64,000 bases of DNA from a virus, in IMG/VR virus record IMGVR_UViG_3300046724_000152, positions 1-64,000 of that record; one strand, 5' to 3'. This document shows, piece by piece, positions 1-64,000 of this stretch. The translations under genes and the position numbers were made by a program. Position 1 is the stretch's first letter. Every line of letters starts with the position of its first letter. A model generated the notes under the pieces. That model saw only the letters and a program-made list of their open reading frames with translations. It was not told the DNA's origin and searched no databases.

Positions 1-1
1 C

Positions 2-37
2 CTCTATCGGCTGGCGGCAATGGTGGCCAAGCTCTGA
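2..37 (+). CDS. 3' end of an upstream gene (partial)
   Basis: An open frame enters from the left edge and stops with TGA at 35-37, encoding LYRLAAMVAKL. The residues are too few to assign. Position just before the head-tail adaptor genes suggests the end of a virion gene. If the molecule is circular it may belong to the truncated gene at the right edge, but this cannot be tested here. Confidence 0.35.
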   Translation, partial: LYRLAAMVAKL

Positions 38-130
38 TCGTTATCTCCTATGTTCCCATAGTCCCGGCTTGGTTTGGGCATGAGTTAAAGAGTGTTCCGA
101 TCAAATCCAAAAGGATGATCGGATACTAGG

Positions 131-589
131 ATGCCCTTCGACACCATCCAGTATCAGATCAAGGCTGAACCACCTCCTGCTGGGTATGCTCTTTTCCCTA
201 ATCAGAATGAGAGCCTATGGCATTATGCATGGTCTGAGCCGGTTCGGATCAAGCCAGGACTCAAGCCCTACCTTCAGCAGTTCTTTGCCATTGATACGTT
301 CTGGCTTCAGCCGGTCACCAGTTACATCGGCTGGTGGGCTCCTCTGCGCGATCCCGTCCGGTTGAAGCCAGGACTCAGAGCCAGCCTTCAGCATTACTTC
401 GAAGCTCCGCCCCGGCTTCTGGCGACCCCGAACGTCACCGCTGTCATGCATGCCACTGAAATCAACAACGATATCGCCAACATCTTCCTCAATGTGTATA
501 CTGCCACACCAGTAGCAGGACCACCTATAGTATCCGTTGTTGAGGTTGGAGTCCCTAATAGCCCAACATCTCTTAGAGAAATCAAATGA
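131..589 (+). CDS. Virion-associated protein with an internal repeat, function unknown
   Basis: A 152-residue protein opening the tail block and overlapping the next gene by 4 nt. It contains two related segments, WSEPVRIKPGLKPYLQQFF and LRDPVRLKPGLRASLQHYF (about residues 34-53 and 74-93), so an internal duplication of a W/L-x-(E/D)PVR-x-KPGL unit is visible. The C-terminal part is beta-prone (VTAVMHATEINND). I do not recognise a named family. Its place ahead of the adaptor genes suggests a small head or connector component. Confidence 0.7.
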   Translation: MPFDTIQYQIKAEPPPAGYALFPNQNESLWHYAWSEPVRIKPGLKPYLQQFFAIDTFWLQPVTSYIGWWAPLRDPVRLKPGLRASLQHYFEAPPRLLATPNVTAVMHATEINNDIANIFLNVYTATPVAGPPIVSVVEVGVPNSPTSLREIK

Positions 590-900
590 CGGTCTTCAAT
601 AGTGGTCCGGTCAATATAGAGCAGGGTAATTCAGCTAACTTTGTTATTGAGTTTCTTGATTCTCGCGGCGCTACTACTGTTCCGTCCAGCGCAAGCATGG
701 TTGTTAACTACATCAATACATCATTTGCTTCTGCTTCTGATCCTGTCAGTCTTTCAGTTGTCAATGAATTCTTCACCGGCACTTGGCCTTCCGCATCGGC
801 CAATCTGGGACTGGCTACCTGGGTGGTCAGCACTGCTCTTGGTTCGTCGGTAGGAGCTACCGGGCAGCTTCGAATCATACAGAGGGTCAGTACCTACTGA
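586..900 (+). CDS. Small beta-rich virion protein
   Basis: A 104-residue Ser/Thr/Val-rich protein starting within the stop of the previous gene (ATGA overlap) and ending in a TGATG overlap with the next. Alternating hydrophobic and polar residues suggest an Ig-like or other beta-sandwich fold, as in many small head-tail joining or decoration proteins. No catalytic motif is seen. The tight coupling supports a structural role; the exact function is unknown. Confidence 0.65.
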   Translation: MTVFNSGPVNIEQGNSANFVIEFLDSRGATTVPSSASMVVNYINTSFASASDPVSLSVVNEFFTGTWPSASANLGLATWVVSTALGSSVGATGQLRIIQRVSTY

Positions 901-1607
901 TGTTTACCCCCCAGCAGGTGTTCTCAGGGACTTATAACTTCGCCCCGTCCAGCGGCGAAATCATCCTAAATGCCTACCAGCGGATTGCGATCCGACCGAC
1001 CGAGATACTGGTTACCCACCTTCAAACGGCGGTCATGGAGCTGAACCTGCTGCTGGCTCGAATGAGCAACATGCAGCCCAACCTCTGGACGGTTGATTTA
1101 CAGGCTCTGCCGATCACTCAGGGGATAGCAACCTACTCTCTCCCGGTCGAGACCGTGATGATCACCAATGCCTATCTCAGCACGGGATCCGGGACCAACA
1201 AGATCGACCGGCTGATCTGGCCCTTGAGCCAGACCGAGTATGCGGCGATTGCCAACAAGGAGTCTCAGGGGCCGCCGACGACCTACTGGTTCAACCGGCT
1301 GATCTCGCCGACCATCACCTTCTACCTGACCCCTGATGGCGGTGGTCCGTACACCATCTACTATTACTGTGTCCGCCAGATTCAGGATGCGACCTTGCCG
1401 GATGGGGTCAATGTCGAGATCCCATACCTATGGCTAGATGCCTTGGTGGCTGGATTGGCCCATCGTCTGGCCAGGATCTACCAGCCTCAGCTTGAACAGG
1501 TCAGGAAAATGGATGCCGACGAGGCCTGGACTATTGCTGCAACGCAGAATGTCGAGAACGTCGCTCTCAACATAACCCCAGGCCTGGGTGGGTACTTTGT
1601 CCGATGA
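900..1607 (+). CDS. Probable head-tail adaptor protein
   Basis: A 235-residue protein. The open frame extends further upstream, but the ATG at 900, overlapping the previous TGA, is the natural start. The N-terminal half is helical (SGEIILNAYQRIAIRP, then a long helix with ELNLLLARMSNMQ) and is followed by beta-prone PITQGIATYSLP segments. A small helical domain before a beta part is typical of short-tailed phage adaptor or tail-tube proteins. Two genes on (2404-3117) lies another adaptor-like protein. Assignment rests on architecture and synteny, not on a diagnostic motif. Confidence 0.6.
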   Translation: MFTPQQVFSGTYNFAPSSGEIILNAYQRIAIRPTEILVTHLQTAVMELNLLLARMSNMQPNLWTVDLQALPITQGIATYSLPVETVMITNAYLSTGSGTNKIDRLIWPLSQTEYAAIANKESQGPPTTYWFNRLISPTITFYLTPDGGGPYTIYYYCVRQIQDATLPDGVNVEIPYLWLDALVAGLAHRLARIYQPQLEQVRKMDADEAWTIAATQNVENVALNITPGLGGYFVR

Positions 1608-2407
1608 GACCGCATGGCAAGGCCAATATCAGTGCCATCTACCCAAGGGCTCTTGCCGTCTGTGACAGATGTGGTGGGCTCTATAACCACACCGACCTGA
1701 GCTGGCAGCACCAGTGGCGAGGGGTCAAGCTCCAGAACGTCAGAATTCTGGTCTGCCCAAGCTGCCTGGATGTCCCGCAAGAGCAACTCCGGGTCATCAT
1801 CCTGCCGATGGATCCGGTCCCCATCATGAATGCCCGACCGGAGAACTACGTCGACGCCGACAACCCGATGTCGGCTCTTGGCTATAGCCCGATATCCCAG
1901 ACCATTGGAGGCCGGTTTGGCAATCTCCTGGGCGGCGGCGGTCTGAATGCAGCCTTCGACGGCAACCCTACCAAGCCATGGTGGCGGTCTGCCGCCAATG
2001 CCGTCTCCAATTCCAGCTACAACAACTACGTTGGCATCAACTGGAGCGGAGCCAACGCGGCTCTGTTAAGTGCCCCATCGAGCCTGCTGCCTCCAGTTCT
2101 TCGTCATTCCCTGACCAGCTTTACGCTTACTGCACCGTCAGACCGGTCGTTCCTTGGCAACAACCAGACAGATTATCTGATCCAGGCCTCGCCCAGCATG
2201 TCTCCCGTGTTTGAGACCTGGACAACCATTTCGAGCGGAACGACAGCGGGCCTGACAGGCGAGGTCATCACCGGCAACTGTGTCGCCGGATACAGTCAAT
2301 TCCATCGAGCTGCGTTTCTTGGCGATGGATTGAGCCCCGTTACAGTGGCTCAGGTATCCTTTAATGTGGCTCAGGTCGGTGAGATAGCCACGGGAGGTTC
2401 GTCTTGA
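1604..2407 (+). CDS. Virion protein with N-terminal zinc ribbon and C-terminal beta domain
   Basis: A 267-residue protein with an ATGA overlap at its start. Near residues 20-55 there are two CxxC knuckles (CDRCGG and CPSC), a four-cysteine zinc-ribbon pattern. The remaining two thirds is Ser/Asn/Thr-rich and beta-prone, starting around NAAFDGNPTKPWWRS, and resembles discoidin-like carbohydrate-binding modules (AFDG followed by a W-rich stretch). A zinc ribbon joined to a beta-sandwich would suit a baseplate or fibre connector. The discoidin link is a weak pattern match. Confidence 0.6.
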   Translation: MRPHGKANISAIYPRALAVCDRCGGLYNHTDLSWQHQWRGVKLQNVRILVCPSCLDVPQEQLRVIILPMDPVPIMNARPENYVDADNPMSALGYSPISQTIGGRFGNLLGGGGLNAAFDGNPTKPWWRSAANAVSNSSYNNYVGINWSGANAALLSAPSSLLPPVLRHSLTSFTLTAPSDRSFLGNNQTDYLIQASPSMSPVFETWTTISSGTTAGLTGEVITGNCVAGYSQFHRAAFLGDGLSPVTVAQVSFNVAQVGEIATGGSS

Positions 2408-3117
2408 GCCTGAACTATACCTCATATGTCGATCAGGTCGCCAACCTGATGGTCATCGGCTCCACGGATGCCAACTTCCAGACCATGCTGCCGGGGATGA
2501 TCGACTATGCCGAGAACAGGATCTACCGGGAGCTGGACCCGCTCTATGCCCAGGTCACGGATACAACCGCCCTGACATCCTCTGGCGATAGAAACTTCAT
2601 CCCGCCAACCTCACTGGGCAACTTCATCACCATCGACAGCCTCAGCATCATCACCCCACTGGGGACGACCTCATCTAATGGTTCCAGAAGCTCACTGATG
2701 CCGGTTGCGCCAGAGGTGATAACCACTCTGTGGCCATCAAACCGGACTGTGACAGGGGTGCCGACCATGTTTGCAGTCAGGTCGCCGACAACGGTCTTGT
2801 TGGGTCCTGTACCGGATGCGGCCTATGCAACCGAGGTTGTCGGTCTGCAACGGCCAACCAGCCTGAGTACCTCGAACTCAAGCACCTTCCTGACCCAGTA
2901 TTGCCCGGATCTTTTTATCGCTGCATCGATGGTGTTTGGCTTTGGCTATATGCGTGACTTCGGCGGCCAGTCTGACAATCCGCAAGGAGCCACTTCCTGG
3001 GAGACCCAATACAAGACTCTGTTTGCCTCCGCAGCAATGGAGCAGTCCAGAGCCAAGTGGGAGTCCGATGGCTGGACTTCTCAGGCCCCGGCACCTCTGG
3101 CTGGGAAGAGGACCTGA
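2404..3117 (+). CDS. Phage adaptor / tail tubular A-like protein
   Basis: A 237-residue protein probably starting with TTG at 2404, overlapping the previous stop. N-terminal residues 5-45 (YTSYVDQVANLMVIGSTD, then a MIDYAENRIYREL helix) match the pattern of adaptor proteins that join the portal to the tail in short-tailed phages. Later segments are beta-rich. A helix with AENRIYREL is a common feature of this group. It is followed 4 nt on by the large tail protein, as expected for adaptor then tube or stabiliser. Confidence 0.65.
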   Translation: MSLNYTSYVDQVANLMVIGSTDANFQTMLPGMIDYAENRIYRELDPLYAQVTDTTALTSSGDRNFIPPTSLGNFITIDSLSIITPLGTTSSNGSRSSLMPVAPEVITTLWPSNRTVTGVPTMFAVRSPTTVLLGPVPDAAYATEVVGLQRPTSLSTSNSSTFLTQYCPDLFIAASMVFGFGYMRDFGGQSDNPQGATSWETQYKTLFASAAMEQSRAKWESDGWTSQAPAPLAGKRT

Positions 3118-3120
3118 TTC

Positions 3121-5142
3121 ATGCCAATGGCCTCAGTCACACTTCGACCTACCGTCGATGTGGAGCGGACTCTTTCGTTGAATGAGGCCGGAATTTCCGT
3201 CTCTCAGTTGATCCGGTTCAGGAACGACCTGATCGAAACGCTTGGCGGATGGCAACAGTATATACCGACACTGATTCCATCTACAGTGCGCGACTTGCAT
3301 CCCTGGCAGGACGTTGCCGGAGTCAAGCATCTCGGCATTGCCGCGACTCAGAACCTGATCGTCGCCAGCAGCGCCGGGGCTATGACAGACATCACCCCGC
3401 AGATATTGATTACCAATCCATCGGTTGATGTCAGCGTTACTCTTGGCAGTTGTGTCGTTCGCATCAACGATCCGAACAGTGGTCCGGCACCATATAATTC
3501 TGTCTACTTCAACACTCCGATTTCTATCGCCGGTCTATATCTGAATGGCTCGTATAAGATACAGACAGTTCTAAGCACTGGCCGATATGAAATTTTCTCT
3601 AGTATCGCATCGACAGCCACTATCGGGTCGAGTGGAATATTACCGACATTCACGGTCTCGTCCGGCTCGCCAACGATTGTCGTTACGTCTCCTAACAATG
3701 GATATCTGGCTATCTCTGGAATCCAGCAGCAATTCTTAGCGCCGACCACAATAGGCAGCAATCTCATTGTTGGTCACTACAGCATCGCCAGTGTCATCGA
3801 TAGCACTCAATATACGATTGTCGATAATACACTCGCCAGCACCACACTTACCTCCACGATGAATGGCGGGCTTGCTCAGTTTCAGTATTACATTACCCAA
3901 GGTGTGCAAACGACCGGCGCTGGATTCGGTATTGGCGGCTTTAGCAGCGGTGGATTTGGTGGAACGGGAATCACCTTTGCCGGAGCCACCGGCACTCCGA
4001 TCATGGCCCTGGATTGGAGCCAGGATAACTGGGGTGCAACGCTTCTGGCATGTCCCACCGATGGAGCAATCTACGCCTACTCGCCGGAAAGTGGATTCTT
4101 CACCGCTCAGGTTGTAGCAACAGCGCCGTTCTTTAATGGCGGCATCTTCATCTCTCAGCCACAACAGATCCTGGTGGCCTGGAGATCGGTGCAATCCTCC
4201 GGAGTTCAGGACAATCTAATCGTCTGCTGGTCCGATGCCCTGGATTATACCAACTGGACAATATCCAATGCGACTGCTGCCGGACGATTTAAATTCTCCG
4301 GTGGATCTATCATCATGGGTGGCCTCCAGGCTCCAAACTATGGGGTGATCTGGACCGATATCGATGCCTGGATCATGCAGTATGTCGGCGGCACCGTCAT
4401 CTTCAACTTCACCAAGGTCGGCACTGGCTGCGGACTTATTGGACAGCATGCTGCCGGTGTTATTGCCGGTAGCGTCTTTTGGTGCGGCTCCAGCAACTTC
4501 TTTACCATCAGCGCCAGTGGCGTCGAGGTCGTGCCCTGCACTGTCTGGGACTACATATTCCAGAACCTGAACCCTACCAATACCTACAAGATTCGCTGTG
4601 CCCCGAATTCATCGTTCAATGAGATCACTTGGTTTTTCCCATCATCTAATGCGACAGAGAATGACTCCTATGTAAAGTACAACATCCTCACCAAGTCGTG
4701 GGATTACGGTTTGATGCCCAGGACGGCCTGGGTGGATATCTCTGTTCTTGGTAATCCGATTGCCGCCGATACCTTAGGCACAATAGTCCAGCATGAGGTT
4801 GGAACGGTCCAGTCTGGCGTCAGCTCGACAGCATTCCAGACCGGCTGGTTCTCGATCACCGAAGGCAATGATCTGGCATTCGTTGATTATGTCTTGCCAG
4901 ACTTCATCTGGGGTCTGCTCGATGGCAGCAAGAATGCCTCGGTCGATATAACCTTCTATTCCGCCAATTATCCAGGTGACGCGCCAACCGCTTACGGGCC
5001 GTTTACGGTAACTGAATCGACTGAATATATCTCGCCGAGACTTCGCGGCAGGCTGATGTCGATTACGATCCACAGCAACAGTCAGTCATTCTGGCGGCTT
5101 GGTCGAATCAGATATCGCTTTGCTCTGGCAGGGAGACGCTAA
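3121..5142 (+). CDS. Large tail tube / packaged-DNA stabilisation-like protein
   Basis: A 673-residue, almost entirely beta-rich protein with recurrent Gly, Ser and Ile (GIGGFSSGGFGGTGITFAG near residue 275-293). The N-terminus contains RNDLIETLGGWQQY and HPWQDVAGVKHLGIAAT, a pattern of propeller-like tail stabilisation proteins (P22 gp10-like or T7 tail tubular B-like). The size fits that group. It overlaps the next small gene by 1 nt. Assignment is by fold type and gene order. Confidence 0.6.
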   Translation: MPMASVTLRPTVDVERTLSLNEAGISVSQLIRFRNDLIETLGGWQQYIPTLIPSTVRDLHPWQDVAGVKHLGIAATQNLIVASSAGAMTDITPQILITNPSVDVSVTLGSCVVRINDPNSGPAPYNSVYFNTPISIAGLYLNGSYKIQTVLSTGRYEIFSSIASTATIGSSGILPTFTVSSGSPTIVVTSPNNGYLAISGIQQQFLAPTTIGSNLIVGHYSIASVIDSTQYTIVDNTLASTTLTSTMNGGLAQFQYYITQGVQTTGAGFGIGGFSSGGFGGTGITFAGATGTPIMALDWSQDNWGATLLACPTDGAIYAYSPESGFFTAQVVATAPFFNGGIFISQPQQILVAWRSVQSSGVQDNLIVCWSDALDYTNWTISNATAAGRFKFSGGSIIMGGLQAPNYGVIWTDIDAWIMQYVGGTVIFNFTKVGTGCGLIGQHAAGVIAGSVFWCGSSNFFTISASGVEVVPCTVWDYIFQNLNPTNTYKIRCAPNSSFNEITWFFPSSNATENDSYVKYNILTKSWDYGLMPRTAWVDISVLGNPIAADTLGTIVQHEVGTVQSGVSSTAFQTGWFSITEGNDLAFVDYVLPDFIWGLLDGSKNASVDITFYSANYPGDAPTAYGPFTVTESTEYISPRLRGRLMSITIHSNSQSFWRLGRIRYRFALAGRR

Positions 5143-5369
5143 TGGCTGGCATCGGTGACATTCTTGCCGCGCTTCAGAATGGTGTAGCTGCCATCCAAGG
5201 TCTGAACAACAGGCTTGGTACTACATTCCTTCAGCAGGGCACATTAGTATCGTCAGCAATTAGCACGGCGAATTCGAGCATCGCTTTTACTTCTTCACAA
5301 GCTGCTGGATTCATTGCAGTTACCACAAGCTCTGGTGCTGCTGGATACATACCGTGGTACAGACCCTAG
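5142..5369 (+). CDS. Small Ala/Ser-rich tail protein
   Basis: A 75-residue protein. Its N-terminal half is helical (GDILAALQNGVAAIQGLNNRL) and its C-terminal half is Ser/Thr/Ala-rich, ending GAAGYIPWYRP. It sits between the large tail protein and the two collar fibres, and is probably a short trimeric connector or fibre-base protein. No named domain was recognised. Confidence 0.6.
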   Translation: MAGIGDILAALQNGVAAIQGLNNRLGTTFLQQGTLVSSAISTANSSIAFTSSQAAGFIAVTTSSGAAGYIPWYRP

Positions 5370-5378
5370 AGGGAATCA

Positions 5379-6329
5379 ATGGTCACATTCACAACAGCAA
5401 AGGGTCTCTATCAGGTTGCTAACAGCAGCTACGTCGGCACCTGGGATATTCCTACCAACTCTAACTGGAACGTGGTGGATGCGGCGCTTGGCCAGAATGT
5501 TTCAATTGCTCTTGCCGCCTCTCCGGTGATTCTTTCTCAAGCGCAGATGCAATGCTCTTACATACAATTTACCGGAACACTTACGGCAAACGTAGCAATC
5601 ACGTTTCCGCAAGTTGGCTCGCCTCTAGCGCCGATAACCGGTTCTTATACGGTTTTTAACAACTGCGCTGGCTCCAGCGTCTATACGGTTACCTTGAAGT
5701 CGACAAATCCGGCTGGCCGAGTGATCGGTTGCATACCAGGAAATGCATTCGACTGCATCACCGATGGAGCTAATTTCAGATATAAAAATCTACCTACTAT
5801 CGGCACTTATATGGATTTTGCCTCTAACTCATACCCACCATGGGTACTCGCATGCAATGTTCAGTTACCGTATCTTTATTGCGATGGATCCGGATTTTCA
5901 GCGGGTCAATATCCTATCCTGGCAGGAATGATAGGAACAACTTTGCCTGACTGTAGAGGTCGCGCAAGATTTTCAATGGATGGAGGAACCGGACGGCTGC
6001 CACTTAATGGCAGTGTACCTAACAGCCTGGACGGCAATACCCTGTTTGCCGGTGGTGGTCTTTATTACCATTACATAGCAAACAGCGAAGTTCCTGAGCT
6101 TTCAGTTTACGATCCAACCCACGCTCATACGGTCAATACTGTTCCGCATACCGCGTATTATATCGGTCGAGGTGGCGGCGGCGGCGGATTTGTGACGGAT
6201 GAAATAAATTATACTACTACCGCCTCATATACCGGCGTCAGAGTTGGTCAGATCTTTGCATCTGCCGTTCCGTTTGGTCTCCAATCACCCGGTATGACCC
6301 AAGGCTTAACCTTCATACGGTCGGCCTAG
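5379..6329 (+). CDS. Tail-collar domain fibre protein, copy 1
   Basis: A 316-residue protein. Residues about 160-205 (PYLYCDGSGFSAGQYPILAG and DCRGRARFSMDGGTGRLP) match the phage tail-collar domain, whose signature is LxCDGS-x-Y-x-L followed by DxRGR-x-x-x. A Gly run (GRGGGGGGF) lies near residue 266 before the tip. It is paralogous over its whole length to the next gene. It probably forms a receptor-recognising fibre tip. The start has a TAGAGGGAATCA leader containing the Shine-Dalgarno. Confidence 0.8.
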   Translation: MVTFTTAKGLYQVANSSYVGTWDIPTNSNWNVVDAALGQNVSIALAASPVILSQAQMQCSYIQFTGTLTANVAITFPQVGSPLAPITGSYTVFNNCAGSSVYTVTLKSTNPAGRVIGCIPGNAFDCITDGANFRYKNLPTIGTYMDFASNSYPPWVLACNVQLPYLYCDGSGFSAGQYPILAGMIGTTLPDCRGRARFSMDGGTGRLPLNGSVPNSLDGNTLFAGGGLYYHYIANSEVPELSVYDPTHAHTVNTVPHTAYYIGRGGGGGGFVTDEINYTTTASYTGVRVGQIFASAVPFGLQSPGMTQGLTFIRSA

Positions 6330-6337
6330 AGGGAATC

Positions 6338-7288
6338 ATGGTCACTTTTACACTAGCAAAAAATCTTACTGAGGTCGCCCCCAGTAGTTACGTTGGCAAC
6401 TGGGATGAGCCCACCAATGCCAATTGGAGCGTGGTGGATGCAGCGCTTGGTCAAAGCGTTTCCATTGCGCTTTCTGCTGCTTCGGTGTCGTTATCTCAAG
6501 CGCAGATGCAATGCGCTTGGATAATCTTTACCGGCACTCTTACGGCAAGCGTATCGATAACTTTCCCCCAGGTAGGATCACCACCGGCATCGATAACCGG
6601 ATCTTACACAATCTTTAACAACTGTGCCGGGTCAAGCGCATACTCGGTTACTTTGAAAACTACAGTTGCCGGTTCCAGAGCGATTGGTGCCATACCGGGA
6701 AATGCATTCGACTGCGTTACGGATGGCACTCATTTTAGATACAGGAATCTGCCTCCTGTTGGCAGTTATATGGATCATGCTACTGGTGGATATCCAACAT
6801 GGGTATCGGCGTGTACCGTTCAGCTTCCGTATCTTTATTGCGATGGAAGTGCATTCAACACGACTCAATATCCTATTCTTGCTGGAATAATAGGTGGAAC
6901 TCTACCGGACTGTAGAGGCCGTGCAAGATATTCCATGGACGGAGGCACGGGCCGACTTCCGCTTAATACATTTGTTGGACCCTATACCATAGATGGCAAT
7001 ACCATTTTCGCTGGTGGCGGTATTTACTACCATTACATCGTAAATGGTGAAGTACCCGAACTCTCGGTTTATGATCCGAGCCACACCCATCTCCTTGTTA
7101 CTGTTCCGCATGGCGTGTATGCGGCTGGTGCTGGTGGTGGTGGCGGCGGCTTTGTGACTGATGAAGCAAATTATGACACCAGTTATCAAGGCACCGGCCT
7201 TCGCCCTGGCCAGCTTGGAGGCAATGTTCCGTTTAGTCTTCAGCCTCCTAGCATGACCCAAGGCTTAACCTTTATAAGGTCAGCCTGA
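6338..7288 (+). CDS. Tail-collar domain fibre protein, copy 2
   Basis: A 316-residue full-length paralogue of the preceding gene, with the same collar segment (PYLYCDGSAFNTTQYPILAG and DCRGRARYSMDGGTGRLP) and the same Gly-rich tip. Differences cluster in the outer part (about residues 215-300), where host recognition would be expected. Even the leader is duplicated (CTAGAGGGAATCATGGTCAC), so this is a tandem gene duplication. Its stop overlaps the start of the next gene by 1 nt. Confidence 0.8.
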   Translation: MVTFTLAKNLTEVAPSSYVGNWDEPTNANWSVVDAALGQSVSIALSAASVSLSQAQMQCAWIIFTGTLTASVSITFPQVGSPPASITGSYTIFNNCAGSSAYSVTLKTTVAGSRAIGAIPGNAFDCVTDGTHFRYRNLPPVGSYMDHATGGYPTWVSACTVQLPYLYCDGSAFNTTQYPILAGIIGGTLPDCRGRARYSMDGGTGRLPLNTFVGPYTIDGNTIFAGGGIYYHYIVNGEVPELSVYDPSHTHLLVTVPHGVYAAGAGGGGGGFVTDEANYDTSYQGTGLRPGQLGGNVPFSLQPPSMTQGLTFIRSA

Positions 7289-10200
7289 TGCCATCCGTAT
7301 CACCAGCGCAGGCTAGATTGATGGCTGCCGTCGCCCATGGCTGGAAGAAGCCTGGAGGTGGTGGCCCATCGGTATCCGTGGCCAAGGAATTCAACGCTGC
7401 CGACAAAGGCAGATCCGCTTTGCGGGCGGCCAAGAAGTATGCCGATGGTGGTGATGTTCTACCGGCACCGGAAGCCTGGGATACAGATACGGTAGCTGAT
7501 GCCTTTACGCCCAAGGATCCCAATCCTTTCAACAAGCCAACTCGCCCTCCATTCCAGATCCAGGGTCCATTAGGGGTGGAGAATGTCGATCCTGGCGATT
7601 CTCCATTCCTGGGTTTTGGCCGACCGGAAGACAAGTCCTATGGTGCCGTCCACGACCTCTATACCAAGGCCAAAGAGGCTGTGCATCGCTATGCAGGGCC
7701 GGGATTTGATGAAGCGCTGAATAAGATTGGATCGTTTGGTTCGATGCTGGCTCCTGGCTCCGGCGAGCAAGCCGCCATGGAAGACACTGTCAGGACCAAG
7801 CAGGCTCTTGAGGAAGGCAAGATTGGAGAAGCCGCCAAGCATGGGGCCATGGGAACATTCAATGCGACTCTTGGATCGCTTCCTGGTGGTCATATGCTTT
7901 CCACGGCTGTTGCTGGCGTCATGGGGGTCGCCTCCAGGTTTGGCCGGAGCATCCCTAAGGAAGGACTCCTCGACACTTCCAAGTTCGAGACAATCTCCTC
8001 ATCAAAGGGAACGATGCCGGGAGGATTCAAGCTTGATCCGGCCACTGGCACTGAATGGTACGTCAAGCAGGCACCAAGCATCGAACAAGCCAAGAATGAG
8101 AAGCTGACGGCTGAACTTTACAAGCTGTTCAATGTTCCGGTGGCCGATGTTCGCCTGACGACCGTTAATGGCAAGCCAGGAATTGCCAGCAGGAAGATCG
8201 AGGGTGTTCAACTTAGTAACAGCGAAAGAGAATACAAAGACATAAATGGGTTGCACGAGAATTATCCGATTCATGCTCTGCTCGCCAACCATGATACTGT
8301 CGGCACCGGTCCAGAGAATCCTCTCGGCAACATCATGGTCGATCCGTCCGGCACGGCTCACGTCATCGATACCGGTGGCGGCCTTCTATACAAAGGCACC
8401 GGAAGCAAGAAAGCCAAGTTTACTCCCGAGGTCGATGAACTCAACACGATGGCCGATCCCAGCTACAGCCATCTGTCGGCTCAGGTGTTTGGCGACATAG
8501 AACACCAGTCTGAAATGATCGGGGCTCAGAAGATCGCCAATGTCGATGGCAAAGACATTGCCAGACTTGTCGAGATGTACGGTCCTGGCAACAAGATGGA
8601 CAAGTTCAAGCTGATGTCCACGCTGCTCCAGCGCAAATACAACATCGAGCAGCATTACGGCGTTAAGCCAGAGGCTAAATCGGAAGCAAAAATTCCTGAG
8701 AGTTATGAACCGACTCAGGAGCCACATATGGATCAGGTTCGCGACCCGTATCAGCAGGTTCCATTTACGGAAGAGGACTACAACAAGTTTGCCAACGAGA
8801 TTCCTCCTCCAGTCCATCCTGACTTTGTCGAGCCAGAGAAGACTCCACTGGATAAGCTCCATGAGATGTCGTTTGCTCAGGCTATCGGCCCCAAGATGAC
8901 GAACATGATTTCCGATGCGACACTCAACAAGGAAAACCTCCAGCTTATTGGCAAGTCTCTGAGCAAAGGTCCGTATGGTGCTAATCACTGGGATGCCGCT
9001 CTTCACCTGTGGCAGATTGCCGAGCATGTAAATCCGCAAGCTGCGGAGGCGGTGTTTCGTAATCTACCGCCATCGATCCAGCCCAAGGTTGGATTCGCCA
9101 TCAAGGCGCTGAAGAACAAGCTGGAATACTCGCCGTTTAATTCGGTAGCTAAGGGCAGCGGCAAGGATGGAAAATTTCCGCTGGACTATAACTATTTCTC
9201 GACCAAGACAGACAAGTTCGCCATTCCTCCGCACCTCCTAAAGGACAAGGCATTCAACGCTAACATCGATAGATATGCAGACTTGCTTGAATCCAAGCCG
9301 CATGAAGCTGCGCCTGAGTCACTCAATCCACTTGAAGGATCGCCTCAGGAGATTCATGAGTATCTCAAGAATCTGAACGATCCCGCAGCCGCTGAGGAAA
9401 TGTTCAAGGGATTGCCAGCAGAAACCCGTAAGGCCGTCGATGAATTTATCAGAGCTGATAACCCATGGACTGCCACGCCAACAGTGAAGGCCAAGCCAAA
9501 GACCCAATATGAAAAGGACGTAGCAGAGTACGAGGCCAAGCTTGATTCTGCGATTGACCCGCCTGAGCCTCTTATTGGCGGACACGACTCAGATAAGTGG
9601 TTCCAGCAAGCCACTCCATTCAAGATTGACAATCGATTCAAACAACTGGTCAAGCCGATCAAGAACTGGGCCGAATGGAAGCCGCCAGAACAAGACATCA
9701 AGCCGCTGAATTTAGTTCATAAATCAAAGAGCGAAATCAAGAAGCTTGGTTTCAACCCATACCTTTCGGTTCATCACGGATCTCATTATCCCATTCCCGA
9801 CACTCTGGAAGATCCGTTTACCCATAAGACCGTTCAGCAGGAAAGAGGGTTTTTCTCTTCTACTATTCCGGGCTTGGTAGCCGAGAACTACGGACACAAT
9901 GTCACAAGTTATGTCGCCAGAGCATTAAAGCCGATGGAGGTGGATTGGAAGCAGTGGTCCGGCATGAACCGTTATAGTCCGAAGCAAATGGAATCTCTCA
10001 TCGAGGCTGGCCACCGCCAAGGCGCTGATATGATTGCCGCTCACAATATGAGGGATATGGGCAGCAGCAAATATGGCCTTCATACTCAGTATATCTTTCT
10101 GAAGACCAGCGCTTTGCGCCAAGCCATGGCAAAGTTCGATCCAACCAAGCTGCACCTCAGAAACACTCTAGCCGGTGTTGCTGGCGTGGCTGGTGGCGGC

Positions 10201-10992
10201 ACTTTCGTTTATGGGAATCCTCAAAAGGAGAACGATAAAATGAATCGTGGTGGTGTTCCTAATCTGGCCAGGGGTGGCTACTCCAACCCCAGCAAGAATT
10301 ACTACTACCATCCGCCGCATCCGCCAGGGATGATCAGGTCGGCGGTCCCCGGCAGAACCGACAAGCTACCGATGAGTGTTCCTCCTGGGTCCTACATCCT
10401 GCCAGCCGACATCCCATCGGCTCTAGGCCAAGGCAACACCATGGCCGGAGAGAAAATCCTGGGGACGATGTTCAAGACCGGACCCTATAGCCCTCAATCA
10501 ACCGCGCAGCTTTCTGGCAAACTACCGAAGAGTCCAAGGCCGCCCAGGATGCCTCGTCTTCAGATGATACGACCAATACGCATGGGCAAATTTGCCGATG
10601 GTGGCCAGCCGAAGCTCGACTATAGAACCCAAGACTTCCCGAGCATCACCAAGCACGAGGTTACCGGCAGCTATCCACTCACCAGTGATTTAGAGGTGAC
10701 GGGCAAAGCTCATACGTTTTCCAACGACATACCGCTGCGTCGGAAGCCAGAGGACTGGGGTGCTTCTGTCGGTCTGCGTAGGACCTTCCAGGAAGGTGGC
10801 GCGGCAGAGTCAGAACAGGGCGATATTCCAATCATTGCGGCTGGCGGAGAATACGTCATTCATCCTGACCAAGTCAGGGAGGTCGGTCATGGCGATCTTG
10901 AGGCCGGTCACAAGGTGCTGGATCGGTTCGTGATTCATACCCGCAAGAAGCACATCGAAACCCTGAAGAAGCTAAAACCACCGAAGAAATGA
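7288..10992 (+). CDS. Giant virion protein with kinase-like and ADP-ribosyltransferase-like segments
   Basis: A 1234-residue polyvalent protein. The N-terminus (PAQARLMAAVAHGWKKPGGG) is a common phage virion opening. Around residues 235-380 a kinase-like pattern is visible: GGFKLDPATGTEWYVKQAP (Lys candidate), NHDTVGTGPENPLGNIMVD and HVIDTGGGLLYKGTG, resembling the GN...DTGG loop of HipA/PI-kinase-like folds. Around residues 825-950, HHGSHYPIPDT, GFFSSTIPGLVAENYG and GADMIAAHNMRDMG recall ADP-ribosyltransferase-like domains of polyvalent proteins. The C-terminus carries VPPGSYILPADIP and AAGGEYVIHPDQV modules common in phage structural proteins. It is probably injected with the DNA. Activity is inferred from motifs only. 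Confidence 0.7.
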   Translation: MPSVSPAQARLMAAVAHGWKKPGGGGPSVSVAKEFNAADKGRSALRAAKKYADGGDVLPAPEAWDTDTVADAFTPKDPNPFNKPTRPPFQIQGPLGVENVDPGDSPFLGFGRPEDKSYGAVHDLYTKAKEAVHRYAGPGFDEALNKIGSFGSMLAPGSGEQAAMEDTVRTKQALEEGKIGEAAKHGAMGTFNATLGSLPGGHMLSTAVAGVMGVASRFGRSIPKEGLLDTSKFETISSSKGTMPGGFKLDPATGTEWYVKQAPSIEQAKNEKLTAELYKLFNVPVADVRLTTVNGKPGIASRKIEGVQLSNSEREYKDINGLHENYPIHALLANHDTVGTGPENPLGNIMVDPSGTAHVIDTGGGLLYKGTGSKKAKFTPEVDELNTMADPSYSHLSAQVFGDIEHQSEMIGAQKIANVDGKDIARLVEMYGPGNKMDKFKLMSTLLQRKYNIEQHYGVKPEAKSEAKIPESYEPTQEPHMDQVRDPYQQVPFTEEDYNKFANEIPPPVHPDFVEPEKTPLDKLHEMSFAQAIGPKMTNMISDATLNKENLQLIGKSLSKGPYGANHWDAALHLWQIAEHVNPQAAEAVFRNLPPSIQPKVGFAIKALKNKLEYSPFNSVAKGSGKDGKFPLDYNYFSTKTDKFAIPPHLLKDKAFNANIDRYADLLESKPHEAAPESLNPLEGSPQEIHEYLKNLNDPAAAEEMFKGLPAETRKAVDEFIRADNPWTATPTVKAKPKTQYEKDVAEYEAKLDSAIDPPEPLIGGHDSDKWFQQATPFKIDNRFKQLVKPIKNWAEWKPPEQDIKPLNLVHKSKSEIKKLGFNPYLSVHHGSHYPIPDTLEDPFTHKTVQQERGFFSSTIPGLVAENYGHNVTSYVARALKPMEVDWKQWSGMNRYSPKQMESLIEAGHRQGADMIAAHNMRDMGSSKYGLHTQYIFLKTSALRQAMAKFDPTKLHLRNTLAGVAGVAGGGTFVYGNPQKENDKMNRGGVPNLARGGYSNPSKNYYYHPPHPPGMIRSAVPGRTDKLPMSVPPGSYILPADIPSALGQGNTMAGEKILGTMFKTGPYSPQSTAQLSGKLPKSPRPPRMPRLQMIRPIRMGKFADGGQPKLDYRTQDFPSITKHEVTGSYPLTSDLEVTGKAHTFSNDIPLRRKPEDWGASVGLRRTFQEGGAAESEQGDIPIIAAGGEYVIHPDQVREVGHGDLEAGHKVLDRFVIHTRKKHIETLKKLKPPKK

Positions 10993-10993
10993 T

Positions 10994-11503
10994 ATGGAAA
11001 TTGTCCGTGCCGCCACCATGCGTGACTACCAGGAGTGCCTCAGGCTGTTCCTGCAAGCCCACAATGAGAACGATCAGTTCTCCCTGGCTCCGGACAAGCT
11101 GCACTGGATGCTGACCAGATTCCTCAATCCGGATGCAATCCCTGAGGACGACCCCGGCCTCAGAGGCATCATCGGTGTGATCGGCAGGGAAGGGGGCCTG
11201 GAGGCTATCTGCGGCCTCTGTATCTCTGATCTGTGGTACACTTACGACAAGCACCTGACGGATTTCCTGGTGTTTGTCGATCCGGAATACCGAACGACCG
11301 GCCACGCCAAGACACTCACCGGCTGGATGAAGACCCAAGCCGATATCATCGGGATGCCCTTAATGTCTGCGGTGGTTACCAATCACAGAACCGAAGCCAA
11401 GTGCAGGCTGTTCCGCCGCATGTTCCCAAAAATAGGCGAGCTATTCCTCTATTATCCCGGCTCGTTAACAGCCGGATCGAGCCTGTCGCGAACGGCTCAT
11501 TAA
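10994..11503 (+). CDS. GNAT-type acetyltransferase
   Basis: A 169-residue protein with GNAT features. The N-terminal strand-helix MEIVRAATMRDYQECLRLF is the usual opening of the fold. The central strand FLVFVDPEYRTTGHAKTLTG contains an RTTGHA version of the acetyl-CoA loop (consensus R/QxxGxG/A). The end has NHRTEAKCRLFRRMF. It sits between two giant virion genes with 1-9 nt gaps, so it may modify a virion or host protein. The substrate is unknown. Confidence 0.75.
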   Translation: MEIVRAATMRDYQECLRLFLQAHNENDQFSLAPDKLHWMLTRFLNPDAIPEDDPGLRGIIGVIGREGGLEAICGLCISDLWYTYDKHLTDFLVFVDPEYRTTGHAKTLTGWMKTQADIIGMPLMSAVVTNHRTEAKCRLFRRMFPKIGELFLYYPGSLTAGSSLSRTAH

Positions 11504-11512
11504 GGGCATCAA

Positions 11513-14239
11513 ATGGGCGGTCTTTGTCAACCCAAGCCACAAGTTACCGCTACTAACCAAACGCAGACCTATACGCCAGCCCCGCAGATAGGAGCCGCTG
11601 GCACTCAAGCCCTCAATATGGCGCAGGGGGCGGCGCAGCAGCCGTTCCAGATGCCAGCAGCGCCGGTCGCTGGCTTCAATCCATTCCAGACTCAATCGTT
11701 CAATCAGATCCTGGGCATGCAGGGCAGCCTGAATAACACCGCCGGAGCCAATCTCCAGACGGCACAGGCTCCGATTACGCAGGACGACATCAACCAGAAT
11801 ATGAATCCGTATGCGGATCAGACCGAAGCCGACATCAAGAAGTACATCTTCGATCCGCAGCGGGTTCAGACCATGGGGCAGTCCACCGCCATGGCCGGTG
11901 GTGTCGGTGCTGATCGTCTTGGCTTGGTCAGCGGCAACCTAGACAAGACACAAGGCGATATCCTGGCCCAGGCCCGATCCGGCTTCTATGGACAAGCGCT
12001 GTCGGCGGCTCAGCAAGCCAAGCAGCAGGCTCTTCAATCCGCTCAAGGCTGGCAGAACCTGCAAACCGGCAATCTGCAAGCCACCAACGCCCTGGGCATG
12101 GTTGGCACTCAGCAACAGCAGCAGACCCAAGCCGAGCTGATGAGCCCGTATCAGCAGATCCTGGCTCAGATCGCCTATCCCTATCAGCAAGCTCAGTTCC
12201 TGGCTGGCATTACCGGAGGTCTGGCCGGTGCCATGGGTGGCACCACAACGGGTGTTGGAAACACGTCCACAACACCAGCCCAACCCAGCCTGTTTAATCA
12301 GATTACCGGTCTAGGTGTCGCCGGGGCTGGTATTGCCGGTGCAGCCGGTGCCTTTGACGGCAGTGGCGGTTCGACCAGCACACCAAACAGCCCTAATGCC
12401 TCGATGTATACCGGCCCTGCAAACGAAGCCGGATTTGGTCCGACCTATTACCGATCCGGTGGTCCTGTTCATTATGCCAGCGGTGGGAGTGACGATGAAG
12501 AACCATCACTGTCGCCTTACGGGGATCTGAATCCCATCCCCCGCATCCCGCTGCACATGACATCGGGGCAATCGCACAACAATCTCAACCTGAATCCGCC
12601 GAGCCAGAGCGGTGGGTCTAGCTCCTCCGGCGGCATTGGCGATATAGCAAAGATGGCCTCCGCCGTCATACCGTTTCTCCTCAAACGAGGCGGTACGGTT
12701 GCCGGTGGTGGCGCTGTCAGTCCCTATGATGCTGGTATGGGTTTTGCCGGAGGCGGTGAGACTGAGGGATTGAGCCCTATTCCGTACATCCCGATGCAAG
12801 ACACGTCAGGCCAGTCTCATAACAATCTCAATCTGAACCCTCCCACTAGTAGCGGAGGATCAAGCTCAAGCGGCATGGGCGACATGGCGAAGATGGCATC
12901 AGCCGTGCTGCCGCTCCTTATGATGAAGCGAGGCGGCAAGGCTCCTCATGGCTATGCCACAGACGGCGGCGTGGACGTAGAGGAATACTCGCCTGATGAC
13001 TTCAATCCGATAGATGCCGCTGCCCCAGCAGAGCCAGATTACAGCCGTCCTATAGAGCGCGAAGCCCCGAACCTTGGCATGTGGCCATTCAATCGCGGCC
13101 AAGCTGACTACAAGGGCGATGTGACGATGTTTCCGCATACTGCGGCTCCGGCAACGGCTGGAGCAGCCCAAGCCACGCCTTCACCGGCAAACGCGCCGGT
13201 TGGTGACCAAGCCGAGATACTGCGTCAGGCTGGTCTTCTCCGTGATCCGCTGAGAAGGGAAGAGGCCGCTAATGCTCCAGGACCGTTCGATACTTCAGCT
13301 CTCAAGGGGCCATACAATCAGGCCGCGTTAGGCTCTCCAGCACGGGGTCCTGTATCCACGGATACAACCCCGAGAACGGCTCCGCCTCCGGCCCCATCTC
13401 AGCCCGACGTTCAGGTGGCCAGCGGCGCAGACCGCACTGGCGGCTATCCCAATCGCAGCCGATTGGCTGGACTCAATTCCGATATGAAGCTCAGCGATTT
13501 CAGTATGCCAAGAAGTGCCCAGCCCTATCCGGATGCCTTGAGCCGTGACTTTGGCCAGCGAGCAACGCGGTCGCCATGGATGGCATTGGTTCAGGCCGGT
13601 TTGAAGATGGCGCAAAGCACCAAGCCCGGTGTTGCTGGCTTGGCTGAGGGTGCCGAGTCCGGTGTTGCCTATCTCGACAAGCAGCGTGGCGAGCTTCGCA
13701 GCGAGCAGCAGATCAACCAGAAGGCGGAAGAGCTATTCCGTCATGCCCAGGGTGAACTGAACAAATACACTCGCACGACTCCGCACGAAGCGAGGATGGA
13801 GGCTTACCAGAGTCGTCTTCTTGATCAGGGCAAGTATCAGTTTCTGAACTACACCGACCCAGTAACTAACGAGGTAAAGGTTGGTCGCGCCAATACCAAG
13901 ACCGGAGTCATTACCGATCCTGCAACTGGTGAACCAGTAAAGACTGGCCGATTGCTGGGCCGCGCATCCAGCCAGGGCGGCCTGCCTCCGAGCAGCATCG
14001 TGTCTATCCAGAATGCGGTTAACAACGATCCGACTATTCCAAGAGACAAGAAAATTGCGGAGGTCAACAGGCGAGTGCAGGAAGCCACTTCGTTCGTTGA
14101 AGCGCAACGTCAGCGTGGTGTAGCGCCGCCTCCAGACGGAGCCCTTGAGTTTCTCAAAAACAACAAGGATAACCCAGCCATAAGGGCTCAGTTCGAGGCA
14201 AAATACCCAGGATGGGCGGCCAAGCTGCTTGGTGAGTAA
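11513..14239 (+). CDS. Large Gln/Gly-rich internal virion protein
   Basis: A 908-residue protein. Residues 1-240 are Gln/Ala-rich (TQTYTPAPQIGAAGTQALN, AQQAKQQALQSAQ), followed by a Gly/Thr-rich stretch. Two repeats near residues 345-395 and 425-478 share SGQSHNNLNLNPPSQSGGSS and AKMASAVIPFLLKRGG-type sequence. The C-terminal third is charged and helical. Such proteins between tail and ejection genes are usually internal or ejection proteins. No enzymatic motif is seen. Its stop is adjacent to the next start. Confidence 0.65.
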   Translation: MGGLCQPKPQVTATNQTQTYTPAPQIGAAGTQALNMAQGAAQQPFQMPAAPVAGFNPFQTQSFNQILGMQGSLNNTAGANLQTAQAPITQDDINQNMNPYADQTEADIKKYIFDPQRVQTMGQSTAMAGGVGADRLGLVSGNLDKTQGDILAQARSGFYGQALSAAQQAKQQALQSAQGWQNLQTGNLQATNALGMVGTQQQQQTQAELMSPYQQILAQIAYPYQQAQFLAGITGGLAGAMGGTTTGVGNTSTTPAQPSLFNQITGLGVAGAGIAGAAGAFDGSGGSTSTPNSPNASMYTGPANEAGFGPTYYRSGGPVHYASGGSDDEEPSLSPYGDLNPIPRIPLHMTSGQSHNNLNLNPPSQSGGSSSSGGIGDIAKMASAVIPFLLKRGGTVAGGGAVSPYDAGMGFAGGGETEGLSPIPYIPMQDTSGQSHNNLNLNPPTSSGGSSSSGMGDMAKMASAVLPLLMMKRGGKAPHGYATDGGVDVEEYSPDDFNPIDAAAPAEPDYSRPIEREAPNLGMWPFNRGQADYKGDVTMFPHTAAPATAGAAQATPSPANAPVGDQAEILRQAGLLRDPLRREEAANAPGPFDTSALKGPYNQAALGSPARGPVSTDTTPRTAPPPAPSQPDVQVASGADRTGGYPNRSRLAGLNSDMKLSDFSMPRSAQPYPDALSRDFGQRATRSPWMALVQAGLKMAQSTKPGVAGLAEGAESGVAYLDKQRGELRSEQQINQKAEELFRHAQGELNKYTRTTPHEARMEAYQSRLLDQGKYQFLNYTDPVTNEVKVGRANTKTGVITDPATGEPVKTGRLLGRASSQGGLPPSSIVSIQNAVNNDPTIPRDKKIAEVNRRVQEATSFVEAQRQRGVAPPPDGALEFLKNNKDNPAIRAQFEAKYPGWAAKLLGE

Positions 14240-17200
14240 TGGCCAACGTCTTCGACCAGTTCGATTCGCCAGCACCTCAGCCCGCACCTGTGGCAGCAGC
14301 ACCTACCGGTGCCGCGCAGTCTAAGAATATCTTCGATCAGTTCGATAAGACTCCAGCCCCAGAGGCTCCAGCTACGCCAGAGCCGGAACCCATCATGCCA
14401 GGAATTCTGGAGGCGGGAGCCCAAGGTCTTGGTCATGCCTTTACCGGCCTGGGACAGGGTGCCGGGATGGTGGCCGGTGTTACTCCGGAGGCCGAGAAGC
14501 CCAGTCCAGCAGCCGCTCCATTGAAATGGAGCGATGTGCTGTCGCCACAGGCCAAGCTTGCTCCAAAACTGGCCTATCAGTTTGCCGAAGGAGCCCCGGT
14601 TATTGCCGGTGGGTTGCTTGGTGCTGGCGCTGGAGCCCTGACCCCGGTGCCGGGTGGAGCTATCATGGGCGGCATGGGTGGCGCTGCCTTGGCCGAAGCC
14701 GCCAAGACCATCGGCCCTGCCTACGCCGAGGAGCTTAAGGCTCATCCTGGCGACAAGGAGGGGGCCTGGACCAGGGCTTTGCAAAAGACCGGGGTTTCTA
14801 GCGCTGCTTCTGGCCTAGGCTGGGGCCTGTTTGGCTTGGGATCCAAGGCCCTGGAGCCGCTCAAGCATCTGCTGTTTCAGTCCGTGGCTGTCCAGCCTGG
14901 AGTCTCGGTGGGTGCCAAAGCCGCAACCAATGTCATAGAAGGCAAGCCTGTCACCGAGGATCTCGGCCAAGCCTATGCCCAAGGTGTGGTTGGCACTGCC
15001 ATTCCGGCGGCAGGGCACAAGCTGGCCAAGGGGGTCCTGGCCGATAACCGGGTCTCACCAACCGGCCTCAATGCCGAGCAGATGCGGAATGTCGTGGAGA
15101 TGAACGATGGCATGCTGCCTCGCCTTGAGGCTAACGCTAACGATCCATGGCATCCGGAAGAAACCAGAGCCCACTATGCGGAACAAGCCCGCTTGATGCG
15201 GGATCAGAATGCCGAATACACCCAGATCCTTGCAGGACCACGCAGTCCGGTGGTGGCCAAGCTCAAGCAATGGATGGATGGCTCTCTGGGCGACATCGTC
15301 AACGACGCCCAGATGAAGCTGACGCCGATGGCGGCCAGGAGCGGCTCCAACGAAGCCAGAGCCATTGCCAGGGACTTTGCCGACAGCAAGCGGTCATCGC
15401 GCTGGCAGTGGGCCAGAGTCGATACGATCATCAAGAAGAACTTCACCGAAGAGCAGCAAAAGCGGATGTGGGAGGCTGGCGACGAGGAAAGCGTCATCCA
15501 GGAGATGGGCAATGCCGACTTTGTTGCACAGCAACATGCCGAAGGCCGGGGGCTGGCTCAGCTTACCCCTGCCGAAAGATCGGCTATGGAGGGACTTCAG
15601 GCAGAGTCTCGTCAGTCCTGGGATGCTGCCGTCGACGCCGGGATCGTCAGTGGCGAGGGCCGGAAATACTATGCCCCGAGAGAGTTTCTGCGGGTTGCCT
15701 CCGGCTCTGAAGGCCCTCCCACGCCCCGCCCCAAGGTCTCCAGTGGCACCGATGCACCACCCAATTCCTTAACGAAGATCGGCACTAATCTCAGGACCAC
15801 CTCGCCAAGCACTAAGCGCAGAAAATACCTGTTTGCCGAGGAAACCGAAGCGGCTGGCAAGAAGATCCTGGGCGAGGATGCCGAGCTTGCCAGGAATATC
15901 CGTGCCCTGCCATTGGCTTCAGCCCGCCTGAGAGATGCCGTGGCGGGCCGGACTCTGATCAACAAGATCAAGGAGGCTGGTGCCAGGACCGGCGAGGAAA
16001 CCGTTCACGAGGGGGCGGTGCCATCCGACAGTCCCTACAAGTGGTTCACCGTCGATCATCCCGCCTTCACGACCTGGAAGCCCAAGCTTGCTCCTGATCC
16101 GGCAACCGGCAGACTCTCTGCGGTCAAGGACGAGAACGGCAACGTCGTCTTCGAGAAGAAGCCGCTCTATGTCAGGTCCGATTTCGAGGGTCCGCTGCGG
16201 TCGGTCTTAGCCAAGGATCAGGGGCAAATCTACAATGGCCTGATGAATCTCAAGGCCAAGACCATGTCGGTCATCATGTACTCGCCGCTGATCCATAACG
16301 CGGTGGAGTGGGGCCGTGCCTTACCGGCGATGCCGGGTAAGGTTCTGACCTTCAGGATCTATTTCGATGGCGACCGGGCTCTGAAGAACATCCCGCTCAT
16401 GCAGGATGCCGTCAGGAATGGCCTTGTTCCGATTGGAGGCCGCGCTGGCAGGCAAGACATCACCTCGATGATGGAAGCGCCAACCTTGGGACCACGCAAA
16501 TCCTGGACCGGTGAGACCCTGGCGGCAATTCCCGACCTGTTCAGCAAGGCGGCTGGCAATACAGTCAGGCGCAGGATCGAGACCCTTGGCGACTTCTGGC
16601 ACAACACCCTGCTGTGGGATCAGGTCGCCCGCCTTCAGATGGGTCTCTACACGAACTTCAGGGAGAGCCTGATTGCCAAGGGGCATGACGAGCAGACCGC
16701 TGGCCGTGCTGCGGCGCACCTAGCTAACCGCTATGCCGGTGCCTTGCCAGCGGAGTCGATGTCTGAGAATGCCAGGAAGTTCGCCAATCTGGCCCTGTTC
16801 TCCAGGACCTTCACGCTTGGCAACATCGGTGCCATGAAGGATATGTTTGTCGGTCTGCCGAGGGATGTTCAGGCTCAGATCGGCAGAGACGCCGGTCCAG
16901 AAGCCCTGAAGAAGATCCGGAGCTATGCCAAGCGCAAGGCAACGATGACCGTCGCTCTCGATCTTGGCCTTATGTATGCCGGTAACTCTTTGCTTCAGGA
17001 TATTTCTGACAGGTTACGCGGCGATAAGTCCCTTGGCGAGATCGGCATGGGCTATGTCGATAGGATTGCAGCCCTGTTGAAGAAGACCAAGGAGCATCCG
17101 TTCGAGGTTCTGGCTCATCCGTTTGACTCCGTCGAGAGTCTTACGTCCACATCGGAGAACGAACCGGGCAAGAAGGATCGTGTCCTGGTCGGCTATCAGC

Positions 17201-17844
17201 AGGATGGCTCCGCCATCTATATGCGGAACCCGACCGGCAAGATCGGTGAAGAAGTCCTTGGCTGGTCTACATCGCCATTCGACATGGTGAAGCGCAAGCT
17301 TGGCACTATGGTCAGACCGGCATGGCAACTGGCCTCAAACGACATCGGCTTTGGCCGCAAGCTCTACAATCCAGATCCGCATTCCACCACGGAAATGGTG
17401 CAGAATGCTGGCAACATCGCCACGGCCTTCATGTCGGCCCAGGTGCCGGTTTCTCAGTTCGAATCCATGGGAGAACTGGCCAGAGGCGAGGGTGAGACCA
17501 AGACCAACCTGCTTAAGCTGTTTGGCCCTCTGATGGGTCTGACGTTCTCCAAGGGGGCCCCTGGCGGCCCTGCCATGGGCGAGCTTTACAAGTTCGAGGA
17601 ACGTCAGAAATACAAACTATCTCAGGCACTTCCGGAGATCCGCAAGCAGATCCAGAGGGGCAATATCGATGGTGCCGTGGACAAGATGACGGAGATTGGA
17701 GTGCCTAAGGGGCTCCAGACTTACTACATCAAGACCACGCTCAATCCATCGGCGCGTCTAACCAAGCGGAAAGAGGCAAACTTTAATGCCTCGGCAACCG
17801 AAGAAGAGAAAGAGCGTTTCTACCGGCTGCTGAACCACCCCTAA
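14239..17844 (+). CDS. Giant ejection-type virion protein
   Basis: A 1201-residue protein. The N-terminus has two NVFDQFD/NIFDQFD motifs (residues 3-9 and 30-36) linked by Pro/Ala, a motif I know from large phage virion proteins. Residues about 115-155 form a Gly/Ala hydrophobic stretch (VIAGGLLGAGAGALTPVPGG) that could insert in a membrane. The rest is long helical segments rich in Lys/Glu. It closes the rightward virion block and its stop overlaps the convergent gene at 17841. It is probably a DNA-ejection or polyvalent protein; no catalytic centre was identified. Confidence 0.65.
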   Translation: MANVFDQFDSPAPQPAPVAAAPTGAAQSKNIFDQFDKTPAPEAPATPEPEPIMPGILEAGAQGLGHAFTGLGQGAGMVAGVTPEAEKPSPAAAPLKWSDVLSPQAKLAPKLAYQFAEGAPVIAGGLLGAGAGALTPVPGGAIMGGMGGAALAEAAKTIGPAYAEELKAHPGDKEGAWTRALQKTGVSSAASGLGWGLFGLGSKALEPLKHLLFQSVAVQPGVSVGAKAATNVIEGKPVTEDLGQAYAQGVVGTAIPAAGHKLAKGVLADNRVSPTGLNAEQMRNVVEMNDGMLPRLEANANDPWHPEETRAHYAEQARLMRDQNAEYTQILAGPRSPVVAKLKQWMDGSLGDIVNDAQMKLTPMAARSGSNEARAIARDFADSKRSSRWQWARVDTIIKKNFTEEQQKRMWEAGDEESVIQEMGNADFVAQQHAEGRGLAQLTPAERSAMEGLQAESRQSWDAAVDAGIVSGEGRKYYAPREFLRVASGSEGPPTPRPKVSSGTDAPPNSLTKIGTNLRTTSPSTKRRKYLFAEETEAAGKKILGEDAELARNIRALPLASARLRDAVAGRTLINKIKEAGARTGEETVHEGAVPSDSPYKWFTVDHPAFTTWKPKLAPDPATGRLSAVKDENGNVVFEKKPLYVRSDFEGPLRSVLAKDQGQIYNGLMNLKAKTMSVIMYSPLIHNAVEWGRALPAMPGKVLTFRIYFDGDRALKNIPLMQDAVRNGLVPIGGRAGRQDITSMMEAPTLGPRKSWTGETLAAIPDLFSKAAGNTVRRRIETLGDFWHNTLLWDQVARLQMGLYTNFRESLIAKGHDEQTAGRAAAHLANRYAGALPAESMSENARKFANLALFSRTFTLGNIGAMKDMFVGLPRDVQAQIGRDAGPEALKKIRSYAKRKATMTVALDLGLMYAGNSLLQDISDRLRGDKSLGEIGMGYVDRIAALLKKTKEHPFEVLAHPFDSVESLTSTSENEPGKKDRVLVGYQQDGSAIYMRNPTGKIGEEVLGWSTSPFDMVKRKLGTMVRPAWQLASNDIGFGRKLYNPDPHSTTEMVQNAGNIATAFMSAQVPVSQFESMGELARGEGETKTNLLKLFGPLMGLTFSKGAPGGPAMGELYKFEERQKYKLSQALPEIRKQIQRGNIDGAVDKMTEIGVPKGLQTYYIKTTLNPSARLTKRKEANFNASATEEEKERFYRLLNHP

Positions 17845-18104
17845 TGCTCGACTCCAAGCAAGCGTATGATGCCGTGATTGGAAACGATCTTGTTCGGCTC
17901 AATGTCCTTGTTGATGCCGTGGATCGCAGTCCGCAGCGATGCCTCCGCCTTGGATCCCGGGAATAGCTTGGCGAAGGCTTCCTTTCTGGAAACACCCTTG
18001 AGTCCGGCATCGGCGATGAAATTGTAGATTGCCCTGCGCTTTGGCGATAAGACCTCGTCCGGTCCAGGACCTTCCATCCTGGATCCGCAGTATGGACACT
18101 TCAT
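17841..18104 (-). CDS. Zinc-knuckle plus winged-helix small protein
   Basis: An 87-residue protein opening with MKCPYCGSRM (one CxxC zinc knuckle) and followed by a compact helical domain (LSPKRRAIYNFIADAGLKG, then ASLRTAIHGINKDI and IIRLLG) with the layout of a winged helix. It is probably a DNA-binding regulator. It is the last gene of the leftward early operon and converges with the virion block without an intervening terminator. Confidence 0.7.
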   Translation of the reverse strand: MKCPYCGSRMEGPGPDEVLSPKRRAIYNFIADAGLKGVSRKEAFAKLFPGSKAEASLRTAIHGINKDIEPNKIVSNHGIIRLLGVEH

Positions 18105-18421
18105 TAGAGTTTCATCTCCGCTCTGACGTTAGCTTCTCTGGACTGATTCTCATAGAACCGCATTTTTTTATGCTCCGCTCTGACTTTGGCTAGGTTGGCA
18201 TCTCTCCTGGCATCGACAATGGATACGACATAGTCCCACCAGCCAGGAGAGGCCTTGATGGTTTGCTCTGCCTTGTTGACAGCCATTTCGCCAAGCGCAG
18301 CCTGACGCTGTGCCATGACAAGCGTCTTGGTGTCCTCAAGGAGCTGGGCGGCATACTCCTTATCCACCCACTCCTCGTTGGCCTTCAGACACTCGTCGCT
18401 GAATGAAAACTCATTGCTCAT
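18104..18421 (-). CDS. Conserved phage helical protein, early operon
   Basis: A 105-residue helical, charged protein. The segment KASPGWWDYVVSIVDARRDA, then NLAKVRAEHKKMRFYENQS, is a pattern I recognise from small phage proteins next to recombination and single-strand-binding genes. The function is not established. It is coupled by overlaps to both neighbours in the leftward operon. Confidence 0.65.
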   Translation of the reverse strand: MSNEFSFSDECLKANEEWVDKEYAAQLLEDTKTLVMAQRQAALGEMAVNKAEQTIKASPGWWDYVVSIVDARRDANLAKVRAEHKKMRFYENQSREANVRAEMKL

Positions 18422-18963
18422 TGAGCAAGATCCGGTAACTCATCGTTCATATCGTCGGCTTGTTGAAACTTTCCGAACGTGTTTCGCCAAGCCTGCTTGG
18501 CCTTGTTGACCATGGCAATCATCTCAACGAGGGTAAGCTCGACAGGATTGACGTTGGCATTAGCCATTGAATTGTTCATGATGCCGCAGACGAAGATCAT
18601 CTCGTCCTTGACTGTCAGTTGCACCTTTGGTGTAGGACCGGGCCAAGCCTGTGGCGCTTGGCTTGGCATGGTCTGATGCCCTGGCTGATTAGGAACGTAT
18701 TGTGCGTTAGGTGGCCGCTGCAATGGCAGTGTCGACTGCTGCGATAATGAGTTCGTTGGATTGGCGGTGCTGATGAGATTAAAGTTATGATTGTTGAACT
18801 CTTTGATTTCGTACTGAATTTCATAGGAAACCCCCATGCGGTAGTTCTGGAGCTTGTCGCCCCAGACATTCCATGAGCCTCCATTGGTATCGATGATCTT
18901 GCCCTGTTTCTTGCCAGGGGCCGGAGGCGTAATGCCAGCAACGGTGATGACTGTCTGTTCCAT
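18418..18963 (-). CDS. OB-fold-like single-strand-binding candidate
   Basis: A 181-residue protein. The N-terminal 60 residues (VAGITPPAPGKKQGKIIDTN, then GSWNVWGDKLQNYRMG and SYEIQYEIKEF) have the alternating strands and aromatic spacing of an OB-fold. A Gln/Pro-rich linker (PLQRPPNAQYVPNQPG) follows, then a helical tail ending DDMNDELPDLAQ. An acidic C-terminal tip after a disordered linker is typical of SSB proteins. The early-operon location agrees. Not confirmed by any conserved catalytic motif. Confidence 0.55.
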   Translation of the reverse strand: MEQTVITVAGITPPAPGKKQGKIIDTNGGSWNVWGDKLQNYRMGVSYEIQYEIKEFNNHNFNLISTANPTNSLSQQSTLPLQRPPNAQYVPNQPGHQTMPSQAPQAWPGPTPKVQLTVKDEMIFVCGIMNNSMANANVNPVELTLVEMIAMVNKAKQAWRNTFGKFQQADDMNDELPDLAQ

Positions 18964-19268
18964 TAGTCTTTCCTTGGATTAACGATTGGCGGGACTGCTT
19001 TATTCAGGCTGAAGTATTTGCATGATGGCGTGTCGAACGGAATTTTAGATCCATCCTTCTCCATCATGGTCGCGTATTTCTCACACTTACCGTTCTTCAG
19101 TGTACCTCCTCGATGAGTGCCCCGATTGCTCTTGTAGCCATTGAATTCGTAATGCTCGCACTCACGACAGGTTGTCCTCTTCGGCCCTGTTCCAGCCCAG
19201 AAGGCCATTCCAGGCGGAGTCTTGTCGCGTAAGTCATCGACTGATTTATCGACTACCGTTAGTTTCAT
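18963..19268 (-). CDS. Small cysteine-rich protein
   Basis: A 101-residue protein with CRECEHYEFNG, then KCEKY and CKYF, giving a four-cysteine set that could bind zinc or an iron-sulphur cluster. The N-terminus has TPPGMAFWAGTGPKRTTCRE. It is overlapped by both neighbours in the leftward operon. The function is unknown; a role with the adjacent OB-like protein is only a guess from position. Confidence 0.65.
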   Translation of the reverse strand: MKLTVVDKSVDDLRDKTPPGMAFWAGTGPKRTTCRECEHYEFNGYKSNRGTHRGGTLKNGKCEKYATMMEKDGSKIPFDTPSCKYFSLNKAVPPIVNPRKD

Positions 19269-20002
19269 ATTTCTTCCCTGTATGACGCTTCGACTCCAGG
19301 AGGAAGGTCTCCGGTTGCACGGCGATACTCTCGTGCCAGCTTCAGGATGGCTTCCTTGATTTCGTCGTTGGCTCCCATTTCTTGGAGTGCGGCTTGTGCG
19401 TCAACGACAACGAGCGTTTCTTTGGTCTTGAGGCTGACCGCTCGTGAGAAGCCGCCGGTAATTTTGACGTGGGTTTCTTTCTCCGTGAGGGCTGCTGCTC
19501 TTTGGGATTTCTCGAAGTCACGGAAGGCAATATCGGCATCTGCGACATGAGCCGCAACATCAACTCCAAGTTCTCCGTGATTAGCTGACTCAATTGCTTC
19601 ACGTTCGAGACGCTCAGCTTCACGCGCTTTGATCTCGGCTTCTCTAGCAAGTCCAGCAGCAACTCGATTTGCTTCTTCTCTAATGCGTCTTTCTTCTTTA
19701 ATAAAAGCCGTGAGTCGATCCGATAGCGTATCAACGACTTTAGAAATTCTTGCGGCGACTGGTCGGTATGAATTGTTGATTTCTTTGACTTCGTCATTAA
19801 GTGGTCCAACTCTTTTTTTGCGCTCATCTTCCATATCCTGGATAGCTAATTTTCCTCTATCGAGGAAAAGCTTGGCTTCTTTAGAAGATTCACTATTGAT
19901 AACTGGATTTTCTGCCATCCAAGCAGAAATATCTTTCATCGTTTGATCAGTAATTTCGATCATTCCTGGTGGAGAATTATGCCCGATAGCTGCATCGTTC
20001 AT
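19265..20002 (-). CDS. Coiled-coil early phage protein
   Basis: A 245-residue protein. Residues about 50-135 are a long charged coiled coil (RDxGKLAIQDMEDERKKR-like, then RRIREEANRVAAGLAREA and EIKAREAERLEREAIES). The C-terminus is globular (VDAQAALQEMGANDEIKEA). It resembles unnamed coiled-coil proteins beside phage recombination or SSB genes. The start codon sits 5-6 nt below the GAGG of the last pentamer of the array, so the array itself supplies the ribosome binding site. Confidence 0.7.
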   Translation of the reverse strand: MNDAAIGHNSPPGMIEITDQTMKDISAWMAENPVINSESSKEAKLFLDRGKLAIQDMEDERKKRVGPLNDEVKEINNSYRPVAARISKVVDTLSDRLTAFIKEERRIREEANRVAAGLAREAEIKAREAERLEREAIESANHGELGVDVAAHVADADIAFRDFEKSQRAAALTEKETHVKITGGFSRAVSLKTKETLVVVDAQAALQEMGANDEIKEAILKLAREYRRATGDLPPGVEASYREEI

Positions 20003-20007
20003 TTATT

Positions 20008-20639
20008 GGACCTCACCATGCCATGCCATGCCTAGCCCCGCCCAACCGGGCCTCTCCATTCCGCACCCTGTATCGCCGCGCCATGCCTCTCCTGGCCGGA
20101 CCACACCTCACCCAGCCATGCCTCGCCCCAGATCGCCATGCCTTGCCACACCGCACCCGACCCGGCCTTGCCCTACCTTGCCAGATGTCGCCTCACCCAA
20201 CCATTCCACGCCTGACCTGACCTCACCCAGCCATGCCGCTCCTCGCCACAGATCGCCAGACCTAGCCGTGCCTCACCGCACCTAACCATCCCAGACCACG
20301 CCAGACCACGCCCTGCCCGAGGCCAAGCCACACCTCACCACACCTCGCCTGTCCCTACCCAACCTAGCCCTATGCAGACATGCCTCGCCCAACCTCGCCA
20401 TGCCTTACCTAGCCAAGCCTTGCCAGATATCGCCATGCCGCACCCTTCCAAAGATCGCCATGCCTCACCAATCCGCACCTCACCAAGCCAATCCCAGCCT
20501 TGCCTTGCCGAACCAAATATCGCCATGCCCTACCTAACCCCGCCATGCCTTGCCGCGCCGCACCTTGCCCGATGTCGCCATGCCATGCCCAACCTTGCCA
20601 AAACAAGCCAGTCCTAACCCTACCGCGCCAGAACATGCC
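20008..20639. repeat. NNNCC/GGNNN pentanucleotide array, non-coding
   Basis: By hand count about 113 of 125 consecutive in-phase 5-mers end in CC on the plus strand, while the three other bases vary freely (ATGCC, TCACC, TTGCC, GCACC, CAACC). There is one phase change, +2 nt at 20318-20324. Read leftward, in the sense of the flanking genes, this is GGNNN, most often GGY. The non-conforming units recur: CTGTA, CCAGA, AGATG, ACAGA, AGATA, AAAGA, AAATA, CGATG at 20068, 20128, 20183, 20248, 20425, 20450, 20515, 20570, each followed by TCGCC. Short open frames in it are periodic by-products (Trp/Gly/Arg or Pro/Leu/His-rich) and are not called genes. It lies between two leftward genes. Confidence 0.95.
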
Positions 20640-20649
20640 AGAGCCTTAA

Positions 20650-20681
20650 CCTAGACCGCTCCATTTCTGGAACGGTCTAGG
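20650..20681 (-). terminator. Strong hairpin bordering the pentamer array
   Basis: Arms CCTAGACCGCTCC (20650-20662) and GGAACGGTCTAGG (20669-20681) pair over 13 positions with one G-U wobble in the leftward RNA, around a 6-nt loop. It lies between the stop of the gene at 20695 and the array. There is no T-run after it, so it may be a processing or structural hairpin rather than an intrinsic terminator. Confidence 0.6.
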
Positions 20682-20694
20682 TAAAGCATTGAGA

Positions 20695-21312
20695 TTACTC
20701 GTAATTAACGATGCCAAATCGGCCAAATGTTGGTCGATGATCACCGATTCCCACTAATCTACCAGCACTTTCAATAGTTTCTCGCAAAATATTTCGATCA
20801 ATATATTCCGGCAACAAAACCATCAGCTCGATAGTCGCCTTCCAGCCAGCCCTGAAGGCTGGACGGACTCTGTTGATGCCCTGACGTTGGACAGTGACCC
20901 GGCACTTATCGAGGTAATCCCACTCCTTGGTACCCATGCTGGCAAGGTGTGTGGTTGCGACGATACCGGCCTTGTAGAGATCCATCGCACTCTTTCGTGG
21001 CGAGCGTGGATCCTGCCGGAATTTTGCAGCGTTGATGATCGAGCCGCGAAGATACAAACCAGGAAGGCAGATGTAGCCTTCCTCATTACGGTAGACATAG
21101 CTCTCGACGTTGTCGGTTTTCTTCGCCTTGGAGTTCTTGGCTGCTGCGCCTTTTGCATCAACCTCTTCGGCATTCCAGCGATGGAAGATCAGATCCGCTG
21201 CTCCCTCGATGGTCACCTCTACCGAGTATGGCTCGCTGAAGGAAATCGGCTCCTCGCCGCCATTGGTCGGCTCCTTGATAACAATAACCTTAGCTGTGCC
21301 TTGTTTAGCCAT
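20695..21312 (-). CDS. Conserved phage protein with RAMP-like features, unknown function
   Basis: A 205-residue protein. Conserved-looking segments are LPGLYLRGSIINAAKFRQD (about residues 86-104), RPAFRAGWKATIELMVLLPE (about 148-168) and a Gly-rich end GRLVGIGDHRPTFGRFGI. The last resembles G-x-G-D-x-R-P-x-x-GRF endings seen in many phage proteins of unknown role and is loosely reminiscent of RAMP folds. It is the gene directly upstream, in transcription order, of the GGNNN array. I do not assign a function. Confidence 0.65.
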   Translation of the reverse strand: MAKQGTAKVIVIKEPTNGGEEPISFSEPYSVEVTIEGAADLIFHRWNAEEVDAKGAAAKNSKAKKTDNVESYVYRNEEGYICLPGLYLRGSIINAAKFRQDPRSPRKSAMDLYKAGIVATTHLASMGTKEWDYLDKCRVTVQRQGINRVRPAFRAGWKATIELMVLLPEYIDRNILRETIESAGRLVGIGDHRPTFGRFGIVNYE

Positions 21313-21331
21313 AAGACTTCAATCTCCGTTG

Positions 21332-21583
21332 TTAAGTTACTTTCTCTTTCTCAGCATAGTTTCTCAGTGCTTTTCTTATTGCATCAGCAGCTTCTTGTAC
21401 CTCCTTCTGAGCTTGCTCAAGTTGACCGATAGCTTCTGTTGGAAAGTCAGGAGCTACAGGCATCATAGTGACCCAACTGACAATCTGTTTTGCGTCACTC
21501 TGAATGTGCTTGGCACGAATGCCGATGACCGAGAGATACGGTGCAACAAGCCGATCCCATTCCGTCAATGTTTGATGTTTCAC
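21332..21583 (-). CDS. Small helical early protein
   Basis: An 83-residue protein with a predicted helical C-terminus (AIGQLEQAQKEVQEAADAIRKA). It overlaps the upstream gene by 4 nt. No family was recognised. It is probably part of the same leftward early transcript. Confidence 0.55.
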   Translation of the reverse strand: MKHQTLTEWDRLVAPYLSVIGIRAKHIQSDAKQIVSWVTMMPVAPDFPTEAIGQLEQAQKEVQEAADAIRKALRNYAEKEKVT

Positions 21584-21834
21584 TTAACCCTCCAGCAACG
21601 AAAGCCTTCAGGGGTCTTGCGGATTGAGAATTTGGTGCCTTCATTGCGACGGCAGAAGTAAGAAGCAGCGCCTCGGCAACGAGCGGTCAACCTCATATCT
21701 TCGCCAACCAGGAAACTGTCACCAACCTTCATGTTAGCAAACGGCCAACTAAGCCAACTGGCCAAGCCAGGAGGTGGTGTAGGAACGTCGCTCTCGATCT
21801 TAAAAGCCTGCTTGATCAGTCGCGGTCGTTTCAT
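21580..21834 (-). CDS. First gene of leftward early operon, small basic protein
   Basis: An 84-residue protein. The start is placed at 21834 because GGAGACC lies a few bases upstream; the frame remains open further but that part would overlap the promoter region. It contains FLVGEDMRLTARCRGAASYF and FSIRKTPEGFRCWRVK, a small beta pattern with basic residues resembling tiny phage nucleic-acid-binding proteins. The function is unknown. Confidence 0.6.
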   Translation of the reverse strand: MKRPRLIKQAFKIESDVPTPPPGLASWLSWPFANMKVGDSFLVGEDMRLTARCRGAASYFCRRNEGTKFSIRKTPEGFRCWRVK

Positions 21835-21862
21835 GTGGTCTCCGTTGTTGAATTGTTCATAT

Positions 21863-21873
21863 CCCAAATTGGG
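21863..21873. promoter_or_regulatory. Palindrome CCCAAATTGGG, candidate operator A
   Basis: An 11-bp near-perfect palindrome (CCCAA-A-TTGGG) in the 77-bp gap between the leftward operon and the rightward HTH/GcrA genes. The identical sequence, in inverted orientation, is at 52363-52373 in the other major divergent gap. A related half site, CCCGGAATGGG, lies at 21888-21898. It is a plausible binding site for the adjacent Cro-like protein. Confidence 0.55.
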
Positions 21874-21911
21874 TGTTGCAGTCAAGCCCGGAATGGGCTA
21901 CCAGGAAGTCC

Positions 21912-22097
21912 ATGACACTTGAAACATTTCTGATAATACGCGGGATCAGCACAGCGCAGTTTGCCAAAACGTCAGGCTATCCCTTCGCCACCGTGGCCAA
22001 GTGGCGGCAACGGATCAGGATTCCACGTCCTGCCGCCATGCTGAAGATTCAGAAACTCACAAAAGGAAAAGTGAAGCCTCATGACTGGTACCGGTGA
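21912..22097 (+). CDS. Cro-like helix-turn-helix regulator
   Basis: A 61-residue protein starting at ATG 21912 with AGGA upstream. STAQFAKTSGYPFATVAKWR reads as a helix-turn-helix, and the end (AMLKIQKLTKGKVKPHDWYR) resembles the C-terminal part of Cro-type repressors, where a T-x-G-x-V-x-x-x-D motif follows the DNA-binding domain. It is the first rightward gene after the divergent gap carrying operator A. It overlaps gcrA by 17 nt. Confidence 0.75.
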   Translation: MTLETFLIIRGISTAQFAKTSGYPFATVAKWRQRIRIPRPAAMLKIQKLTKGKVKPHDWYR

Positions 22098-22506
22098 ATG
22101 GCGGTTCTGGACCGCTGATAAAGTCGAGAAAGTTAAGACGATGTGGGCGGACGGGTATTCCGCCTCACGGATTTCCGAGGAGATCCCCGGTTCGACTAAG
22201 AACTCCATTATTGGTAAGGTGCATAGGCTGCACCTGCCGGAGCGAAAGAAGCGAAAAAATCCAAGTCACTTCAAGCGGGAGAAGGTCAGGGCCATGGTCA
22301 TGGTCAAGCCCAAGCCAAAGCCAGCCCCGAAACCCAGGCCCAAGGATGGCATCCCATTCCTGGAGGCCGATTCCACCACCTGCCGGTCGGTCCAAGGGCG
22401 GGATCCCAACGGAATCCTGGTTTGGTTCTGTCCCAAGCCCAAGGCGGCCAATCAGTCGTTCTGCCCCCACCATCTGGGCATCTATTACACCGGGAGCCGC
22501 CGATGA
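22081..22506 (+). CDS. gcrA: GcrA family cell-cycle regulator
   Basis: A 141-residue protein. The N-terminal 50 residues, WTADKVEKVKTMWADGYSAS then ISEEIPGSTKNSIIGKVHRL, match the GcrA DNA-binding helix bundle (W-T-x-E/D, W-x-x-G-x-S-x-x-I, N-x-V/I-IGK-x-HRL). A basic Lys/Pro linker follows. The C-terminal CRSVQG...WFCPKPKAANQSFCPHH is the cysteine/histidine module of GcrA. GcrA is an alphaproteobacterial sigma70 cofactor acting at CcrM-methylated promoters. A phage copy with both ends intact could redirect host cell-cycle transcription. Confidence 0.9.
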   Translation: MTGTGEWRFWTADKVEKVKTMWADGYSASRISEEIPGSTKNSIIGKVHRLHLPERKKRKNPSHFKREKVRAMVMVKPKPKPAPKPRPKDGIPFLEADSTTCRSVQGRDPNGILVWFCPKPKAANQSFCPHHLGIYYTGSRR

Positions 22507-23057
22507 CGATCAAGGAGATCACCGAGAATGCCAAGCAGATCAGGGACCGGCTCAGACACCCGCCGAATGCGGTTCATGACACTGGTATTGACCTAACCAA
22601 GAAATCCAGCTCGCATCGTGGTGACGAGCCCAATCCGGATCCACCGATCAAGAAGATGCTTGAGATGCTTCCGGAGCCACCCAGAAAGCGCTATCAGTTC
22701 GCGCCTTCCAGGAAGTGCCTGATCTTTGATGATATTCTAGAGGCCGTCTCGACGCACTATGGAGTCTCGATAGAGGCCATCAGGGGTCCAAGCAGGCGGA
22801 CCCACACTGGTTTTGCCCGCTTTGTCGTGGTTCACCTTGCCATCAAGCTGTCCAAGAAGCCCTCGCTCTCCGCCATAGGCAGGAACCTGAACAAGGACCA
22901 TACTTCGATCCTTCATGCCAGGAACCGCATCAAAGCAATCATTGCTGGCAATGCCCAGGTAGCAGCCGAGGTCAAGATGCTGGAGACGTACCTTGAAAGA
23001 CTCCATCACTATCGATCTTCCATTCCCTCCGAGCGTCAATTCTATTTGGAGGGGTAG
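22503..23057 (+). CDS. DnaA domain IV-like protein
   Basis: A 184-residue protein starting at ATG 22503 (ATGA overlap with gcrA). The first 75 residues are charged and probably flexible. Residues about 80-150 (FDDILEAVSTHYGVSIEAIR, then VVVHLAIKLSKKPSLSAIGR and NKDHTSILHARNRI) carry the DnaA C-terminal DNA-binding signature (x-x-GRx-x-x-DHT-x-x-LHA). No ATPase domain is present. It could bind DnaA boxes to control phage replication or compete with host DnaA. It overlaps rusA by 65 nt. Confidence 0.88.
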   Translation: MTIKEITENAKQIRDRLRHPPNAVHDTGIDLTKKSSSHRGDEPNPDPPIKKMLEMLPEPPRKRYQFAPSRKCLIFDDILEAVSTHYGVSIEAIRGPSRRTHTGFARFVVVHLAIKLSKKPSLSAIGRNLNKDHTSILHARNRIKAIIAGNAQVAAEVKMLETYLERLHHYRSSIPSERQFYLEG

Positions 23058-23379
23058 TGGCAAGAGGGTCTACCGGACCAAGGAGTACATCTCCTGGCTC
23101 ACCAACGCCAATGGCCACTGGCTGCTCCAGCGAAGCTCCATGCCGGTCAGATCCATCCCAGAGCATTATTCGCTCAAACTGATCTTGCATGCCCCTGACA
23201 AGCTGATCAGGGATGTCGGCAACTACGAGAAGGTGTCATCCGACTTCCTGCAAATGGCGAGGATCGTCCGAAACGACTGTCTGTGCCTCGATCTTCATGT
23301 CGTCTGGGGCAGCTCCGCAGATGCCCCTCACGGGGCCAGAATGATCGTAAGTCCGATGGAATTGGAGGGTACCTACTAG
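22993..23379 (+). CDS. rusA: RusA-type Holliday junction resolvase
   Basis: A 128-residue protein. The opening ITIDLPFPPSVNSIWR, then VYRTKEYISWL, and the acidic core LIRDVGNYEKVSSDFLQMAR with NDCLCLDLHV fit the RusA family, in which Asp residues of a D-x-x-N-x-x-K-x-x-x-D motif bind metal and cleave four-way junctions. The length is typical (about 120). It would resolve recombination intermediates before packaging. Confidence 0.88.
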   Translation: MKDSITIDLPFPPSVNSIWRGSGKRVYRTKEYISWLTNANGHWLLQRSSMPVRSIPEHYSLKLILHAPDKLIRDVGNYEKVSSDFLQMARIVRNDCLCLDLHVVWGSSADAPHGARMIVSPMELEGTY

Positions 23380-23456
23380 ATGTAGTAGGTCGAGGACTCG
23401 AATATGCTTCTGGCAGCGCATTGACGAAGGAATAGGACAAGCCTACAAAAGAAAGA

Positions 23457-23485
23457 CCCCCCGCGAGGTGGAGACCTCCGGGGGG
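23457..23485 (+). terminator. GC-rich hairpin after rusA
   Basis: CCCCCCG (23457-23463) pairs with CGGGGGG (23479-23485) with an inner GAGGT/ACCTC stem around GGAG. No T-run follows, so it is a stable structure that may attenuate or protect the gcrA-dnaA-rusA message. Confidence 0.55.
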
Positions 23486-23853
23486 CGTGATCGGTGTACT
23501 TGGAATGTTGGAGCACCCAAACCGATGGGCCTTACTTACCCATCTCTTTAGCCCCCGGCAACCCCAAAAACACCGCTCACTCGGAAAATCCTGTGCTTTC
23601 CACAGAAAGCATTGGTCGATTTACGGTTGAGCTGTTGGGTGTCGCCCGGTGGTCCCGCCCCATAGAAGCCAATCGTAGGCGTAATCCCCCTCCGCTGGGA
23701 AAGTGGCTGCGTGGCCATGCGCGTTGTCCCCATTTAGCGCGCGGATTAAACCCTTGAAGGTTACTTCCCTCTGAGCTGCTCCACACCAAGGGAGCTGCAT
23801 CGGTATCAAGGGAAGGAAAGGGGAAAGTATGACTTTTTGAGGAGATACAGAGA
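23486..23853. other. Non-coding region between rusA and replication genes
   Basis: About 370 nt without a convincing gene. It has the inverted repeat TGCTTTC-CACA-GAAAGCA at 23594-23611, whose centre TTTCCACA resembles a DnaA box (consensus TTATCCACA), followed by mixed GC-rich hairpin-prone sequence. Its place between a DnaA-like gene and a replication-protein gene makes it an origin or structured-RNA candidate. No tRNA pattern was recognised. Confidence 0.4.
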
Positions 23854-24045
23854 ATGTCGAAAATAGATTGGAATAAAGCCCGAAAATTCAAAGAATCTGA
23901 GGAAAAATATACACCAGGAGCGGTGTTGAGTAATGGGAGAGTGATCAGGGATGCTCCGCGAGATGGCCTCGATGCAAGAGCGAGGCTTGCAGAACAGAGG
24001 TGGATGGCAACGCTTAGTGAGAGAGCTAAAAAATGCCTGAAATAG
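23854..24045 (+). CDS. Small basic protein before replication gene
   Basis: A 63-residue charged protein (SKIDWNKARKFKESEEKY, then LDARARLAEQRWMATLSE) preceded by GAGGAGATACAGAGA. It overlaps the next gene by 13 nt, suggesting translational coupling. No family was recognised. Confidence 0.6.
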   Translation: MSKIDWNKARKFKESEEKYTPGAVLSNGRVIRDAPRDGLDARARLAEQRWMATLSERAKKCLK

Positions 24046-24446
24046 ACGATTTTGAGCTTTTCTGGAATTCCTACCCTCCACGCAAAGGTGACAAAGCCAA
24101 GCAACCGGCAAAGGTTCTATTCGAGAAGGCAGTGAAGTCAGGAATTCCGCCTAAGGATCTCATCGAGGCTGCAAAAAAATACGCGGCCTCCGAGACTGCA
24201 AACCACAACACCCCGTTCATCATGCAAGCCCAGCGCTGGCTCAGAAACAAACGCTGGCTGGACTATCAGTATGAGCCCACCCAGGCCGCCAGGGATGGCG
24301 TGACCCAGATCTTCATCAGCGAGGAGACACCGAACTGGACCGCTTGGCAGGAGTACCTCCGCAGGACAACGGGGAAGGGGTCGCCATGCGTTAATTTCGG
24401 CTGGTGGTTCCCATCCTCCTGGCCACCCGTGGAATCGCACCCATGA
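24033..24446 (+). CDS. C-terminal domain of a phage replication protein
   Basis: A 137-residue protein. IDDFELFWNSYPPRKGDKAK and AKKYAASETANHNTPFIMQAQRW-type spacing (FW-x-x-YP, then Y...PF...A-x-x-WL) match the C-terminal domain of phage replication initiators and helicase loaders. The winged-helix N-terminal half of such proteins is absent. The end GWWFPSSWPP is also usual. It may recruit the host DnaB helicase. Confidence 0.65.
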   Translation: MPEIDDFELFWNSYPPRKGDKAKQPAKVLFEKAVKSGIPPKDLIEAAKKYAASETANHNTPFIMQAQRWLRNKRWLDYQYEPTQAARDGVTQIFISEETPNWTAWQEYLRRTTGKGSPCVNFGWWFPSSWPPVESHP

Positions 24447-24634
24447 CGACCACCAAGGTTTTCCGCGCCGAGACCTGGGGTAAGCGCCGGGGTCGGCTCT
24501 GGACCCAGGAGGAGGAGGCCAGGGCGGTCCTTATGCGGTTCTTCAAGCAGAGCGACGAGGAGATCGCCAAGGCTCTTGGCCGGACCCGGAAGGCCATCGA
24601 AGGCAAGATCGGCTACTGGAAGAAAAGACGGTAA
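24443..24634 (+). CDS. Small SANT/GcrA-like helix-turn-helix protein
   Basis: A 63-residue protein starting at ATG 24443 (ATGA overlap). GRLWTQEEEARAVLMRFFKQ then SDEEIAKALGRTRKAIEGKI gives W-T-x-E-E and an A-I-x-G-K-I helix, the same order as the GcrA N-terminus and SANT/Myb-like domains. It has no cysteine tail. It may be a second, minimal competitor of GcrA-type binding. Confidence 0.65.
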   Translation: MTTTKVFRAETWGKRRGRLWTQEEEARAVLMRFFKQSDEEIAKALGRTRKAIEGKIGYWKKRR

Positions 24635-24679
24635 CTTTTAGGCAGCCACTGTGTTATGAGTGACACATAGGAGGCCAAC

Positions 24680-24898
24680 ATGGTTGCGATGGCAATTTCA
24701 GTGCTTTGGTTTCTAATAGGCCTGATTGTTCTGTGTGGCATCATCTATCTGGCAATATGGGTCATTGAGAGCTTCGTTACTGCAATCCCGGAGCAAGTCA
24801 AAAAGGGCGTCTGGGTGATCGTCTTGCTGCTTGCATTGATTGCACTGCTATCAGTGCTGGTAGGAGGCGGCAGCTTTCACTTTCCCTCGGTCCGATGA
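24680..24898 (+). CDS. Two-helix membrane protein, holin candidate
   Basis: A 72-residue protein with two hydrophobic spans, AISVLWFLIGLIVLCGIIYL (about residues 4-27) and VWVIVLLLALIALLSVLVGG (about 44-64), separated by SFVTAIPEQVKKG. The size and topology suit a class II holin, and lysis genes follow 1.5 kb downstream. It is not adjacent to the endolysin, so holin is only one option; it is a conserved type of phage membrane protein. Confidence 0.6.
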   Translation: MVAMAISVLWFLIGLIVLCGIIYLAIWVIESFVTAIPEQVKKGVWVIVLLLALIALLSVLVGGGSFHFPSVR

Positions 24899-24973
24899 AA
24901 GCTCGGTGCCGCCATTACCGCCATATCCGCCCAGGCCACCCGACATCTGCCGGAACTGCTGAGGAGTTATTCC

Positions 24974-25432
24974 ATGTATGACAAGGCCAAGCCTCCAGCA
25001 GGAGAACATAGCCCACTGGACCGGGAAGTGGTGACTGAGACCGTCCACGATTGGATCAACACTGATTGCCCGCTGGCCGGTAAGGATGCAATTCACGACG
25101 CTCTGGTGACTTGTCTGGTCGATAGGATCATGGCCATCAAGCCAGGGAACGTCCCAGACAACGATATTTTTCCCATCAAGAAACCTGAACCGCCGATTGA
25201 GAAGCCAGAGCCACCGAAGCCTCCGGATCTGATACAACCTAAACCGCCAGATCTGATCAAACCCCCGGAGAAACCACCGGAGAGGCCCATCGTGAAGCCC
25301 CCGGATCTTCCCATTGCCAAGCCCACACCTAAACGAGGTATGGAGTCTAAGACCAATCATGCAATCAAACGATCAAAGCCAAAAGCCAAAGCAGCTAAAC
25401 CCACTCACAAGAAACCAAGCAAGCACAAGTGA
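24974..25432 (+). CDS. Proline-rich protein with one NxDCP module
   Basis: A 152-residue protein. Residues about 15-55 (VTETVHDWINTDCPLAGKDA, then IHDALVTCLVDRIMAI) are one copy of a 36-residue module found twice in the next gene. The C-terminal half is Pro/Lys repeats (PEPPIEKPEPPKPPDL and KPPEKPPERPIVKPPD) ending in a basic tail. It looks like a small domain attached by a long extended linker to something negatively charged. It overlaps the next gene by 74 nt in another frame. Confidence 0.7.
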   Translation: MYDKAKPPAGEHSPLDREVVTETVHDWINTDCPLAGKDAIHDALVTCLVDRIMAIKPGNVPDNDIFPIKKPEPPIEKPEPPKPPDLIQPKPPDLIKPPEKPPERPIVKPPDLPIAKPTPKRGMESKTNHAIKRSKPKAKAAKPTHKKPSKHK

Positions 25433-25724
25433 CGCTCCGGAAACTAAAGTCCGGATTAAAAGGTCTGACGTATTCCTGGCTGTAGAGCTTTGGCTCAATT
25501 ACGATTGTCCTATCGCCGGACGAAAGCAGATCGCCGATCAGCTCGAAAGCAGCTTGGTCGACCGGGTGGCAGCCCTTGGCTCAAGCCCGGTTATTGATTC
25601 TGATGTCTACAACGCAATAGATCTCTGGATAAATTATGACTGTCCTCCTGTAGGAAAAACAGCAGTAACTCAAAGTCTGAAGACTCTTCTTCTCGGTCGT
25701 ATATCGACGGCTATCAATGGCTAA
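25359..25724 (+). CDS. Tandem NYDCP-module protein
   Basis: A 121-residue protein starting at ATG 25359. It has two copies of the module: VFLAVELWLNYDCPIAGRKQ...LVDRVAAL (about residues 40-75) and VYNAIDLWINYDCPPVGKTA...LLGRISTA (about 84-118). The invariant pattern is A-x-x-LW-x-NYDCP-x-x-GK/R then L-x-x-R. The central Cys and Asp are candidate functional residues. No family was recognised. It converges with 25714-25926 by a short overlap. Confidence 0.7.
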   Translation: MQSNDQSQKPKQLNPLTRNQASTSDAPETKVRIKRSDVFLAVELWLNYDCPIAGRKQIADQLESSLVDRVAALGSSPVIDSDVYNAIDLWINYDCPPVGKTAVTQSLKTLLLGRISTAING

Positions 25725-25926
25725 CATCGAGGAGATTTCTTGCATCCTCGATGACTTCTATCCTCGGAACATTAAGGTCATCATAGTTGTCTATGATGGC
25801 TATGAGTGCGGATCGTAGCCGCTCGATCTCGGTAATGGCTTCGGGAATGACTGTAGTTTTTGGTTCTGTTATAGCTCGATCCCAATAATTCCAAAGCCAT
25901 GCAAGCCGCTCAACGATGTCGGTCAT
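25714..25926 (-). CDS. MTDIVERL-family small protein, copy 1
   Basis: A 70-residue protein beginning MTDIVERL, with a second conserved block AITEIERLRSALIAI. Proteins of this kind (an MTDIVERLR opening followed by A-x-D/E-IERL) are common in phages and plasmids of Rhizobiales. It is the last of a translationally coupled leftward trio. The function is unknown; two short helices suggest a dimeric adaptor. Confidence 0.75.
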   Translation of the reverse strand: MTDIVERLAWLWNYWDRAITEPKTTVIPEAITEIERLRSALIAIIDNYDDLNVPRIEVIEDARNLLDVSH

Positions 25927-26102
25927 GTCTTATCCACGCTTGAAAGATCAGCTTCAATTTGCAGCAAGATCGACGAAAGCTCGTGGTCACGCTGTGCGAG
26001 ATCGGCCCGCAGTCGCTCGATAACGTCGGCGGCGTCGGCAAAGATCGGAACTCCGTTAGCTGTAGTTGCAAGCTTGCGCAGCCGTTCAACGATGTCGGTC
26101 AT
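25923..26102 (-). CDS. MTDIVERL-family small protein, copy 2
   Basis: A 59-residue gene found by direct reading. It begins MTDIVERLRKLATTANG and continues FADAADVIERLRADLAQRD, so both family blocks are present. ATGA overlaps join it to the genes on both sides (25923-25926 and 26099-26102). Confidence 0.78.
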   Translation of the reverse strand: MTDIVERLRKLATTANGVPIFADAADVIERLRADLAQRDHELSSILLQIEADLSSVDKT

Positions 26103-26368
26103 GATCCCCTCACCATAGCAACTGCCTCGGCATGTTCTATCTCAGCCTCGTCCCAGGTCGAGCATCGCCTCTGGTATCCATTGTATTTGCCACCGAAGAT
26201 CATTGTCTCAAAGAAAACTTGGTTCACTCCGACAAAAACTGTGCTGACCTGGACCTTGCCAATATCGGTTTTAGCCAAGATCCGGTTAGCGTCATGAAGC
26301 CATTCCCCCCAAGTGTCCATATCTACACGAACCGGGGTCCTATTCTCAAGAATGTACGTTTCAATCAT
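26099..26368 (-). CDS. Conserved small phage protein
   Basis: An 89-residue protein: MIETYILENRTPVRVDMDTW, then VSTVFVGVNQVFFETMIFGG and TWDEAEIEHAEAVAMVRGS. The strand-rich middle and the W-x-E-A-E-x-x-HAEAVAMVR ending are a recurrent phage type of unknown role. It heads a leftward trio facing the lysis cassette across a 22-bp divergent gap. Confidence 0.7.
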   Translation of the reverse strand: MIETYILENRTPVRVDMDTWGEWLHDANRILAKTDIGKVQVSTVFVGVNQVFFETMIFGGKYNGYQRRCSTWDEAEIEHAEAVAMVRGS

Positions 26369-26390
26369 GTTTCCTTCTTAGCTTTGTGCT

Positions 26391-26684
26391 ATGTTCGATA
26401 CCATGATGACGATGGCCCAGTCATGGATCAAAGAGAACTCGACTCTGGTCTATTTCCTGATCGCCCAAGCCATTGCGCTGTCAACCGGTGCGGCTTATGG
26501 CCTGTCTTACATGGTTAGGCTTGAAACACGCGTGAACACCCTGGAGGTGCGTGGCTCGCCGCATCTAGGCGATATCAACAACCGCCTGACAGTGCTGGAA
26601 TCGACCACCAAGGACAACAAGCAACGGTTGGATAACGTCATCAGCATCATGACAAAGGAACTTCATATTTCACCAGCGAGGTAG
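26391..26684 (+). CDS. Membrane-anchored coiled coil, inner-membrane spanin or holin-like
   Basis: A 97-residue protein with one N-terminal span (TLVYFLIAQAIALSTGAAYG, about residues 18-40) followed by a coiled coil (LETRVNTLEVRG, then INNRLTVLESTTKDNKQRL). This is the layout of an Rz-type spanin. It lies 2 nt before the endolysin gene. No separate outer-membrane Rz1-like lipoprotein was recognised. Confidence 0.65.
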   Translation: MFDTMMTMAQSWIKENSTLVYFLIAQAIALSTGAAYGLSYMVRLETRVNTLEVRGSPHLGDINNRLTVLESTTKDNKQRLDNVISIMTKELHISPAR

Positions 26685-26686
26685 CC

Positions 26687-27244
26687 ATGAACGAGGAACT
26701 GTCGCTATCAAAGGCTGGAGCAAATCTCGTCAAGCATTTCGAGTCCTGTCTGCATCCTTGTGGCCCTGACCGCTTCGAATCCTACCTATGCCCAGCCCAT
26801 GTCTGGACTATCGGGTGGGGAACAACGACCGAAAATGGGCACAAGATCAAACCAGGAATGGTCTGGTCACAACGTCAGTGCGATGCAGCATTCCTGGTCG
26901 ACATGAAGAAATTCGAAGGCGACGTTAGACGTTCAGTCAAGGTGCAGCTAACCCAGTGGCAGTTCGATGCACTGACAAGTTTCACCTACAACTGTGGCTC
27001 AGGGGCCCTGGCAAGCTCGACTCTGCTGAAGAAGGTCAATGCCAAGGATTTCGACGGTGCTGCCTTGGAATTCCACAAATGGAATCGTGGCGGCGGCAAG
27101 GTGTTACCAGGACTGGTGCGTCGTAGAGCAAGCGAGAGTTTGTTGTTTCAGAATATTGCCGACAATAATTATGATGGACGAGCAGACGTTATCCAGCCGC
27201 TTGGTGATGCTATGCCGCAAGACGTTGACGCACCGAAGGCCTAG
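26687..27244 (+). CDS. GH24 endolysin (phage lysozyme)
   Basis: A 185-residue protein of the T4/P22 lysozyme type. The catalytic Glu is in LVKHFESCL (residue about 19). The C/D...T region reads HVWTIGWGTTTENG, the family G-W-G-T signature. Later WQFDALTSFTYNCGSGAL and VLPGLVRRRASE complete the fold. It cleaves the glycan strand of peptidoglycan. There is no signal peptide, so holin-dependent release is expected. Its end overlaps the convergent PEP-CTERM gene by 35 bp. Confidence 0.92.
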   Translation: MNEELSLSKAGANLVKHFESCLHPCGPDRFESYLCPAHVWTIGWGTTTENGHKIKPGMVWSQRQCDAAFLVDMKKFEGDVRRSVKVQLTQWQFDALTSFTYNCGSGALASSTLLKKVNAKDFDGAALEFHKWNRGGGKVLPGLVRRRASESLLFQNIADNNYDGRADVIQPLGDAMPQDVDAPKA

Positions 27245-27902
27245 CCAGCCCCCACCAAGCCAACAGCCCCAGGAGCAATCCTGGCAAGCCGCTTCCTACA
27301 ATCGGACCTGGGACAGCAACGCTGTCATTGGTGATGACAAGTGTATCGGGATGAAGATAACCAGAGACTCCGCCATAGCTGAAATACCCGCCAGTGTTGA
27401 CGGTATTGATGAGATTACCAGGCAGCATGTTGTAGGTATGAGTCCCAGGAGCATTAAGATCCCCAGGACCATTTCCATTGAAGGTATAGATGAGCCCACC
27501 CATGGCTACATTGCCGGGTGAGACGGTCGTATCGATGCTAAAGTAATCAAAGGGCACAGCAATGGATTTATCGATCAATCCATGTCCTCCACCTATAGCA
27601 TTGTAGTTATTGCCGCTGCTGATGGTGACGGTCGTATTGTTGATTGTCAGAAGAGCCAAAGAGACAAGATCGTATCTCCCTGCGAATGTATTGACCGTCC
27701 ATACCTGACTGTAGGAATCGCCAAACAGATTCTGGCCTGGAGTGCCAAAGGTGCCATTGTCGATCAATGGATTTGAGGTGTAGTGGCTGCCATCCCAAGT
27801 GTAAGGCGCAACCGTTCCGGTGAATGTGAGGGTAACTATATCGGCAGATGCTGATGTAACAAGACATATCAATGCGGCAGCACCCAGTAGCTTTGCTTTC
27901 AT
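27210..27902 (-). CDS. Secreted protein with VPGPI (PEP-CTERM-like) sorting tail
   Basis: A 230-residue protein. The N-terminus MKAKLLGAAALICLVTSASA is a classic signal peptide. The body is Gly/Asn/Thr-rich and beta-prone. The C-terminus has AVPGPIVGSGLPGLLLGLLA, then a transmembrane span and a basic end (RPSVRQRLAA): a tripartite sorting tail of the PEP-CTERM/exosortase type in the VPGPI variant known from Bradyrhizobium-like bacteria. It follows the MTDIVERL gene with TGAATG spacing. Phages rarely carry such proteins; it probably reaches the host surface or extracellular matrix. Confidence 0.8.
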   Translation of the reverse strand: MKAKLLGAAALICLVTSASADIVTLTFTGTVAPYTWDGSHYTSNPLIDNGTFGTPGQNLFGDSYSQVWTVNTFAGRYDLVSLALLTINNTTVTISSGNNYNAIGGGHGLIDKSIAVPFDYFSIDTTVSPGNVAMGGLIYTFNGNGPGDLNAPGTHTYNMLPGNLINTVNTGGYFSYGGVSGYLHPDTLVITNDSVAVPGPIVGSGLPGLLLGLLAWWGLARPSVRQRLAA

Positions 27903-28166
27903 TCATTTCTCCATTGTTGAACTGCTGTCAGTAAGGGCGACTCTAGCCATTTCTCTAGCGTGTCCCAGTAGCGCAGAGCGTAGCCGCTCATCTTGCTCGC
28001 GAGTAATCGCAATCTCCTGGCCCTGTTCCTTGGCAAGCTTCCGCAGCCGCTCAATCTCGTCGGCGGCTTCATGCATAATTGGCCGCGCCGTATTGGCGTC
28101 AAGCCAATACCCGGCCACATCAACTTTAGTATGCTGATAACGCAGCCGCTCAACGATGTCGGTCAT
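27903..28166 (-). CDS. MTDIVERL-family small protein, copy 3
   Basis: An 87-residue protein starting MTDIVERLRYQHTKVDVAG, with AADEIERLRKLAKEQGQEI as the second block and a longer coiled-coil tail (REQDERLRSALLGHAREMAR). Its stop is directly before the PEP-CTERM start, and its start overlaps the stop of copy 4 by 4 nt. Confidence 0.8.
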   Translation of the reverse strand: MTDIVERLRYQHTKVDVAGYWLDANTARPIMHEAADEIERLRKLAKEQGQEIAITREQDERLRSALLGHAREMARVALTDSSSTMEK

Positions 28167-28393
28167 GTCTTGATACCAAGCAGCTTGCGAAAATAATCAT
28201 CGATGCAGGTCTCGCAGGCCTCATAACCGAAGGCACCGTGTGGACACTTGTCGCCCTTACTCACGGCTGGGCCATAGTCGCCGTTCAGATAATCTTGGAT
28301 ACCCTTTTGCAGCCGCTCGATTTCGTCGGCGGCCTCACGACACAGGTCAACCGAGAATGAACCATCGCGCAGCCGCTCAACGATGTCGGTCAT
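28163..28393 (-). CDS. MTDIVERL-family small protein with cysteine motif, copy 4
   Basis: A 76-residue protein beginning MTDIVERLRDGSFSVDLCRE and AADEIERLQKG. Its C-terminus differs from its paralogues: KCPHGAFGYEACETCIDDYF, a Cys-rich segment that could bind zinc. This suggests that the N-terminal MTDIVERL/EIERL module has been combined with variable tails. Confidence 0.8.
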   Translation of the reverse strand: MTDIVERLRDGSFSVDLCREAADEIERLQKGIQDYLNGDYGPAVSKGDKCPHGAFGYEACETCIDDYFRKLLGIKT

Positions 28394-28411
28394 GGCTTCT
28401 CCTAGTGCGGG

Positions 28412-28693
28412 CTAGTGTTTCGGGATTGCTTTAACGATGTCGCGCAGCAAGTCCACCGTTTGCGCGTTATCGTTGCCCCGACGATTGAAGTCATCCATCA
28501 GATCATTTAGTAGCGCGTGGAGGCGAGGATACCGGCCATTCGAGCCTATATCGCTGATAAGGTCACGCATAGCGGCTCCCGCTGAGCGGCCCGGATAATA
28601 CGCACGTCGCGCCCACCACTCGACTGGCGGTTCTGTCTGCTCAGGTTCCACGGGCTCTATATCGTGCGCCGTCTCTTCTGCATCAGTGTTCAT
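28412..28693 (-). CDS. Acidic small protein, unknown
   Basis: A 93-residue protein. The acidic N-terminus (DAEETAHDIEPVEPEQTEPP) is followed by VEWWARRAYYPGRSAG and a helical end (RLHALLNDLMDDFNRRG). Its start codon overlaps the stop of a 16-codon leader (28690-28740). Not recognised. Confidence 0.6.
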   Translation of the reverse strand: MNTDAEETAHDIEPVEPEQTEPPVEWWARRAYYPGRSAGAAMRDLISDIGSNGRYPRLHALLNDLMDDFNRRGNDNAQTVDLLRDIVKAIPKH

Positions 28694-28740
28694 GGAGCGC
28701 AGCCGTTCAACGATGTCAGCCGCTCAACGATGTCGGTCAT
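28690..28740 (-). pseudogene. Truncated MTDIVERL leader, copy 5 remnant
   Basis: A 16-codon frame, MTDIVERLTSLNGCAP, whose TGA overlaps the ATG of the next gene. The DNA GACATCGTTGARCGGCTG occurs twice in a row, and the second copy is out of frame. This looks like a slipped duplication of the family start that left a leader peptide which may couple translation. Confidence 0.6.
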
Positions 28741-28963
28741 GAAACCACAACTCGATTGCTTCTTGGATGGCCCCCGCCAACTCGTTACAATTAGCGGGGC
28801 TGTCTAGTTCTGGCTCATCGGACAGGAAATGAACCGCTAAGTCCCAGCATTTCTTGTCGTAGGTCTTGGCCATCTGTCTCACTTTCGACGCGCGTTGATA
28901 ATCAGACACTTGTCTCTCCTTCGGAGTGCTGTGTAGCAACCTGAAATCGTAATACGGATCCAT
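28724..28963 (-). CDS. Small protein, unknown
   Basis: A 79-residue protein, using the ATG at 28963 that overlaps the upstream TAA (TAATG). It contains VRQMAKTYDKKCWDLAVHFL and CNELAGAIQEAIELWF. It is probably helical. It overlaps the leader copy 5 at its 3' end. No family recognised. Confidence 0.6.
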   Translation of the reverse strand: MDPYYDFRLLHSTPKERQVSDYQRASKVRQMAKTYDKKCWDLAVHFLSDEPELDSPANCNELAGAIQEAIELWFHDRHR

Positions 28964-29142
28964 TAGTGCCACGGCTGTCCACATGATGGACAACGCGGGC
29001 GACGATCAGCGCAGTCCAGAAGGAATGCCAGCGCAACCAAACATCCTGCCAATACGAATGGTGCAAAGCCCGCAGCAATGATTAGCCAATGGAAGAAGTC
29101 CCAGACCCAATCCGGTGGAAGATCGTTGTAGCCCGGTCCCAT
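28963..29142 (-). CDS. Small membrane protein with zinc-knuckle tail
   Basis: A 59-residue gene found by direct reading: MGPGYNDLPPDWVWDFFHWL, a membrane span (IIAAGFAPFVLAGCLVALAF) and an end RRPRCPSCGQPWH with CPSC. The Shine-Dalgarno GAGGAGAGAGC precedes it. A membrane-anchored CxxC knuckle, of unknown function. Confidence 0.65.
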   Translation of the reverse strand: MGPGYNDLPPDWVWDFFHWLIIAAGFAPFVLAGCLVALAFLLDCADRRPRCPSCGQPWH

Positions 29143-29151
29143 GCTCTCTCC

Positions 29152-29460
29152 TCAATAATGCTTGATGGGTCGATTAAAGTGACTACCTCTAACACTATCA
29201 ATGCATCCGTTCGGATTATGGATCCCGTAGCATAATGCTCTTTGGTCTTTTTCAAATTGCTCGCAGACGATGCCTTGCATCCACGAGCATTGCGTCGGAC
29301 TACTGACAAAAAATCCGCCCCGGCAATCGTCATCCTTGCTAGGGACACAGACGCCCCAGCCGCCGATCTCACCTCCAGCTCCTGCTGGCAGCCTCAAAAT
29401 GAGAGTTATGAGGCTCACCAGAATGAGTACGAACAGGAACCAGAAGATCTTGATGATCAT
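29152..29460 (-). CDS. Membrane-anchored cysteine-rich protein
   Basis: A 102-residue protein starting at ATG 29460 (ATGA overlap). One hydrophobic segment (IFWFLFVLILVSLITLILRL) precedes a Cys-rich periplasmic-like part (CVPSKDDDCRGGFF, CSWMQGIVCE, CYGIHNPNGC) with six cysteines that could form disulphides. It may act in the envelope; unknown. Confidence 0.65.
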   Translation of the reverse strand: MIIKIFWFLFVLILVSLITLILRLPAGAGGEIGGWGVCVPSKDDDCRGGFFVSSPTQCSWMQGIVCEQFEKDQRALCYGIHNPNGCIDSVRGSHFNRPIKHY

Positions 29461-29810
29461 CCCTTGAACTCGATTTGATGGTGCCACTCATCGAGTGTTT
29501 TGTTCAGGGTTACAGCCGCCTGGAAGGCTCCATTGGAGATATGAACATGACGATCAATCTCAGCGTGGAGACGCTCTTCGTTGTCGGCTAGATAGCCGTC
29601 CATCTTGGTCAGGGCCTCGAACAGGCTATGCAATTTCGAGCGGCTATCGGTTGTAGTACGGCTGATGATGGCCTTGGTATGCACGGCAATGGCATGAGCG
29701 ACACGATCCGGCGTTACGTCATTGTTGACGCGAGTCACTAGCTCGGTGACTGCCGCCTCGACGTTCTTGATAAGCTCATCGGTCTTGAGTTCTTCAATCT
29801 TTTCCATCAC
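29457..29810 (-). CDS. Helical coiled-coil protein
   Basis: A 117-residue, mainly helical protein (EELKTDELIKNVEAAVTELV and DRVAHAIAVHTKAIISR). Two Met codons begin it (29810 or 29807). No family recognised. It overlaps the membrane Cys-rich gene downstream, so the two may form one complex. Confidence 0.6.
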   Translation of the reverse strand: MMEKIEELKTDELIKNVEAAVTELVTRVNNDVTPDRVAHAIAVHTKAIISRTTTDSRSKLHSLFEALTKMDGYLADNEERLHAEIDRHVHISNGAFQAAVTLNKTLDEWHHQIEFKG

Positions 29811-30029
29811 TCAGTTCTCCATGGGTTCGAAGTTGTCATCGAAATACTTCTTTGCGATCAGCCACTTATCGTCGTGGTTTTTTGGATTCCTGGCGATCAT
29901 ATCCCCTTCCACGGGAGATCCAGCCAATCTATCGACAACGGACACGTTGACGCCGGTCATGTCGTCACCCTTCTGCCATGGCCTTAGCTCAGCGATCTGC
30001 TTGCGGCGATAGAGTTTGAATTTGCTCAT
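29811..30029 (-). CDS. Conserved small phage protein
   Basis: A 72-residue protein: MSKFKLYRRKQIAELRPWQK then TGVNVSVVDRLAGSPVEGDM and DKWLIAKKYFDDNFE. This opening-and-ending pattern (RK-x-A/I-E-x-R-P...G-D-M-I-A-x-N-P...W-x-x-x-x-x-Y) is common to small phage proteins of unknown function. Confidence 0.7.
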   Translation of the reverse strand: MSKFKLYRRKQIAELRPWQKGDDMTGVNVSVVDRLAGSPVEGDMIARNPKNHDDKWLIAKKYFDDNFEPMEN

Positions 30030-30057
30030 ATTCTTATCTCATCCACTTGCATGAAGT

Positions 30058-30081
30058 GGCCGGGGCTTTTACACCCCGGCC
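30058..30081 (-). terminator. Hairpin after second PEP-CTERM-like gene
   Basis: GGCCGGGG (30058-30065) and CCCCGGCC (30074-30081) form a perfect 8-bp stem with an 8-nt loop. No T-run follows in the leftward direction. It marks the boundary after the gene at 30088. Confidence 0.55.
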
Positions 30082-30087
30082 TATTGC

Positions 30088-30864
30088 TTAGGCCGCTAAC
30101 TGCTTACGCCGACGCTTGGCGAAACCAATCAACATGCCACACGCTGCAATCAAGCCAGGGATACCGGCACCGGCAATTGGGCCGGGGACGGCAACGGCTT
30201 GACCCGGCTCGATGAAGAAGCTGTCCGGCCCATCGTTCAATCCCGACATGCGGGCGGCGAACAGGATCTCGTCGCCGGGATTGATGCCATTCAGCGTCAG
30301 GCCAGTCAGCGTGTAGTCCGGAAAGCCGGTGCCGTTGTTGAGTGACGGCACGTTGCCGGTCGTCCCGCCGGTAAACGATGCGAGCAGAGTATGCGTTGTC
30401 AGGTCCAGTAGGAAGAAACTGTTCAACGTCTGTGCCACGTTGGTGTCGTTAACATCGACGCCAATGGTGAAGCTTAGGTTAGCGTTGCTGCCGCCGTTGG
30501 CGAGCAGGAAAGCCTTGAGCAGCGAGCCATCGCCGATCTGATAGCCACCGGTTGTAGTATTGTTGAACGTGTTGTCGAGCAGCGAATTCCTGCCACCGTT
30601 GCCTTGGTCGGAGAAGGCGGTGATCGAAGTCACGTTGCCGTTGTTGGAGTAGTCATTATAACCGAAGCCTGAAGGCTGCCCCGGCTGGTTCTCGCCGCAG
30701 ATGACGCACGGTGCGTTGTTCGGCTGGTTGCCACCTGGAACGACGGCGTTGAGCTGGAGAGTGGTGCCGGTGCCGGTCCAGGTCTGGCCACCGAGAATGA
30801 CATCGGCCTGGGCTGGTAGGGACAGGGCAGCTAGCATTGTCCCTGCCATTAAAAGTTTTCTCAT
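30088..30864 (-). CDS. Second secreted VPGPI-tail (PEP-CTERM-like) protein
   Basis: A 258-residue protein starting at ATG 30864 after GAGGAGTAAAT. Signal peptide MRKLLMAGTMLAALSLPAQA; then a beta-rich body with AFLLANGGSNANLSFTIGVD and a CVICG segment. The C-terminus is AVAVPGPIAGAGIPGLIAAC, a hydrophobic span, and FAKRRRKQLAA. It shares the sorting tail with the gene at 27210 but not an obvious body. Its export would depend on a host exosortase-like system, which the phage does not visibly encode. Confidence 0.82.
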   Translation of the reverse strand: MRKLLMAGTMLAALSLPAQADVILGGQTWTGTGTTLQLNAVVPGGNQPNNAPCVICGENQPGQPSGFGYNDYSNNGNVTSITAFSDQGNGGRNSLLDNTFNNTTTGGYQIGDGSLLKAFLLANGGSNANLSFTIGVDVNDTNVAQTLNSFFLLDLTTHTLLASFTGGTTGNVPSLNNGTGFPDYTLTGLTLNGINPGDEILFAARMSGLNDGPDSFFIEPGQAVAVPGPIAGAGIPGLIAACGMLIGFAKRRRKQLAA

Positions 30865-30931
30865 ATTTACTCCTCTGAGTCCCCGATAGAATGACCATCC
30901 GGTGCTGGGGCGGATCACCGGCTGGTAGAAA

Positions 30932-31279
30932 TTAACAACCAAATTTTCTCTTAGGCCATCGATATTTTTTAGATTGCGATATTGGCTTGGAATGCAGCTT
31001 AGCACTGAATTCTGCCCATTTCTTCTCGATCCTTCGGGACTTAGCAACAATGGCCGTGTCTTTCTTGGATTTCTGCCGATGCTCATGGATCAGCCTTGGC
31101 GTTAAATTCCAAGGCTCATCAATGGGTTCGGTGGCATGAAGAATTCCGTGGTCAAACTGATAAAGCGAGATGATTTGCTCAGCGGACATCCCTTTCGATT
31201 CCTCGTAAGGGATGTCCTTGAGCATAAGCAAAGCGGATGCCAGCTTGGTCTTAAGACCGATGTGTTTCCTGGATGGCAT
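30932..31279 (-). CDS. HNH-like phage protein
   Basis: A 115-residue protein. ISLYQFDHGILHATEPIDEP, then WNLTPRLIHEHRQKSKKDTA and IVAKSRRI, match the phage HNH-like pattern FDH...W-N-L-x-P-x...H-x-x-K-S-x-x-D-T-x-x-x-AK. The DH, N and H of an HNH metal site are in order. It could nick DNA at packaging or recombination sites. It overlaps the next gene upstream by 29 nt. Confidence 0.7.
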   Translation of the reverse strand: MPSRKHIGLKTKLASALLMLKDIPYEESKGMSAEQIISLYQFDHGILHATEPIDEPWNLTPRLIHEHRQKSKKDTAIVAKSRRIEKKWAEFSAKLHSKPISQSKKYRWPKRKFGC

Positions 31280-31595
31280 AGAGATCGTCCCAGACATTGA
31301 GATACGTTCCGGCTCGTTCTGGGAATTTCTCGGTGATGGCTGGTTTCGTTTTACCGTAATCTATTTCACTGACAAGGTGGCCAATCAACTTCATAACATC
31401 GGCTCTATAAGCCTTTATGCGGAATCTGTAGTCAGCCTTGTCAGATTCTTCTATTGCATTAGAGATGACGGGGATTCGTCCCATGACATATTCAAGGTCA
31501 GCTCTTGATCGTGCTTTGATGGTAAGAATTTCATCGTTTTCATCACTGTCTTGTTGGATGATATTAAAAAATCCGATCTTGGTAACAATCCACAT
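31251..31595 (-). CDS. Conserved phage protein (MWIVTKIGFF family)
   Basis: A 114-residue protein: MWIVTKIGFFNIIQQDSDEN, LTIKARSRADLEYVMGRIPV, YRFRIKAYRADVMKLIGHLV and IDYGKTKPAI. This is a well-populated phage/plasmid type with the W-I-V-T-x-x-GFF opening and an RA-x-VM segment. Its function is not known to me. Confidence 0.8.
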   Translation of the reverse strand: MWIVTKIGFFNIIQQDSDENDEILTIKARSRADLEYVMGRIPVISNAIEESDKADYRFRIKAYRADVMKLIGHLVSEIDYGKTKPAITEKFPERAGTYLNVWDDLYAIQETHRS

Positions 31596-31777
31596 TATTT
31601 GGCAACCTCCATTACGGTTAAGTCATTGGAATATATGACGGAACTAAGATATCTGCCATCAGGTGCAAGCTCCGGAATTGTCGCGCTGACATGGTGGAAT
31701 TGACGCTGGAGGCCTTCTATGACCTCCAGCACACCATCCCTAGTGGATGCTTCGATAAGGGCTCTACCGCTTGTCAT
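31595..31777 (-). CDS. Small protein, unknown
   Basis: A 60-residue protein from ATG 31777: TSGRALIEASTRDGVLEVIE then LSSVIYSNDLTVMEVAK. It overlaps the upstream gene by 14 nt and abuts the next. No family recognised. Confidence 0.55.
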   Translation of the reverse strand: MTSGRALIEASTRDGVLEVIEGLQRQFHHVSATIPELAPDGRYLSSVIYSNDLTVMEVAK

Positions 31778-32234
31778 CGTCGCTCTTATCCGGCGGACCA
31801 AAGACCGGAGTGTTCGAGATCCTGAATCCCTTGATCCCAGGCATGATCTCGACGTTATCCTCTTCCTTGGTCGTAAAGCCCTGGACACTCAATTCGGTGA
31901 AGCTGACCTTTCGCTTCACCTCATCCATGTCGAGGGTGCAGCTAACGGTATCGCCCTCTTCGTTGAAGCCAAGGATCAACCCACGGTTCGCCAAGGGCTG
32001 TGCATAACCCTCCCACACAAAGAAATAGCGGGGATGGTTCAGCAGCCCTTCGTCGTCAACGTAGATGCAGTTTCTACGGTCCACGTTGACTGCGGTGAAG
32101 GTGCTGGCCTTGATGAACTCATAGATCTGCTTGAAGTTGCCGTTGTGCCAGACCTCCTCGATGGTTCTGGCTTCCGGATCAATCAGAATCCCTCTGATGA
32201 CGGGGACGTTCTCTCTGATGTTTTTGGGTCTCAT
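31764..32234 (-). CDS. DUF3846-like phage protein
   Basis: A 156-residue protein. IRGILIDPEARTIEEVWHNG, IYEFIKASTFTAVNVDRRNC and IYVDDEGLLNHPRYFFVWEG resemble the DUF3846 type (a small domain with D-x-x-x-x-x-V and Y-x-D-D-E-G). The C-terminus ends PGIKGFRISNTPVFGPP. The role is unknown; such genes sit in phage early regions. Confidence 0.6.
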   Translation of the reverse strand: MRPKNIRENVPVIRGILIDPEARTIEEVWHNGNFKQIYEFIKASTFTAVNVDRRNCIYVDDEGLLNHPRYFFVWEGYAQPLANRGLILGFNEEGDTVSCTLDMDEVKRKVSFTELSVQGFTTKEEDNVEIMPGIKGFRISNTPVFGPPDKSDDDKR

Positions 32235-32452
32235 CAGCTCACCGTGACTTCGAAGGTCAGATTGCTGATAGCATCTGATACGAGACTATCGATCCCATCA
32301 ATGCTGTCGGCTGATACCGTAAAGTCTCCAAGCCTTTCGTCAACGATATCGCCAACAACGTCACGGATCTTGGCCTCGATATACTCCTCCAGCTTCTCCT
32401 TGAAGTCGGCAGCCAGTGGGTCCATGGACTCTAGAATTCTTGATGCATTCAT
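32234..32452 (-). CDS. Small acidic helical protein
   Basis: A 72-residue acidic protein: FKEKLEEYIEAKIRDVVGDI then SIDGIDSLVSDAISNLTFEV. It overlaps its downstream neighbour by 1 nt and its upstream one by 4 nt. No family recognised. Confidence 0.6.
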   Translation of the reverse strand: MNASRILESMDPLAADFKEKLEEYIEAKIRDVVGDIVDERLGDFTVSADSIDGIDSLVSDAISNLTFEVTVS

Positions 32453-32682
32453 TGCAGTTCTCCGTTGCTCTTGAGGATGGCATACTCGATACAGTAAGCG
32501 AGATATTTAGGGTCATTTTCTTGTCCGGATATCTTATTGATCCGATCCAGCACCGGGCTGATGATCTCATCGGCACAGCGTTTGGCAAATTGGTACGACT
32601 CGCAGTGCTTGTAGAGCCTTATGGCCTTCGTCATTTCAGCCGGTGTCAAGATCTGACCGATAGACAGTGTCTTAACCTGCAT
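32449..32682 (-). CDS. Small helical protein
   Basis: A 77-residue protein from ATG 32682 with GGAGGGACA before it: QILTPAEMTKAIRLYKHCES and EIISPVLDRINKISGQENDP. No family recognised. It is the first gene after the terminator-like hairpin at 32709. Confidence 0.6.
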   Translation of the reverse strand: MQVKTLSIGQILTPAEMTKAIRLYKHCESYQFAKRCADEIISPVLDRINKISGQENDPKYLAYCIEYAILKSNGELQ

Positions 32683-32708
32683 TGTCCCTCCAGTTAAATG
32701 GACAAATG

Positions 32709-32736
32709 AAAAAGCGGGAAGCATTTGCGCTTCCCG
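32709..32736 (-). terminator. Intrinsic terminator (leftward)
   Basis: CGGGAAGC (32715-32722) and GCTTCCCG (32729-32736) form a perfect 8-bp stem with loop ATTTGC. In the leftward RNA the stem is followed by CUUUUUC. It ends the transcript of the gene at 32744. Confidence 0.75.
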
Positions 32737-32743
32737 AAGCTAA

Positions 32744-33166
32744 TTATTTACGCCCCATCGGACGAACACCCAAGGTTAAATGATACTGGGCTCGTTTCTT
32801 GCCTCTTGGCTTGTTGCGTTTATCCCTCGATGGATCGTTCTTTCTGGAGGGCTGCATTTTATCCAGGAGATATTCCCCAGGCATGAAAGTTCCGCCACGG
32901 TCGAAGGCAACAACCTCGGATCGAAGCGGCTTGGACGTTAGATAACGCTCCCAATGATTGTTGTAGCGTAAATAGGTCCGCCCGAGATGAACCCTGGCTT
33001 CGGTTGCTCCCAGCATTCGTCTACAGGCTACCGCAGCAGCACACTCTGACGGGCTCTTGATCTTGGATTTCTTGATATCGCCAGTCGTTATCACGATCAT
33101 AATCGACTTGCTGCCGTCTTTAACCGGCAAGCCCTCGATCTTCATATCTTTGTTAGGATGTCTCAT
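32744..33166 (-). CDS. Conserved small basic phage protein
   Basis: A 140-residue protein, Lys/Arg-rich at the C-terminus (RKNDPSRDKRNKPRGKKRAQ). The middle part AAAVACRRMLGATEARVHLG then RYNNHWERYLT suggests a small alpha/beta domain. No named family. Possibly nucleic-acid-binding. Confidence 0.6.
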   Translation of the reverse strand: MRHPNKDMKIEGLPVKDGSKSIMIVITTGDIKKSKIKSPSECAAAVACRRMLGATEARVHLGRTYLRYNNHWERYLTSKPLRSEVVAFDRGGTFMPGEYLLDKMQPSRKNDPSRDKRNKPRGKKRAQYHLTLGVRPMGRK

Positions 33167-33197
33167 GTTTTCTCCATGGTTACGCTCCGCCCTTATC

Positions 33198-33223
33198 GCC
33201 CCTGGGGTTATTTCCCCAGGGGC
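33198..33223 (-). terminator. Hairpin upstream of the basic protein gene
   Basis: GCCCCTGGGG (33198-33207) and CCCCAGGGGC (33214-33223) make a perfect 10-bp stem with loop TTATTT. It lies downstream of the AAA+ gene in leftward transcription. No long T-run follows. Confidence 0.6.
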
Positions 33224-33265
33224 TTAAGGGGAATGGACGGTGACAAGCCATCCACTCCACGGAGA

Positions 33266-34768
33266 CTAGTTGACGGTGTTGTTGATCTCGTTGACGGTTT
33301 CCTTGATATCGAGGGTGCGATCATTCACAATATCGACCATGGCATAAACGCTATTGACCTTCTCGGCCAAAACGCTGCCGCCCCTTTGACCAACAACCTC
33401 TTGCAGACTGGTCGCCAGCCGTTCAGCGGCAGTCGTTTTCTTGTTGTCCCGATTGAGCAGATTCAGATGATTCTTCATCGTCTTGGCTGCTATCACGAGA
33501 TCGATTTCCAGCAAGGTCTTGTCGCCACGGCTGACCATACCAAGCTTGGCCCGTTCCACACATTCACGAATGGAAGCTGGGATTTGACCGGCAAGCTCCT
33601 GGCCAGCCCTGGTTACCGATTGCATGTCGGTCAGCAGATAACCGGCATAATATCGGATCAGACGCTCAGCAGTTTCGGCGCTTGGAGCCCGCAGCGAAAT
33701 CACGGCATCGAGACGGCCAGGACGGAGGATCACTTGATCGAGCTTCTCCGCAAAGTTGGTCGTCAAGATCGTCATGATCTCGGCTCGCTTGGACAAAACG
33801 CCATCGATGGTATTGATCAGATCGTTGGCGCTTTCATCACGGTTCTCGGCAATCCGGTCGATATCCTCGGCAAACACTACTGCCGGGGAATAACGATTGG
33901 CGAACTCCAGAGCGGCTCGAAGGCCCTGGACCTTATCCAGCAACACAAAGGTCCAGCCGTTCTGGGCGCAGACCGCTGCGGTCATCCTTGAAGTCAACGA
34001 CTTGCCGGTTCCGTAGGGGCCTTCCAGTAAAATCCCGCGCTTCAGCGGAATCTTGTGAGCCCTGCATTCGTCGGTCTTTCTGATCGGGGTCAGGATCGAA
34101 GTCTCGATCTGCTCCATGATATCGGCATCGAGCAACACCGAGTCGGTGGTGGTGTCGGAGGCATCAAAGAATCCCGGAGGGTTATCCAGGTCCAGGTTGC
34201 CTTCCATATCGACGCCAAGCCGGATCGACTTGCCGCGATAGATCGACTCATCCTTCACAATGCGACGGGCTTCGGTCACAAGCTCAAGGATGACGTGGCG
34301 ATCCTTTTTCTTGATCACACCATGAACCAGGAAGCGGATCTTGCCTTTCTCCGAATAGAACATGGTGTTGATCGGGCTTTCGATACCCGGCAGAGCAAAC
34401 GATCCAAGCGGACACTGGATCACGTCGTCGTCCCGAATGCCGGTCTTGACCGAGACCATCTGCGGCGGCTTTGGACCAAACATGGTCATCACCGATTGGG
34501 GCGAGGCCCAGCCATAGAGCTTGGTCATGGCCTTGACGAAAGCCACGGCAGCATCGTGGGGATAACCCTCGATAAACTCCCTGACCTGGAAGTCCTGGTC
34601 TTCGTCTCGAACCAGACGAGTCAGGGCTTCGATGGCCTTGCGTGGCGGCATCTTGCCGGGATCGCCAGGAAGCGTAATGGCGCGGCCCTCATACTTGATC
34701 TCGGGATTGAGGGAGTCCCAGTTCAGCTTCTTGCTGGCAATCGCCACGTTAATGTCTTCTGTAGGCAT
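33266..34768 (-). CDS. AAA+ ATPase (FtsH/p97-like clade)
   Basis: A 500-residue protein starting at ATG 34768 (GGAGAAACAT upstream). Walker A is LLEGPYGTGKSLTSRM, Walker B is AVVFAEDIDRIAENRD, and sensor/arginine-finger elements read TILTTNFAEKLDQVI and RPGRLDAVISLR. These are features of the classical AAA clade (hexameric unfoldases and remodellers). The N-terminal 230 residues are unrecognised and may select the substrate. It could remodel replication or host protein complexes. There is no protease domain. Confidence 0.88.
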   Translation of the reverse strand: MPTEDINVAIASKKLNWDSLNPEIKYEGRAITLPGDPGKMPPRKAIEALTRLVRDEDQDFQVREFIEGYPHDAAVAFVKAMTKLYGWASPQSVMTMFGPKPPQMVSVKTGIRDDDVIQCPLGSFALPGIESPINTMFYSEKGKIRFLVHGVIKKKDRHVILELVTEARRIVKDESIYRGKSIRLGVDMEGNLDLDNPPGFFDASDTTTDSVLLDADIMEQIETSILTPIRKTDECRAHKIPLKRGILLEGPYGTGKSLTSRMTAAVCAQNGWTFVLLDKVQGLRAALEFANRYSPAVVFAEDIDRIAENRDESANDLINTIDGVLSKRAEIMTILTTNFAEKLDQVILRPGRLDAVISLRAPSAETAERLIRYYAGYLLTDMQSVTRAGQELAGQIPASIRECVERAKLGMVSRGDKTLLEIDLVIAAKTMKNHLNLLNRDNKKTTAAERLATSLQEVVGQRGGSVLAEKVNSVYAMVDIVNDRTLDIKETVNEINNTVN

Positions 34769-34867
34769 ATGTTTCTCCGTGTTAGCGGATAGATTTCCGC
34801 TCCATTGCCCCACTGGAGTTAACCAATGGGGCAACAGGCCGAAAACCTAGGTACAGGGGACCAGAAC

Positions 34868-35401
34868 CTAGTTCAGCGAACTCGATGACGGCGGAGCCGT
34901 CTTGCGCCGCTCGATAAAGGCTTCGAGAACCTCTTTGCCCATGACGCTGGCAACTCGGCCAGCCTCGGCAATTCCAGGCATGATGAAGTCATCGGCCTGT
35001 TTGCCGGTCAGCTTCTCGAAGGCTTCCATCGCCTCCCAGTAGGTGATGGCACTCATGGCCGAGTCGGACGACTCGTTCTTGTGGTTATAATCCGGCGTGA
35101 TCTTGTTGGTGAGCAACGCCGAAAACAACAAGGTGTCGGCTGTAATGCCAAGGCAGGGATCGAAATCCTCGATGTTCTGCGTCTTGGTGGCCTTGGGATT
35201 GTATTTCTTCTGGTCGGCCACGCACATCGCTATGGTCTTCATGATGCCAGCTACATAGGCCGACAGCACATAGATGGTATCCGGCATGCTGCCACCTAAA
35301 TTCTTGGCTGCAATCGTCAGTTTCTGGGCGGTTCGCTCGCCGTGACCATAAGCATCGCCGCCGAGATCTTCCAGTTTCTTGTCGGCTCTACGAAATTCCA
35401 T
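34868..35401 (-). CDS. Helical protein before the AAA+ gene
   Basis: A 177-residue helical protein: KLTIAAKNLGGSMPDTIYVL, IMKTIAMCVADQKKY and ADDFIMPGIAEAGRVASVMG. Directly upstream in transcription of the AAA+ ATPase, so it may be its partner or substrate. Not recognised. Confidence 0.6.
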   Translation of the reverse strand: MEFRRADKKLEDLGGDAYGHGERTAQKLTIAAKNLGGSMPDTIYVLSAYVAGIMKTIAMCVADQKKYNPKATKTQNIEDFDPCLGITADTLLFSALLTNKITPDYNHKNESSDSAMSAITYWEAMEAFEKLTGKQADDFIMPGIAEAGRVASVMGKEVLEAFIERRKTAPPSSSSLN

Positions 35402-35436
35402 TTGTCAGTCTCCGTGTTGGTGGGGTCGTTTAGTTT

Positions 35437-35479
35437 CTCTTCTCTTCCTCCCTCGAAGAGGGAGGGAGGAAGAGAAGAG
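35437..35479 (-). terminator. Leader hairpin with duplicated tetramer, member 1
   Basis: Arms CTCTTCTCTTCCTCCCTC (35437-35454) and GAGGGAGGAAGAGAAGAG (35462-35479) pair perfectly over 18 bp. The right side carries an extra GAGG before this arm. It lies upstream of the leader GGAGACTGAC of the gene at 35401. It is one of a family of similar hairpins in the leftward region. Confidence 0.7.
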
Positions 35480-35493
35480 GTTTTGCGGTGTTG

Positions 35494-35748
35494 TTATTCG
35501 TCGTTCTTTGCCATGACGGCAAAGGCCTTTCGCGAGGTATGGCTGGCAACGTAACGGTCGATATCCTCTCTTGAGAGTTGCTGGGTGCCTCTGATCTTGG
35601 CCATGAATAAGCCGATTCCGGCTCCCATCCTGAAGGCCAGCTCCATCAGGGCCATAGGCTTGAACATGGTGAATAGCTCTGGATGCTGAACAAACGGACT
35701 GGTTTCCCAGGCCCTGTCGACTTGATTAGCAAAATCTTCCATATCCAT
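35494..35748 (-). CDS. Small protein, unknown
   Basis: An 84-residue protein from ATG 35748 (GGAGACTGAC before it): MDMEDFANQVDRAWETSPFV then MALMELAFRMGAGIGLFM and ASHTSRKAFAVMAKNDE. A hydrophobic stretch near residues 30-48 could be a membrane or amphipathic helix. No family recognised. Confidence 0.6.
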   Translation of the reverse strand: MDMEDFANQVDRAWETSPFVQHPELFTMFKPMALMELAFRMGAGIGLFMAKIRGTQQLSREDIDRYVASHTSRKAFAVMAKNDE

Positions 35749-35770
35749 GTCAGTCTCCGCGCGTTGAAAC

Positions 35771-35800
35771 GAAAAAGGCGGGAGCATTGCTGCCCCCGCC
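35771..35800 (-). terminator. Intrinsic terminator (leftward)
   Basis: GGCGGG (35777-35782) pairs with CCCGCC (35795-35800), with GCA/TGC extending around loop TTGC. In the leftward RNA it is followed by CCUUUUUC. It closes the message of the gene at 35808. Confidence 0.65.
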
Positions 35801-35807
35801 CTGTAGC

Positions 35808-36158
35808 TTAGTTGACCTTGGTCAGACTCTCGGTCTGCGCCAGATGGAACAACGCCATGCCCTTCGGGGTCCGCAGCGCCTTCTGACCCTTCATGACCCG
35901 GCGGCCAGCCTCGATCCACTTATCGTAGGTCCGGATGGTCTCATGAGCCACGCAGTTCTCGTAGCCAGCCTCCTGGAAGAGCTTAACCGCGACATCGGCA
36001 TTGACCAGAGCATTGGCCGCCTTTTGCTCATCGGTGAGCTTCTGGCGGGGTTGGCTCTTGGCTTTGCCTTTGCCACGGCCCTTACGAACCGGCTGAGCTG
36101 CTGAAGCGGCAACTGCACTGGCAACCAACTGAGCAAGCTGTTCGGCAGAGAAGTTCAT
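35808..36158 (-). CDS. ArdC-N-like small protein, copy 1
   Basis: A 116-residue protein; GGAGACTACA precedes the ATG at 36158, so I chose that over the upstream Met. The segment TYDKWIEAGRRVMKGQKALR then MALFHLAQTE matches the last part of the ArdC N-terminal module (W-x-x-x-GR-x-V-x-KG-x-K-x...LF-x-x-x-Q), which binds single-stranded DNA in antirestriction proteins. The N-terminus is Ala-rich then basic (RKGRGKGKAKSQ). It has a paralogue at 39392. No protease domain. Confidence 0.6.
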   Translation of the reverse strand: MNFSAEQLAQLVASAVAASAAQPVRKGRGKGKAKSQPRQKLTDEQKAANALVNADVAVKLFQEAGYENCVAHETIRTYDKWIEAGRRVMKGQKALRTPKGMALFHLAQTESLTKVN

Positions 36159-36195
36159 TGTAGTCTCCATGGTTGGTGGTGGGGTGGTTTGTGGT

Positions 36196-36238
36196 GTGTC
36201 TCTCTCTTCTTACGAAAGTAAGAAGAAGAGAGAGACAC
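36196..36238 (-). terminator. Leader hairpin with duplicated triplet, member 2
   Basis: Arms GTGTCTCTCTCTTCTTAC (36196-36213) and GTAAGAAGAAGAGAGAGACAC-type right arm (36218-36238) pair around GAAA, with one extra AAG on the right. It lies upstream of the leader of the gene at 36158. Confidence 0.7.
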
Positions 36239-36247
36239 AAGAGAAGG

Positions 36248-36502
36248 TTAACGGGACTGCGGATGGTCTGGGCCATAAGTAGCGGCACAGCTTTTCTTGG
36301 TTATCTCGTCAATTTTCTTTTTGACGATTTTTACATAAGCTTCGACGCCGTATTTCTTTATTCGGTTTCTAACTCCACTTAATTGCAGGGGATACGGTGC
36401 ATCTTGCAGAAGCTTCTTAAGTTCCGGTGGCAGCCTGTCGTAATAATTCCAGGACAGGGGTTTTTTGGCTCTGGCTTTGATTTTGCCATTCTGGTTTTTC
36501 AC
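36248..36502 (-). CDS. Small basic helical protein
   Basis: An 84-residue protein with a GTG start at 36502, overlapping the TGA of the upstream gene. YYDRLPPELKKLLQDAPYPL then VRNRIKKYGVEAYVKIVKKK suggests a basic helical protein that could bind nucleic acid. Not recognised. Confidence 0.6.
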   Translation of the reverse strand: MKNQNGKIKARAKKPLSWNYYDRLPPELKKLLQDAPYPLQLSGVRNRIKKYGVEAYVKIVKKKIDEITKKSCAATYGPDHPQSR

Positions 36503-36675
36503 CCAGCGGCCTCCTTCTCAAGATTAACCTCGATGATTTCCATGCCACTGGAAACCAGGGTTAATTCATAGGCTCGCTTGCTGGTGGGACGGCACTGAAT
36601 GGCCGCTTCGCATTCGGCAATAGTTTCCATCATGGACTCTATGATTTCATCGTGAGTCATTCTGGATTTTGTCAT
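36499..36675 (-). CDS. Small acidic protein (unlisted reading frame)
   Basis: A 58-residue gene found by direct reading: MTKSRMTHDEIIESMMETIA, then ECEAAIQCRPTSKRAYELTL and EIIEVNLEKEAAG. Upstream GGAGAACGAC supports the ATG at 36675. Helical and acidic. Its stop overlaps the GTG of the next gene. Confidence 0.62.
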   Translation of the reverse strand: MTKSRMTHDEIIESMMETIAECEAAIQCRPTSKRAYELTLVSSGMEIIEVNLEKEAAG

Positions 36676-36699
36676 GTCGTTCTCCGTGGTGGCAGCGAT

Positions 36700-36722
36700 G
36701 AGAGGGGCTTTCGAAGCCTCTC
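36700..36722 (-). terminator. Leader hairpin, member 3
   Basis: GAGAGGGGCTT (36700-36710) and AAGCCTCTC (36714-36722) pair around TCG, with two extra G in the left arm. It sits upstream of the gene at 36675 and downstream of the gene at 36756. Confidence 0.55.
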
Positions 36723-36755
36723 AAGCGAAGCAAGAGGCAGAGAAGGGAGAGAAGA

Positions 36756-36953
36756 TTAGATGCGTGGGACTCCGCCGGTCGTGTTCTTCAAAGTGTTCTG
36801 GGCAGCGGTGATAACCTCGATTATTCCGCTGATTTCCGATGCATCGATCTTGGTTGGGTCCAAGGCATCGACCATGGTCTCCATGACTGCGCTTAATTCC
36901 TTGACGACCCTGATCAGCTCCAGGATCTCGCCTTGCAGCTTGTAGGTTTCCAT
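36756..36953 (-). CDS. Small helical protein
   Basis: A 65-residue protein: METYKLQGEILELIRVVKEL then TKIDASEISGIIEVITAAQN. Two amphipathic helices are likely. It overlaps the stop of the gene at 36953. Unknown. Confidence 0.55.
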   Translation of the reverse strand: METYKLQGEILELIRVVKELSAVMETMVDALDPTKIDASEISGIIEVITAAQNTLKNTTGGVPRI

Positions 36954-37144
36954 TATTTCTCCTCTCGGTTCCGGTAAATCAGCGCCAGTCTGGCAGGAAT
37001 TACCTTGGTGCCGTTGCAGTTATCGCAGCAGCGATCCTCTGCTATCTTGGTTACCGGCCAAGGATTATTGCCAAATCCCAGGAATGTGTCAGAGCAAATT
37101 GAGCATACGAACAGCTTTCTTAGCTCGGGGCTTTTTGTATTCAT
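36953..37144 (-). CDS. Small zinc-finger-like protein
   Basis: A 63-residue protein from ATG 37144 (AGGACGACA before it). CSICSDTFLG and DRCCDNCNGT give two CxxC pairs, a likely zinc finger. It is followed by a basic segment (VIPARLALIYRNREEK). It overlaps the gene upstream by 56 nt. Confidence 0.6.
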   Translation of the reverse strand: MNTKSPELRKLFVCSICSDTFLGFGNNPWPVTKIAEDRCCDNCNGTKVIPARLALIYRNREEK

Positions 37145-37322
37145 AATTGTCGTCCTTTCGAAGCGTGTCCCAGGTTTCTCGTTTGATCCTGACGCCACGC
37201 TCAGCGCCAGGAGTCTTGATGCGAACCCATTTGTAACCGATCTGGGCTAGAACGGGCCGCCAGCCAGCACCGATCCTTGGTGCCTCGTCTTGGAAATAAA
37301 CGTGGAGTCGTTGGGTCTTCAT
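37089..37322 (-). CDS. Small basic protein
   Basis: A 77-residue protein: QDEAPRIGAGWRPVLAQIGY then KWVRIKTPGAERGVRIKRET and DDNYEYKKPRAKKA. The basic composition suggests DNA or RNA binding. Its N-terminus overlaps the DUF2493 stop and its C-terminus overlaps the zinc-finger gene. Confidence 0.55.
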   Translation of the reverse strand: MKTQRLHVYFQDEAPRIGAGWRPVLAQIGYKWVRIKTPGAERGVRIKRETWDTLRKDDNYEYKKPRAKKAVRMLNLL

Positions 37323-37666
37323 TTAAAAACCTTTCCTGGGATGTTTGCCTTCTTGAGCCTCCTGACCATATCGGCGGTGCCTGGACCGCCAGGAAAGGCG
37401 ACGTAGTAATCCGGCTTGCCTTCATCGATCATTCGCTGATTGCGAATGGGACCGGCCATTTTGCCCCAGTTGTCCCAGTCCGCTTCGAAGCTGGCGTGGT
37501 CTTTAAGGCCGCGCTGACGAGACCAGCAGCCGGACAAATAGTCAGCGCCGCCAGCGCCGCCTTCGATGATGCAAGTAATTGGAAAAATCTCGTGGATTTT
37601 ATCCAACTCCTGCCGCAGGAACTTGATGTCCGCAAACTTGCGGCCTCCGCAGACTAAAACTCTCAT
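37319..37666 (-). CDS. DUF2493 / SLOG-type (YspA-like) protein
   Basis: A 115-residue protein. MRVLVCGGRKFADIKFLRQE, IIEGGAGGADYLSGCW, AGPIRNQRMIDEGKPDYYVA and FPGGPGTADMVRRLKKA match DUF2493, a Rossmann-like SLOG domain that may bind nucleotides or ADP-ribose derivatives. SLOG domains function in nucleotide signalling and sometimes in phage defence, but a role here is only inference. It is the first gene of the leftward region next to the small terminase. Confidence 0.85.
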   Translation of the reverse strand: MRVLVCGGRKFADIKFLRQELDKIHEIFPITCIIEGGAGGADYLSGCWSRQRGLKDHASFEADWDNWGKMAGPIRNQRMIDEGKPDYYVAFPGGPGTADMVRRLKKANIPGKVFK

Positions 37667-37680
37667 GGTGGCTCCTTCCT

Positions 37681-37721
37681 TCTCTACTTCTGTCCTCGAA
37701 GAGGACGGACAGAAGTAGAGA
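37681..37721 (-). terminator. Leader hairpin with duplicated tetramer, member 4
   Basis: TCTCTACTTCTGTCCTC (37681-37697) pairs with the right arm 37701-37721 around GAA. The right arm contains GGAC twice (GAGGACGGACAGAAG), so one copy is bulged. It lies in the leader of the DUF2493 gene, in the gap facing the small terminase. Confidence 0.65.
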
Positions 37722-37756
37722 GTTTGCAGTGCATTTTCAGTGTGATAGAATGGGCT

Positions 37757-38317
37757 ATGGGACGAATGCTGAAGAATCCGCGCCAAGAGCGTTTCGTAAA
37801 GCTGTACCTGATGGAAATGGCCAACGGTGGCAGTGCCACGGCGGCCTATCGCAAGGTTTATACCAATGCCACGGGCTTCAATTGTGCTTCTGCTTCAGCA
37901 CATCAGTTGCTGAAGCTGCCGCACATCAAAAGCCGGATCATGGAAATGCGAATGGACATCAAGCGCAAGGCCGACATCACTTACGAGAAGATCCTGACTA
38001 ACTATGAGGAAGCTCTCAAGCTGGCCAAGGAAAAGGGCGATCCAGCCAATATTATTGCTGCGGCCAGAGAACAGGCCAAGCTCGTTGGCCTGATCATTGA
38101 TCGCAAGGAGGTTGGTGGTGCCGGTGATTTCGAGAACATGGAGAATATCTCGGAAATCCTCGAAGCGGTTGCCCAGCAGGTTGGTCCGGAGGCCGCTTTG
38201 GCTTTGTCCCAAGCCTTCAAACTGGTAAGCCCGACTGTGGTAACGGTAAAAGCCCCCGCTTCTGATGAAGCGGAGGCTCTATTCAAGGCCGAGACGCCAA
38301 CAGACTCGGTTAATTAG
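37757..38317 (+). CDS. terS: Small terminase subunit
   Basis: A 186-residue protein from ATG 37757. MLKNPRQERFVKLYLMEMAN, AASAHQLLKLPHIKSRI-type sequence (SASAHQLLKLPHIKSRIMEM) and ADITYEKILTNYEEALKLAK match the terminase small subunit fold (N-P-x-Q-x-x-F-V...T-A-A-Y...A-S-x-L-L-x-x-P-x-V/I). It recognises the packaging site. It is an isolated rightward gene about 14 kb from the large subunit. Confidence 0.85.
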   Translation: MGRMLKNPRQERFVKLYLMEMANGGSATAAYRKVYTNATGFNCASASAHQLLKLPHIKSRIMEMRMDIKRKADITYEKILTNYEEALKLAKEKGDPANIIAAAREQAKLVGLIIDRKEVGGAGDFENMENISEILEAVAQQVGPEAALALSQAFKLVSPTVVTVKAPASDEAEALFKAETPTDSVN

Positions 38318-38319
38318 AT

Positions 38320-38523
38320 TTACTCGTCCTCCTCTGGAAACGTCGCATCCCATTCCTCCGGACTAATGCCGGTTAGAATGAACTCACGCTGGCTTGGGGT
38401 TAAATGCGGAAAGGCATCCTGGATCATGGCTCCCCGGTTGTAATTGCCGATTTGCTCGGCGGTGATCGGCAAGTCCATTTCATGGGACTTGCCGGTGAGC
38501 GGTGATTTGCGTTTGACCTTCAT
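38320..38523 (-). CDS. Small conserved protein
   Basis: A 67-residue protein: VKRKSPLTGKSHEMDLPITA then QIGNYNRGAMIQDAFPHLTP and EEWDATFPEED. This pattern (S-x-x-T-G-x...N-R-G-A...AFP-x-L-x-x-x-x-RE-F) is common in phages. Unknown role. It converges with terS with 2 nt between them. Confidence 0.7.
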   Translation of the reverse strand: MKVKRKSPLTGKSHEMDLPITAEQIGNYNRGAMIQDAFPHLTPSQREFILTGISPEEWDATFPEEDE

Positions 38524-38527
38524 GTGA

Positions 38528-38620
38528 TTATCCCCAGAGGAAAGCCGCTATGAAGATCACAGCGGCTATATTGAAGGTGGTGGCGACGATGAACAGCATG
38601 TTGTCGTATTTCGATGGCAT
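38528..38620 (-). CDS. Single-span micro membrane protein
   Basis: A 30-residue frame found by reading: MPSKYDNMLFIVATTFNIAA then VIFIAAFLWG. One hydrophobic span. It starts 1 nt below the stop of the gene at 38621. A coding call is plausible but short. Confidence 0.45.
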   Translation of the reverse strand: MPSKYDNMLFIVATTFNIAAVIFIAAFLWG

Positions 38621-38872
38621 TTAATCCTCCCCGTCTTTGATTTTGGTACGTTCCAGCATGGCCCAAGCCATAGCGATAACTCCATCGACATGGGCCATTT
38701 GCTTATTGGATAAGATCATTGGATGGGTATCCGCAGCTATTGCCAGAGCCGTCAGCATAACCACGAGTTCATCGTAGGTTGGTTTCATGCTAGCCTCCTG
38801 TTTTGCTGGATACTTGCGATTGAACTCTCGAACAAACGCTTGGATTTCAGGACCGCTTGGTTTTAAGGCCAT
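38621..38872 (-). CDS. Small helical protein
   Basis: An 83-residue protein from ATG 38872 after GGAGAACAACG: EIQAFVREFNRKYPAKQEAS then TYDELVVMLTALAIAADTHP and VIAMAWAMLERTKIK. No family recognised. Confidence 0.6.
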   Translation of the reverse strand: MALKPSGPEIQAFVREFNRKYPAKQEASMKPTYDELVVMLTALAIAADTHPMILSNKQMAHVDGVIAMAWAMLERTKIKDGED

Positions 38873-38887
38873 CGTTGTTCTCCATTT

Positions 38888-38931
38888 GGTGGTGGTGGTG
38901 AGTTCGTAAGAACTCACTCACCAACACCACC
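38888..38931 (-). terminator. Leader hairpin with duplicated tetramer, member 5
   Basis: GGTGGTGGTGGTGAGTTC (38888-38905) pairs with GAACTCACTCACCAACACCACC-type right arm (38910-38931) around GTAA. The right arm has CTCA twice, so one copy is bulged. It is the leader of the gene at 38872. Confidence 0.6.
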
Positions 38932-38996
38932 AGTTTGTGGTGGATTGAGAGTTGTTTGAACTGGTGATTTGTGTTATCCCTCAATGGGATAGGCCT

Positions 38997-39065
38997 TCAG
39001 AAGTAGTAGGACAGCACCAGGATGAGGATGAACACCATCAGGGTGTAAGTGACGAAGTAGATCAT
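38997..39065 (-). CDS. Micro membrane peptide
   Basis: A 22-residue frame found by reading: MIYFVTYTLMVFILILVLSY YF. It is wholly hydrophobic, preceded by GGAGACCCGC, the usual Shine-Dalgarno of this region. Such tiny spans often occur as phage envelope peptides. Confidence 0.45.
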   Translation of the reverse strand: MIYFVTYTLMVFILILVLSYYF

Positions 39066-39092
39066 GCGGGTCTCCATTGGTTACCAAACGGC

Positions 39093-39122
39093 AAAAGGCC
39101 CCGGAGCAAAAGCTCCGAGGCC
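39093..39122 (-). terminator. Terminator-like hairpin (leftward)
   Basis: CGGAGC (39102-39107) and GCTCCG (39112-39117), extended by GGCC/GGCC with one mismatch. In leftward RNA it is followed by CUUUUG. It separates the genes at 39140 and 38997. Confidence 0.6.
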
Positions 39123-39139
39123 TACGGTTGACAGTCTGA

Positions 39140-39307
39140 TTAAGCCGCGAAGCGGCGATCCGCCCAGCGGTCAAGAGCAAGGAGGCCACTAGCCTCCTCA
39201 TCGTCCCAACAGTCTGGCTCAATGGCAGCCCGCCTTTGGGCCTTCAGATCGTTCAAGAAGGAGTAAACTTGGTCGGACAATAGTTCACCAATCTCAGCTT
39301 GTGTCAT
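39140..39307 (-). CDS. Small acidic protein (unlisted reading frame)
   Basis: A 55-residue gene found by direct reading: MTQAEIGELLSDQVYSFLND, then LKAQRRAAIEPDCWDDEEAS and LLALDRWADRRFAA. Helical. No family recognised. The frame is open from ATG 39307 to TAA 39140. Confidence 0.6.
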   Translation of the reverse strand: MTQAEIGELLSDQVYSFLNDLKAQRRAAIEPDCWDDEEASGLLALDRWADRRFAA

Positions 39308-39356
39308 GATCGCGTCTTTCTTAGTGAATGAAGATCGTCTGATGGATGGAGAAGAA

Positions 39357-39378
39357 GCGAGGAGCTTTCGCTCCCCGC
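39357..39378 (-). terminator. Hairpin after ArdC-like copy 2
   Basis: GGAGC (39361-39365) and GCTCC (39370-39374) around TTTC, extended by GCG/CGC with one mismatch. It lies directly downstream of the stop at 39392. Confidence 0.5.
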
Positions 39379-39391
39379 CATTTAGTTGCCC

Positions 39392-39787
39392 TTAGGCAAC
39401 AGCTTGGACAACGGGCTGTCCAGTAACGAGGCTGATGGGCTGATCTTTCTTAACCTGACCACTGTGAAACAGTGTGCCAACACCCTTAACGAAGATGCCA
39501 CGCTGTCCAGCTTGGACTCGCATACCCTTCGACAACCAGCCCTTGTAGGTAAGGCAATCAACCCGAGGAGTGACCAGAAAGCCCTGCTTTTTAAAGGCTT
39601 TCGCAACAGCAACGTCATTCTTAAGCTGACGATCACTGAAGCCACTGGTATTGCCCTTGGCAATGAACTTGGAAGCTGGCTTGTAGGTCGATACTGCCTT
39701 GTGAGTGGTCTGCTTCTTTGAGTTCAAAGCAGTAGCAACTGCGATTGCAATGGCAGTGGAAAGGGCTTGGATTTGGGCGTTTGTCAT
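39392..39787 (-). CDS. ArdC-N-like small protein, copy 2
   Basis: A 131-residue protein. CLTYKGWLSKGMRVQAGQRG then IFVKGVGTLFHSGQVKKDQP aligns with the copy at 35808 (TYDKWIEAGRRVMKGQKA ... LFHLAQ). The N-terminal 30 residues are Ala/Ile-rich (LSTAIAIAVATALNS) as in copy 1. The two are diverged paralogues. This module resembles ArdC-type ssDNA-binding antirestriction domains, but the metalloprotease part is absent. Confidence 0.6.
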   Translation of the reverse strand: MTNAQIQALSTAIAIAVATALNSKKQTTHKAVSTYKPASKFIAKGNTSGFSDRQLKNDVAVAKAFKKQGFLVTPRVDCLTYKGWLSKGMRVQAGQRGIFVKGVGTLFHSGQVKKDQPISLVTGQPVVQAVA

Positions 39788-40256
39788 TGTCAGTCTCCGT
39801 TTCGGTTGGCGAGCAGCTTAGCTCTCTGAGTAAGCTCTCAAAGCGAAGCAGAACGGAACGAAGTGAAGTGTAGAGCTTACGAAGAGAGCGAAGCGAGATG
39901 AGTGAAGACTAGATGCGCGAGGCATTTCAATCACTTAGCTCAACACCTCTGGTGTTGCACACTTGCCACACTGGGGGCTGCTGCCTCGCATCTCTCTTCA
40001 TTGATTGAGTTTAAGACGCGACCTGCCAAGCCATTGTAATCACTAGGCTACTTAGCCTAGTGAGGGCTGGCAGCGGCTGTTGGTCCTTAGCTTCTTTGTA
40101 AGGCAAAGCCTTACTGTAAGGGGAGCCGTACTAGGGGGTAGGGGGCTATTAGGAGGGGCGGCGGGTGCGATTTATATTTGTGTGCAGACAATCTTATGAG
40201 CAAAAAATCCATAGAAACAGTTAGACTAACAGACGGCCTCATGTTAGACTAACGCC
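39788..40256. other. Structured divergent intergenic region
   Basis: No convincing gene in 470 nt. It contains a long imperfect hairpin (39816-39894: GCTTAGCTCTCT..GTAAGCTCT against AGAGCTTAC..AGAGAGCGAAGC), CAACACC-TCT-GGTGTTG (39941-39957), the perfect 10-bp CACTAGGCTA-CT-TAGCCTAGTG (40041-40062), GTAAGGC-AAA-GCCTTAC (40098-40114), then a G-rich tract (CTAGGGGGTAGGGGGC, about 40130-40148) and paired palindromes. It may be a divergent control region, an origin or a structured RNA. Confidence 0.6.
40220..40253. promoter_or_regulatory. Paired palindromes GTTAGACTAAC, operator candidate B
   Basis: Two exact 11-bp copies of GTTAG-A-CTAAC (40220-40230 and 40243-40253) with centres 23 bp apart, about two helical turns. 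The second ends 4 bp before the ATG at 40257. A dimeric repressor could bind both and block initiation. Confidence 0.65.
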
Positions 40257-40577
40257 ATGTTAGATCCGCTTTGCAGGGACTGTAAGACTCGGCACCGATT
40301 GGGGGCTGAGTATTGTCCTTTGTATAAGGCTGAGAAGAAAACTGCGGAGAAAAAAATCAAGGAGAAGGCATGCTTGCCGAGTACGGCTTCTGTTTCAGGT
40401 TCCCCTGTCCTTGGTGCCAGGGAGAGCGATTCAGGATCAAGCGACCCGGTCTCCTCGTCCTTGTCAAGTGTCTTGAGTGCGGTGCGGTCCAAACGTGCTT
40501 CTACGGAGAGTTTCGACCGCAATGCATATCAGAGGGAGTACATGAGGAAGTACCGCAAACGTCAGAAGCAACCCTAG
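40257..40577 (+). CDS. Small zinc-binding-like phage protein
   Basis: A 106-residue protein: LCRDCKTRHRLGAEYCPLYK (CxxC...C), a Ser-rich middle, and a basic end FDRNAYQREYMRKYRKRQKQ. The last segment is a common phage ending. Translation starts right beside operator candidate B, so it is probably tightly regulated. Confidence 0.65.
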   Translation: MLDPLCRDCKTRHRLGAEYCPLYKAEKKTAEKKIKEKACLPSTASVSGSPVLGARESDSGSSDPVSSSLSSVLSAVRSKRASTESFDRNAYQREYMRKYRKRQKQP

Positions 40578-40587
40578 GAAGGCAATC

Positions 40588-40794
40588 ATGTCCAGCGAAG
40601 AAGAAGAGGCCGGAGCTACCCCTCATGAAAAACTTGGAGAGGATTTCTTCTATGCCGCCTGTGTCTGTGGCGGCACCACGTTCAGGATCAAGCTCTACCC
40701 ACCCCACAACAACAAGTACAGAGCCCACTGTATCACCTGCGGCAACGACTGGTCACAGTCGCCCGAGGCTGGAAGACCGTCTCAGAGCCACTAG
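40588..40794 (+). CDS. Zinc-ribbon-like small protein
   Basis: A 68-residue protein with CVCGGTTFRIKLY and HCITCGNDW, a CxC...CxxC pattern. An acidic N-terminus (SEEEEAGATPHEKLGEDFF) precedes it. It may be a transcription or DNA-binding accessory; unknown. Confidence 0.6.
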   Translation: MSSEEEEAGATPHEKLGEDFFYAACVCGGTTFRIKLYPPHNNKYRAHCITCGNDWSQSPEAGRPSQSH

Positions 40795-40802
40795 GAGCGG
40801 TC

Positions 40803-40988
40803 ATGAACCTTGAGGGAAGGCCTTATTTTTATGGCATTGGAATGCTGCCGGATGAAGGCTTTGGGTATGCCGCTGTGATTATAGCGGTGCTTTGTTATGC
40901 TCTGTTGGAGGCAGCCAGGGGAGCCATTGGCAAGCCTCCGCTCTGGTATCCGGTCTATCTCTGGTGGCGGAGCAGGCGTCGTGTCTAG
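40803..40988 (+). CDS. Small membrane protein
   Basis: A 61-residue protein with one span (GYAAVIIAVLCYALLEAARG, about residues 20-40) and a C-terminal PPLWYPVYLWWRSRRRV. Its stop overlaps the GTG start of the next gene by 8 nt. Confidence 0.6.
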   Translation: MNLEGRPYFYGIGMLPDEGFGYAAVIIAVLCYALLEAARGAIGKPPLWYPVYLWWRSRRRV

Positions 40989-41238
40989 GCCTTCGGTTCC
41001 CGAGGTGATCCAGTTCTATCTGCCCCGGACCCCGGAGGAGCGGTCGAGGTGGTCCGATCCCGGCAGGAAGGCCGAGGCCACCCTGCTGACCTGGATCCAC
41101 CGGATGCCCGACAACTTTGTCCTGGGTGCCGATGGCTACTGGTACTTCTATCCCGACATCGGGTTTCACATGAAACATCGAGCTGGAAAGAAAGGGTCCC
41201 ATCCCAATGGAGAAAAGGACGGGACCCCAGGCTGCTGA
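40981..41238 (+). CDS. Small protein, unknown
   Basis: An 85-residue protein using the GTG at 40981 (the frame is open further upstream but no good start is seen): SRPSVPEVIQFYLPRTPEER, then WIHRMPDNFVLGADGYWYFY and KGSHPNGEKDGTPGC. Not recognised. It ends within the first TGAACTTAGGAGA repeat. Confidence 0.6.
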   Translation: MSRPSVPEVIQFYLPRTPEERSRWSDPGRKAEATLLTWIHRMPDNFVLGADGYWYFYPDIGFHMKHRAGKKGSHPNGEKDGTPGC

Positions 41239-41531
41239 ACTTAGGAGAATCAGCCCGCCTAATGTAGCAAAACCCGTGGCTGCTGGCTAGGCCGTTGTTC
41301 CCACAGGCCGAATTGTCTCCGACCTTGTAGTCGCTGATTCGCCCGAGGGTCTCCGAATGCACGGGATTGCACGGTGTCACCGTGCATTCCCGGTGATTGC
41401 AGGAAGCCGCATAACATGGGCCTTGCAGCGATTTCCGTGGATGGCGGTTTATGTTCGCTTGACCGCGATGTCTTTTCGGGACAGCTTCCATGGTGCTGCC
41501 GAATCAGAGCAGCGGACATGAACTTAGGAGA
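41236..41531. repeat. Direct repeat TGAACTTAGGAGA flanking a gene-free gap
   Basis: The 13-mer TGAACTTAGGAGA occurs at 41236-41248 and 41519-41531, each containing an AGGAG Shine-Dalgarno. The gap between them has no convincing gene but contains the perfect palindrome TGCACGGTG-T-CACCGTGCA at 41368-41386. This may be a duplicated leader or the scar of an inserted or decayed gene. Confidence 0.6.
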
Positions 41532-41540
41532 CGTGGTAAA

Positions 41541-41990
41541 ATGGATATTATTGAGAAGGCTCAGGCGTTGCAGAATCTGGTGGCGGTTTATCGTGACCTT
41601 GGCGACATGGAGGCTTTGGATGCCATGTTGGCTGCGGTCAGGAAGGCCACCAGTGCAGAGCAGGAGGAGCAGGAGGAGCAGGCGGTTTCACGCGGGAGGC
41701 GGACTGGCATCAAGCGTGGACCTTACAAGACCAGCGGGATGCGGATGGCGCTGATGGGTTCCGGCGTGATCACGCTGGAGGACTTGGTGCCGCTGGTCGA
41801 GCAGCATCAGCATGTCCCGGGCCGCACTGTGGAGGCCAAGGGCGGCTGGCTGGCTGGCCAGATGCGCAAGAGCAAGCATGTCTACCGGGAGTGGCCGGAT
41901 GGCCGCTGGAGTCTGCGCAACGACAACTCTCCAGGACCGAAGGAAGTCCAGAAGGACGGACCCAACGGTTCGGCCCCGACCGGGAAGTAA
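41541..41990 (+). CDS. Small protein with basic middle, unknown
   Basis: A 149-residue protein from ATG 41541 with TAGGAGACG upstream. The N-terminus is helical (KAQALQNLVAVYRDLGDMEA), followed by a Glu run and basic SRGRRTGIKRGPYKTSG. The C-terminal part, GGWLAGQMRKSKHVYREWPD, resembles small DNA-binding modules. The terminator at 41995 follows on the opposite strand. Confidence 0.6.
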   Translation: MDIIEKAQALQNLVAVYRDLGDMEALDAMLAAVRKATSAEQEEQEEQAVSRGRRTGIKRGPYKTSGMRMALMGSGVITLEDLVPLVEQHQHVPGRTVEAKGGWLAGQMRKSKHVYREWPDGRWSLRNDNSPGPKEVQKDGPNGSAPTGK

Positions 41991-41994
41991 CTGA

Positions 41995-42037
41995 CAAAAA
42001 ACAGGGTCCCTGCCCACGGAGACAAGCAGGGACCCTG
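41995..42037 (-). terminator. Strong intrinsic terminator of the sugar operon
   Basis: CAGGGTCCCTGC (42002-42013) and GCAGGGACCCTG (42026-42037) form a perfect 12-bp stem. In the leftward RNA it is followed at once by UUUUUU (41996-42001). It ends transcription of the 52.3-42.1 kb operon and may also stop rightward transcription after 41990. Confidence 0.88.
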
Positions 42038-42086
42038 ATGAGGATGCGTAGAGGGACGTTCAATCCAGCGAAGAGTCCGGATCGTA

Positions 42087-42392
42087 TCAGCACTCGGACT
42101 TGTTGGATACCCCCTGGGTCAGAACCCGGTTGATAACCTGACCGCCCTCGAAGCTGTCGAGATAGACGAACTTCTCGCCGTCATAGATCTTTCTGACAAC
42201 TCTGGTGTCAGTCATTGGATTGGCGTTATTCCGGTAGAGGTCCAGGGCGGTTTCCAAGGTGTCCATAATCTGCCCCAGGATGAACTTTGGCGGAGCCTCC
42301 GCTAGGGTAGTAGCTGCCACTTGTGCAGGTTTGGCAGCACTGGCGGCGACCGGAGCCCCGAGGATCAGGCCCAGCAGAGATCTGCGGTTCAT
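42087..42392 (-). CDS. Exported small protein
   Basis: A 101-residue protein with a Tat/Sec-type N-terminus, MNRRSLLGLILGAPVAASAA, then a helical-beta body (FILGQIMDTLETALDLYRNN, VRKIYDGEKFVYLDSFEGGQ). It is the last gene of the sugar operon. Perhaps a periplasmic component; unknown. Confidence 0.65.
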   Translation of the reverse strand: MNRRSLLGLILGAPVAASAAKPAQVAATTLAEAPPKFILGQIMDTLETALDLYRNNANPMTDTRVVRKIYDGEKFVYLDSFEGGQVINRVLTQGVSNKSEC

Positions 42393-42700
42393 GACGGCGT
42401 CACCGTTGTGACCGGCTTGTCCGGTGGCGGTAAGGGATAGGCCGCCGCTCGCTGAGCGAGGGCATCGACCTGGATCATGAACTGCTGGTCCATGTAGGCG
42501 CTGCTTTGCAGCGAGACCCTGGGAACCCAGGCCGTCATCGGTGCTTGTTTGTTTCTCCAGACTTTCAGCATCAGCGTGTCGAATGGATTGTCGACCTTGA
42601 TATCGGCAAGGAGGCTGAACTTGGCCGCCTCGGCGGTGACAATGGGCAGCAGGATCGCTTGGATCTGTTCGAGGCTCTGGCCTGGATCGAATGGGTTCAT
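42389..42700 (-). CDS. Small protein, sugar operon
   Basis: A 103-residue protein from ATG 42700 that overlaps the NeuB-type stop by 4 nt: FDPGQSLEQIQAILLPIVTA then DTLMLKVWRNKQAPMTAWVP and FMIQVDALAQRAAAYPLPPP. No family recognised. Confidence 0.6.
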   Translation of the reverse strand: MNPFDPGQSLEQIQAILLPIVTAEAAKFSLLADIKVDNPFDTLMLKVWRNKQAPMTAWVPRVSLQSSAYMDQQFMIQVDALAQRAAAYPLPPPDKPVTTVTPS

Positions 42701-43701
42701 TTCAGTGCATCTCCCCTGCGGTACTTCATCCCGGCCTTGCGGCCTATCAAGCTGGGCAACAGCTTGCATGGTAACCCATAGCCCGGTCGGATCGAACCGA
42801 TATTCTCCAGCGAGAACTTCTCGCCCTTCTTGATGTCCTGGATGGCATAGAGACTCCGCCTGACCTGCCGGGTCGGATTGCTGTCCATCTTGGTCGGCTG
42901 CATGGCGGCATAGGTCTGCCTGACCTGATTAACCATGTGGGCAAAATCCCGTGGTCCCATCGAGAACTCGTCGTCCTCGGACACCACGTCCGGCAGATGG
43001 CCGAAGTGCTTCTCGATGATGCAGGCCCCGACCGCTACTGCTGCAATTGGCGCAAGGCTTCCTTCAGAATGGTCCGACAGTCCGACAACAGATCGTGGAA
43101 GCAGTCGCTGCAAGTGTCGGATCCCGCCAAGGTTAGATGTTTCGATGGTTCCAGGATATTCCGACATACAGTGCAGAAACGCGGCTTTGCCTCCGGAAGC
43201 CTGATCCGCGTCTTTGATCTCCTGGTCATTGCCCATCCCTGTAGAAATGATCATCGGTTTGCCGGTCGAGGCGGCATATTCAATCAATGGAATATCCACC
43301 AGTTCCATCGAGGCGATCTTGTAAGCCGGACAGTTCAACTTTTCCAAATGATCGATAGCCGACATATCGAACACCGAACTGAAGATGGTAATCCCGGAAT
43401 CCTTGGCCACCCGGTACAGATCCGGATGCCAGTCGAATGGGGTATGCGCCTTCTTGTATAGCTCCCACAGGGTCCGGCCCTTCCACAGCCCCTCCTGCAC
43501 GATGAAGTCAGGCTTGTTCAGTTCGAGCGTAATGGTCTGCGGCTCATAGCACTGGGTCTTGATCGCCGAGGCCTTGGCTAATTTGGCCATCCGGATGATC
43601 TTCTTGGCGTTATCCAATGAGCCGCCATGGTTGCAGCTCATCTCGGCAATCACATAGGGCGGAAACTTCGGCCCGATATTGACCTTGTCGATCTTCATCA
43701 A
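42697..43701 (-). CDS. pseI: Nonulosonic acid synthase (NeuB/PseI family)
   Basis: A 334-residue protein. YVIAEMSCNHGGSLDNAKKI, AIKTQCYEPQTITLE, FSSVFDMSAIDHLEKLNCPA, YKIASMELVDIPLIEYAA and LSDHSEGSLAPIAAVAVGAC are hallmark NeuB segments, and the end (RSLYAIQDIKKGEKFSLENI, SIRPGYGLPCKL) is the SAF domain. The enzyme condenses phosphoenolpyruvate with a 6-carbon amino sugar. ATI-type TQCYEP is nearest to pseudaminic acid synthases. Expected metal and PEP residues are present by pattern. Confidence 0.88.
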   Translation of the reverse strand: MMKIDKVNIGPKFPPYVIAEMSCNHGGSLDNAKKIIRMAKLAKASAIKTQCYEPQTITLELNKPDFIVQEGLWKGRTLWELYKKAHTPFDWHPDLYRVAKDSGITIFSSVFDMSAIDHLEKLNCPAYKIASMELVDIPLIEYAASTGKPMIISTGMGNDQEIKDADQASGGKAAFLHCMSEYPGTIETSNLGGIRHLQRLLPRSVVGLSDHSEGSLAPIAAVAVGACIIEKHFGHLPDVVSEDDEFSMGPRDFAHMVNQVRQTYAAMQPTKMDSNPTRQVRRSLYAIQDIKKGEKFSLENIGSIRPGYGLPCKLLPSLIGRKAGMKYRRGDALK

Positions 43702-43886
43702 TTCCCCTTCGGGTCATCTCTGAGCTTTATCAACTCGGCGATCACCGTATCGAGACTGCCTCGTGGAAGGACAATCTGTTTGACGAAGCAGTCGTCCTCG
43801 TCATAGGCGGCAAAGTGAATGCCGTCGCACTCATCGCAGGTGAAAATCTGGACACGAACACAGTCCTCATCGATTTGCAGGATCAT
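43698..43886 (-). CDS. CDxC-IH small protein, copy 1
   Basis: A 62-residue protein: VRVQIFTCDECDGIHFAAYD then RGSLDTVIAELIKLRDDPKG. It is a paralogue of the next gene upstream, sharing CD-x-C-x-x-IH-x-A-x-Y and the I-x-E-x-x-K-x-RD ending. Possible metal site. Embedded in the sugar operon. Confidence 0.7.
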   Translation of the reverse strand: MILQIDEDCVRVQIFTCDECDGIHFAAYDEDDCFVKQIVLPRGSLDTVIAELIKLRDDPKGN

Positions 43887-44087
43887 TCAATCCTCCTTTA
43901 GATTCAATTGATCCCGGATCTTCATCATCTCGACAATGACAGCGTTAAGATCGTCCCGTCGAATCAAGGCCTGTCCTCGCAGGGTCTCATCCGGTGCATA
44001 CATGGCGACGTGGATATCGGCGCAACTGTCGCACAGGAATACCGTGATATGACAGTCGTTGGCTTTAGCTTTGAATGGAATGTCCAT
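43887..44087 (-). CDS. CDxC-IH small protein, copy 2
   Basis: A 66-residue protein from ATG 44087 (overlap with the next stop): HITVFLCDSCADIHVAMYAP then RDDLNAVIVEMMKIRDQLNL. Same motif set as copy 1. A tandem duplication. Confidence 0.7.
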   Translation of the reverse strand: MDIPFKAKANDCHITVFLCDSCADIHVAMYAPDETLRGQALIRRDDLNAVIVEMMKIRDQLNLKED

Positions 44088-44362
44088 CAGCCCTCCTTCA
44101 GCGCGGCATCGATCATGTCCATCCACCGCTCCGCCGTCATGTCATGCTCGTAGGTGTCGTTGCCCGCCAGCAGCATCTCTTCGGTTGGCACCCGCATCTC
44201 GAACAGGCAGGCCCTGGCGATCATCTTGACCCGGCCCTGGTCCAGGAAGTCCAGTTCTTCGTATCTGGGTGCCCCCTCCGGAGCGTTGACCTTCCAGATG
44301 GCCATTGCCACCCGCTCGATCATGGTCGGTTCCACTGGTTCGTCCATCTTTCCTCCAGTCAT
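44087..44362 (-). CDS. Small helical protein
   Basis: A 91-residue protein: TMIERVAMAIWKVNAPEGAP, FLDQGRVKMIARACLFEMRV and HDMTAERWMDMIDAALKEG. This type (ERVA-x-AI-x...W-x-x-M-I-D-A-A-L) is common in phages. Unknown function. It is wholly overlapped in another frame by the C-terminal extension of the next open frame. Confidence 0.65.
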   Translation of the reverse strand: MTGGKMDEPVEPTMIERVAMAIWKVNAPEGAPRYEELDFLDQGRVKMIARACLFEMRVPTEEMLLAGNDTYEHDMTAERWMDMIDAALKEG

Positions 44363-44828
44363 CGATGTTGAACTTGCTCATGCCGATCAGCCGTTCCTGC
44401 GGCACCCACCAGCCCGACGAGTCGTTCTTCTTGTCGTAGGTCCAGAACTCGTGGCGCATGGTATCCTTCAGCATCATCCACCCGGCGATGACGAAGGTAA
44501 AACCGCGCCGTGGCGTGATCACCAGGACATAGGGCCGCTCCATGTCGGTATCGCTGGGATTGGTGATCAGATGGCCGCTTGCCACGGGCGTCGAGCGGAT
44601 CTGCACCCCGAGAACATCCGGAGCCTTGTAGCTGCCGTTGGTCGGCTGCCAATAGACGCCATACTGCTTGGCCAGCATCTGCTCGGCATTAGCTCCGTCG
44701 ATGTCACAGGACCAGTCGGACTTGGCGGCTTCGAGCCGGTTTGGCGAGCCACGCTCCAGCGAAGCGATACGGCGGTCAACACCACAGATGGCTCCGATCC
44801 GCAGTTCTGTCGGTGTGGCATCGATCAT
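44142..44828 (-). CDS. Restriction-endonuclease-fold-like protein
   Basis: A 228-codon frame from ATG 44828. RLEAAKSDWSCDIDGANAEQ, MLAKQYGVYWQPTNGSYKAP and DVLGVQIRSTPVASGHLITN give an E...PD-V...Q-x-R/K order typical of PD-(D/E)XK-like folds, followed by VLVITPRRGFTFVIAGWMML and WTYDKKNDSSGWWVPQERLI. The homologous part probably ends near residue 155 (FNIDDWRK). The remaining codons run in a different frame over the gene 44087-44362, so the stop seems lost or the extension is accidental. The nuclease activity is inferred. Confidence 0.6.
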   Translation of the reverse strand: MIDATPTELRIGAICGVDRRIASLERGSPNRLEAAKSDWSCDIDGANAEQMLAKQYGVYWQPTNGSYKAPDVLGVQIRSTPVASGHLITNPSDTDMERPYVLVITPRRGFTFVIAGWMMLKDTMRHEFWTYDKKNDSSGWWVPQERLIGMSKFNIDDWRKDGRTSGTDHDRAGGNGHLEGQRSGGGTQIRRTGLPGPGPGQDDRQGLPVRDAGANRRDAAGGQRHLRA

Positions 44829-44842
44829 GATCCTGTCTTCGG

Positions 44843-45973
44843 TCACTGGAGCGAGTCCCCTACTTCCTTGAAGATCTGACGCATGATCTTTCGCTGCTTC
44901 CTGTTGGGCGAATACGAGCAGACCTCGAAGGTCATCAGGTCGCAATCCTCCAGCGTTTCCGCTATTGGATGCACATCTGGCATGTTGAACACCCGATGTA
45001 GTGGCGGTGCGTAGCCCTCACGCAACGGCAGACCGAAGCTGTTGATGCGGGCAACGAACTGCCGACGATCCCAATGCCAGATCTTGGCGGCCCAGATGTA
45101 ATAGACATGATGGCAACCGTCCCGCTCGACCGGCGGATGGATGTTCGGATAGTCGAACACCATGTCGGTCAGCTCTAACGCCAGCTCCCTGCGATTCTCG
45201 ATGATACCCGGACCTTTGCTCAACTGCGCCGAGGCCAGAGCCGCAATCGGCTCCGTCATTCTGAGGTTCAGACCCATGATCCCAGGCCGCAGCTCGCCGT
45301 GATTGACGGCATCTCTTACCTTGAGGGCGAGGTCGTCGTCGTCGCTGACGACGATTCCTCCTTCCCCAGTCTGGAGATGTTTATGAATGTTAAGGCTAAA
45401 CACACCAAGATGGCCGACAGTGCCAGCGTAATGATCACCGACTTTGGCAAACGGACTCTGCGCATTGTCTTCGATCATCCAGACTTTGTTGTGGTCACAC
45501 CAACGTCTTATCTCTTCGAGATAAGCCGGATGACCGAACAGGTTGGTGACGATAACAGCTTTTGGCTTTCCCTTCGAACCGCCGATCTGCTTAAGATCCA
45601 TGGAGAATGTAACAGGCTCGATATCGATGAATTCTACATTTGCTCCAAGGATTTTAGCGCAGGATGCCGTGGCACTCATGGTGGTGGCAGGGCACCAGAC
45701 CCTATCTCCGGGCCCAATGCCGACCGCCATGCATGCCGCCATCAACCCCGATGTGGCAGAATTACAGGGCACGGCATGTCGTACACCGAACGTAGATTGC
45801 CACTCGTCTGCGAGGCGCTGAACCCAATAGCCACCAGCATGATGACCACCAAGATAACCACTAAAAGGACGGCCCAAGGTCGATAGTACATAGCTCCTCT
45901 CCAGCCAGTTGCGGGTCTCGAACGGCTTCAGCACCCCAAGCTTGCTCTTCAACTTCGGCCCTAGTTTGTGCAT
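44843..45973 (-). CDS. DegT/DnrJ/EryC1 aminotransferase (PseC-like)
   Basis: A 376-residue PLP enzyme starting at ATG 45973, overlapping the RmlD-like stop by 13 nt. AVPCNSATSGLMAACMAVGI (substrate/phosphate loop), VTNLFGHPAYLEEIRRWCDH, MIEDNAQSPFA (PLP Asp) and SLNIHKHLQTGEGGIVVSDD (PLP Lys) are the family signatures. Such enzymes transaminate 4-keto sugars. In the operon it would aminate the PseB product. Confidence 0.85.
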   Translation of the reverse strand: MHKLGPKLKSKLGVLKPFETRNWLERSYVLSTLGRPFSGYLGGHHAGGYWVQRLADEWQSTFGVRHAVPCNSATSGLMAACMAVGIGPGDRVWCPATTMSATASCAKILGANVEFIDIEPVTFSMDLKQIGGSKGKPKAVIVTNLFGHPAYLEEIRRWCDHNKVWMIEDNAQSPFAKVGDHYAGTVGHLGVFSLNIHKHLQTGEGGIVVSDDDDLALKVRDAVNHGELRPGIMGLNLRMTEPIAALASAQLSKGPGIIENRRELALELTDMVFDYPNIHPPVERDGCHHVYYIWAAKIWHWDRRQFVARINSFGLPLREGYAPPLHRVFNMPDVHPIAETLEDCDLMTFEVCSYSPNRKQRKIMRQIFKEVGDSLQ

Positions 45974-46812
45974 CGTATGCTCTGGCACATCCTGGCGATG
46001 TCCTGCTCCATGTTCGGCAGGGTAAAGCCGAACTTGCTCTCGACCCTGGTCAGGTCCAGCCTTGTGTCGAGCGGACGTGGAATCCGCCCTGGGATACCGA
46101 CCGACTCCACCGGTCGCAGCCCCTTCAGGCTGTGGCCGAGGCCGTTGGCCAACAGCGCGGCAAACTTGGCTTTCGACATGCCGCTGGAAGAACCGAGATT
46201 GAAGGTGCCGGTTCGTGGCGTGTTGGCCATGGCCACCAGCCGTTCCGCCAAGGTCTGAGCCCACAGCGGACTGAACATGGCATCGGTATAGACATTGAAC
46301 TCGACGCCTGACTTCAGCTTGCCGATCATGAAATCGGCCAGACTGCTCCTGGCCGGTGATCGCGCTGACCCATAGAAATTGGTCCGCACGATCAGGTGGT
46401 TCTGCACCTTGGCGGCGGCAAACTCGCCCATGAACTTGCTCATGCCGTACATATTGATGGGATTCTCGCTCTTGGAATGCTCGCGGTGCGGGCCGTTGCC
46501 GGAGTACACCATGTCGGTTGATATATAAATCAACCGGCAGTTCCCCGGCATGTGAGCAGCGATGTTCTCCACCATGCCGCAGTTGTAGAGTACCGCCTTG
46601 TTCGGATCCTTCTCGCACTCATCGATGTCGGTCAGCGCCGCAGCATGAACGATCATCTGCGGCGCTGTTTTTGCCATCCACGTCCTGACGCTGTCCCAGT
46701 CGGTCAGATCGCAACTGCTTCTGGCCAAGCCCTCGACAGTGCCAAGCCTGGAGAATGCCATCTTCAGGTACGGCCCCAGCAGCCCGGTGTCGCCCGTGAC
46801 CAGGATCCTCAT
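45961..46812 (-). CDS. RmlD-like SDR sugar reductase
   Basis: A 283-residue protein. GDTGLLGPYLKMAFSR (glycine-rich NAD(P) loop), DLTDWDSVRTWM, VHAAALTDIDECEKDP, STDMVYSGNGPH and NMYGMSKFMGEFAA (YxxxK) match the dTDP-4-dehydrorhamnose reductase type (extended SDR). In this cluster it would reduce a keto sugar of unknown identity. Starts at ATG 46812. Confidence 0.82.
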   Translation of the reverse strand: MRILVTGDTGLLGPYLKMAFSRLGTVEGLARSSCDLTDWDSVRTWMAKTAPQMIVHAAALTDIDECEKDPNKAVLYNCGMVENIAAHMPGNCRLIYISTDMVYSGNGPHREHSKSENPINMYGMSKFMGEFAAAKVQNHLIVRTNFYGSARSPARSSLADFMIGKLKSGVEFNVYTDAMFSPLWAQTLAERLVAMANTPRTGTFNLGSSSGMSKAKFAALLANGLGHSLKGLRPVESVGIPGRIPRPLDTRLDLTRVESKFGFTLPNMEQDIARMCQSIRCTN

Positions 46813-46829
46813 GTCCGTGTCAGCTCCTG

Positions 46830-47036
46830 TTACTTGGCGAGGTGGGTCCAGATCTTGCCGATCCGGTTGTCGTACTTCTGGATGTGGTTGATGACGCGAC
46901 CGGATTCCCTGGGTGCCTCGCGAACGGCGATGGCCAACAGCTCCATCCACTTGTCGTTGTTCCTGACCCTGATCTTGGCCATCCGGTCGATCAGGCTGCG
47001 CTTGGTCTTCGGTAACTCTTTGCGCTTCGTTCTCAT
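46830..47036 (-). CDS. Small basic protein, sugar operon
   Basis: A 68-residue protein from ATG 47036 (4-nt overlap with the upstream stop): MRTKRKELPKTKRSLIDRMA then MELLAIAVREAPRESGRV and NHIQKYDNRIGKIWTHLAK. Basic and helical. No family recognised. Confidence 0.6.
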   Translation of the reverse strand: MRTKRKELPKTKRSLIDRMAKIRVRNNDKWMELLAIAVREAPRESGRVINHIQKYDNRIGKIWTHLAK

Positions 47037-47986
47037 AACATCCCTCTCAGTTGTTCGATGGTTAACCAATCGACATTAGTGTCGCTGGTGTAGCGCCATC
47101 CTGGAGGCACACGATTCTCGTAGTCTCTTTTTTTATGTCCAGGCTGGTCGATGCAGTAGAAGTTTGCGAAATCGGTTGTGTTCAGGCTTTCGTCTTCGGT
47201 GATCAGTGTCTCGTGGATTTTTTCTCCAGGTCTGATGCCGGTGTTGAATTCCAGAAATCCGTAATCGTCGCAAACAGCAACTGCAAGATCTCTGATTCTA
47301 ATCGATGGAATCTTCGGTATGAGAATCTTCGAGTGAATTCCGACACTAGCCAACTCCTCTGCGTAGAGGACCAGCTTAACGCTCTGATCCATGGTGATCC
47401 AGAACCGCGTCATTCTTTCATCGGTAACCTTGAGGACTTTGCCCTCCGCCTTTCGCTTCTTAAATAATGGAAGAACAGAACCCCGCGAACCGGCAACATT
47501 GCCATATCGCACAACATTGTAATGGCACCCGCCAGCGGCCAAGGCATTCGCTGCGACAAATATCTTTTCCGCTGCAAGCTTCGATGCACCATAAAGGTTG
47601 ATTGGATTAACGGCCTTATCTGTCGATAGTGCGACAACTCGCTGGACCTTAGCTCTGAGCGAAGCCTTAACCACATTCTCAGCCCCTGTGACATTGGTGG
47701 CGATGCATTCGGTTGGATTGTACTCGGCGGTCGGCACGATCTTCAGCGCGGCGGCATGGATCACGGTATCGATGCCACGCATTGCCATCTCCAGACGGTC
47801 GAGGTCGCGGACATCGCCAATGAAGAAGCGCAATCGCTCGTCGTTGAAGCTATGCGCCATCTCCTCCTGGGTATGTTCGCCCCTGGAGTAGATTGCGATT
47901 CGCTCGACACTCGGATCCTTGAGTATCCGACTGGCGAAGGCTTGGCCGAACGAGCCTGAGCCGCCAGTGATCAGGACGGATTTCAT
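47033..47986 (-). CDS. pseB: UDP-GlcNAc 4,6-dehydratase, PseB-like
   Basis: A 317-residue protein. MKSVLITGGSGSFGQAFASR (GG-S/T-GSFG), YSRGEHTQEEM, FFIGDVRDLDRLEMAMRGID, VIHAAALKIVPTAEYNPTEC, VVALSTDKAVNPINLYGASK (S-T-D-K-A, Y-G-A-S-K) and VRYGNVAGSRGSVLPLF are hallmarks of PseB/FlaA1-type inverting 4,6-dehydratases. The length agrees with PseB (about 330). It would make the 4-keto sugar that begins pseudaminic-type synthesis. Confidence 0.88.
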   Translation of the reverse strand: MKSVLITGGSGSFGQAFASRILKDPSVERIAIYSRGEHTQEEMAHSFNDERLRFFIGDVRDLDRLEMAMRGIDTVIHAAALKIVPTAEYNPTECIATNVTGAENVVKASLRAKVQRVVALSTDKAVNPINLYGASKLAAEKIFVAANALAAGGCHYNVVRYGNVAGSRGSVLPLFKKRKAEGKVLKVTDERMTRFWITMDQSVKLVLYAEELASVGIHSKILIPKIPSIRIRDLAVAVCDDYGFLEFNTGIRPGEKIHETLITEDESLNTTDFANFYCIDQPGHKKRDYENRVPPGWRYTSDTNVDWLTIEQLRGML

Positions 47987-50019
47987 GCGGACTTTCTTAA
48001 GGATTGACCGGCGATAGTACCTTTGAGGCGACTCGACATGATGCCTTGCTGCAAGACATCATTGATTACATCCATGGTATGTTTATAGGCTCGACGGATG
48101 ATCTCGATCTCTGGATCTTTAATGGCGTAAGATACGCAATTAGCATTCAGGATCAGCACACCCATCCGCGCCATTTCCTGGGTGAACAGAGCCTGGATCT
48201 GTTCCTTGGTTGCGCCAAGGAAATCATGAACGTCCAGTTTCAGGAGCGGTGGCGAGCCACGAAACGCAATTGGACCAGAATAGTGTGATGTTCTTTCAAG
48301 TAGCGGTGCTTCAGATCGGATCTTCAATCCAACAGAGTATAGATGATCAAGGACGTTCTCCCGTTCCATCTTCTTGATAGTGGCGAGTGCAGCAGCCATC
48401 GACAGAGTGTCACCAAAGAAGGTGCCGGAGAAGAACACGCCGAGGTGGCCGTTCAGCATCTTCATGATCCCGGCATCACCGACCAGAGCCGAGATCGGCA
48501 TTCCGTTGGCCATCGACTTGCCGAAGCAAGCAAGATCGGGTGTGACACCAAAATACTCCTGACCACCGCCCATGGCGTAACGGAAGCCAGTCTGGATCTC
48601 ATCGAAGATCAGAATGATTTCGTTCCTGGTACACCATGACCGTAATGCCTGGAGGTATTCCCTGTCGTGGGTTGGCTCGACAATGACGGCGGCGACATCG
48701 CTCCAGTCTTCGCCCCAGTCTCTTAATTCATCGAGATCACCGTATTCGATCTTGTGTGACAGATTGGTTACGGATTCTGGAATTCCTTTGTTCTTTCCTT
48801 CCAGTGTTGAGGCTGACCAATCAGCCCAGCCATGGTAGGATCCGATTAGAATATGATCCCGTTCGGTGTAGGCCCTGGCCAGCCTGACTGCCGCCGATGT
48901 CACATCGGTACCGGACTTGCCGAACTGGACCTTATCGGCACAAGGAATCAGGTCGCACAGCTTCTCGCTTAACTCACATTCAAGCTTGGTGGCCAGACTG
49001 AAGCTCATGCCGCAGTTCAGTTGCCGCCGCACCGCCTCATCAACGTCAGGATCGCGGTAACCTAGGACAACAGGAAGTAGAGCATTAACAAGATCAACAT
49101 AGTCGTTCCCATCAACATCAAAAATCCTCGCACCATCGCCATGAGAGGCGAATAGTGGAGCCCCGCCCCTGGGATACCAAAGAGCAGACTTCGAGTATGT
49201 TTGGGACCCAAGGGGAATTGTCCTGGTGGCTCGTACCAGCAGCTCATCTGACCGTTGATATGTTCGTTCTGGTAATCGTTCTCCAGCGAGGTCCTGGTAG
49301 AACCGCTCATTTCGAATGGCTCCAGCATTGATTTGCCTCAGGTGTGGGTTGTCATCGAGGATCCGCATGATATGCATGCATGTCGGCGGGAAAGCCAGCG
49401 GCAGTTGCTTGGCGATTTCCTTGCACAGCTCGTAGTCTTCCTTGGTGTCGAGGACCCATCGCTCCTTGTGTGCCCCAGGAAACGGGCAAATCAGGTATTC
49501 CTGGGAGAACCGATCCCGGTTGCGGATGATCCACTGTGTCACACAGTCCCGATCTGTCTTCCTGGTGGTCTCTCTCCAGGCTGTTTCCAGCGCATCGAAG
49601 GTGAGACACTCGACATCCAATCCGTCTGGCCATGTCGGCTGGTTGGAACAGTACGAAGCACCCGTCGTCTTTTGTAGTTGGACGACCTGTCCGACCACAT
49701 AAGGGTCGAGGAACGGACAATCACAGGTGATTCGCAGGATAATGTCGGCTTTATAGTCTTTCGCACATTGATAATAGCGGTTCAGCACATCCTTTTCTGA
49801 GCCACGGAAGCAATCGATGCGGTTCTGTCTGCAATCCTTGGCTAGAACATCATCGGATTCCAGCGTGGTGGTGGCGATCACCACCTGATTGACTCCTGGA
49901 GAGTTGACTAACGCCCGCCAGACCCAGCGATACACCGGCATGCCTCCGAGTGGAGCCATCACCTTGCCAGGGAACCGCGTCGAGCCCATCCTAGCCTGGG
50001 CAATCGCAACGACTTTCAT
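47983..50019 (-). CDS. Fusion: SpsF/PseF-type cytidylyltransferase + class III aminotransferase
   Basis: A 678-residue fusion. Residues 1-240: MKVVAIAQARMGSTRFPGKV, LGGMPVYRWVWRALV and LRITCDCPFLDPYVV are nucleotidyltransferase motifs of the SpsF/NeuA class that activates sugar acids. Residues 255-678: PLGSQTYSKSALWYPRGGAP, FGKSGTDVTSAAVRLARA, LIGSYHGWADWSAST, LIFDEIQTGFRYAMGGGQEY (PLP Asp) and LACFGKSMANGMPISALVGD (PLP Lys) identify a glutamate-1-semialdehyde-like class III aminotransferase. Both modules look complete. Confidence 0.85.
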   Translation of the reverse strand: MKVVAIAQARMGSTRFPGKVMAPLGGMPVYRWVWRALVNSPGVNQVVIATTTLESDDVLAKDCRQNRIDCFRGSEKDVLNRYYQCAKDYKADIILRITCDCPFLDPYVVGQVVQLQKTTGASYCSNQPTWPDGLDVECLTFDALETAWRETTRKTDRDCVTQWIIRNRDRFSQEYLICPFPGAHKERWVLDTKEDYELCKEIAKQLPLAFPPTCMHIMRILDDNPHLRQINAGAIRNERFYQDLAGERLPERTYQRSDELLVRATRTIPLGSQTYSKSALWYPRGGAPLFASHGDGARIFDVDGNDYVDLVNALLPVVLGYRDPDVDEAVRRQLNCGMSFSLATKLECELSEKLCDLIPCADKVQFGKSGTDVTSAAVRLARAYTERDHILIGSYHGWADWSASTLEGKNKGIPESVTNLSHKIEYGDLDELRDWGEDWSDVAAVIVEPTHDREYLQALRSWCTRNEIILIFDEIQTGFRYAMGGGQEYFGVTPDLACFGKSMANGMPISALVGDAGIMKMLNGHLGVFFSGTFFGDTLSMAAALATIKKMERENVLDHLYSVGLKIRSEAPLLERTSHYSGPIAFRGSPPLLKLDVHDFLGATKEQIQALFTQEMARMGVLILNANCVSYAIKDPEIEIIRRAYKHTMDVINDVLQQGIMSSRLKGTIAGQSLRKSA

Positions 50020-50915
50020 TCCAGTCCCGCCTGTTTACGAACCTCAAGACAGATTTTGAGAACCTCAAGACCTTCTTCACCGGTACAGCCGATGGTTTCT
50101 TTGCCATCGATGCGGTCCAGGAATGCCTGCATTTCTTCAACATAATTTTCGTTCCAGGTGTCGAAGCCTTGATAACTATCAATAGGTCGCTCAATACCGA
50201 AGACGGCACCATTCCTATTCACAAGGTCACAGGAGATGCGACCATTATCACCAATGATGGTGAAGAACCTTAATTCCGGTCTTGTAACGTAATCCAGATG
50301 AACCGTAGTTCGACATCCTATGTCATGCGTTAAGAGAATATCCGATATATCGTCCTTGCCATTAGTGAGGCAAGTCGATGAGCCAGCAACGATAGCAGGG
50401 CCAAGAAGGTAAAGAGCAAGATCCAACTCATGGCTCCAATTGAGAATAACACCATCGCGTAGATAATGAGGTCGGTCGTTGTATTGACCGAGTGTAAAAT
50501 TGGCCCAGATTGGCTTTCCAATAATCCCAGCACCTAACCACTCCTTGGCTTTCTTGACGCAGCTATGGTAGCGGAGATTGTAGCCAACCATTGCTCTTTG
50601 GTTAAACGAGCTTGGCTCAACTATCGCCGGTAGAAGTATGTCGTATTCTTGTTGTGTGGTGGCGATTGGTTTCTCAATTAATATCGGTTTTGGATGTGTC
50701 ACTATAATATGTTTATAGTGCTGATCTGTCGGGCTGGCGATGACGAATGCATCCAAATTTATCAGCCTTGATTCCGGCCATAGCCTCCAGAAGGAAGGGA
50801 AATCCTCTGCGGCCACCTCGGGATCAAAACCAACAACATTATGGCCCATAGCCATGAGATTCTTGGCATGCCTCATGCCGATACTGCCAAGCCCAATCAC
50901 ACCGACTGTTTTCAT
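50016..50915 (-). CDS. Gfo/Idh/MocA oxidoreductase
   Basis: A 299-residue protein. MKTVGVIGLGSIGMRHAKNL (Rossmann GxGxxG), DAFVIASPTDQHYKHI and PILIEKPIATTQQEYDILLP (EKP) are the family signature; LNWSHELDLALYLLG matches the conserved H-D/E-x-x-x. It acts on a sugar or a sugar-acid precursor. 4-nt overlaps with both neighbours. Confidence 0.82.
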   Translation of the reverse strand: MKTVGVIGLGSIGMRHAKNLMAMGHNVVGFDPEVAAEDFPSFWRLWPESRLINLDAFVIASPTDQHYKHIIVTHPKPILIEKPIATTQQEYDILLPAIVEPSSFNQRAMVGYNLRYHSCVKKAKEWLGAGIIGKPIWANFTLGQYNDRPHYLRDGVILNWSHELDLALYLLGPAIVAGSSTCLTNGKDDISDILLTHDIGCRTTVHLDYVTRPELRFFTIIGDNGRISCDLVNRNGAVFGIERPIDSYQGFDTWNENYVEEMQAFLDRIDGKETIGCTGEEGLEVLKICLEVRKQAGLE

Positions 50916-51064
50916 TTAGGCACACAATAGAGGTATTTCCATTTATCTTTATGAAGAGTCTCCATTGCGGCGCGACATGATTGCTCCGAATTAAACTCAA
51001 TAGAGTAAGGTACATATCCGCTATAAACAGCAACAAACATTATCAAGATCCATGGTGTCATCAT
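50912..51064 (-). CDS. Small membrane or exported protein
   Basis: A 50-residue protein from ATG 51064 (GGAGAAGAA before it): MMTPWILIMFVAVYSGYVPY then SEQSCRAAMETLHKDKWKYL and YCVPK. An N-terminal hydrophobic segment and two cysteines suggest export. Unknown. Confidence 0.55.
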   Translation of the reverse strand: MMTPWILIMFVAVYSGYVPYSIEFNSEQSCRAAMETLHKDKWKYLYCVPK

Positions 51065-51666
51065 TTCTTCTCCGGGAATGCGTTTTTGAGATCCTTCTTG
51101 AGGATCGTAACGCTGGTTTCGTTTTGAATGGTTCGCCCATAGAGCGAATAGCCGGGATGGCTGAGCCACAGATTGGCAAAGTCGTAGTGATACGAGAACA
51201 GCCCAGGCTTATGCTTGTAGGGGACTCGGTGTGCAGCGGCTGGCGTGAAGTCATGGACGATGAGAAATCCACCATCCTGTAGAACCTGATCTCCCTCGAA
51301 TGCGATTTCGAAATAGTCCTCGGGGTCACAGAGATAGAGACACCATCCGTAGATCAGAAGATCTGCCAAGTTTGGTGAGAAATGATGCGAGAGCTTGTCT
51401 GCGGTGCCAGCCCAGACCTGGACCTTGGATTGTCCTCTGGTCGAGATATAACACGGATCAATCCCCTCGACCTCACAGTCGTATCTCTGTTCGATGATGG
51501 CGAGCCGCCAGCCATTGGAACAGCCAATCTCAACCGCTCTCTTTGGTTTGATGTTGTATACCTCAAGCGCTTGCAGGACCGGATCGTTCTTTCCGGTCAG
51601 CTTGGCTTCATTGCGCTTCAGCCATTCGGCTCCCTCGCCAAGGGCGAAGACTCTAGATTGCTTCAT
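51061..51666 (-). CDS. SAM-dependent methyltransferase
   Basis: A 201-residue protein from ATG 51666. RAVEIGCSNGWRLAIIEQRY is the SAM-binding motif I (E-x-G-x-x-x-G), DCEVEGIDPCYI is motif II, and LADLLIYGWCLYLCDPEDYF followed by LQDGGFLIVHDF completes a class I methyltransferase. It may methylate the sugar or a related molecule. Confidence 0.82.
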   Translation of the reverse strand: MKQSRVFALGEGAEWLKRNEAKLTGKNDPVLQALEVYNIKPKRAVEIGCSNGWRLAIIEQRYDCEVEGIDPCYISTRGQSKVQVWAGTADKLSHHFSPNLADLLIYGWCLYLCDPEDYFEIAFEGDQVLQDGGFLIVHDFTPAAAHRVPYKHKPGLFSYHYDFANLWLSHPGYSLYGRTIQNETSVTILKKDLKNAFPEKK

Positions 51667-52178
51667 GGTGCGAATTTTCCAAAGGTCCACATGCTCATCG
51701 GCTGACCGTCAAACAGGAAATGACCGGGAACGACTGCCTCTTGGCTCATTCCATACTCGGTGCAAATTTTGATCATTTTGACGTTTGCTACCATGCAGCC
51801 CGCCTCGATTTTTCTGATTTGCTTTCTGGCAAACAGATAATCACAGACCGCCTTCCAGGCTTCGTAGCCATAGCCGTTGCCCCACTGGGTCCTGTCTCCG
51901 ATCATGATGGCGACATTGGCGAGGTTGTTTTTGTCGTCCACATTGACTGATATCGATCCAATCGCGGCATAGGATGTCAGCAACCGAATCGTATTGGTGC
52001 TGTTAGGTTCCACGGTCGCGGCGGAGTACCAATAATCAAGTTGGGTGTCCGCTGAGTGGGTGTAGTGCCGGTGTTCCGAGTATTTGACGACCTCTGGATC
52101 GTTCAGCCATTCCGCAAATTGCGGTGCATCCGAAGTGTGGACCGGACCAATCTCTAGACGTGGAGATTTCAGAATCAT
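51663..52178 (-). CDS. GNAT acetyltransferase, PseH/RimJ-like
   Basis: A 171-residue protein. LKSPRLEIGPVHTSDAPQFA (typical RimJ/PseH opening), ANVAIMIGDRTQWGNGYGYE (R-x-x-x-x-G-Y-G-x-E acetyl-CoA loop) and IEAGCMVANVKMIKICTEYG (N-x-x-M-I) match the GNAT_3 type. In the pathway it would acetylate the 4-amino sugar made by the DegT enzyme. Confidence 0.8.
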   Translation of the reverse strand: MILKSPRLEIGPVHTSDAPQFAEWLNDPEVVKYSEHRHYTHSADTQLDYWYSAATVEPNSTNTIRLLTSYAAIGSISVNVDDKNNLANVAIMIGDRTQWGNGYGYEAWKAVCDYLFARKQIRKIEAGCMVANVKMIKICTEYGMSQEAVVPGHFLFDGQPMSMWTFGKFAP

Positions 52179-52339
52179 TTCTTTTTTACCGTTGCTTTGA
52201 TGTGTCTGACCACCTCCAGAAGCTGCTGTGCCAGGAACAGGATCTCCGGAGACTCGGCGGAGCGGCCACCCCAGCGGGTGAGGTAATCCACCTTGTTTGT
52301 TAGTTGTCTCTCAAGCTCGATGGCCTCGTCCTTGGTCAT
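52175..52339 (-). CDS. Small helical protein, first gene of sugar operon
   Basis: A 54-residue gene from ATG 52339: MTKDEAIELERQLTNKVDYL, then TRWGGRSAESPEILFLAQQL and EVVRHIKATVKKK. The longer open frame is not supported. GAGGTACC lies upstream. A small adaptor-like coiled coil; unknown. Confidence 0.65.
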   Translation of the reverse strand: MTKDEAIELERQLTNKVDYLTRWGGRSAESPEILFLAQQLLEVVRHIKATVKKK

Positions 52340-52362
52340 GGTACCTCCTCGATCATGGGTAG

Positions 52363-52373
52363 CCCAATTTGGG
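52363..52373. promoter_or_regulatory. Palindrome CCCAATTTGGG, candidate operator A, second copy
   Basis: The exact reverse complement of the site at 21863-21873, in the gap between the sugar operon (leftward) and the packaging genes (rightward). CTATCCACAG at 52411-52420 resembles a DnaA box. Same-sequence sites at two divergent junctions suggest one regulator for both. Confidence 0.6.
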
Positions 52374-52432
52374 TTTGATTGCCCACAACTATCTCGCACC
52401 CTATAGTTCGCTATCCACAGGTCCGTGCTTTC

Positions 52433-54025
52433 ATGATCCTCAACAAGATGGCCAAGGCTGCTACGCAGATTGCCAAGTTGAAGGAGCGTGATGTCTATGA
52501 AGGCACCCTGATCGAGTTTGCCGAATACGTCTGGCCGGTGGTGGAACCTGCGATTCCCTTCATCCGTGGCTGGGCCATCGAGGCGATTGCCGAGCATCTC
52601 CAGGCTGTTACCGATGGCTACATCAAGCGGCTGTTGATGAACGTGCCGCCGGGATTCACCAAGTCCCTGATGACCGATGTGTTCTGGCCCGCCTACGAGT
52701 GGGGTCCCAAGAACATGCCGTGGCTGCGGTATGTCTGCGCTTCCTACTCCAACCACCTGACCGAACGAGACAACATGCGATGCCGCAACATCGTGATCTC
52801 GGATCGCTATCAGCGGATGTGGGGCTCCCGGTTCAAGATCTCCAACGAGCAGTTCACCAAGATCAAGTTCGCCAACGACCATACCGGGTGGAAGCTGGCG
52901 ACCTCGGTGGGCGGCATCGGCGTCGGCGAGCGGGGGGATCGGTTCATCATTGACGACCCGAACAACACCATGGACATGGAGTCCGAACAGGTCCGGGACA
53001 CCACCAACCTGTGGTTTACCGAGGTCGTTCCCGACCGCCTGAACAACCCCCAGGAAAGCGCAATTGTCATTATACAACAAAGGCTTCATGAGGATGATGT
53101 GAGCGGAATCGCGCTGTCTCGGGAGATGGGATACACCCACCTGATGATCCCGATGGAGCATGACACATCAAGGCATTGTGTGACTGTTTTGGGGCTAAAT
53201 GATGATAATAGCCCCAAGACCTGGGAGGATCCACGGAAAGAAGACGGCGAGCTGGCTTGGCCGGAGCGGTTTACCCAGAAGGTTTGCGAAGATCTGGAGC
53301 GGGATAAGGGTCCCCACGCCTGGGCCGGTCAGTACATGCAGAGCCCGGAACCCCGTGGCGGGTCGATCATCAAGCGGGATTTCTGGCAGTTGTGGGAGGA
53401 AGACAAGTTTCCGGAGTTTGAGTACATCCTGGGGTCGGTGGACACCGCCTATACGGACAAAGAAGAGAACGATCCCAGTGCCTTGACCATCTGGGGTGTG
53501 TTCCGCGACATCAACAAGAACCCCAAGATGATGCTGATGTATGCTTGGCAGGAAAGATTACAGTTTCACGAGCTGCTTCAGAAGCTTATCGCCACCTGCA
53601 CCATCGGCATCGGACCCAAGAAGGGCCCCCAGTTCCGGGTGGACCGGCTGCTGATCGAGTCCAAGGCCAGCGGGCTGTCGGTTGTCCAGGAACTGCATCG
53701 CCTGATCCAGGCCACCGGCAAGATGGGTGTCGAGTCGAATTCTGTCAAAGGCGACAAATACGCCCGACTGCAATCGGTTCAGCATCTATTCTCCGATGGC
53801 ATGATCTATGCGCCTGACCGCTCCTTTGCCGACATGGTGATCGATCAGTGTGCGGTGTTTCCCAAGGGATCACGCGACGACTTGGTCGACTCGACCTCTC
53901 AGGCGCTGAAGTATCTGCGTGACACCGGCTTTGCATTGCGGCGCGAGGAATACTCTGTAGAAGCTCATGAGGAAATGCTGTACCGTGGTCCATCTTATAA
54001 CGCTCCGATTTACGGTAATTATTGA
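52433..54025 (+). CDS. terL: Large terminase subunit
   Basis: A 530-residue protein from ATG 52433 (a TTG at 52379 is the alternative). LLMNVPPGFTKSLMTDVFWP is a Walker A (P-P-G-x-T-K-S), RFIIDDPNNTMD a Walker B, and SVDTAYTDKEENDPSALTIW, LLIESKASGLSVVQEL and DDLVDSTSQALKYLRDTG form the RNase H-like nuclease with Asp residues in place. It drives DNA packaging. Terminase-portal-scaffold-capsid order supports the call. Confidence 0.93.
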   Translation: MILNKMAKAATQIAKLKERDVYEGTLIEFAEYVWPVVEPAIPFIRGWAIEAIAEHLQAVTDGYIKRLLMNVPPGFTKSLMTDVFWPAYEWGPKNMPWLRYVCASYSNHLTERDNMRCRNIVISDRYQRMWGSRFKISNEQFTKIKFANDHTGWKLATSVGGIGVGERGDRFIIDDPNNTMDMESEQVRDTTNLWFTEVVPDRLNNPQESAIVIIQQRLHEDDVSGIALSREMGYTHLMIPMEHDTSRHCVTVLGLNDDNSPKTWEDPRKEDGELAWPERFTQKVCEDLERDKGPHAWAGQYMQSPEPRGGSIIKRDFWQLWEEDKFPEFEYILGSVDTAYTDKEENDPSALTIWGVFRDINKNPKMMLMYAWQERLQFHELLQKLIATCTIGIGPKKGPQFRVDRLLIESKASGLSVVQELHRLIQATGKMGVESNSVKGDKYARLQSVQHLFSDGMIYAPDRSFADMVIDQCAVFPKGSRDDLVDSTSQALKYLRDTGFALRREEYSVEAHEEMLYRGPSYNAPIYGNY

Positions 54026-56562
54026 TGGCTCCTCGCACCAACTCGATGCGGTTGGACGATCCCTATCCTGAGGTTGTGCCGCCAGCATTGACCTTGGTGA
54101 AAGGCGAGAGCGATGAGATGGGGCCGGACTCCACCTCGTTCGAGGACGGTGCCCTCAAGATCGAGCATCCTGATGGATCGGTCACCATCGATCTGAATCC
54201 TCCGGATGAGAAGGATGATGGCCCAGAGACCACCGAGTTCGACCGCAATCTCGCGCTTAAGATGTCCGATGATGAACTCAGCAGCATCGCCTCGACGCTG
54301 ATCGAAGGCATCGACAGAGACAATCAATCCCGCTCGAAATGGTTAGAGACCAGGGCTCTTGGCATCAGTCTGTTGGGGCTGGAGCTTGAAAAGCCGAGAG
54401 CCGGAGCCGGATCCGAGTCGGCCCCCATCGAGGGCATATCAACAGTCCGCCATCCTATTCTTCTGGAGGCCACTGTTTCCTTCCAGGCCACCGCCAGGGC
54501 CGAGCTTCTCCCCGCATCTGGGCCGGTTAAGGTCCGCAACGATGCTCCATCTCCGCCAAAGGAAGTCGTTCAGCAAACCTCCGCCCAGCAACAGCTCATC
54601 GAGAGCATGCAGTCGCAGGATGAATTGGCTCAGGCGCTGGAGAAAGATCTCAATCACTATCTGACTGTGACAGCCACCGAGTATGTCCCCGACACCGACC
54701 GCATGCTGTTCTACGTTGGCTTCGGCGGCGACGGATTCAAGAAGGTCTACAACTGTCCACTGAGACGAAGGCCGGTATCCGAGTCCATCGATGCGGAAGA
54801 CCTGATCATCTCTAACACCACGACGGATATCCAGAACTCAGGCCGCATTACCCATCGCATCAAGATGCGGCCTTCGGTTCTGAAGCGCATGCAGATCATG
54901 GGGGTTTACCGGGATGTGGACCTAAGTCCCCCGGCAATAACAACGACAAGCCCCGTCGACAAGAAGATGGAGGCGATCTCCGGTGTGACCGAGGCCAACA
55001 AGCTGCCGGAAGATCGTGACTATGAAGTCTACGAGACCTACTGCGAACTTGATCTCGATGAGTTCGCCCCGAAGGGACTCAAGGGCAAGGGGCTTCCCCT
55101 GCCATACCGCGTAACTATCGAGAAAGACTCCAGGAAGATCCTCGATCTTCGTCGCAACTGGCAGGAAGACGATGAGCAGGCGCTTGCCAAGCAATTCTTC
55201 GTACAGTTTCCGTTCATTCGCGGACTGGGCTTCTACGGTATCGGCTTCATCCACCTCCTCGGCAACACCGCCAACGCCCTTACCGCCGGATGGCGCGAAG
55301 CCCTCGACGCTGGAATGTTCGCCAACTTCCCTGGCTTTATCTACAGCAAAGGCCTTGGCCGACAACTCTCCAATCAATTCCGTATCCCTCCTGGCGGCGG
55401 GATAGGTCTCGATGTCGGGCCGGGTCAGAGAATCCAGGATTCGGTCATGCCGGTCCCTTATAAAGAAGCCGGTGCTGGCTTCATCAGTCTTCTTACTCAC
55501 ATCGAAGAGACCGGCAGACGCCTTGCCTCCACCGCCGAAGTCAGTGTTGGCGAGGGCAAGCAAGACGCCCCCGTGGGCACGACCTTGGCTCTTATCGAGC
55601 AGGCATCGAAGGTCATGGATTCGGCCCACAAGCGTTTACACGCCTCCCAGGCCGAAGAGTTCAAGCTCCTGAAGTGCCGGTTCAAGGAAGATCCAGAAGC
55701 ACTCTGGCGGCATAACAAGAAGACCACCATCAAGTGGAAGAAGGATCAGTTCATCCAGGCCCTGGACGACTGCGAGCTGGTCCCGGTGGCCGATCCGAAC
55801 AACCCGACCAGCCTGCATCGCTTGGCCAAGGGTGCCATCATCAAGCAGCTTCAGGCCGCCAATCCGGCGCTTTATGACGAAGTTGCCGTCGATATGCGGG
55901 TGATGCGGATCTCCGACATCGATCCTGCTGGCCTGTTCAAGGCCTCCCCGACTCCACCCCCGCCAGATCCACGCATGGTAGCGATCCAGGAGAAGGCCAA
56001 GGCGCAAGGCCAGATGAGCCAGATCCAGCTTCTGGAGACCAGGATCAAGGCCGCGACGGCGGCTCAGGCCATCCAGGACAAGGCCCAGGATCGCGCCTCC
56101 CGCGAGAAGATCGAGGGGATGAAAATCCAGCTTGAGGGTCTCAAGATCAAGGAAGAGCAACTCATTCATGCCCATGACGCCGAGAAGGACATCATCTCCA
56201 AGATGCATGAGATGAACATGGAGCATCAGGCCCATCAGCTAGAGCTTCATAAGGGTGTGGTTGAGAAGGCTCAGGAACTACAGCACAGCGATCTGGATAA
56301 ATCCCAGGAGCTGCATCACAACGATATGGCCAAGGCCCAGGAGTTGCGTCACAGCCAGATCGATACGATGCACAGTGCTGCAACCAACCAAGCCCAGTCC
56401 GATCATGACCGCCAACTGTCCAGACAGAAGCATGATGCCGAGATGTCTCGTGCCAATGCCAAGCACGAACAGGATATGGCCCACGCCAGGGAGATGCATG
56501 CTGCGAAGCTTGAAGCTGCCAAGCAGATGGCGAAAGTTAAACCCAAAGCCAAGAAGACATGA
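54022..56562 (+). CDS. Portal protein
   Basis: An 846-residue protein following the terminase with a 4-nt overlap. The N-terminal half has KPRAGAGSESAPIEGISTVR and LPASGPVKVRNDAPSPPKEV, and the centre LTAGWREALDAGMFANFPGF and FRIPPGGGIGLDVGPGQR, typical of large podovirus-like portals. The C-terminal 170 residues are a long coiled coil (KAQELQHSDLDKSQELHHND) with repeated ELxHxDxxK units. It is probably the dodecameric DNA gate. Confidence 0.85.
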   Translation: MMAPRTNSMRLDDPYPEVVPPALTLVKGESDEMGPDSTSFEDGALKIEHPDGSVTIDLNPPDEKDDGPETTEFDRNLALKMSDDELSSIASTLIEGIDRDNQSRSKWLETRALGISLLGLELEKPRAGAGSESAPIEGISTVRHPILLEATVSFQATARAELLPASGPVKVRNDAPSPPKEVVQQTSAQQQLIESMQSQDELAQALEKDLNHYLTVTATEYVPDTDRMLFYVGFGGDGFKKVYNCPLRRRPVSESIDAEDLIISNTTTDIQNSGRITHRIKMRPSVLKRMQIMGVYRDVDLSPPAITTTSPVDKKMEAISGVTEANKLPEDRDYEVYETYCELDLDEFAPKGLKGKGLPLPYRVTIEKDSRKILDLRRNWQEDDEQALAKQFFVQFPFIRGLGFYGIGFIHLLGNTANALTAGWREALDAGMFANFPGFIYSKGLGRQLSNQFRIPPGGGIGLDVGPGQRIQDSVMPVPYKEAGAGFISLLTHIEETGRRLASTAEVSVGEGKQDAPVGTTLALIEQASKVMDSAHKRLHASQAEEFKLLKCRFKEDPEALWRHNKKTTIKWKKDQFIQALDDCELVPVADPNNPTSLHRLAKGAIIKQLQAANPALYDEVAVDMRVMRISDIDPAGLFKASPTPPPPDPRMVAIQEKAKAQGQMSQIQLLETRIKAATAAQAIQDKAQDRASREKIEGMKIQLEGLKIKEEQLIHAHDAEKDIISKMHEMNMEHQAHQLELHKGVVEKAQELQHSDLDKSQELHHNDMAKAQELRHSQIDTMHSAATNQAQSDHDRQLSRQKHDAEMSRANAKHEQDMAHAREMHAAKLEAAKQMAKVKPKAKKT

Positions 56563-56564
56563 CC

Positions 56565-56747
56565 ATGGCTCAGAACACATCTAAGTGGGGTAGAGACACC
56601 GCGCAAAAGAGATATGCCGCTGGTGGCACTGTTGATCGAGACGAACCCAAGCAGGCTGAGCAGGCTAGAGAGGCTGCTGCTAAAAGAGTGAGAAATACCA
56701 GAGCGATGCCAGATGCCTTCCCAGTCGGCGGCGAACCAAAGGAATAA
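56565..56747 (+). CDS. Small Ala/Lys-rich head protein
   Basis: A 60-residue protein: SKWGRDTAQKRYAAGGTVDR, then EQAREAAAKRVRNTRAMPDA and FPVGGEPKE. Charged and helical, coupled after the portal. Probably an internal head or connector component; unknown. Confidence 0.6.
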   Translation: MAQNTSKWGRDTAQKRYAAGGTVDRDEPKQAEQAREAAAKRVRNTRAMPDAFPVGGEPKE

Positions 56748-56749
56748 CC

Positions 56750-56962
56750 ATGGCCAAGGAACCAGAAGAAGGTCTCATCGAGCAAGCCAATGTCCCACAG
56801 ACGAGTCCTGAGTATCAGAAGCCTCAGGCCCAGGAGGACAGACACGAATCCAACTACGACAATGATGTGCCAAACAACTGGCTTCGTGGTATGGGGAAGG
56901 GCGAAGCTTGCGGTAAACCCGGCTTCGATCACGGCCCCTCAGGGAGCAGGTACGGAAAATAG
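56750..56962 (+). CDS. Small charged head-region protein
   Basis: A 70-residue protein, acidic then Gly-rich (EEGLIEQANVPQTSPEYQKP, NNWLRGMGKGEACGKPGFDH). No family recognised. Continuous with its neighbours. Confidence 0.55.
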   Translation: MAKEPEEGLIEQANVPQTSPEYQKPQAQEDRHESNYDNDVPNNWLRGMGKGEACGKPGFDHGPSGSRYGK

Positions 56963-56964
56963 CC

Positions 56965-57507
56965 ATGGCAAATCCATTTGGATCTAAGGTTAGAAGCTCC
57001 AGCGCCGCCAAGTACAAGGCAATCACCGGCAAGCCCTCGGGCGGCCAGACCTTTGCCGGTGGCTCCCAGGACTCCAGGGCCAAGGCCGCCGCCAGCGGCA
57101 AGGAGTCGAGGGAGTATAAGGTCGGGGGCAAGGTATCGCCGCCGAGCTTTGCCCGTGGTGGCCGATCCAAAGGCAAGGGCAAGGGTGGCCACAAGACTCA
57201 CATCAATATCGCCGTGGTCGCACCCCATAAGGGTGACGATGCCGGTGCTGCTGGACTGCCTCCAGGACTTCCACCGGGAGGGCCTCCAGGTTTGCCCCCA
57301 GGAGGCCCGCCCATGGCACCACCTCCTGGAATGGGACCACCGGGCATGCCTCCGCCTCCACCCGGACCGCCGGGTATGCCCCCCATGAAGCGGGGTGGTG
57401 CCGCCTATGCCAAGGGCGGCAAAGTTGGAATGAAGTCAGGTGCTGAGTCTGGCCCAGGGAGGCTTGAGAAGATTCGTGCCTATGGAGGCAATGCCAGGAA
57501 GGGCTGA
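56965..57507 (+). CDS. Pro/Gly-rich collagen-like head protein
   Basis: A 180-residue protein. Residues 90-140 are PPG/GMPP-type repeats (LPPGLPPGGPPGLPPGGPP and MAPPPGMGPPGMPPPPPGPP), recalling collagen-like or poly-proline segments. The N-terminus is Lys/Ser/Gly-rich and the end is basic (GRLEKIRAYGGNARKG). It could form flexible projections on the capsid. Confidence 0.65.
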   Translation: MANPFGSKVRSSSAAKYKAITGKPSGGQTFAGGSQDSRAKAAASGKESREYKVGGKVSPPSFARGGRSKGKGKGGHKTHINIAVVAPHKGDDAGAAGLPPGLPPGGPPGLPPGGPPMAPPPGMGPPGMPPPPPGPPGMPPMKRGGAAYAKGGKVGMKSGAESGPGRLEKIRAYGGNARKG

Positions 57508-57692
57508 TGGTTAAAACTCGATTCCACGCTCAGCTTGAGGCGAGAATAAAGGAGGCCGTGGAAAATAGGACTGTCTCGATAGCTACTGGAGGAGCCACTG
57601 ACTATGCTCATTACCGGGAGAATGTAGGTTATATCCATGGCCTACAGGATGCTCTCAAGCTCTGTGATGACATAGAAGCGGAATCTCAATAA
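57507..57692 (+). CDS. Small helical protein
   Basis: A 61-residue protein: HAQLEARIKEAVENRTVSIA then DYAHYRENVGYIHGLQDALK and CDDIEAESQ. The G-Y-I-x-G-L-x-D-A-L-x-L-C-D ending is a common pattern in small phage head-region proteins. Unknown. Confidence 0.65.
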   Translation: MVKTRFHAQLEARIKEAVENRTVSIATGGATDYAHYRENVGYIHGLQDALKLCDDIEAESQ

Positions 57693-58105
57693 TGCCCATC
57701 GTATCGTCTACGCGCGTCATCGAACTGATCTCGAACTCCAAGAATCCAAAGATGGATATCTTGAAGCATATCGGGGATCTCTCCGGCGCTAAGGTCCACT
57801 TCAATCTGGTCTTGGTGGCGACTTACATCCGCCCAGCCAAGACTTCCGGTGGCATTATCAGGCCAGACTCGAATGTTGGCGAGGACGAATGGCAGGGCAA
57901 GGTGGGCCTTGTTCTCAAACTTGGCTCCAGGGCATTCAAGGATGATAACGATTTTGAGTTCGGCGAGGACCGCGTTTCGGTGGGCGAGTGGGTGGTTTAC
58001 AAGGTTGGTGATGCCACGCCCGTCATCCTCAACGGCTATCCCTGCCGGTGGGTCAAGGACTCCAGTATCAAGATGACCGTCAAAGATCCAAACATGGTAT
58101 TTTGA
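57692..58105 (+). CDS. GroES-like (Cpn10-type) phage protein
   Basis: A 137-residue protein. VLVATYIRPAKTSGGIIRPD, EWQGKVGLVLKLGSRAFKDD and VSVGEWVVYKVGDATPVIL match the Cpn10-like pattern (x-K-T-x-GGI-I-x-P, G-K-V...G, V...GD-x-V...). It could assist GroEL in capsid folding. It lies directly before the scaffold. Confidence 0.8.
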   Translation: MPIVSSTRVIELISNSKNPKMDILKHIGDLSGAKVHFNLVLVATYIRPAKTSGGIIRPDSNVGEDEWQGKVGLVLKLGSRAFKDDNDFEFGEDRVSVGEWVVYKVGDATPVILNGYPCRWVKDSSIKMTVKDPNMVF

Positions 58106-58113
58106 GGAATCAC

Positions 58114-59067
58114 ATGGCTAAGGAACCAGTAGCGAAGGATCCCAAGCAGGGCGATCTGATCGACAAGATCGAGCTTACTGCTCCGTCCGATGCAGCGGAG
58201 ATTCCAACCCCACCGGAGCCGGAGACCCCAGAGGTCGATGAACCGGAGGCTGAAGATGCCTCTGCTGCACTGCAAAAGCAGATCGAGGCGCTGCGTAAGT
58301 CCGAAGGCATCCAGAAGGACCGGGCCGACCGTTACAGGCAGGAGGCCGAGCAGCATCAGCGGCTTGCCAACGAGCGTGGCCTTGAGGTCGAGAAATCCCG
58401 CAAGGAAAAGCTAGAGGCCGACCTGGGCACGGTCAGCACCGCTCTGAAGGCCGCGCAAGATGCGGCTGAGGCCGCCGAGCGAGACATCAGGACCGCCGAG
58501 AATAACGGCGATGTCGATCTCAAGATCGATGCTTTTAAGCGGCTCACCAAGGCCGAAAACGCTATTTATCAATATGAAAGCGGTAAGCTCGACATCGAGG
58601 AGAAGATCAAGAGCCCGCCGAAGACCGAACAACCCGTCCAGCAACAGCAGCCAGTGTTGCCGCAACGGGTGCAGAATTGGATAGCCAAGAACAAAGACCG
58701 GATCGATGAAGAGATCTGGAACGACATGAAGGCCTATCATCCGAAGATAATCAGGGCTGGCTATGCTTTTGATTCGGATGAGTATCTTGCGGACATGGAA
58801 GTCAGATTGGGATGGCGGGAACGGGAGTCCAAAGATGAGCCGGTTGTTCAGCAGCCCCAGCAAAGGACCTCCATTGTGAGTGCTCCAGTCAGCCGTGAAG
58901 CTCCATCGACCCCGAACAACGACAGGAGCAGCAGTCAGGTTAAGCTGACTCCGGCCCAGCGGGAATATGCCAAGATTGCCGGGGTGTCCGAGAAGGTCTA
59001 TGCCGAGCAACTGCAAAAGATCAACAAGATGAAGGCCAACGGCTCTTACGAGCTTAAGGGAGGCTGA
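58114..59067 (+). CDS. Scaffolding protein
   Basis: A 317-residue protein from ATG 58114. An acidic Pro-rich N-terminus (PPEPETPEVDEPEAEDASAA) leads to a long coiled coil (DRYRQEAEQHQRLANERGLE, SRKEKLEADLGTVSTALKAA, AEAAERDIRTAENNGDVDLK). The C-terminus is basic and helical (RDRSSSQVKLTPAQREYAK-like). Scaffold between portal and capsid is the usual order. Confidence 0.75.
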   Translation: MAKEPVAKDPKQGDLIDKIELTAPSDAAEIPTPPEPETPEVDEPEAEDASAALQKQIEALRKSEGIQKDRADRYRQEAEQHQRLANERGLEVEKSRKEKLEADLGTVSTALKAAQDAAEAAERDIRTAENNGDVDLKIDAFKRLTKAENAIYQYESGKLDIEEKIKSPPKTEQPVQQQQPVLPQRVQNWIAKNKDRIDEEIWNDMKAYHPKIIRAGYAFDSDEYLADMEVRLGWRERESKDEPVVQQPQQRTSIVSAPVSREAPSTPNNDRSSSQVKLTPAQREYAKIAGVSEKVYAEQLQKINKMKANGSYELKGG

Positions 59068-59069
59068 CC

Positions 59070-59642
59070 ATGGATGAGACCGAAGCCCCAGCCCCGGTGG
59101 AGAAGCGCCGTCCCGGACGACCGAAGAAGCAGCCTGTTGTCGAGCGAGAGCCGCTCCGTGAGCCAACCAAGTACAAGATGAGGGCTGCTCCCAACTGGGA
59201 GTCGGTAGACCCGAATGCCTCGGATTCTCCGGATCGGCTGAAGATCGACCCATCTTTGATCCCCGAGGGCATGTCGGCCATGTGGGTCACCGATACTGTC
59301 CTAGGGCAGGGTGTCCCTCAGCATCGCTCCAAATTCGAGCAGGGCGGCTGGACTCCAATCCATCAGTCCGACTTTGATGGCCAATTCAATGGCATGTTCA
59401 TGCCCAGAGATGCCGAAGGCGAGATCAACGTCGAGGGTCTTGTCCTGATGATGCGGCCCAAAGAACTGACGGCCAGGGCCGAGAAGGCCGACAGGCGCAG
59501 GGCTCAGGAGCAGGTTGCCATCAAGGAACAGGCTCTGACTGGTGGCGACATGCCGGGTGTCAGCCTGGATGCTCGTCATCAGAGTGCGACCAATACAAAT
59601 CGTATTCGTCGCTCTGTCGAAAGAATTGAGGTCCCGGAATAG
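59070..59642 (+). CDS. Small head protein with AT-hook-like N-terminus
   Basis: A 190-residue protein with EKRRPGRPKKQP (AT-hook-like R-R-P-G-R-P-K-K) at residues 11-22, then GWTPIHQSDFDGQFNGMFMP and LVLMMRPKELTARAEKADRR. The basic segment could bind DNA. It is followed by structured RNA before the decoration protein. Confidence 0.65.
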   Translation: MDETEAPAPVEKRRPGRPKKQPVVEREPLREPTKYKMRAAPNWESVDPNASDSPDRLKIDPSLIPEGMSAMWVTDTVLGQGVPQHRSKFEQGGWTPIHQSDFDGQFNGMFMPRDAEGEINVEGLVLMMRPKELTARAEKADRRRAQEQVAIKEQALTGGDMPGVSLDARHQSATNTNRIRRSVERIEVPE

Positions 59643-59703
59643 CGCCTCTATTGACGAGAGGCGTTATTACCCTGTAAGGCTGTTAACTCGCCTGTATAGG
59701 CGA
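59643..59703 (+). promoter_or_regulatory. Leader hairpins before the decoration gene
   Basis: CGCCTCT-ATTGACG-AGAGGCG (59643-59663) and TCGCCT-GTAT-AGGCGA (59688-59703) are two perfect stems in the gap before the TTG-started gene at 59791. They may set expression levels of head proteins or separate transcripts. Confidence 0.55.
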
Positions 59704-59790
59704 ACGGGGGCGATCCCCAAAATCTACACCTCACGCGCTGTGTGGCTTTTCCGTAGCCGGTCGATTGTGATCGTCTTAGAGGAGGCTGCA

Positions 59791-60474
59791 TTGGCCAACA
59801 CCAACAACCCATTCGGATTCCGGCAGTACGGGCAGCGTGAAGGTTCCGCGCCAACCGCCGGTATGGAACGAGCTTGGATTTCTTCGGCTTACACCAACCC
59901 GGTGTTTACCGGAGATGCGGTGGTGCGAAGCACCACGCCGAACGGGGCTCAGTATCTGGTGTCGGGCGGCAGCTCGCAGGGTACCGGAGCCACCACCCTT
60001 GGTGCATCGGTGGCCGTCAACCAGGGCATCTTCCTGGGCTGCAAGTATTACAATTCGAACGTGGGCCGCACCGTCTGGAACAGCTATTGGCCGGGGTCTG
60101 GCGCATCGGGTGACGTAGAAGTCTACGTCTGCACCAACCCGGAACAGCTTTATACGGTGCAGAGCACTTCCGGTGCGGTTCTCGGCTCTTCCAACATTGG
60201 CATGATTCTTCCGCAGTCCACGCTGCTTTCGAGCCAAGGCAATACGCTCACCGGCATCAGCAATATGACGGTCACTTCCAGTCTCGTCACCGGCCTGTCA
60301 TCTGGCGGCCAGTGGATGATCGTGGATGTGTATTCCAACGTCGCACCTCCTGGCGTCAACGGCACCTCAACGACTGCCGAGGGCCTTCAGATCGTCGTGG
60401 TGCAGCCGAACAGTGCCATGCGCCGCACTCTGTACGGTGTCGGTGGCGGCTTGGGTGTTGCTTACTCAAGCTAA
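59791..60474 (+). CDS. Head decoration-type protein
   Basis: A 227-residue protein with a TTG start at 59791 (AGAGGAGGCTGCA upstream). FGFRQYGQREGSAPTAGMER, then ISSAYTNPVFTGDAVVRSTT and IFLGCKYYNSNVGRTVWNSY. The beta-rich body and position before the major capsid suggest a decoration or head-associated protein. No catalytic motif. Confidence 0.7.
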   Translation: MANTNNPFGFRQYGQREGSAPTAGMERAWISSAYTNPVFTGDAVVRSTTPNGAQYLVSGGSSQGTGATTLGASVAVNQGIFLGCKYYNSNVGRTVWNSYWPGSGASGDVEVYVCTNPEQLYTVQSTSGAVLGSSNIGMILPQSTLLSSQGNTLTGISNMTVTSSLVTGLSSGGQWMIVDVYSNVAPPGVNGTSTTAEGLQIVVVQPNSAMRRTLYGVGGGLGVAYSS

Positions 60475-60486
60475 TAGGTTTCTTGC

Positions 60487-60527
60487 GACCCTTCTGGGTC
60501 TTAACGCCGGTCGGCAGGAAGCCGACC
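60487..60527 (+). terminator. Hairpins before the major capsid gene
   Basis: GACCC-TTCT-GGGTC (60487-60500) and GGTCGGC-AGGAA-GCCGACC (60509-60527) are stacked stems in the 90-nt gap. Without a T-run they may be partial attenuators or processing sites that let the capsid message be more stable. Confidence 0.55.
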
Positions 60528-60566
60528 ATACCCAGGAGGTGAGGTTAGGGATAAGGATGTACGGCG

Positions 60567-61481
60567 ATGCCCGTCGCACTTGGACAGATTCGTGACCTTC
60601 TGCTTCCTGGCCTCTGGGGTATCAGCGGCAAATACAACATGATCGAGCGTCAGTGGCCGAAGATCTTCCGGCAGACTGACTCCAACATGGCCCTGGAACG
60701 TCGCGCCGCGATGCGCTTCCTGGGCTTTGCTCAGCTCAAGACGGAAGGTGCCCCGACCGCATTCGACAACGGTGCCGGTCAGCGCTTCGTCTATAACGCC
60801 GAGCACTTCGAGATCGGCCTGGGTTATGCGATCACCCGCAAGGCCATTGACGACAACCTCTACAAATCAGAGTTCGGCCCGTCCAATGACGGACTCATGG
60901 AGTCCTTCAAGGAGACCGAAGAGATCTATGCCGCCAACATCTTCAACACCGGATCCACCTTCAATACTTCGGTGCAGGGTGACGGCGTGGCCTTGTTCAG
61001 CTCCTCGCATCCGACCGATGCCGGTCTGATCTCCAACCGGCCATCTCCAGATGTGGACCTGAACGAAACCTCTCTGCTCAACGCCTTGATCACCATTCGC
61101 ACCACCTGGACCGACAACGCCGGTCTGAAGATCCATGCCAGGGGCCGCAAGGTCCTGATCCCACCGAACCTGGAGCCGATTGCGCTTCGGTTGTTCCGTT
61201 CCGAGCTTCGTCCGGGGACGACCACCAACGACGTGAATGCCATCCTGGGTATGAACGATTCCTTGAAGGAAGGGTTCATGGTGTTCGACTATCTGACCTC
61301 CGGGTTTGGCTGGTTCATCCTGACTAACCATGACGGCCTGATCTTCTTCAACCGCAAGCCGTTCGAGATGGATATGTCGGTCGAGTTCACCACCGACAAC
61401 CTCCTGGTCAAGGGCTACCAGCGGTATGTGCCATCGTACTATGACTGGCGAGCCGTCTGGGGCACCTACCCGACAAGCTGA
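60567..61481 (+). CDS. Major capsid protein
   Basis: A 304-residue protein. IRDLLLPGLWGISGKYNMIE, GFAQLKTEGAPTAFDNGAGQ, ITRKAIDDNLYKSEFGPSND, ALFSSSHPTDAGLISNRPSP and LIPPNLEPIALRLFRSELRP follow the HK97-fold Mu-like head layout (F/A-x-S-x-x-H-P-x-D-x-G-x-x-S-N). It comes after scaffold and decoration genes. No protease was recognised, so maturation may not need one. Confidence 0.88.
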   Translation: MPVALGQIRDLLLPGLWGISGKYNMIERQWPKIFRQTDSNMALERRAAMRFLGFAQLKTEGAPTAFDNGAGQRFVYNAEHFEIGLGYAITRKAIDDNLYKSEFGPSNDGLMESFKETEEIYAANIFNTGSTFNTSVQGDGVALFSSSHPTDAGLISNRPSPDVDLNETSLLNALITIRTTWTDNAGLKIHARGRKVLIPPNLEPIALRLFRSELRPGTTTNDVNAILGMNDSLKEGFMVFDYLTSGFGWFILTNHDGLIFFNRKPFEMDMSVEFTTDNLLVKGYQRYVPSYYDWRAVWGTYPTS

Positions 61482-61488
61482 GGAAGTC

Positions 61489-61596
61489 ATGATCTACAAT
61501 ACGTTTCCGTTCAGGGTCTACAGCGCGGTTCAAGGTGTAACCTTCAATTGCATCTTTGTGCCGTTCGGGACCCAGGCAATAGTGACTCCGCTCTGA
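61489..61596 (+). CDS. Micro protein after the capsid gene (unlisted frame)
   Basis: A 35-residue frame found by reading: MIYNTFPFRVYSAVQGVTFN then CIFVPFGTQAIVTPL. AGGA precedes the ATG at 61489. Hydrophobic; perhaps a small head cement. Confidence 0.5.
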   Translation: MIYNTFPFRVYSAVQGVTFNCIFVPFGTQAIVTPL

Positions 61597-61609
61597 GAAG
61601 GAACAGACC

Positions 61610-61942
61610 ATGGCCCAATCCGTAACACTTGCGTCGTCAGCCGGGACGGCTGCGATAGTTCTGAACCCGGTGGCCAGGACAACCACGGTGATGTTGAGCC
61701 AGAGCGTGGCGACATCGACTGGAGTCATTCAGATCGACGTATCTCTTGACGATCCGTCGATTCCTGGCGGCCCCGCTACCACTTGGGCGTTGCTGAGTTC
61801 GGCAGCCGCGATGACTTCATCGACGGTCGGGTCTCTGATCTATACCGTCCTGACGCCGATTGCTCAGGTCAGGCTCAACTCGACGGCCAACAACACGGCC
61901 AACACCTTCACGCTCAAAGCCCTGCAATCAGTCTCGGCATAA
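61610..61942 (+). CDS. Small beta-rich head protein, paralogue A
   Basis: A 110-residue protein: SVTLASSAGTAAIVLNPVAR, VIQIDVSLDDPSIPGGPATT and VRLNSTANNTANTFTLKALQ. It resembles the protein at 62421 (STNTSPVANLNWIGGKP...LRLFSSAANNVNNGPISLKV). Probably capsid-joining or decoration proteins. Confidence 0.65.
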   Translation: MAQSVTLASSAGTAAIVLNPVARTTTVMLSQSVATSTGVIQIDVSLDDPSIPGGPATTWALLSSAAAMTSSTVGSLIYTVLTPIAQVRLNSTANNTANTFTLKALQSVSA

Positions 61943-61954
61943 CAGGAGAGATTT

Positions 61955-62212
61955 ATGGCCAATCGTCACAAGGCCCAGGCTTTTGCCAGGGGCGGCAAGC
62001 CAGCCCTCTCCTATGGCAACAAGGATGTTTCCGCCGCCGCCATGAAGGGCGGCACCAATCCCGGTATCACGCCGATCCAGAAGAAGGAGGGCGGCAAGGT
62101 CGAAGGCAAGGCCTCCGGTGGCCGGTTGGACAAGCGGGCCAGGGGCGGCAAGATCGGCAAGTTCGCCCGTGGTGGCTCGCCGTTCTCATCGGCCTCCAAA
62201 GTAAAGGGGTAG
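61955..62212 (+). CDS. Gly/Lys-rich small protein ending in a frameshift signal
   Basis: An 85-residue protein: RHKAQAFARGGKPALSYGNK then DVSAAAMKGGTNPGITPIQK and RGGKIGKFARGGSPFSSASK. It ends K-V-K-G-stop at a slippery heptamer AAAGGGG (62203-62209). Through a -1 shift it would be joined to GVGGPDSYASGGGTDHW and the gene below, a combination I associate with one single protein in related phages. Confidence 0.75.
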   Translation: MANRHKAQAFARGGKPALSYGNKDVSAAAMKGGTNPGITPIQKKEGGKVEGKASGGRLDKRARGGKIGKFARGGSPFSSASKVKG

Positions 62213-62247
62213 GTGGTCCCGACAGCTACGCATCCGGTGGCGGGACC
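62203..62247 (+). promoter_or_regulatory. Candidate -1 programmed ribosomal frameshift site
   Basis: AAAGGGG (62203-62209) is read A-AAG-GGG in zero frame, a canonical X-XXY-YYZ heptamer, directly before TAG (62210-62212). Five nt further GGTCCC (62215-62220) pairs with GGGACC (62242-62247). A -1 shift continues in frame to the stop at 62412. Confidence 0.65.
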
Positions 62248-62412
62248 GATCACTGGATGCAACATGCTGTGAAGCACAAGGGAGCCTTACGCCAAGCTGC
62301 TCATCGGGCCGGTGAAAGCACAAGCGAGTTTGCCGAGAAGCACAAGAATTCACCTGGGGTAACTGGCCGGAGGGCGAGACTGGCTCTGACCTTTGCGAAA
62401 TTCCGCCACTGA
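62213..62412 (+). CDS. -1 frame extension (or separate gene from 62257)
   Basis: The -1 frame reads GGPDSYASGGGTDHWMQHAV then KHKGALRQAAHRAGESTSEF and EKHKNSPGVTGRRARLALTF. As a stand-alone gene it would start at ATG 62257 (51 residues). The motif KHKGALR...GRRARLA is typical of phage proteins in which it follows an ARGGKI-type N-terminus, which supports fusion by frameshift. A sequencing error is the other explanation. Confidence 0.6.
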
Positions 62413-62420
62413 GGTAGCAG

Positions 62421-62789
62421 ATGCCCTACGCGACAGTCACTCTGACCTCAGCCTCGACCAACACCTCCCCGGTAGCCAACCTCAACTGGATTGGCGGCAA
62501 GCCCACAACGGCTACGGTCCTGGCGACTTCGGTGTCGAGTGGTGCATTCACTCTCCAGTATACGCTGGACGATTTACAGCGGGTTCCATCTACCTTAGTG
62601 GCTTGGTTTGGTGTCAGCAGCGCGATTGGGCAGATCGGCACGATCTTTAGCGCTTCCGGTGCTTATCCAGACGGGGTGACTTATACATTCCCCGGTCCGA
62701 TTGCTGGGCTCAGGCTTTTCTCAAGCGCGGCGAATAATGTCAACAATGGCCCGATCTCCCTGAAGGTCCTACAGGGTGAGGGCTGGTGA
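62421..62789 (+). CDS. Small beta-rich head protein, paralogue B
   Basis: A 122-residue protein: ATVTLTSASTNTSPVANLNW, LQYTLDDLQRVPSTLVAWFG and IAGLRLFSSAANNVNNGPIS. Same overall form as 61610-61942. They are probably duplicated head or decoration proteins. Confidence 0.65.
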   Translation: MPYATVTLTSASTNTSPVANLNWIGGKPTTATVLATSVSSGAFTLQYTLDDLQRVPSTLVAWFGVSSAIGQIGTIFSASGAYPDGVTYTFPGPIAGLRLFSSAANNVNNGPISLKVLQGEGW

Positions 62790-62793
62790 GCCG

Positions 62794-63171
62794 ATGTCGG
62801 TTATCTATAGTCCAACCATCATCGATGCGCGTCTACAAGGCGTTGTAACTGGGTTAGGGAATGCATCGCACTTACTTCTAAATGCAGGTGGAACCACGGT
62901 GTCTACGATTCAAATGGGCAATCCAGCCGGTACCGTCAGTGGCGGTGTCCTGACCTTTGGCGGAACACTGCTGGATACGTCCGCCGCTGGCACCGGCAAT
63001 GTAGACAGCGCCGTCATCAACGATTCCCTGGGAAACTTGGCTATCTCCGGTCTAACGGTGGGGATACCGGGCGGCTCCCAGGACATAATCATTAGCAATG
63101 GGCTGAATTCCACGTTAATTACTGCGGGGCAAATCGTTGCATTGCTCTCAGCACAAATAACGGGATCCTGA
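62794..63171 (+). CDS. Small beta-rich structural protein
   Basis: A 125-residue protein from ATG 62794: IIDARLQGVVTGLGNASHLL, TVSTIQMGNPAGTVSGGVLT and LGNLAISGLTVGIPGGSQDI. Repetitive short strands recall beta-helical or head-fibre proteins. No family recognised. Confidence 0.6.
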   Translation: MSVIYSPTIIDARLQGVVTGLGNASHLLLNAGGTTVSTIQMGNPAGTVSGGVLTFGGTLLDTSAAGTGNVDSAVINDSLGNLAISGLTVGIPGGSQDIIISNGLNSTLITAGQIVALLSAQITGS

Positions 63172-63174
63172 TTC

Positions 63175-64000
63175 ATGCCCAAGCTCACCGAAACCACCAA
63201 CGACCAGCTTCACAAGCGCGGCCCTGGACGGCCTCCGAAGGCCCAAGCCGAAGGCAACGGCAGCTTCCATCTGACTCCTCCACATGAGCCTCTCCCTGGA
63301 GAGTCGTTCGAGATTCCAACCGTGACCTATTCTCCACAGGTCAATTTTACTCAGATCAATACCGTACCAGTTTCATCCGAGGAACCGGCAGCCGCTCCAG
63401 CCCCGGCGCTGAAGATCGCCTTGATTGGCACCGCACCCTCCAGCCGGATGCTGGCCCCCTTCAATGATCCGACTTGGCAGATCTGGTCCTGTTCGCCTGG
63501 AAACATGGGCATCGTGCCGCGTTACGATGCATGGTTCGAGATCCATGGCAGCCTCTTATGGCCCGAGAACAAGCACTATGGCGAGCCCTACATCAAATTC
63601 CTCAGCGAGCAGAAGTGCCCGGTCTACATGCAGGACCAGCGCTATTGCAGGAATGCTTTGACCTACCCGATGCGGGAGATGGTCCAGGAGTTTGGACCGT
63701 ATTTCTTCACCTCGTCGTTTTCCTGGATGATTGCCCTGGCGATCAGCAAGGGAGCCACCGAGATTGGCCTCTACGGCATCGATATGGCGAGCCGCGACGA
63801 GTACATCCTGCAACGCCCAGGCATCTATCATTTCTTTAATGAGGCCAAGAAACGTGGTATCAAGGTCTTCGCTCCTTATGAGAGCGACATCATGCAGCCT
63901 CCGGGTCTGTATGGATATTCTGAAGTGACGCCGTATGGCCGAAAGATGATCGCCAGAGCCATGGAGTTGAAAGCAAGACGCGACGAAATGGTGAAGCAGC
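63175..64000 (+). CDS. Glycosyltransferase/sugar-binding-like protein (runs off the window)
   Basis: At least 275 residues, open from ATG 63175 to the right edge. The N-terminus has a basic KRGPGRPPKAQ AT-hook-like motif, followed by a Pro-rich linker. From residue about 80: IALIGTAPSSRMLAPFNDPT, WQIWSCSPGNMGIVPRYDAW, FEIHGSLLWPENKHYGEPYI, EIGLYGIDMASRDEYILQRP. The G-T-A-P-S-S, FEIHG and GIDM...Y elements recall Rossmann-like glycan-related enzymes of phages. It is truncated here, so size and end are unknown. Confidence 0.7.
   Translation, partial: MPKLTETTNDQLHKRGPGRPPKAQAEGNGSFHLTPPHEPLPGESFEIPTVTYSPQVNFTQINTVPVSSEEPAAAPAPALKIALIGTAPSSRMLAPFNDPTWQIWSCSPGNMGIVPRYDAWFEIHGSLLWPENKHYGEPYIKFLSEQKCPVYMQDQRYCRNALTYPMREMVQEFGPYFFTSSFSWMIALAISKGATEIGLYGIDMASRDEYILQRPGIYHFFNEAKKRGIKVFAPYESDIMQPPGLYGYSEVTPYGRKMIARAMELKARRDEMVKQ

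Follow-up and report, generated by a model that had tools for sequence, protein, structure and literature searches.

The Viral Interference Programmable Repeat system, VIPR, combines a phage-encoded protein, Vipr, which is an ancestral RAMP, with vrRNAs (PMC13142463, bioRxiv 2026.04.26.720920). A vrRNA consists of 9–16 GGY/NN units and a structured invariable 3' tail; its NN pairs read DNA noncontiguously, with a 1-nt skip falling on the wobble base, and the function of the system is the repression of competing mobile elements (PMC13142463). RNA processing, RNP formation, the 1-nt skip and repression have been shown in SUSP1, which is a type II VIPR (PMC13142463). The preprint names seven VIPR types, including staggered and ribozyme-interspersed arrays, and mentions staggered arrays with overlapping vrRNAs (PMC13142463, fig. 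S18).

The window analysed here is a stretch of 64,000 nt, positions 1 to 64,000 of the IMG/VR virus record IMGVR_UViG_3300046724_000152, in which a first-pass annotation had singled out a long run of pentamers. This run is a real feature and belongs to a new VIPR locus, of a kind already explained by the 2026 preprint (PMC13142463); we hold with high confidence that the locus is that of an uncultured tailed phage, in which vipr precedes a compact vrRNA guide array. As in SUSP1, a Vipr RAMP of the same family is encoded in a phage genome, and GGY/NN pentamers adjoin vipr on the sense strand, GGYNN being the published vrRNA consensus. Protein, fold, repeat grammar, location and host element thereby all correspond to VIPR. 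Guide length may also be comparable, with mostly 10–13 units per segment in the window and 9–16 per guide in the SUSP1 preprint. In contrast to the separate vrRNAs of SUSP1, each of ~100 nt with a structured tail, the window holds one fused array of about ten segments, and its putative guides are bounded by a non-GG pentamer after GGCGA rather than by the structured 3' tail of published vrRNAs, a difference that we count against the VIPR reading.

The window Vipr shares its fold and G-loop with the RAMPs of Class 1 CRISPR-Cas systems (Csm3/Cas7), and Vipr, like them, would be expected to place one subunit on each short segment of RNA and to leave gaps in the pairing. Unlike Class 1 systems, the window lacks a CRISPR array, the genes annotated around its pentamer array include none of cas1/cas2, Cas10 and Cas5/6, and the VIPR code has a period of 5, not 6, with repeat letters inside the guide. 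TRAP-type RNA-binding rings bind NAG-N2 repeats, which, as in the window, combine a trinucleotide and two free bases with a period of 5. Unlike TRAP, the window protein is a RAMP and the motif is GGY rather than (G/U)AG.

Structure of the array and its surroundings

The array and the features next to it all lie on the minus strand:

20695–21312, minus strand: vipr gene, 205 aa, RAMP (Cas7/Csm3-like) predicted RNA-binding protein, phrog_4652, directly upstream of the array
20643–20687, minus strand: strong hairpin in the gap that separates the vipr stop codon from the array
20003–20639, minus strand: putative vrRNA array of 127 pentamers (114 GG, 103 GGY) in about 10–11 guide segments
19265–20002, minus strand: co-directional gene directly downstream of the array, 245 aa, phrog_10477 (PHROG category DNA/RNA metabolism, exonuclease)

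On the minus strand, where the array runs from 20639 to 20003, a 2-nt insertion at 20318–20319 splits it into a block of 64 pentamers and a block of 63 in a different phase. By direct count, 114 of the 127 units start with GG and 13 do not, and the GG dinucleotides fall in a single phase on each side of the shift (55 before, 58 after); the first-pass count of about 125 pentamers, about 12 exceptions and one 2-nt phase change was accurate. At lag 5 the array has 105 GG pairs, whereas 2000 first-order Markov sequences of matching composition averaged 31 (sd 7.3) and never had more than 59. These pairs reach 36 per 200-nt stretch in the array and at most 7 everywhere else in the 64-kb window, and no second run of GG pentamers of this kind was found in the full 75.5-kb virus record. 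A near-identical array (99.97–100%) is present in the independently assembled contigs L130 and L132, which argues that it is not an assembly artefact.

Tandem Repeats Finder reported no repeat at the array, so the units are not copies of one another, and this bears out the earlier statement that it is not a simple tandem repeat. There are 35 distinct N3 triplets, all 16 NN dinucleotides are used, and the longest exact repeat measures 18 nt. The first-pass annotation had given the unit as GGNNN; GG every 5 nt stands, and the three free bases do not, as base 3 of the GG units is mostly a pyrimidine (C 63, T 40, A 10, G 1; 11 GGR units). The unit is GGYNN, with bases 4 and 5 free.

The array starts ~56 nt past the vipr stop codon, is intergenic and lies in sense orientation. 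The RNA sense proposed earlier, that of the flanking genes, is thus correct: vipr, the downstream gene and the GG all lie on the minus strand. The non-GG units are not randomly placed, since 8 of the 13 come after GGCGA, typically as GGCAT GGCGA followed by YATCT, TCTTT, TACAG or similar, and the intervals between interruptions are mostly 10–13 units long, so that the array falls into some ten or eleven segments:

20570–20639, minus strand: segment A, ending GGCAT GGCAT GGCGA CATCG
20515–20569, minus strand: segment B, ending GGCAT GGCGA TATTT
20450–20514, minus strand: segment C, ending GGCAT GGCGA TCTTT; NN string TC AA AA TG TT TT GA GC TT GA AT GA
20425–20449, minus strand: segment D (short), ending GGCAT GGCGA TATCT
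20370–20424, minus strand: segment E, ending GGCAT GTCTG CATAG
20318–20369, minus strand: segment F, ending at the 2-nt phase shift
20248–20317, minus strand: segment G, ending GGCGA TCTGT
20183–20247, minus strand: segment H, ending GGCGA CATCT
20128–20182, minus strand: segment I, ending GGCAT GGCGA TCTGG
20068–20127, minus strand: segment J, ending GGCGC GGCGA TACAG
20003–20067, minus strand: segment K, ending GGTGA GGTCC AATAA and adjoining the start codon of the next gene

Segments A, D and E are irregular against the 10–13-unit spacing. Folding of the array itself gave z = -1.9, and the sole recurring boundary is the short in-phase element of GGCGA plus a YATCT-like pentamer. The hairpin at 20643–20687 is strong (MFE -57.1 kcal/mol for the 126-nt stretch, z = -5.0), found no credible match in an Rfam search, and could be a leader or processing element. 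The gap in which it lies, from the vipr stop codon to the array, spans only 0–25 nt in many relatives. More generally, Rfam families and ribozymes were absent at useful scores in the window and at gathering score in 11 related loci.

The protein of the 19265–20002 gene had no match when searched against phages; a role as accessory gene of the VIPR locus is possible. By tblastn, the genes adjoining the window array have no relatives in other VIPR loci, and no vap accessory gene was identified, a further point that we count against the VIPR reading. Elsewhere, the window encodes a protein with a DnaA C-terminal DNA-binding domain (22422–23057; PF08299, E=5.7e-16) and a weakly RusA-like one (22993–23379), relatives of which lie directly downstream of arrays in three other loci (L027:7059-7385, L125:4061-4303, L071:7239-7571). 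A sugar-biosynthesis cluster at 42697–52178 (NeuB, a polysaccharide epimerase, a cytidylyltransferase fused to an aminotransferase, an oxidoreductase and a GNAT protein) suggests nonulosonic acid synthesis by the phage.

A RAMP protein encoded upstream of the array

The window vipr contains no stop or frameshift. Its product matches phrog_4652 (E=3.4e-17), as do all 75 aligned family members, and Pfam offered no fitting family for the Vipr family. A profile of the 75 members matched the PDB entry 36pp_D, "SUSP1 Vipr protein", with E = 6.8e-41; the window protein as a single sequence reached E=1.9e-5 against the same entry, and by this distance it probably lies outside the SUSP1 clade. Its AlphaFold2 model has a pLDDT of 93, and the best 50 Foldseek matches listed for it are all CRISPR RAMP chains (best E=5e-7), Csm3 and type VII Cas7 chains at the top. 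The C-terminal motif GRLxGxGDFRPxxGRF fits a RAMP G-loop in place and character, GxGDxRPxxGRF being conserved, and W157, G188 and G197 are invariant in the family:

C-terminal G-loop of the window Vipr: GRLVGIGDHRPTFGRF

No CRISPR-type repeat array was reported by Tandem Repeats Finder, and the RAMP had no cas companion in the genes examined. Among the roles listed by the first-pass annotation, that of a platform for a multimeric RNA/DNA-binding protein came close to this answer; the earlier interpretation as a whole is partly supported.

Association of gene and array in other genomes

The scan of viral DNA for period 5 that had been proposed was run on IMG/VR with the pattern CC(N3CC)x10 and without protein information, and yielded at least 120 viral loci. 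The flanking genes of these relatives, likewise put forward for study, showed an association: a profile search found one protein family, phrog_4652, encoded beside the array in 83 of the 120 pattern loci listed, versus none of 80 control loci. We count against the VIPR reading the 37 of the 120 listed loci where no vipr was detectable, which are short contigs, low-diversity arrays or chance matches. Most arrays of the pattern loci are flanked by co-directional genes and carry their GG in sense, and they often start 0–25 nt past the stop codon of a gene of ~200–240 codons. Across 91 arrays with diverse triplets, base 3 is C in 0.72, T in 0.22, A in 0.05 and G in 0.01 of the units, and the consensus GGYNN is common to all.

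The reciprocal search by protein in bacterial genomes gave 30 loci, and an array lay within about 1 kb of vipr in 22 of them, always in sense, as against none of 81 controls; the eight without an array at the threshold applied are also counted against the VIPR reading. A reversed-sequence control for arrays is uninformative because the period is symmetric. The genomes concerned include Thermomonas, Alicyclobacillus, Stenomitos and many Phycisphaerales assemblies. Phage heid, a Felixounavirus, served as a positive control: here the array finder recovered the layout reported from SUSP1, with GGY runs in one region upstream of vipr, three downstream arrays and the same grammar as in the window. 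Relatives of vipr with short GGY arrays also occur in phages LESphi2, MakoManhole and DSL-LC04; in LESphi2 (L269, a Pseudomonas phage and prophage of P. aeruginosa LESB58), vipr is annotated as hypothetical (1842–2588) and a 10-unit GGY array lies upstream.

Three other loci illustrate how guides may be delimited. The L114 Vipr is 42% identical to that of the window, and its array (L114:4603-5047) has ~11–13 GGTNN units per guide, each closed by GGCTAATG or a variant; in this AT-rich phage the array is cleanly modular, guide closure being GGCTA followed by ATG or AT. It is a good model for short-tail vrRNA arrays and an even cleaner version of the fused in-phase array than the window. In L116:1968-3536, a recurring element of ~35 nt (GGGAGCAGCAGCATCCGGCGYAAAGGGATGGAC) stands between guide blocks in a run of ~285 pentamers, and L125:4357-5142 holds three arrays with conserved spacers of ~90 nt between them that end in CGATACACGAGAGACAAGCGA. 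Neither element had an Rfam match at gathering score; the L125 spacers are possible ribozymes or processing elements.

Codon phase of the variable letters

If guides are read from genes and the skipped base lies at the wobble position, the NN letters are expected to be codon positions 1–2 on either strand. A six-phase mixture model, with coding sequence of the same loci as reference, was fitted to 3434 NN of 69 loci. The fit assigned 0.71 to codon positions 1–2 in sense, 0.29 to positions 1–2 in antisense and ~0.00 to the other four phases. The bootstrap 2.5% bound of the 1–2 sum was 0.81, somewhat optimistic as the 69 loci are partly related, and random dinucleotides gave a mean of 0.30 and a maximum of 0.42. 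The window array alone gave 0.70 for sense positions 1–2, with wide limits. This signature supports the wobble-skip code and needs no targets. The first-pass view that selection acts on spacing and not on sequence holds for the spacing, which is kept; the variable bases, taken there as free filler, are read here as guide code.

Search for targets

No natural target was found with confidence for any segment of the window array, which we count against the VIPR reading. The best match of segment C was 21 of 24 letters at L113:9961, codon-phased and in an AEP-TOTE primase; by our own arithmetic, ten guides searched against 2.2 million positions should give ~0.004 such matches by chance. Relatives of the L113 primase never exceeded 21 of 24 letters, and the exact 9-unit string of segment C is absent from IMG/VR. 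A degenerate search with segment C returned one match, ten consecutive units in codon phase at L244:4617. The gene concerned is small, lies downstream of an ATPase, looks DUF669-like by eye and had no Pfam match. As targets, the L113 primase and the DUF669-like gene are only suggestive. A 9-unit match of segment H, out of codon phase and with mismatching flanks, was judged to be chance, and matches of segments G and J had no convincing extension past the searched core. When four guides were searched in 40 whole records with at most three mismatches, the L113 match alone recurred. An all-against-all guide search in 2 Mb of collected loci gave one 19/20 match with a skip of 1; apart from it, no skip rule was clearly in excess.

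Alternative explanations

The array might be a relic beside an intact vipr, either decayed or serving as a decoy or autoregulatory Vipr site on vipr's own mRNA. Its 13 non-GG and 11 GGR units, the failure to find a target and its place within the 3' part of the vipr transcript fit this explanation, which we nevertheless consider improbable: the array keeps phase over 630 nt, its interruptions follow a pattern and are not random, most coming after GGCGA and most intervals being 10–13 units long, independent assemblies contain the array in identical or near-identical form, and vipr itself has no stop or frameshift.

The role favoured by the first-pass annotation was a G-quadruplex rod, in which any four consecutive GG tracts with 3-nt loops would form two-tetrad quadruplexes along the RNA or ssDNA. 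The GG-N3-GG spacing formally fits that pattern, but quadruplexes give no reason for the loop to begin with a pyrimidine, mostly C, that would compete by G-C pairing, and they leave unexplained both the near-constant neighbouring RAMP gene and the codon-phase signature of NN. We rejected this role from the third-base bias in the 91 arrays, where G makes up ~1%, and regard it as very improbable.

There is next to no chance that the array lacks a function of its own and is either an ancestral tandem repeat in decayed copies or a coding repeat that went unrecognised, as its weak self-similarity (64–68% between shifted copies) is expected from the shared GG grid alone, decay would affect GG as well as N, a period of 5 breaks codon phase, which also upholds the earlier call of non-coding DNA, and both possibilities, which had been named beforehand as outcomes to look for, are contradicted by the Tandem Repeats Finder result and by the 91-array consensus, the same grammar recurring with different letters beside the same gene family in unrelated phages.

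Discussion

The gene, the fold, the array grammar, the gene–array association and the codon-phase signature of NN come from the present analysis, and RNA processing, RNP formation, the 1-nt skip rule and repression from the SUSP1 preprint (PMC13142463). Taking the locus as VIPR, a leftward transcript would carry the Vipr message first and then the array, and would give rise to guides of roughly 10–13 GGYNN units. Vipr subunits, as single-RRM RAMPs, would coat this RNA at one per pentamer, with GGY held by the G-loop and thumb and NN presented. The NN letters would pair with double-stranded DNA at two of every three bases, the skipped base usually being the codon wobble, and the bound RNP would keep the target gene from being transcribed; rival phages, prophages or satellites are the most likely carriers of such genes.

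The unusual trait of the window member is its fused, in-phase array with minimal boundary elements, an architecture that may be that of the published staggered arrays (fig. S18). Tentatively, and with less than even confidence, we propose that it is a continuous in-phase multi-guide cassette, in which ~ten guides without structured tails are delimited only by the pair of GGCGA and a YATCT-like pentamer, which keeps the 5-nt register, and in which many rival genes would be addressed simultaneously, either by a single long Vipr filament or by overlapping guides that are cut at these boundaries. If true, processing and assembly would differ in mode from those of the separate ~100-nt vrRNAs of SUSP1.

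VIPR is a newly described form of RNA-guided DNA recognition, thought to predate CRISPR, and the period-5 GGY grammar alone is enough to detect its arrays in raw DNA. To these the window phage adds one of the longer arrays seen in this analysis, with about ten guide segments; such a many-guide phage array is a place to ask about guide processing, guide acquisition and the competitors of the phage.
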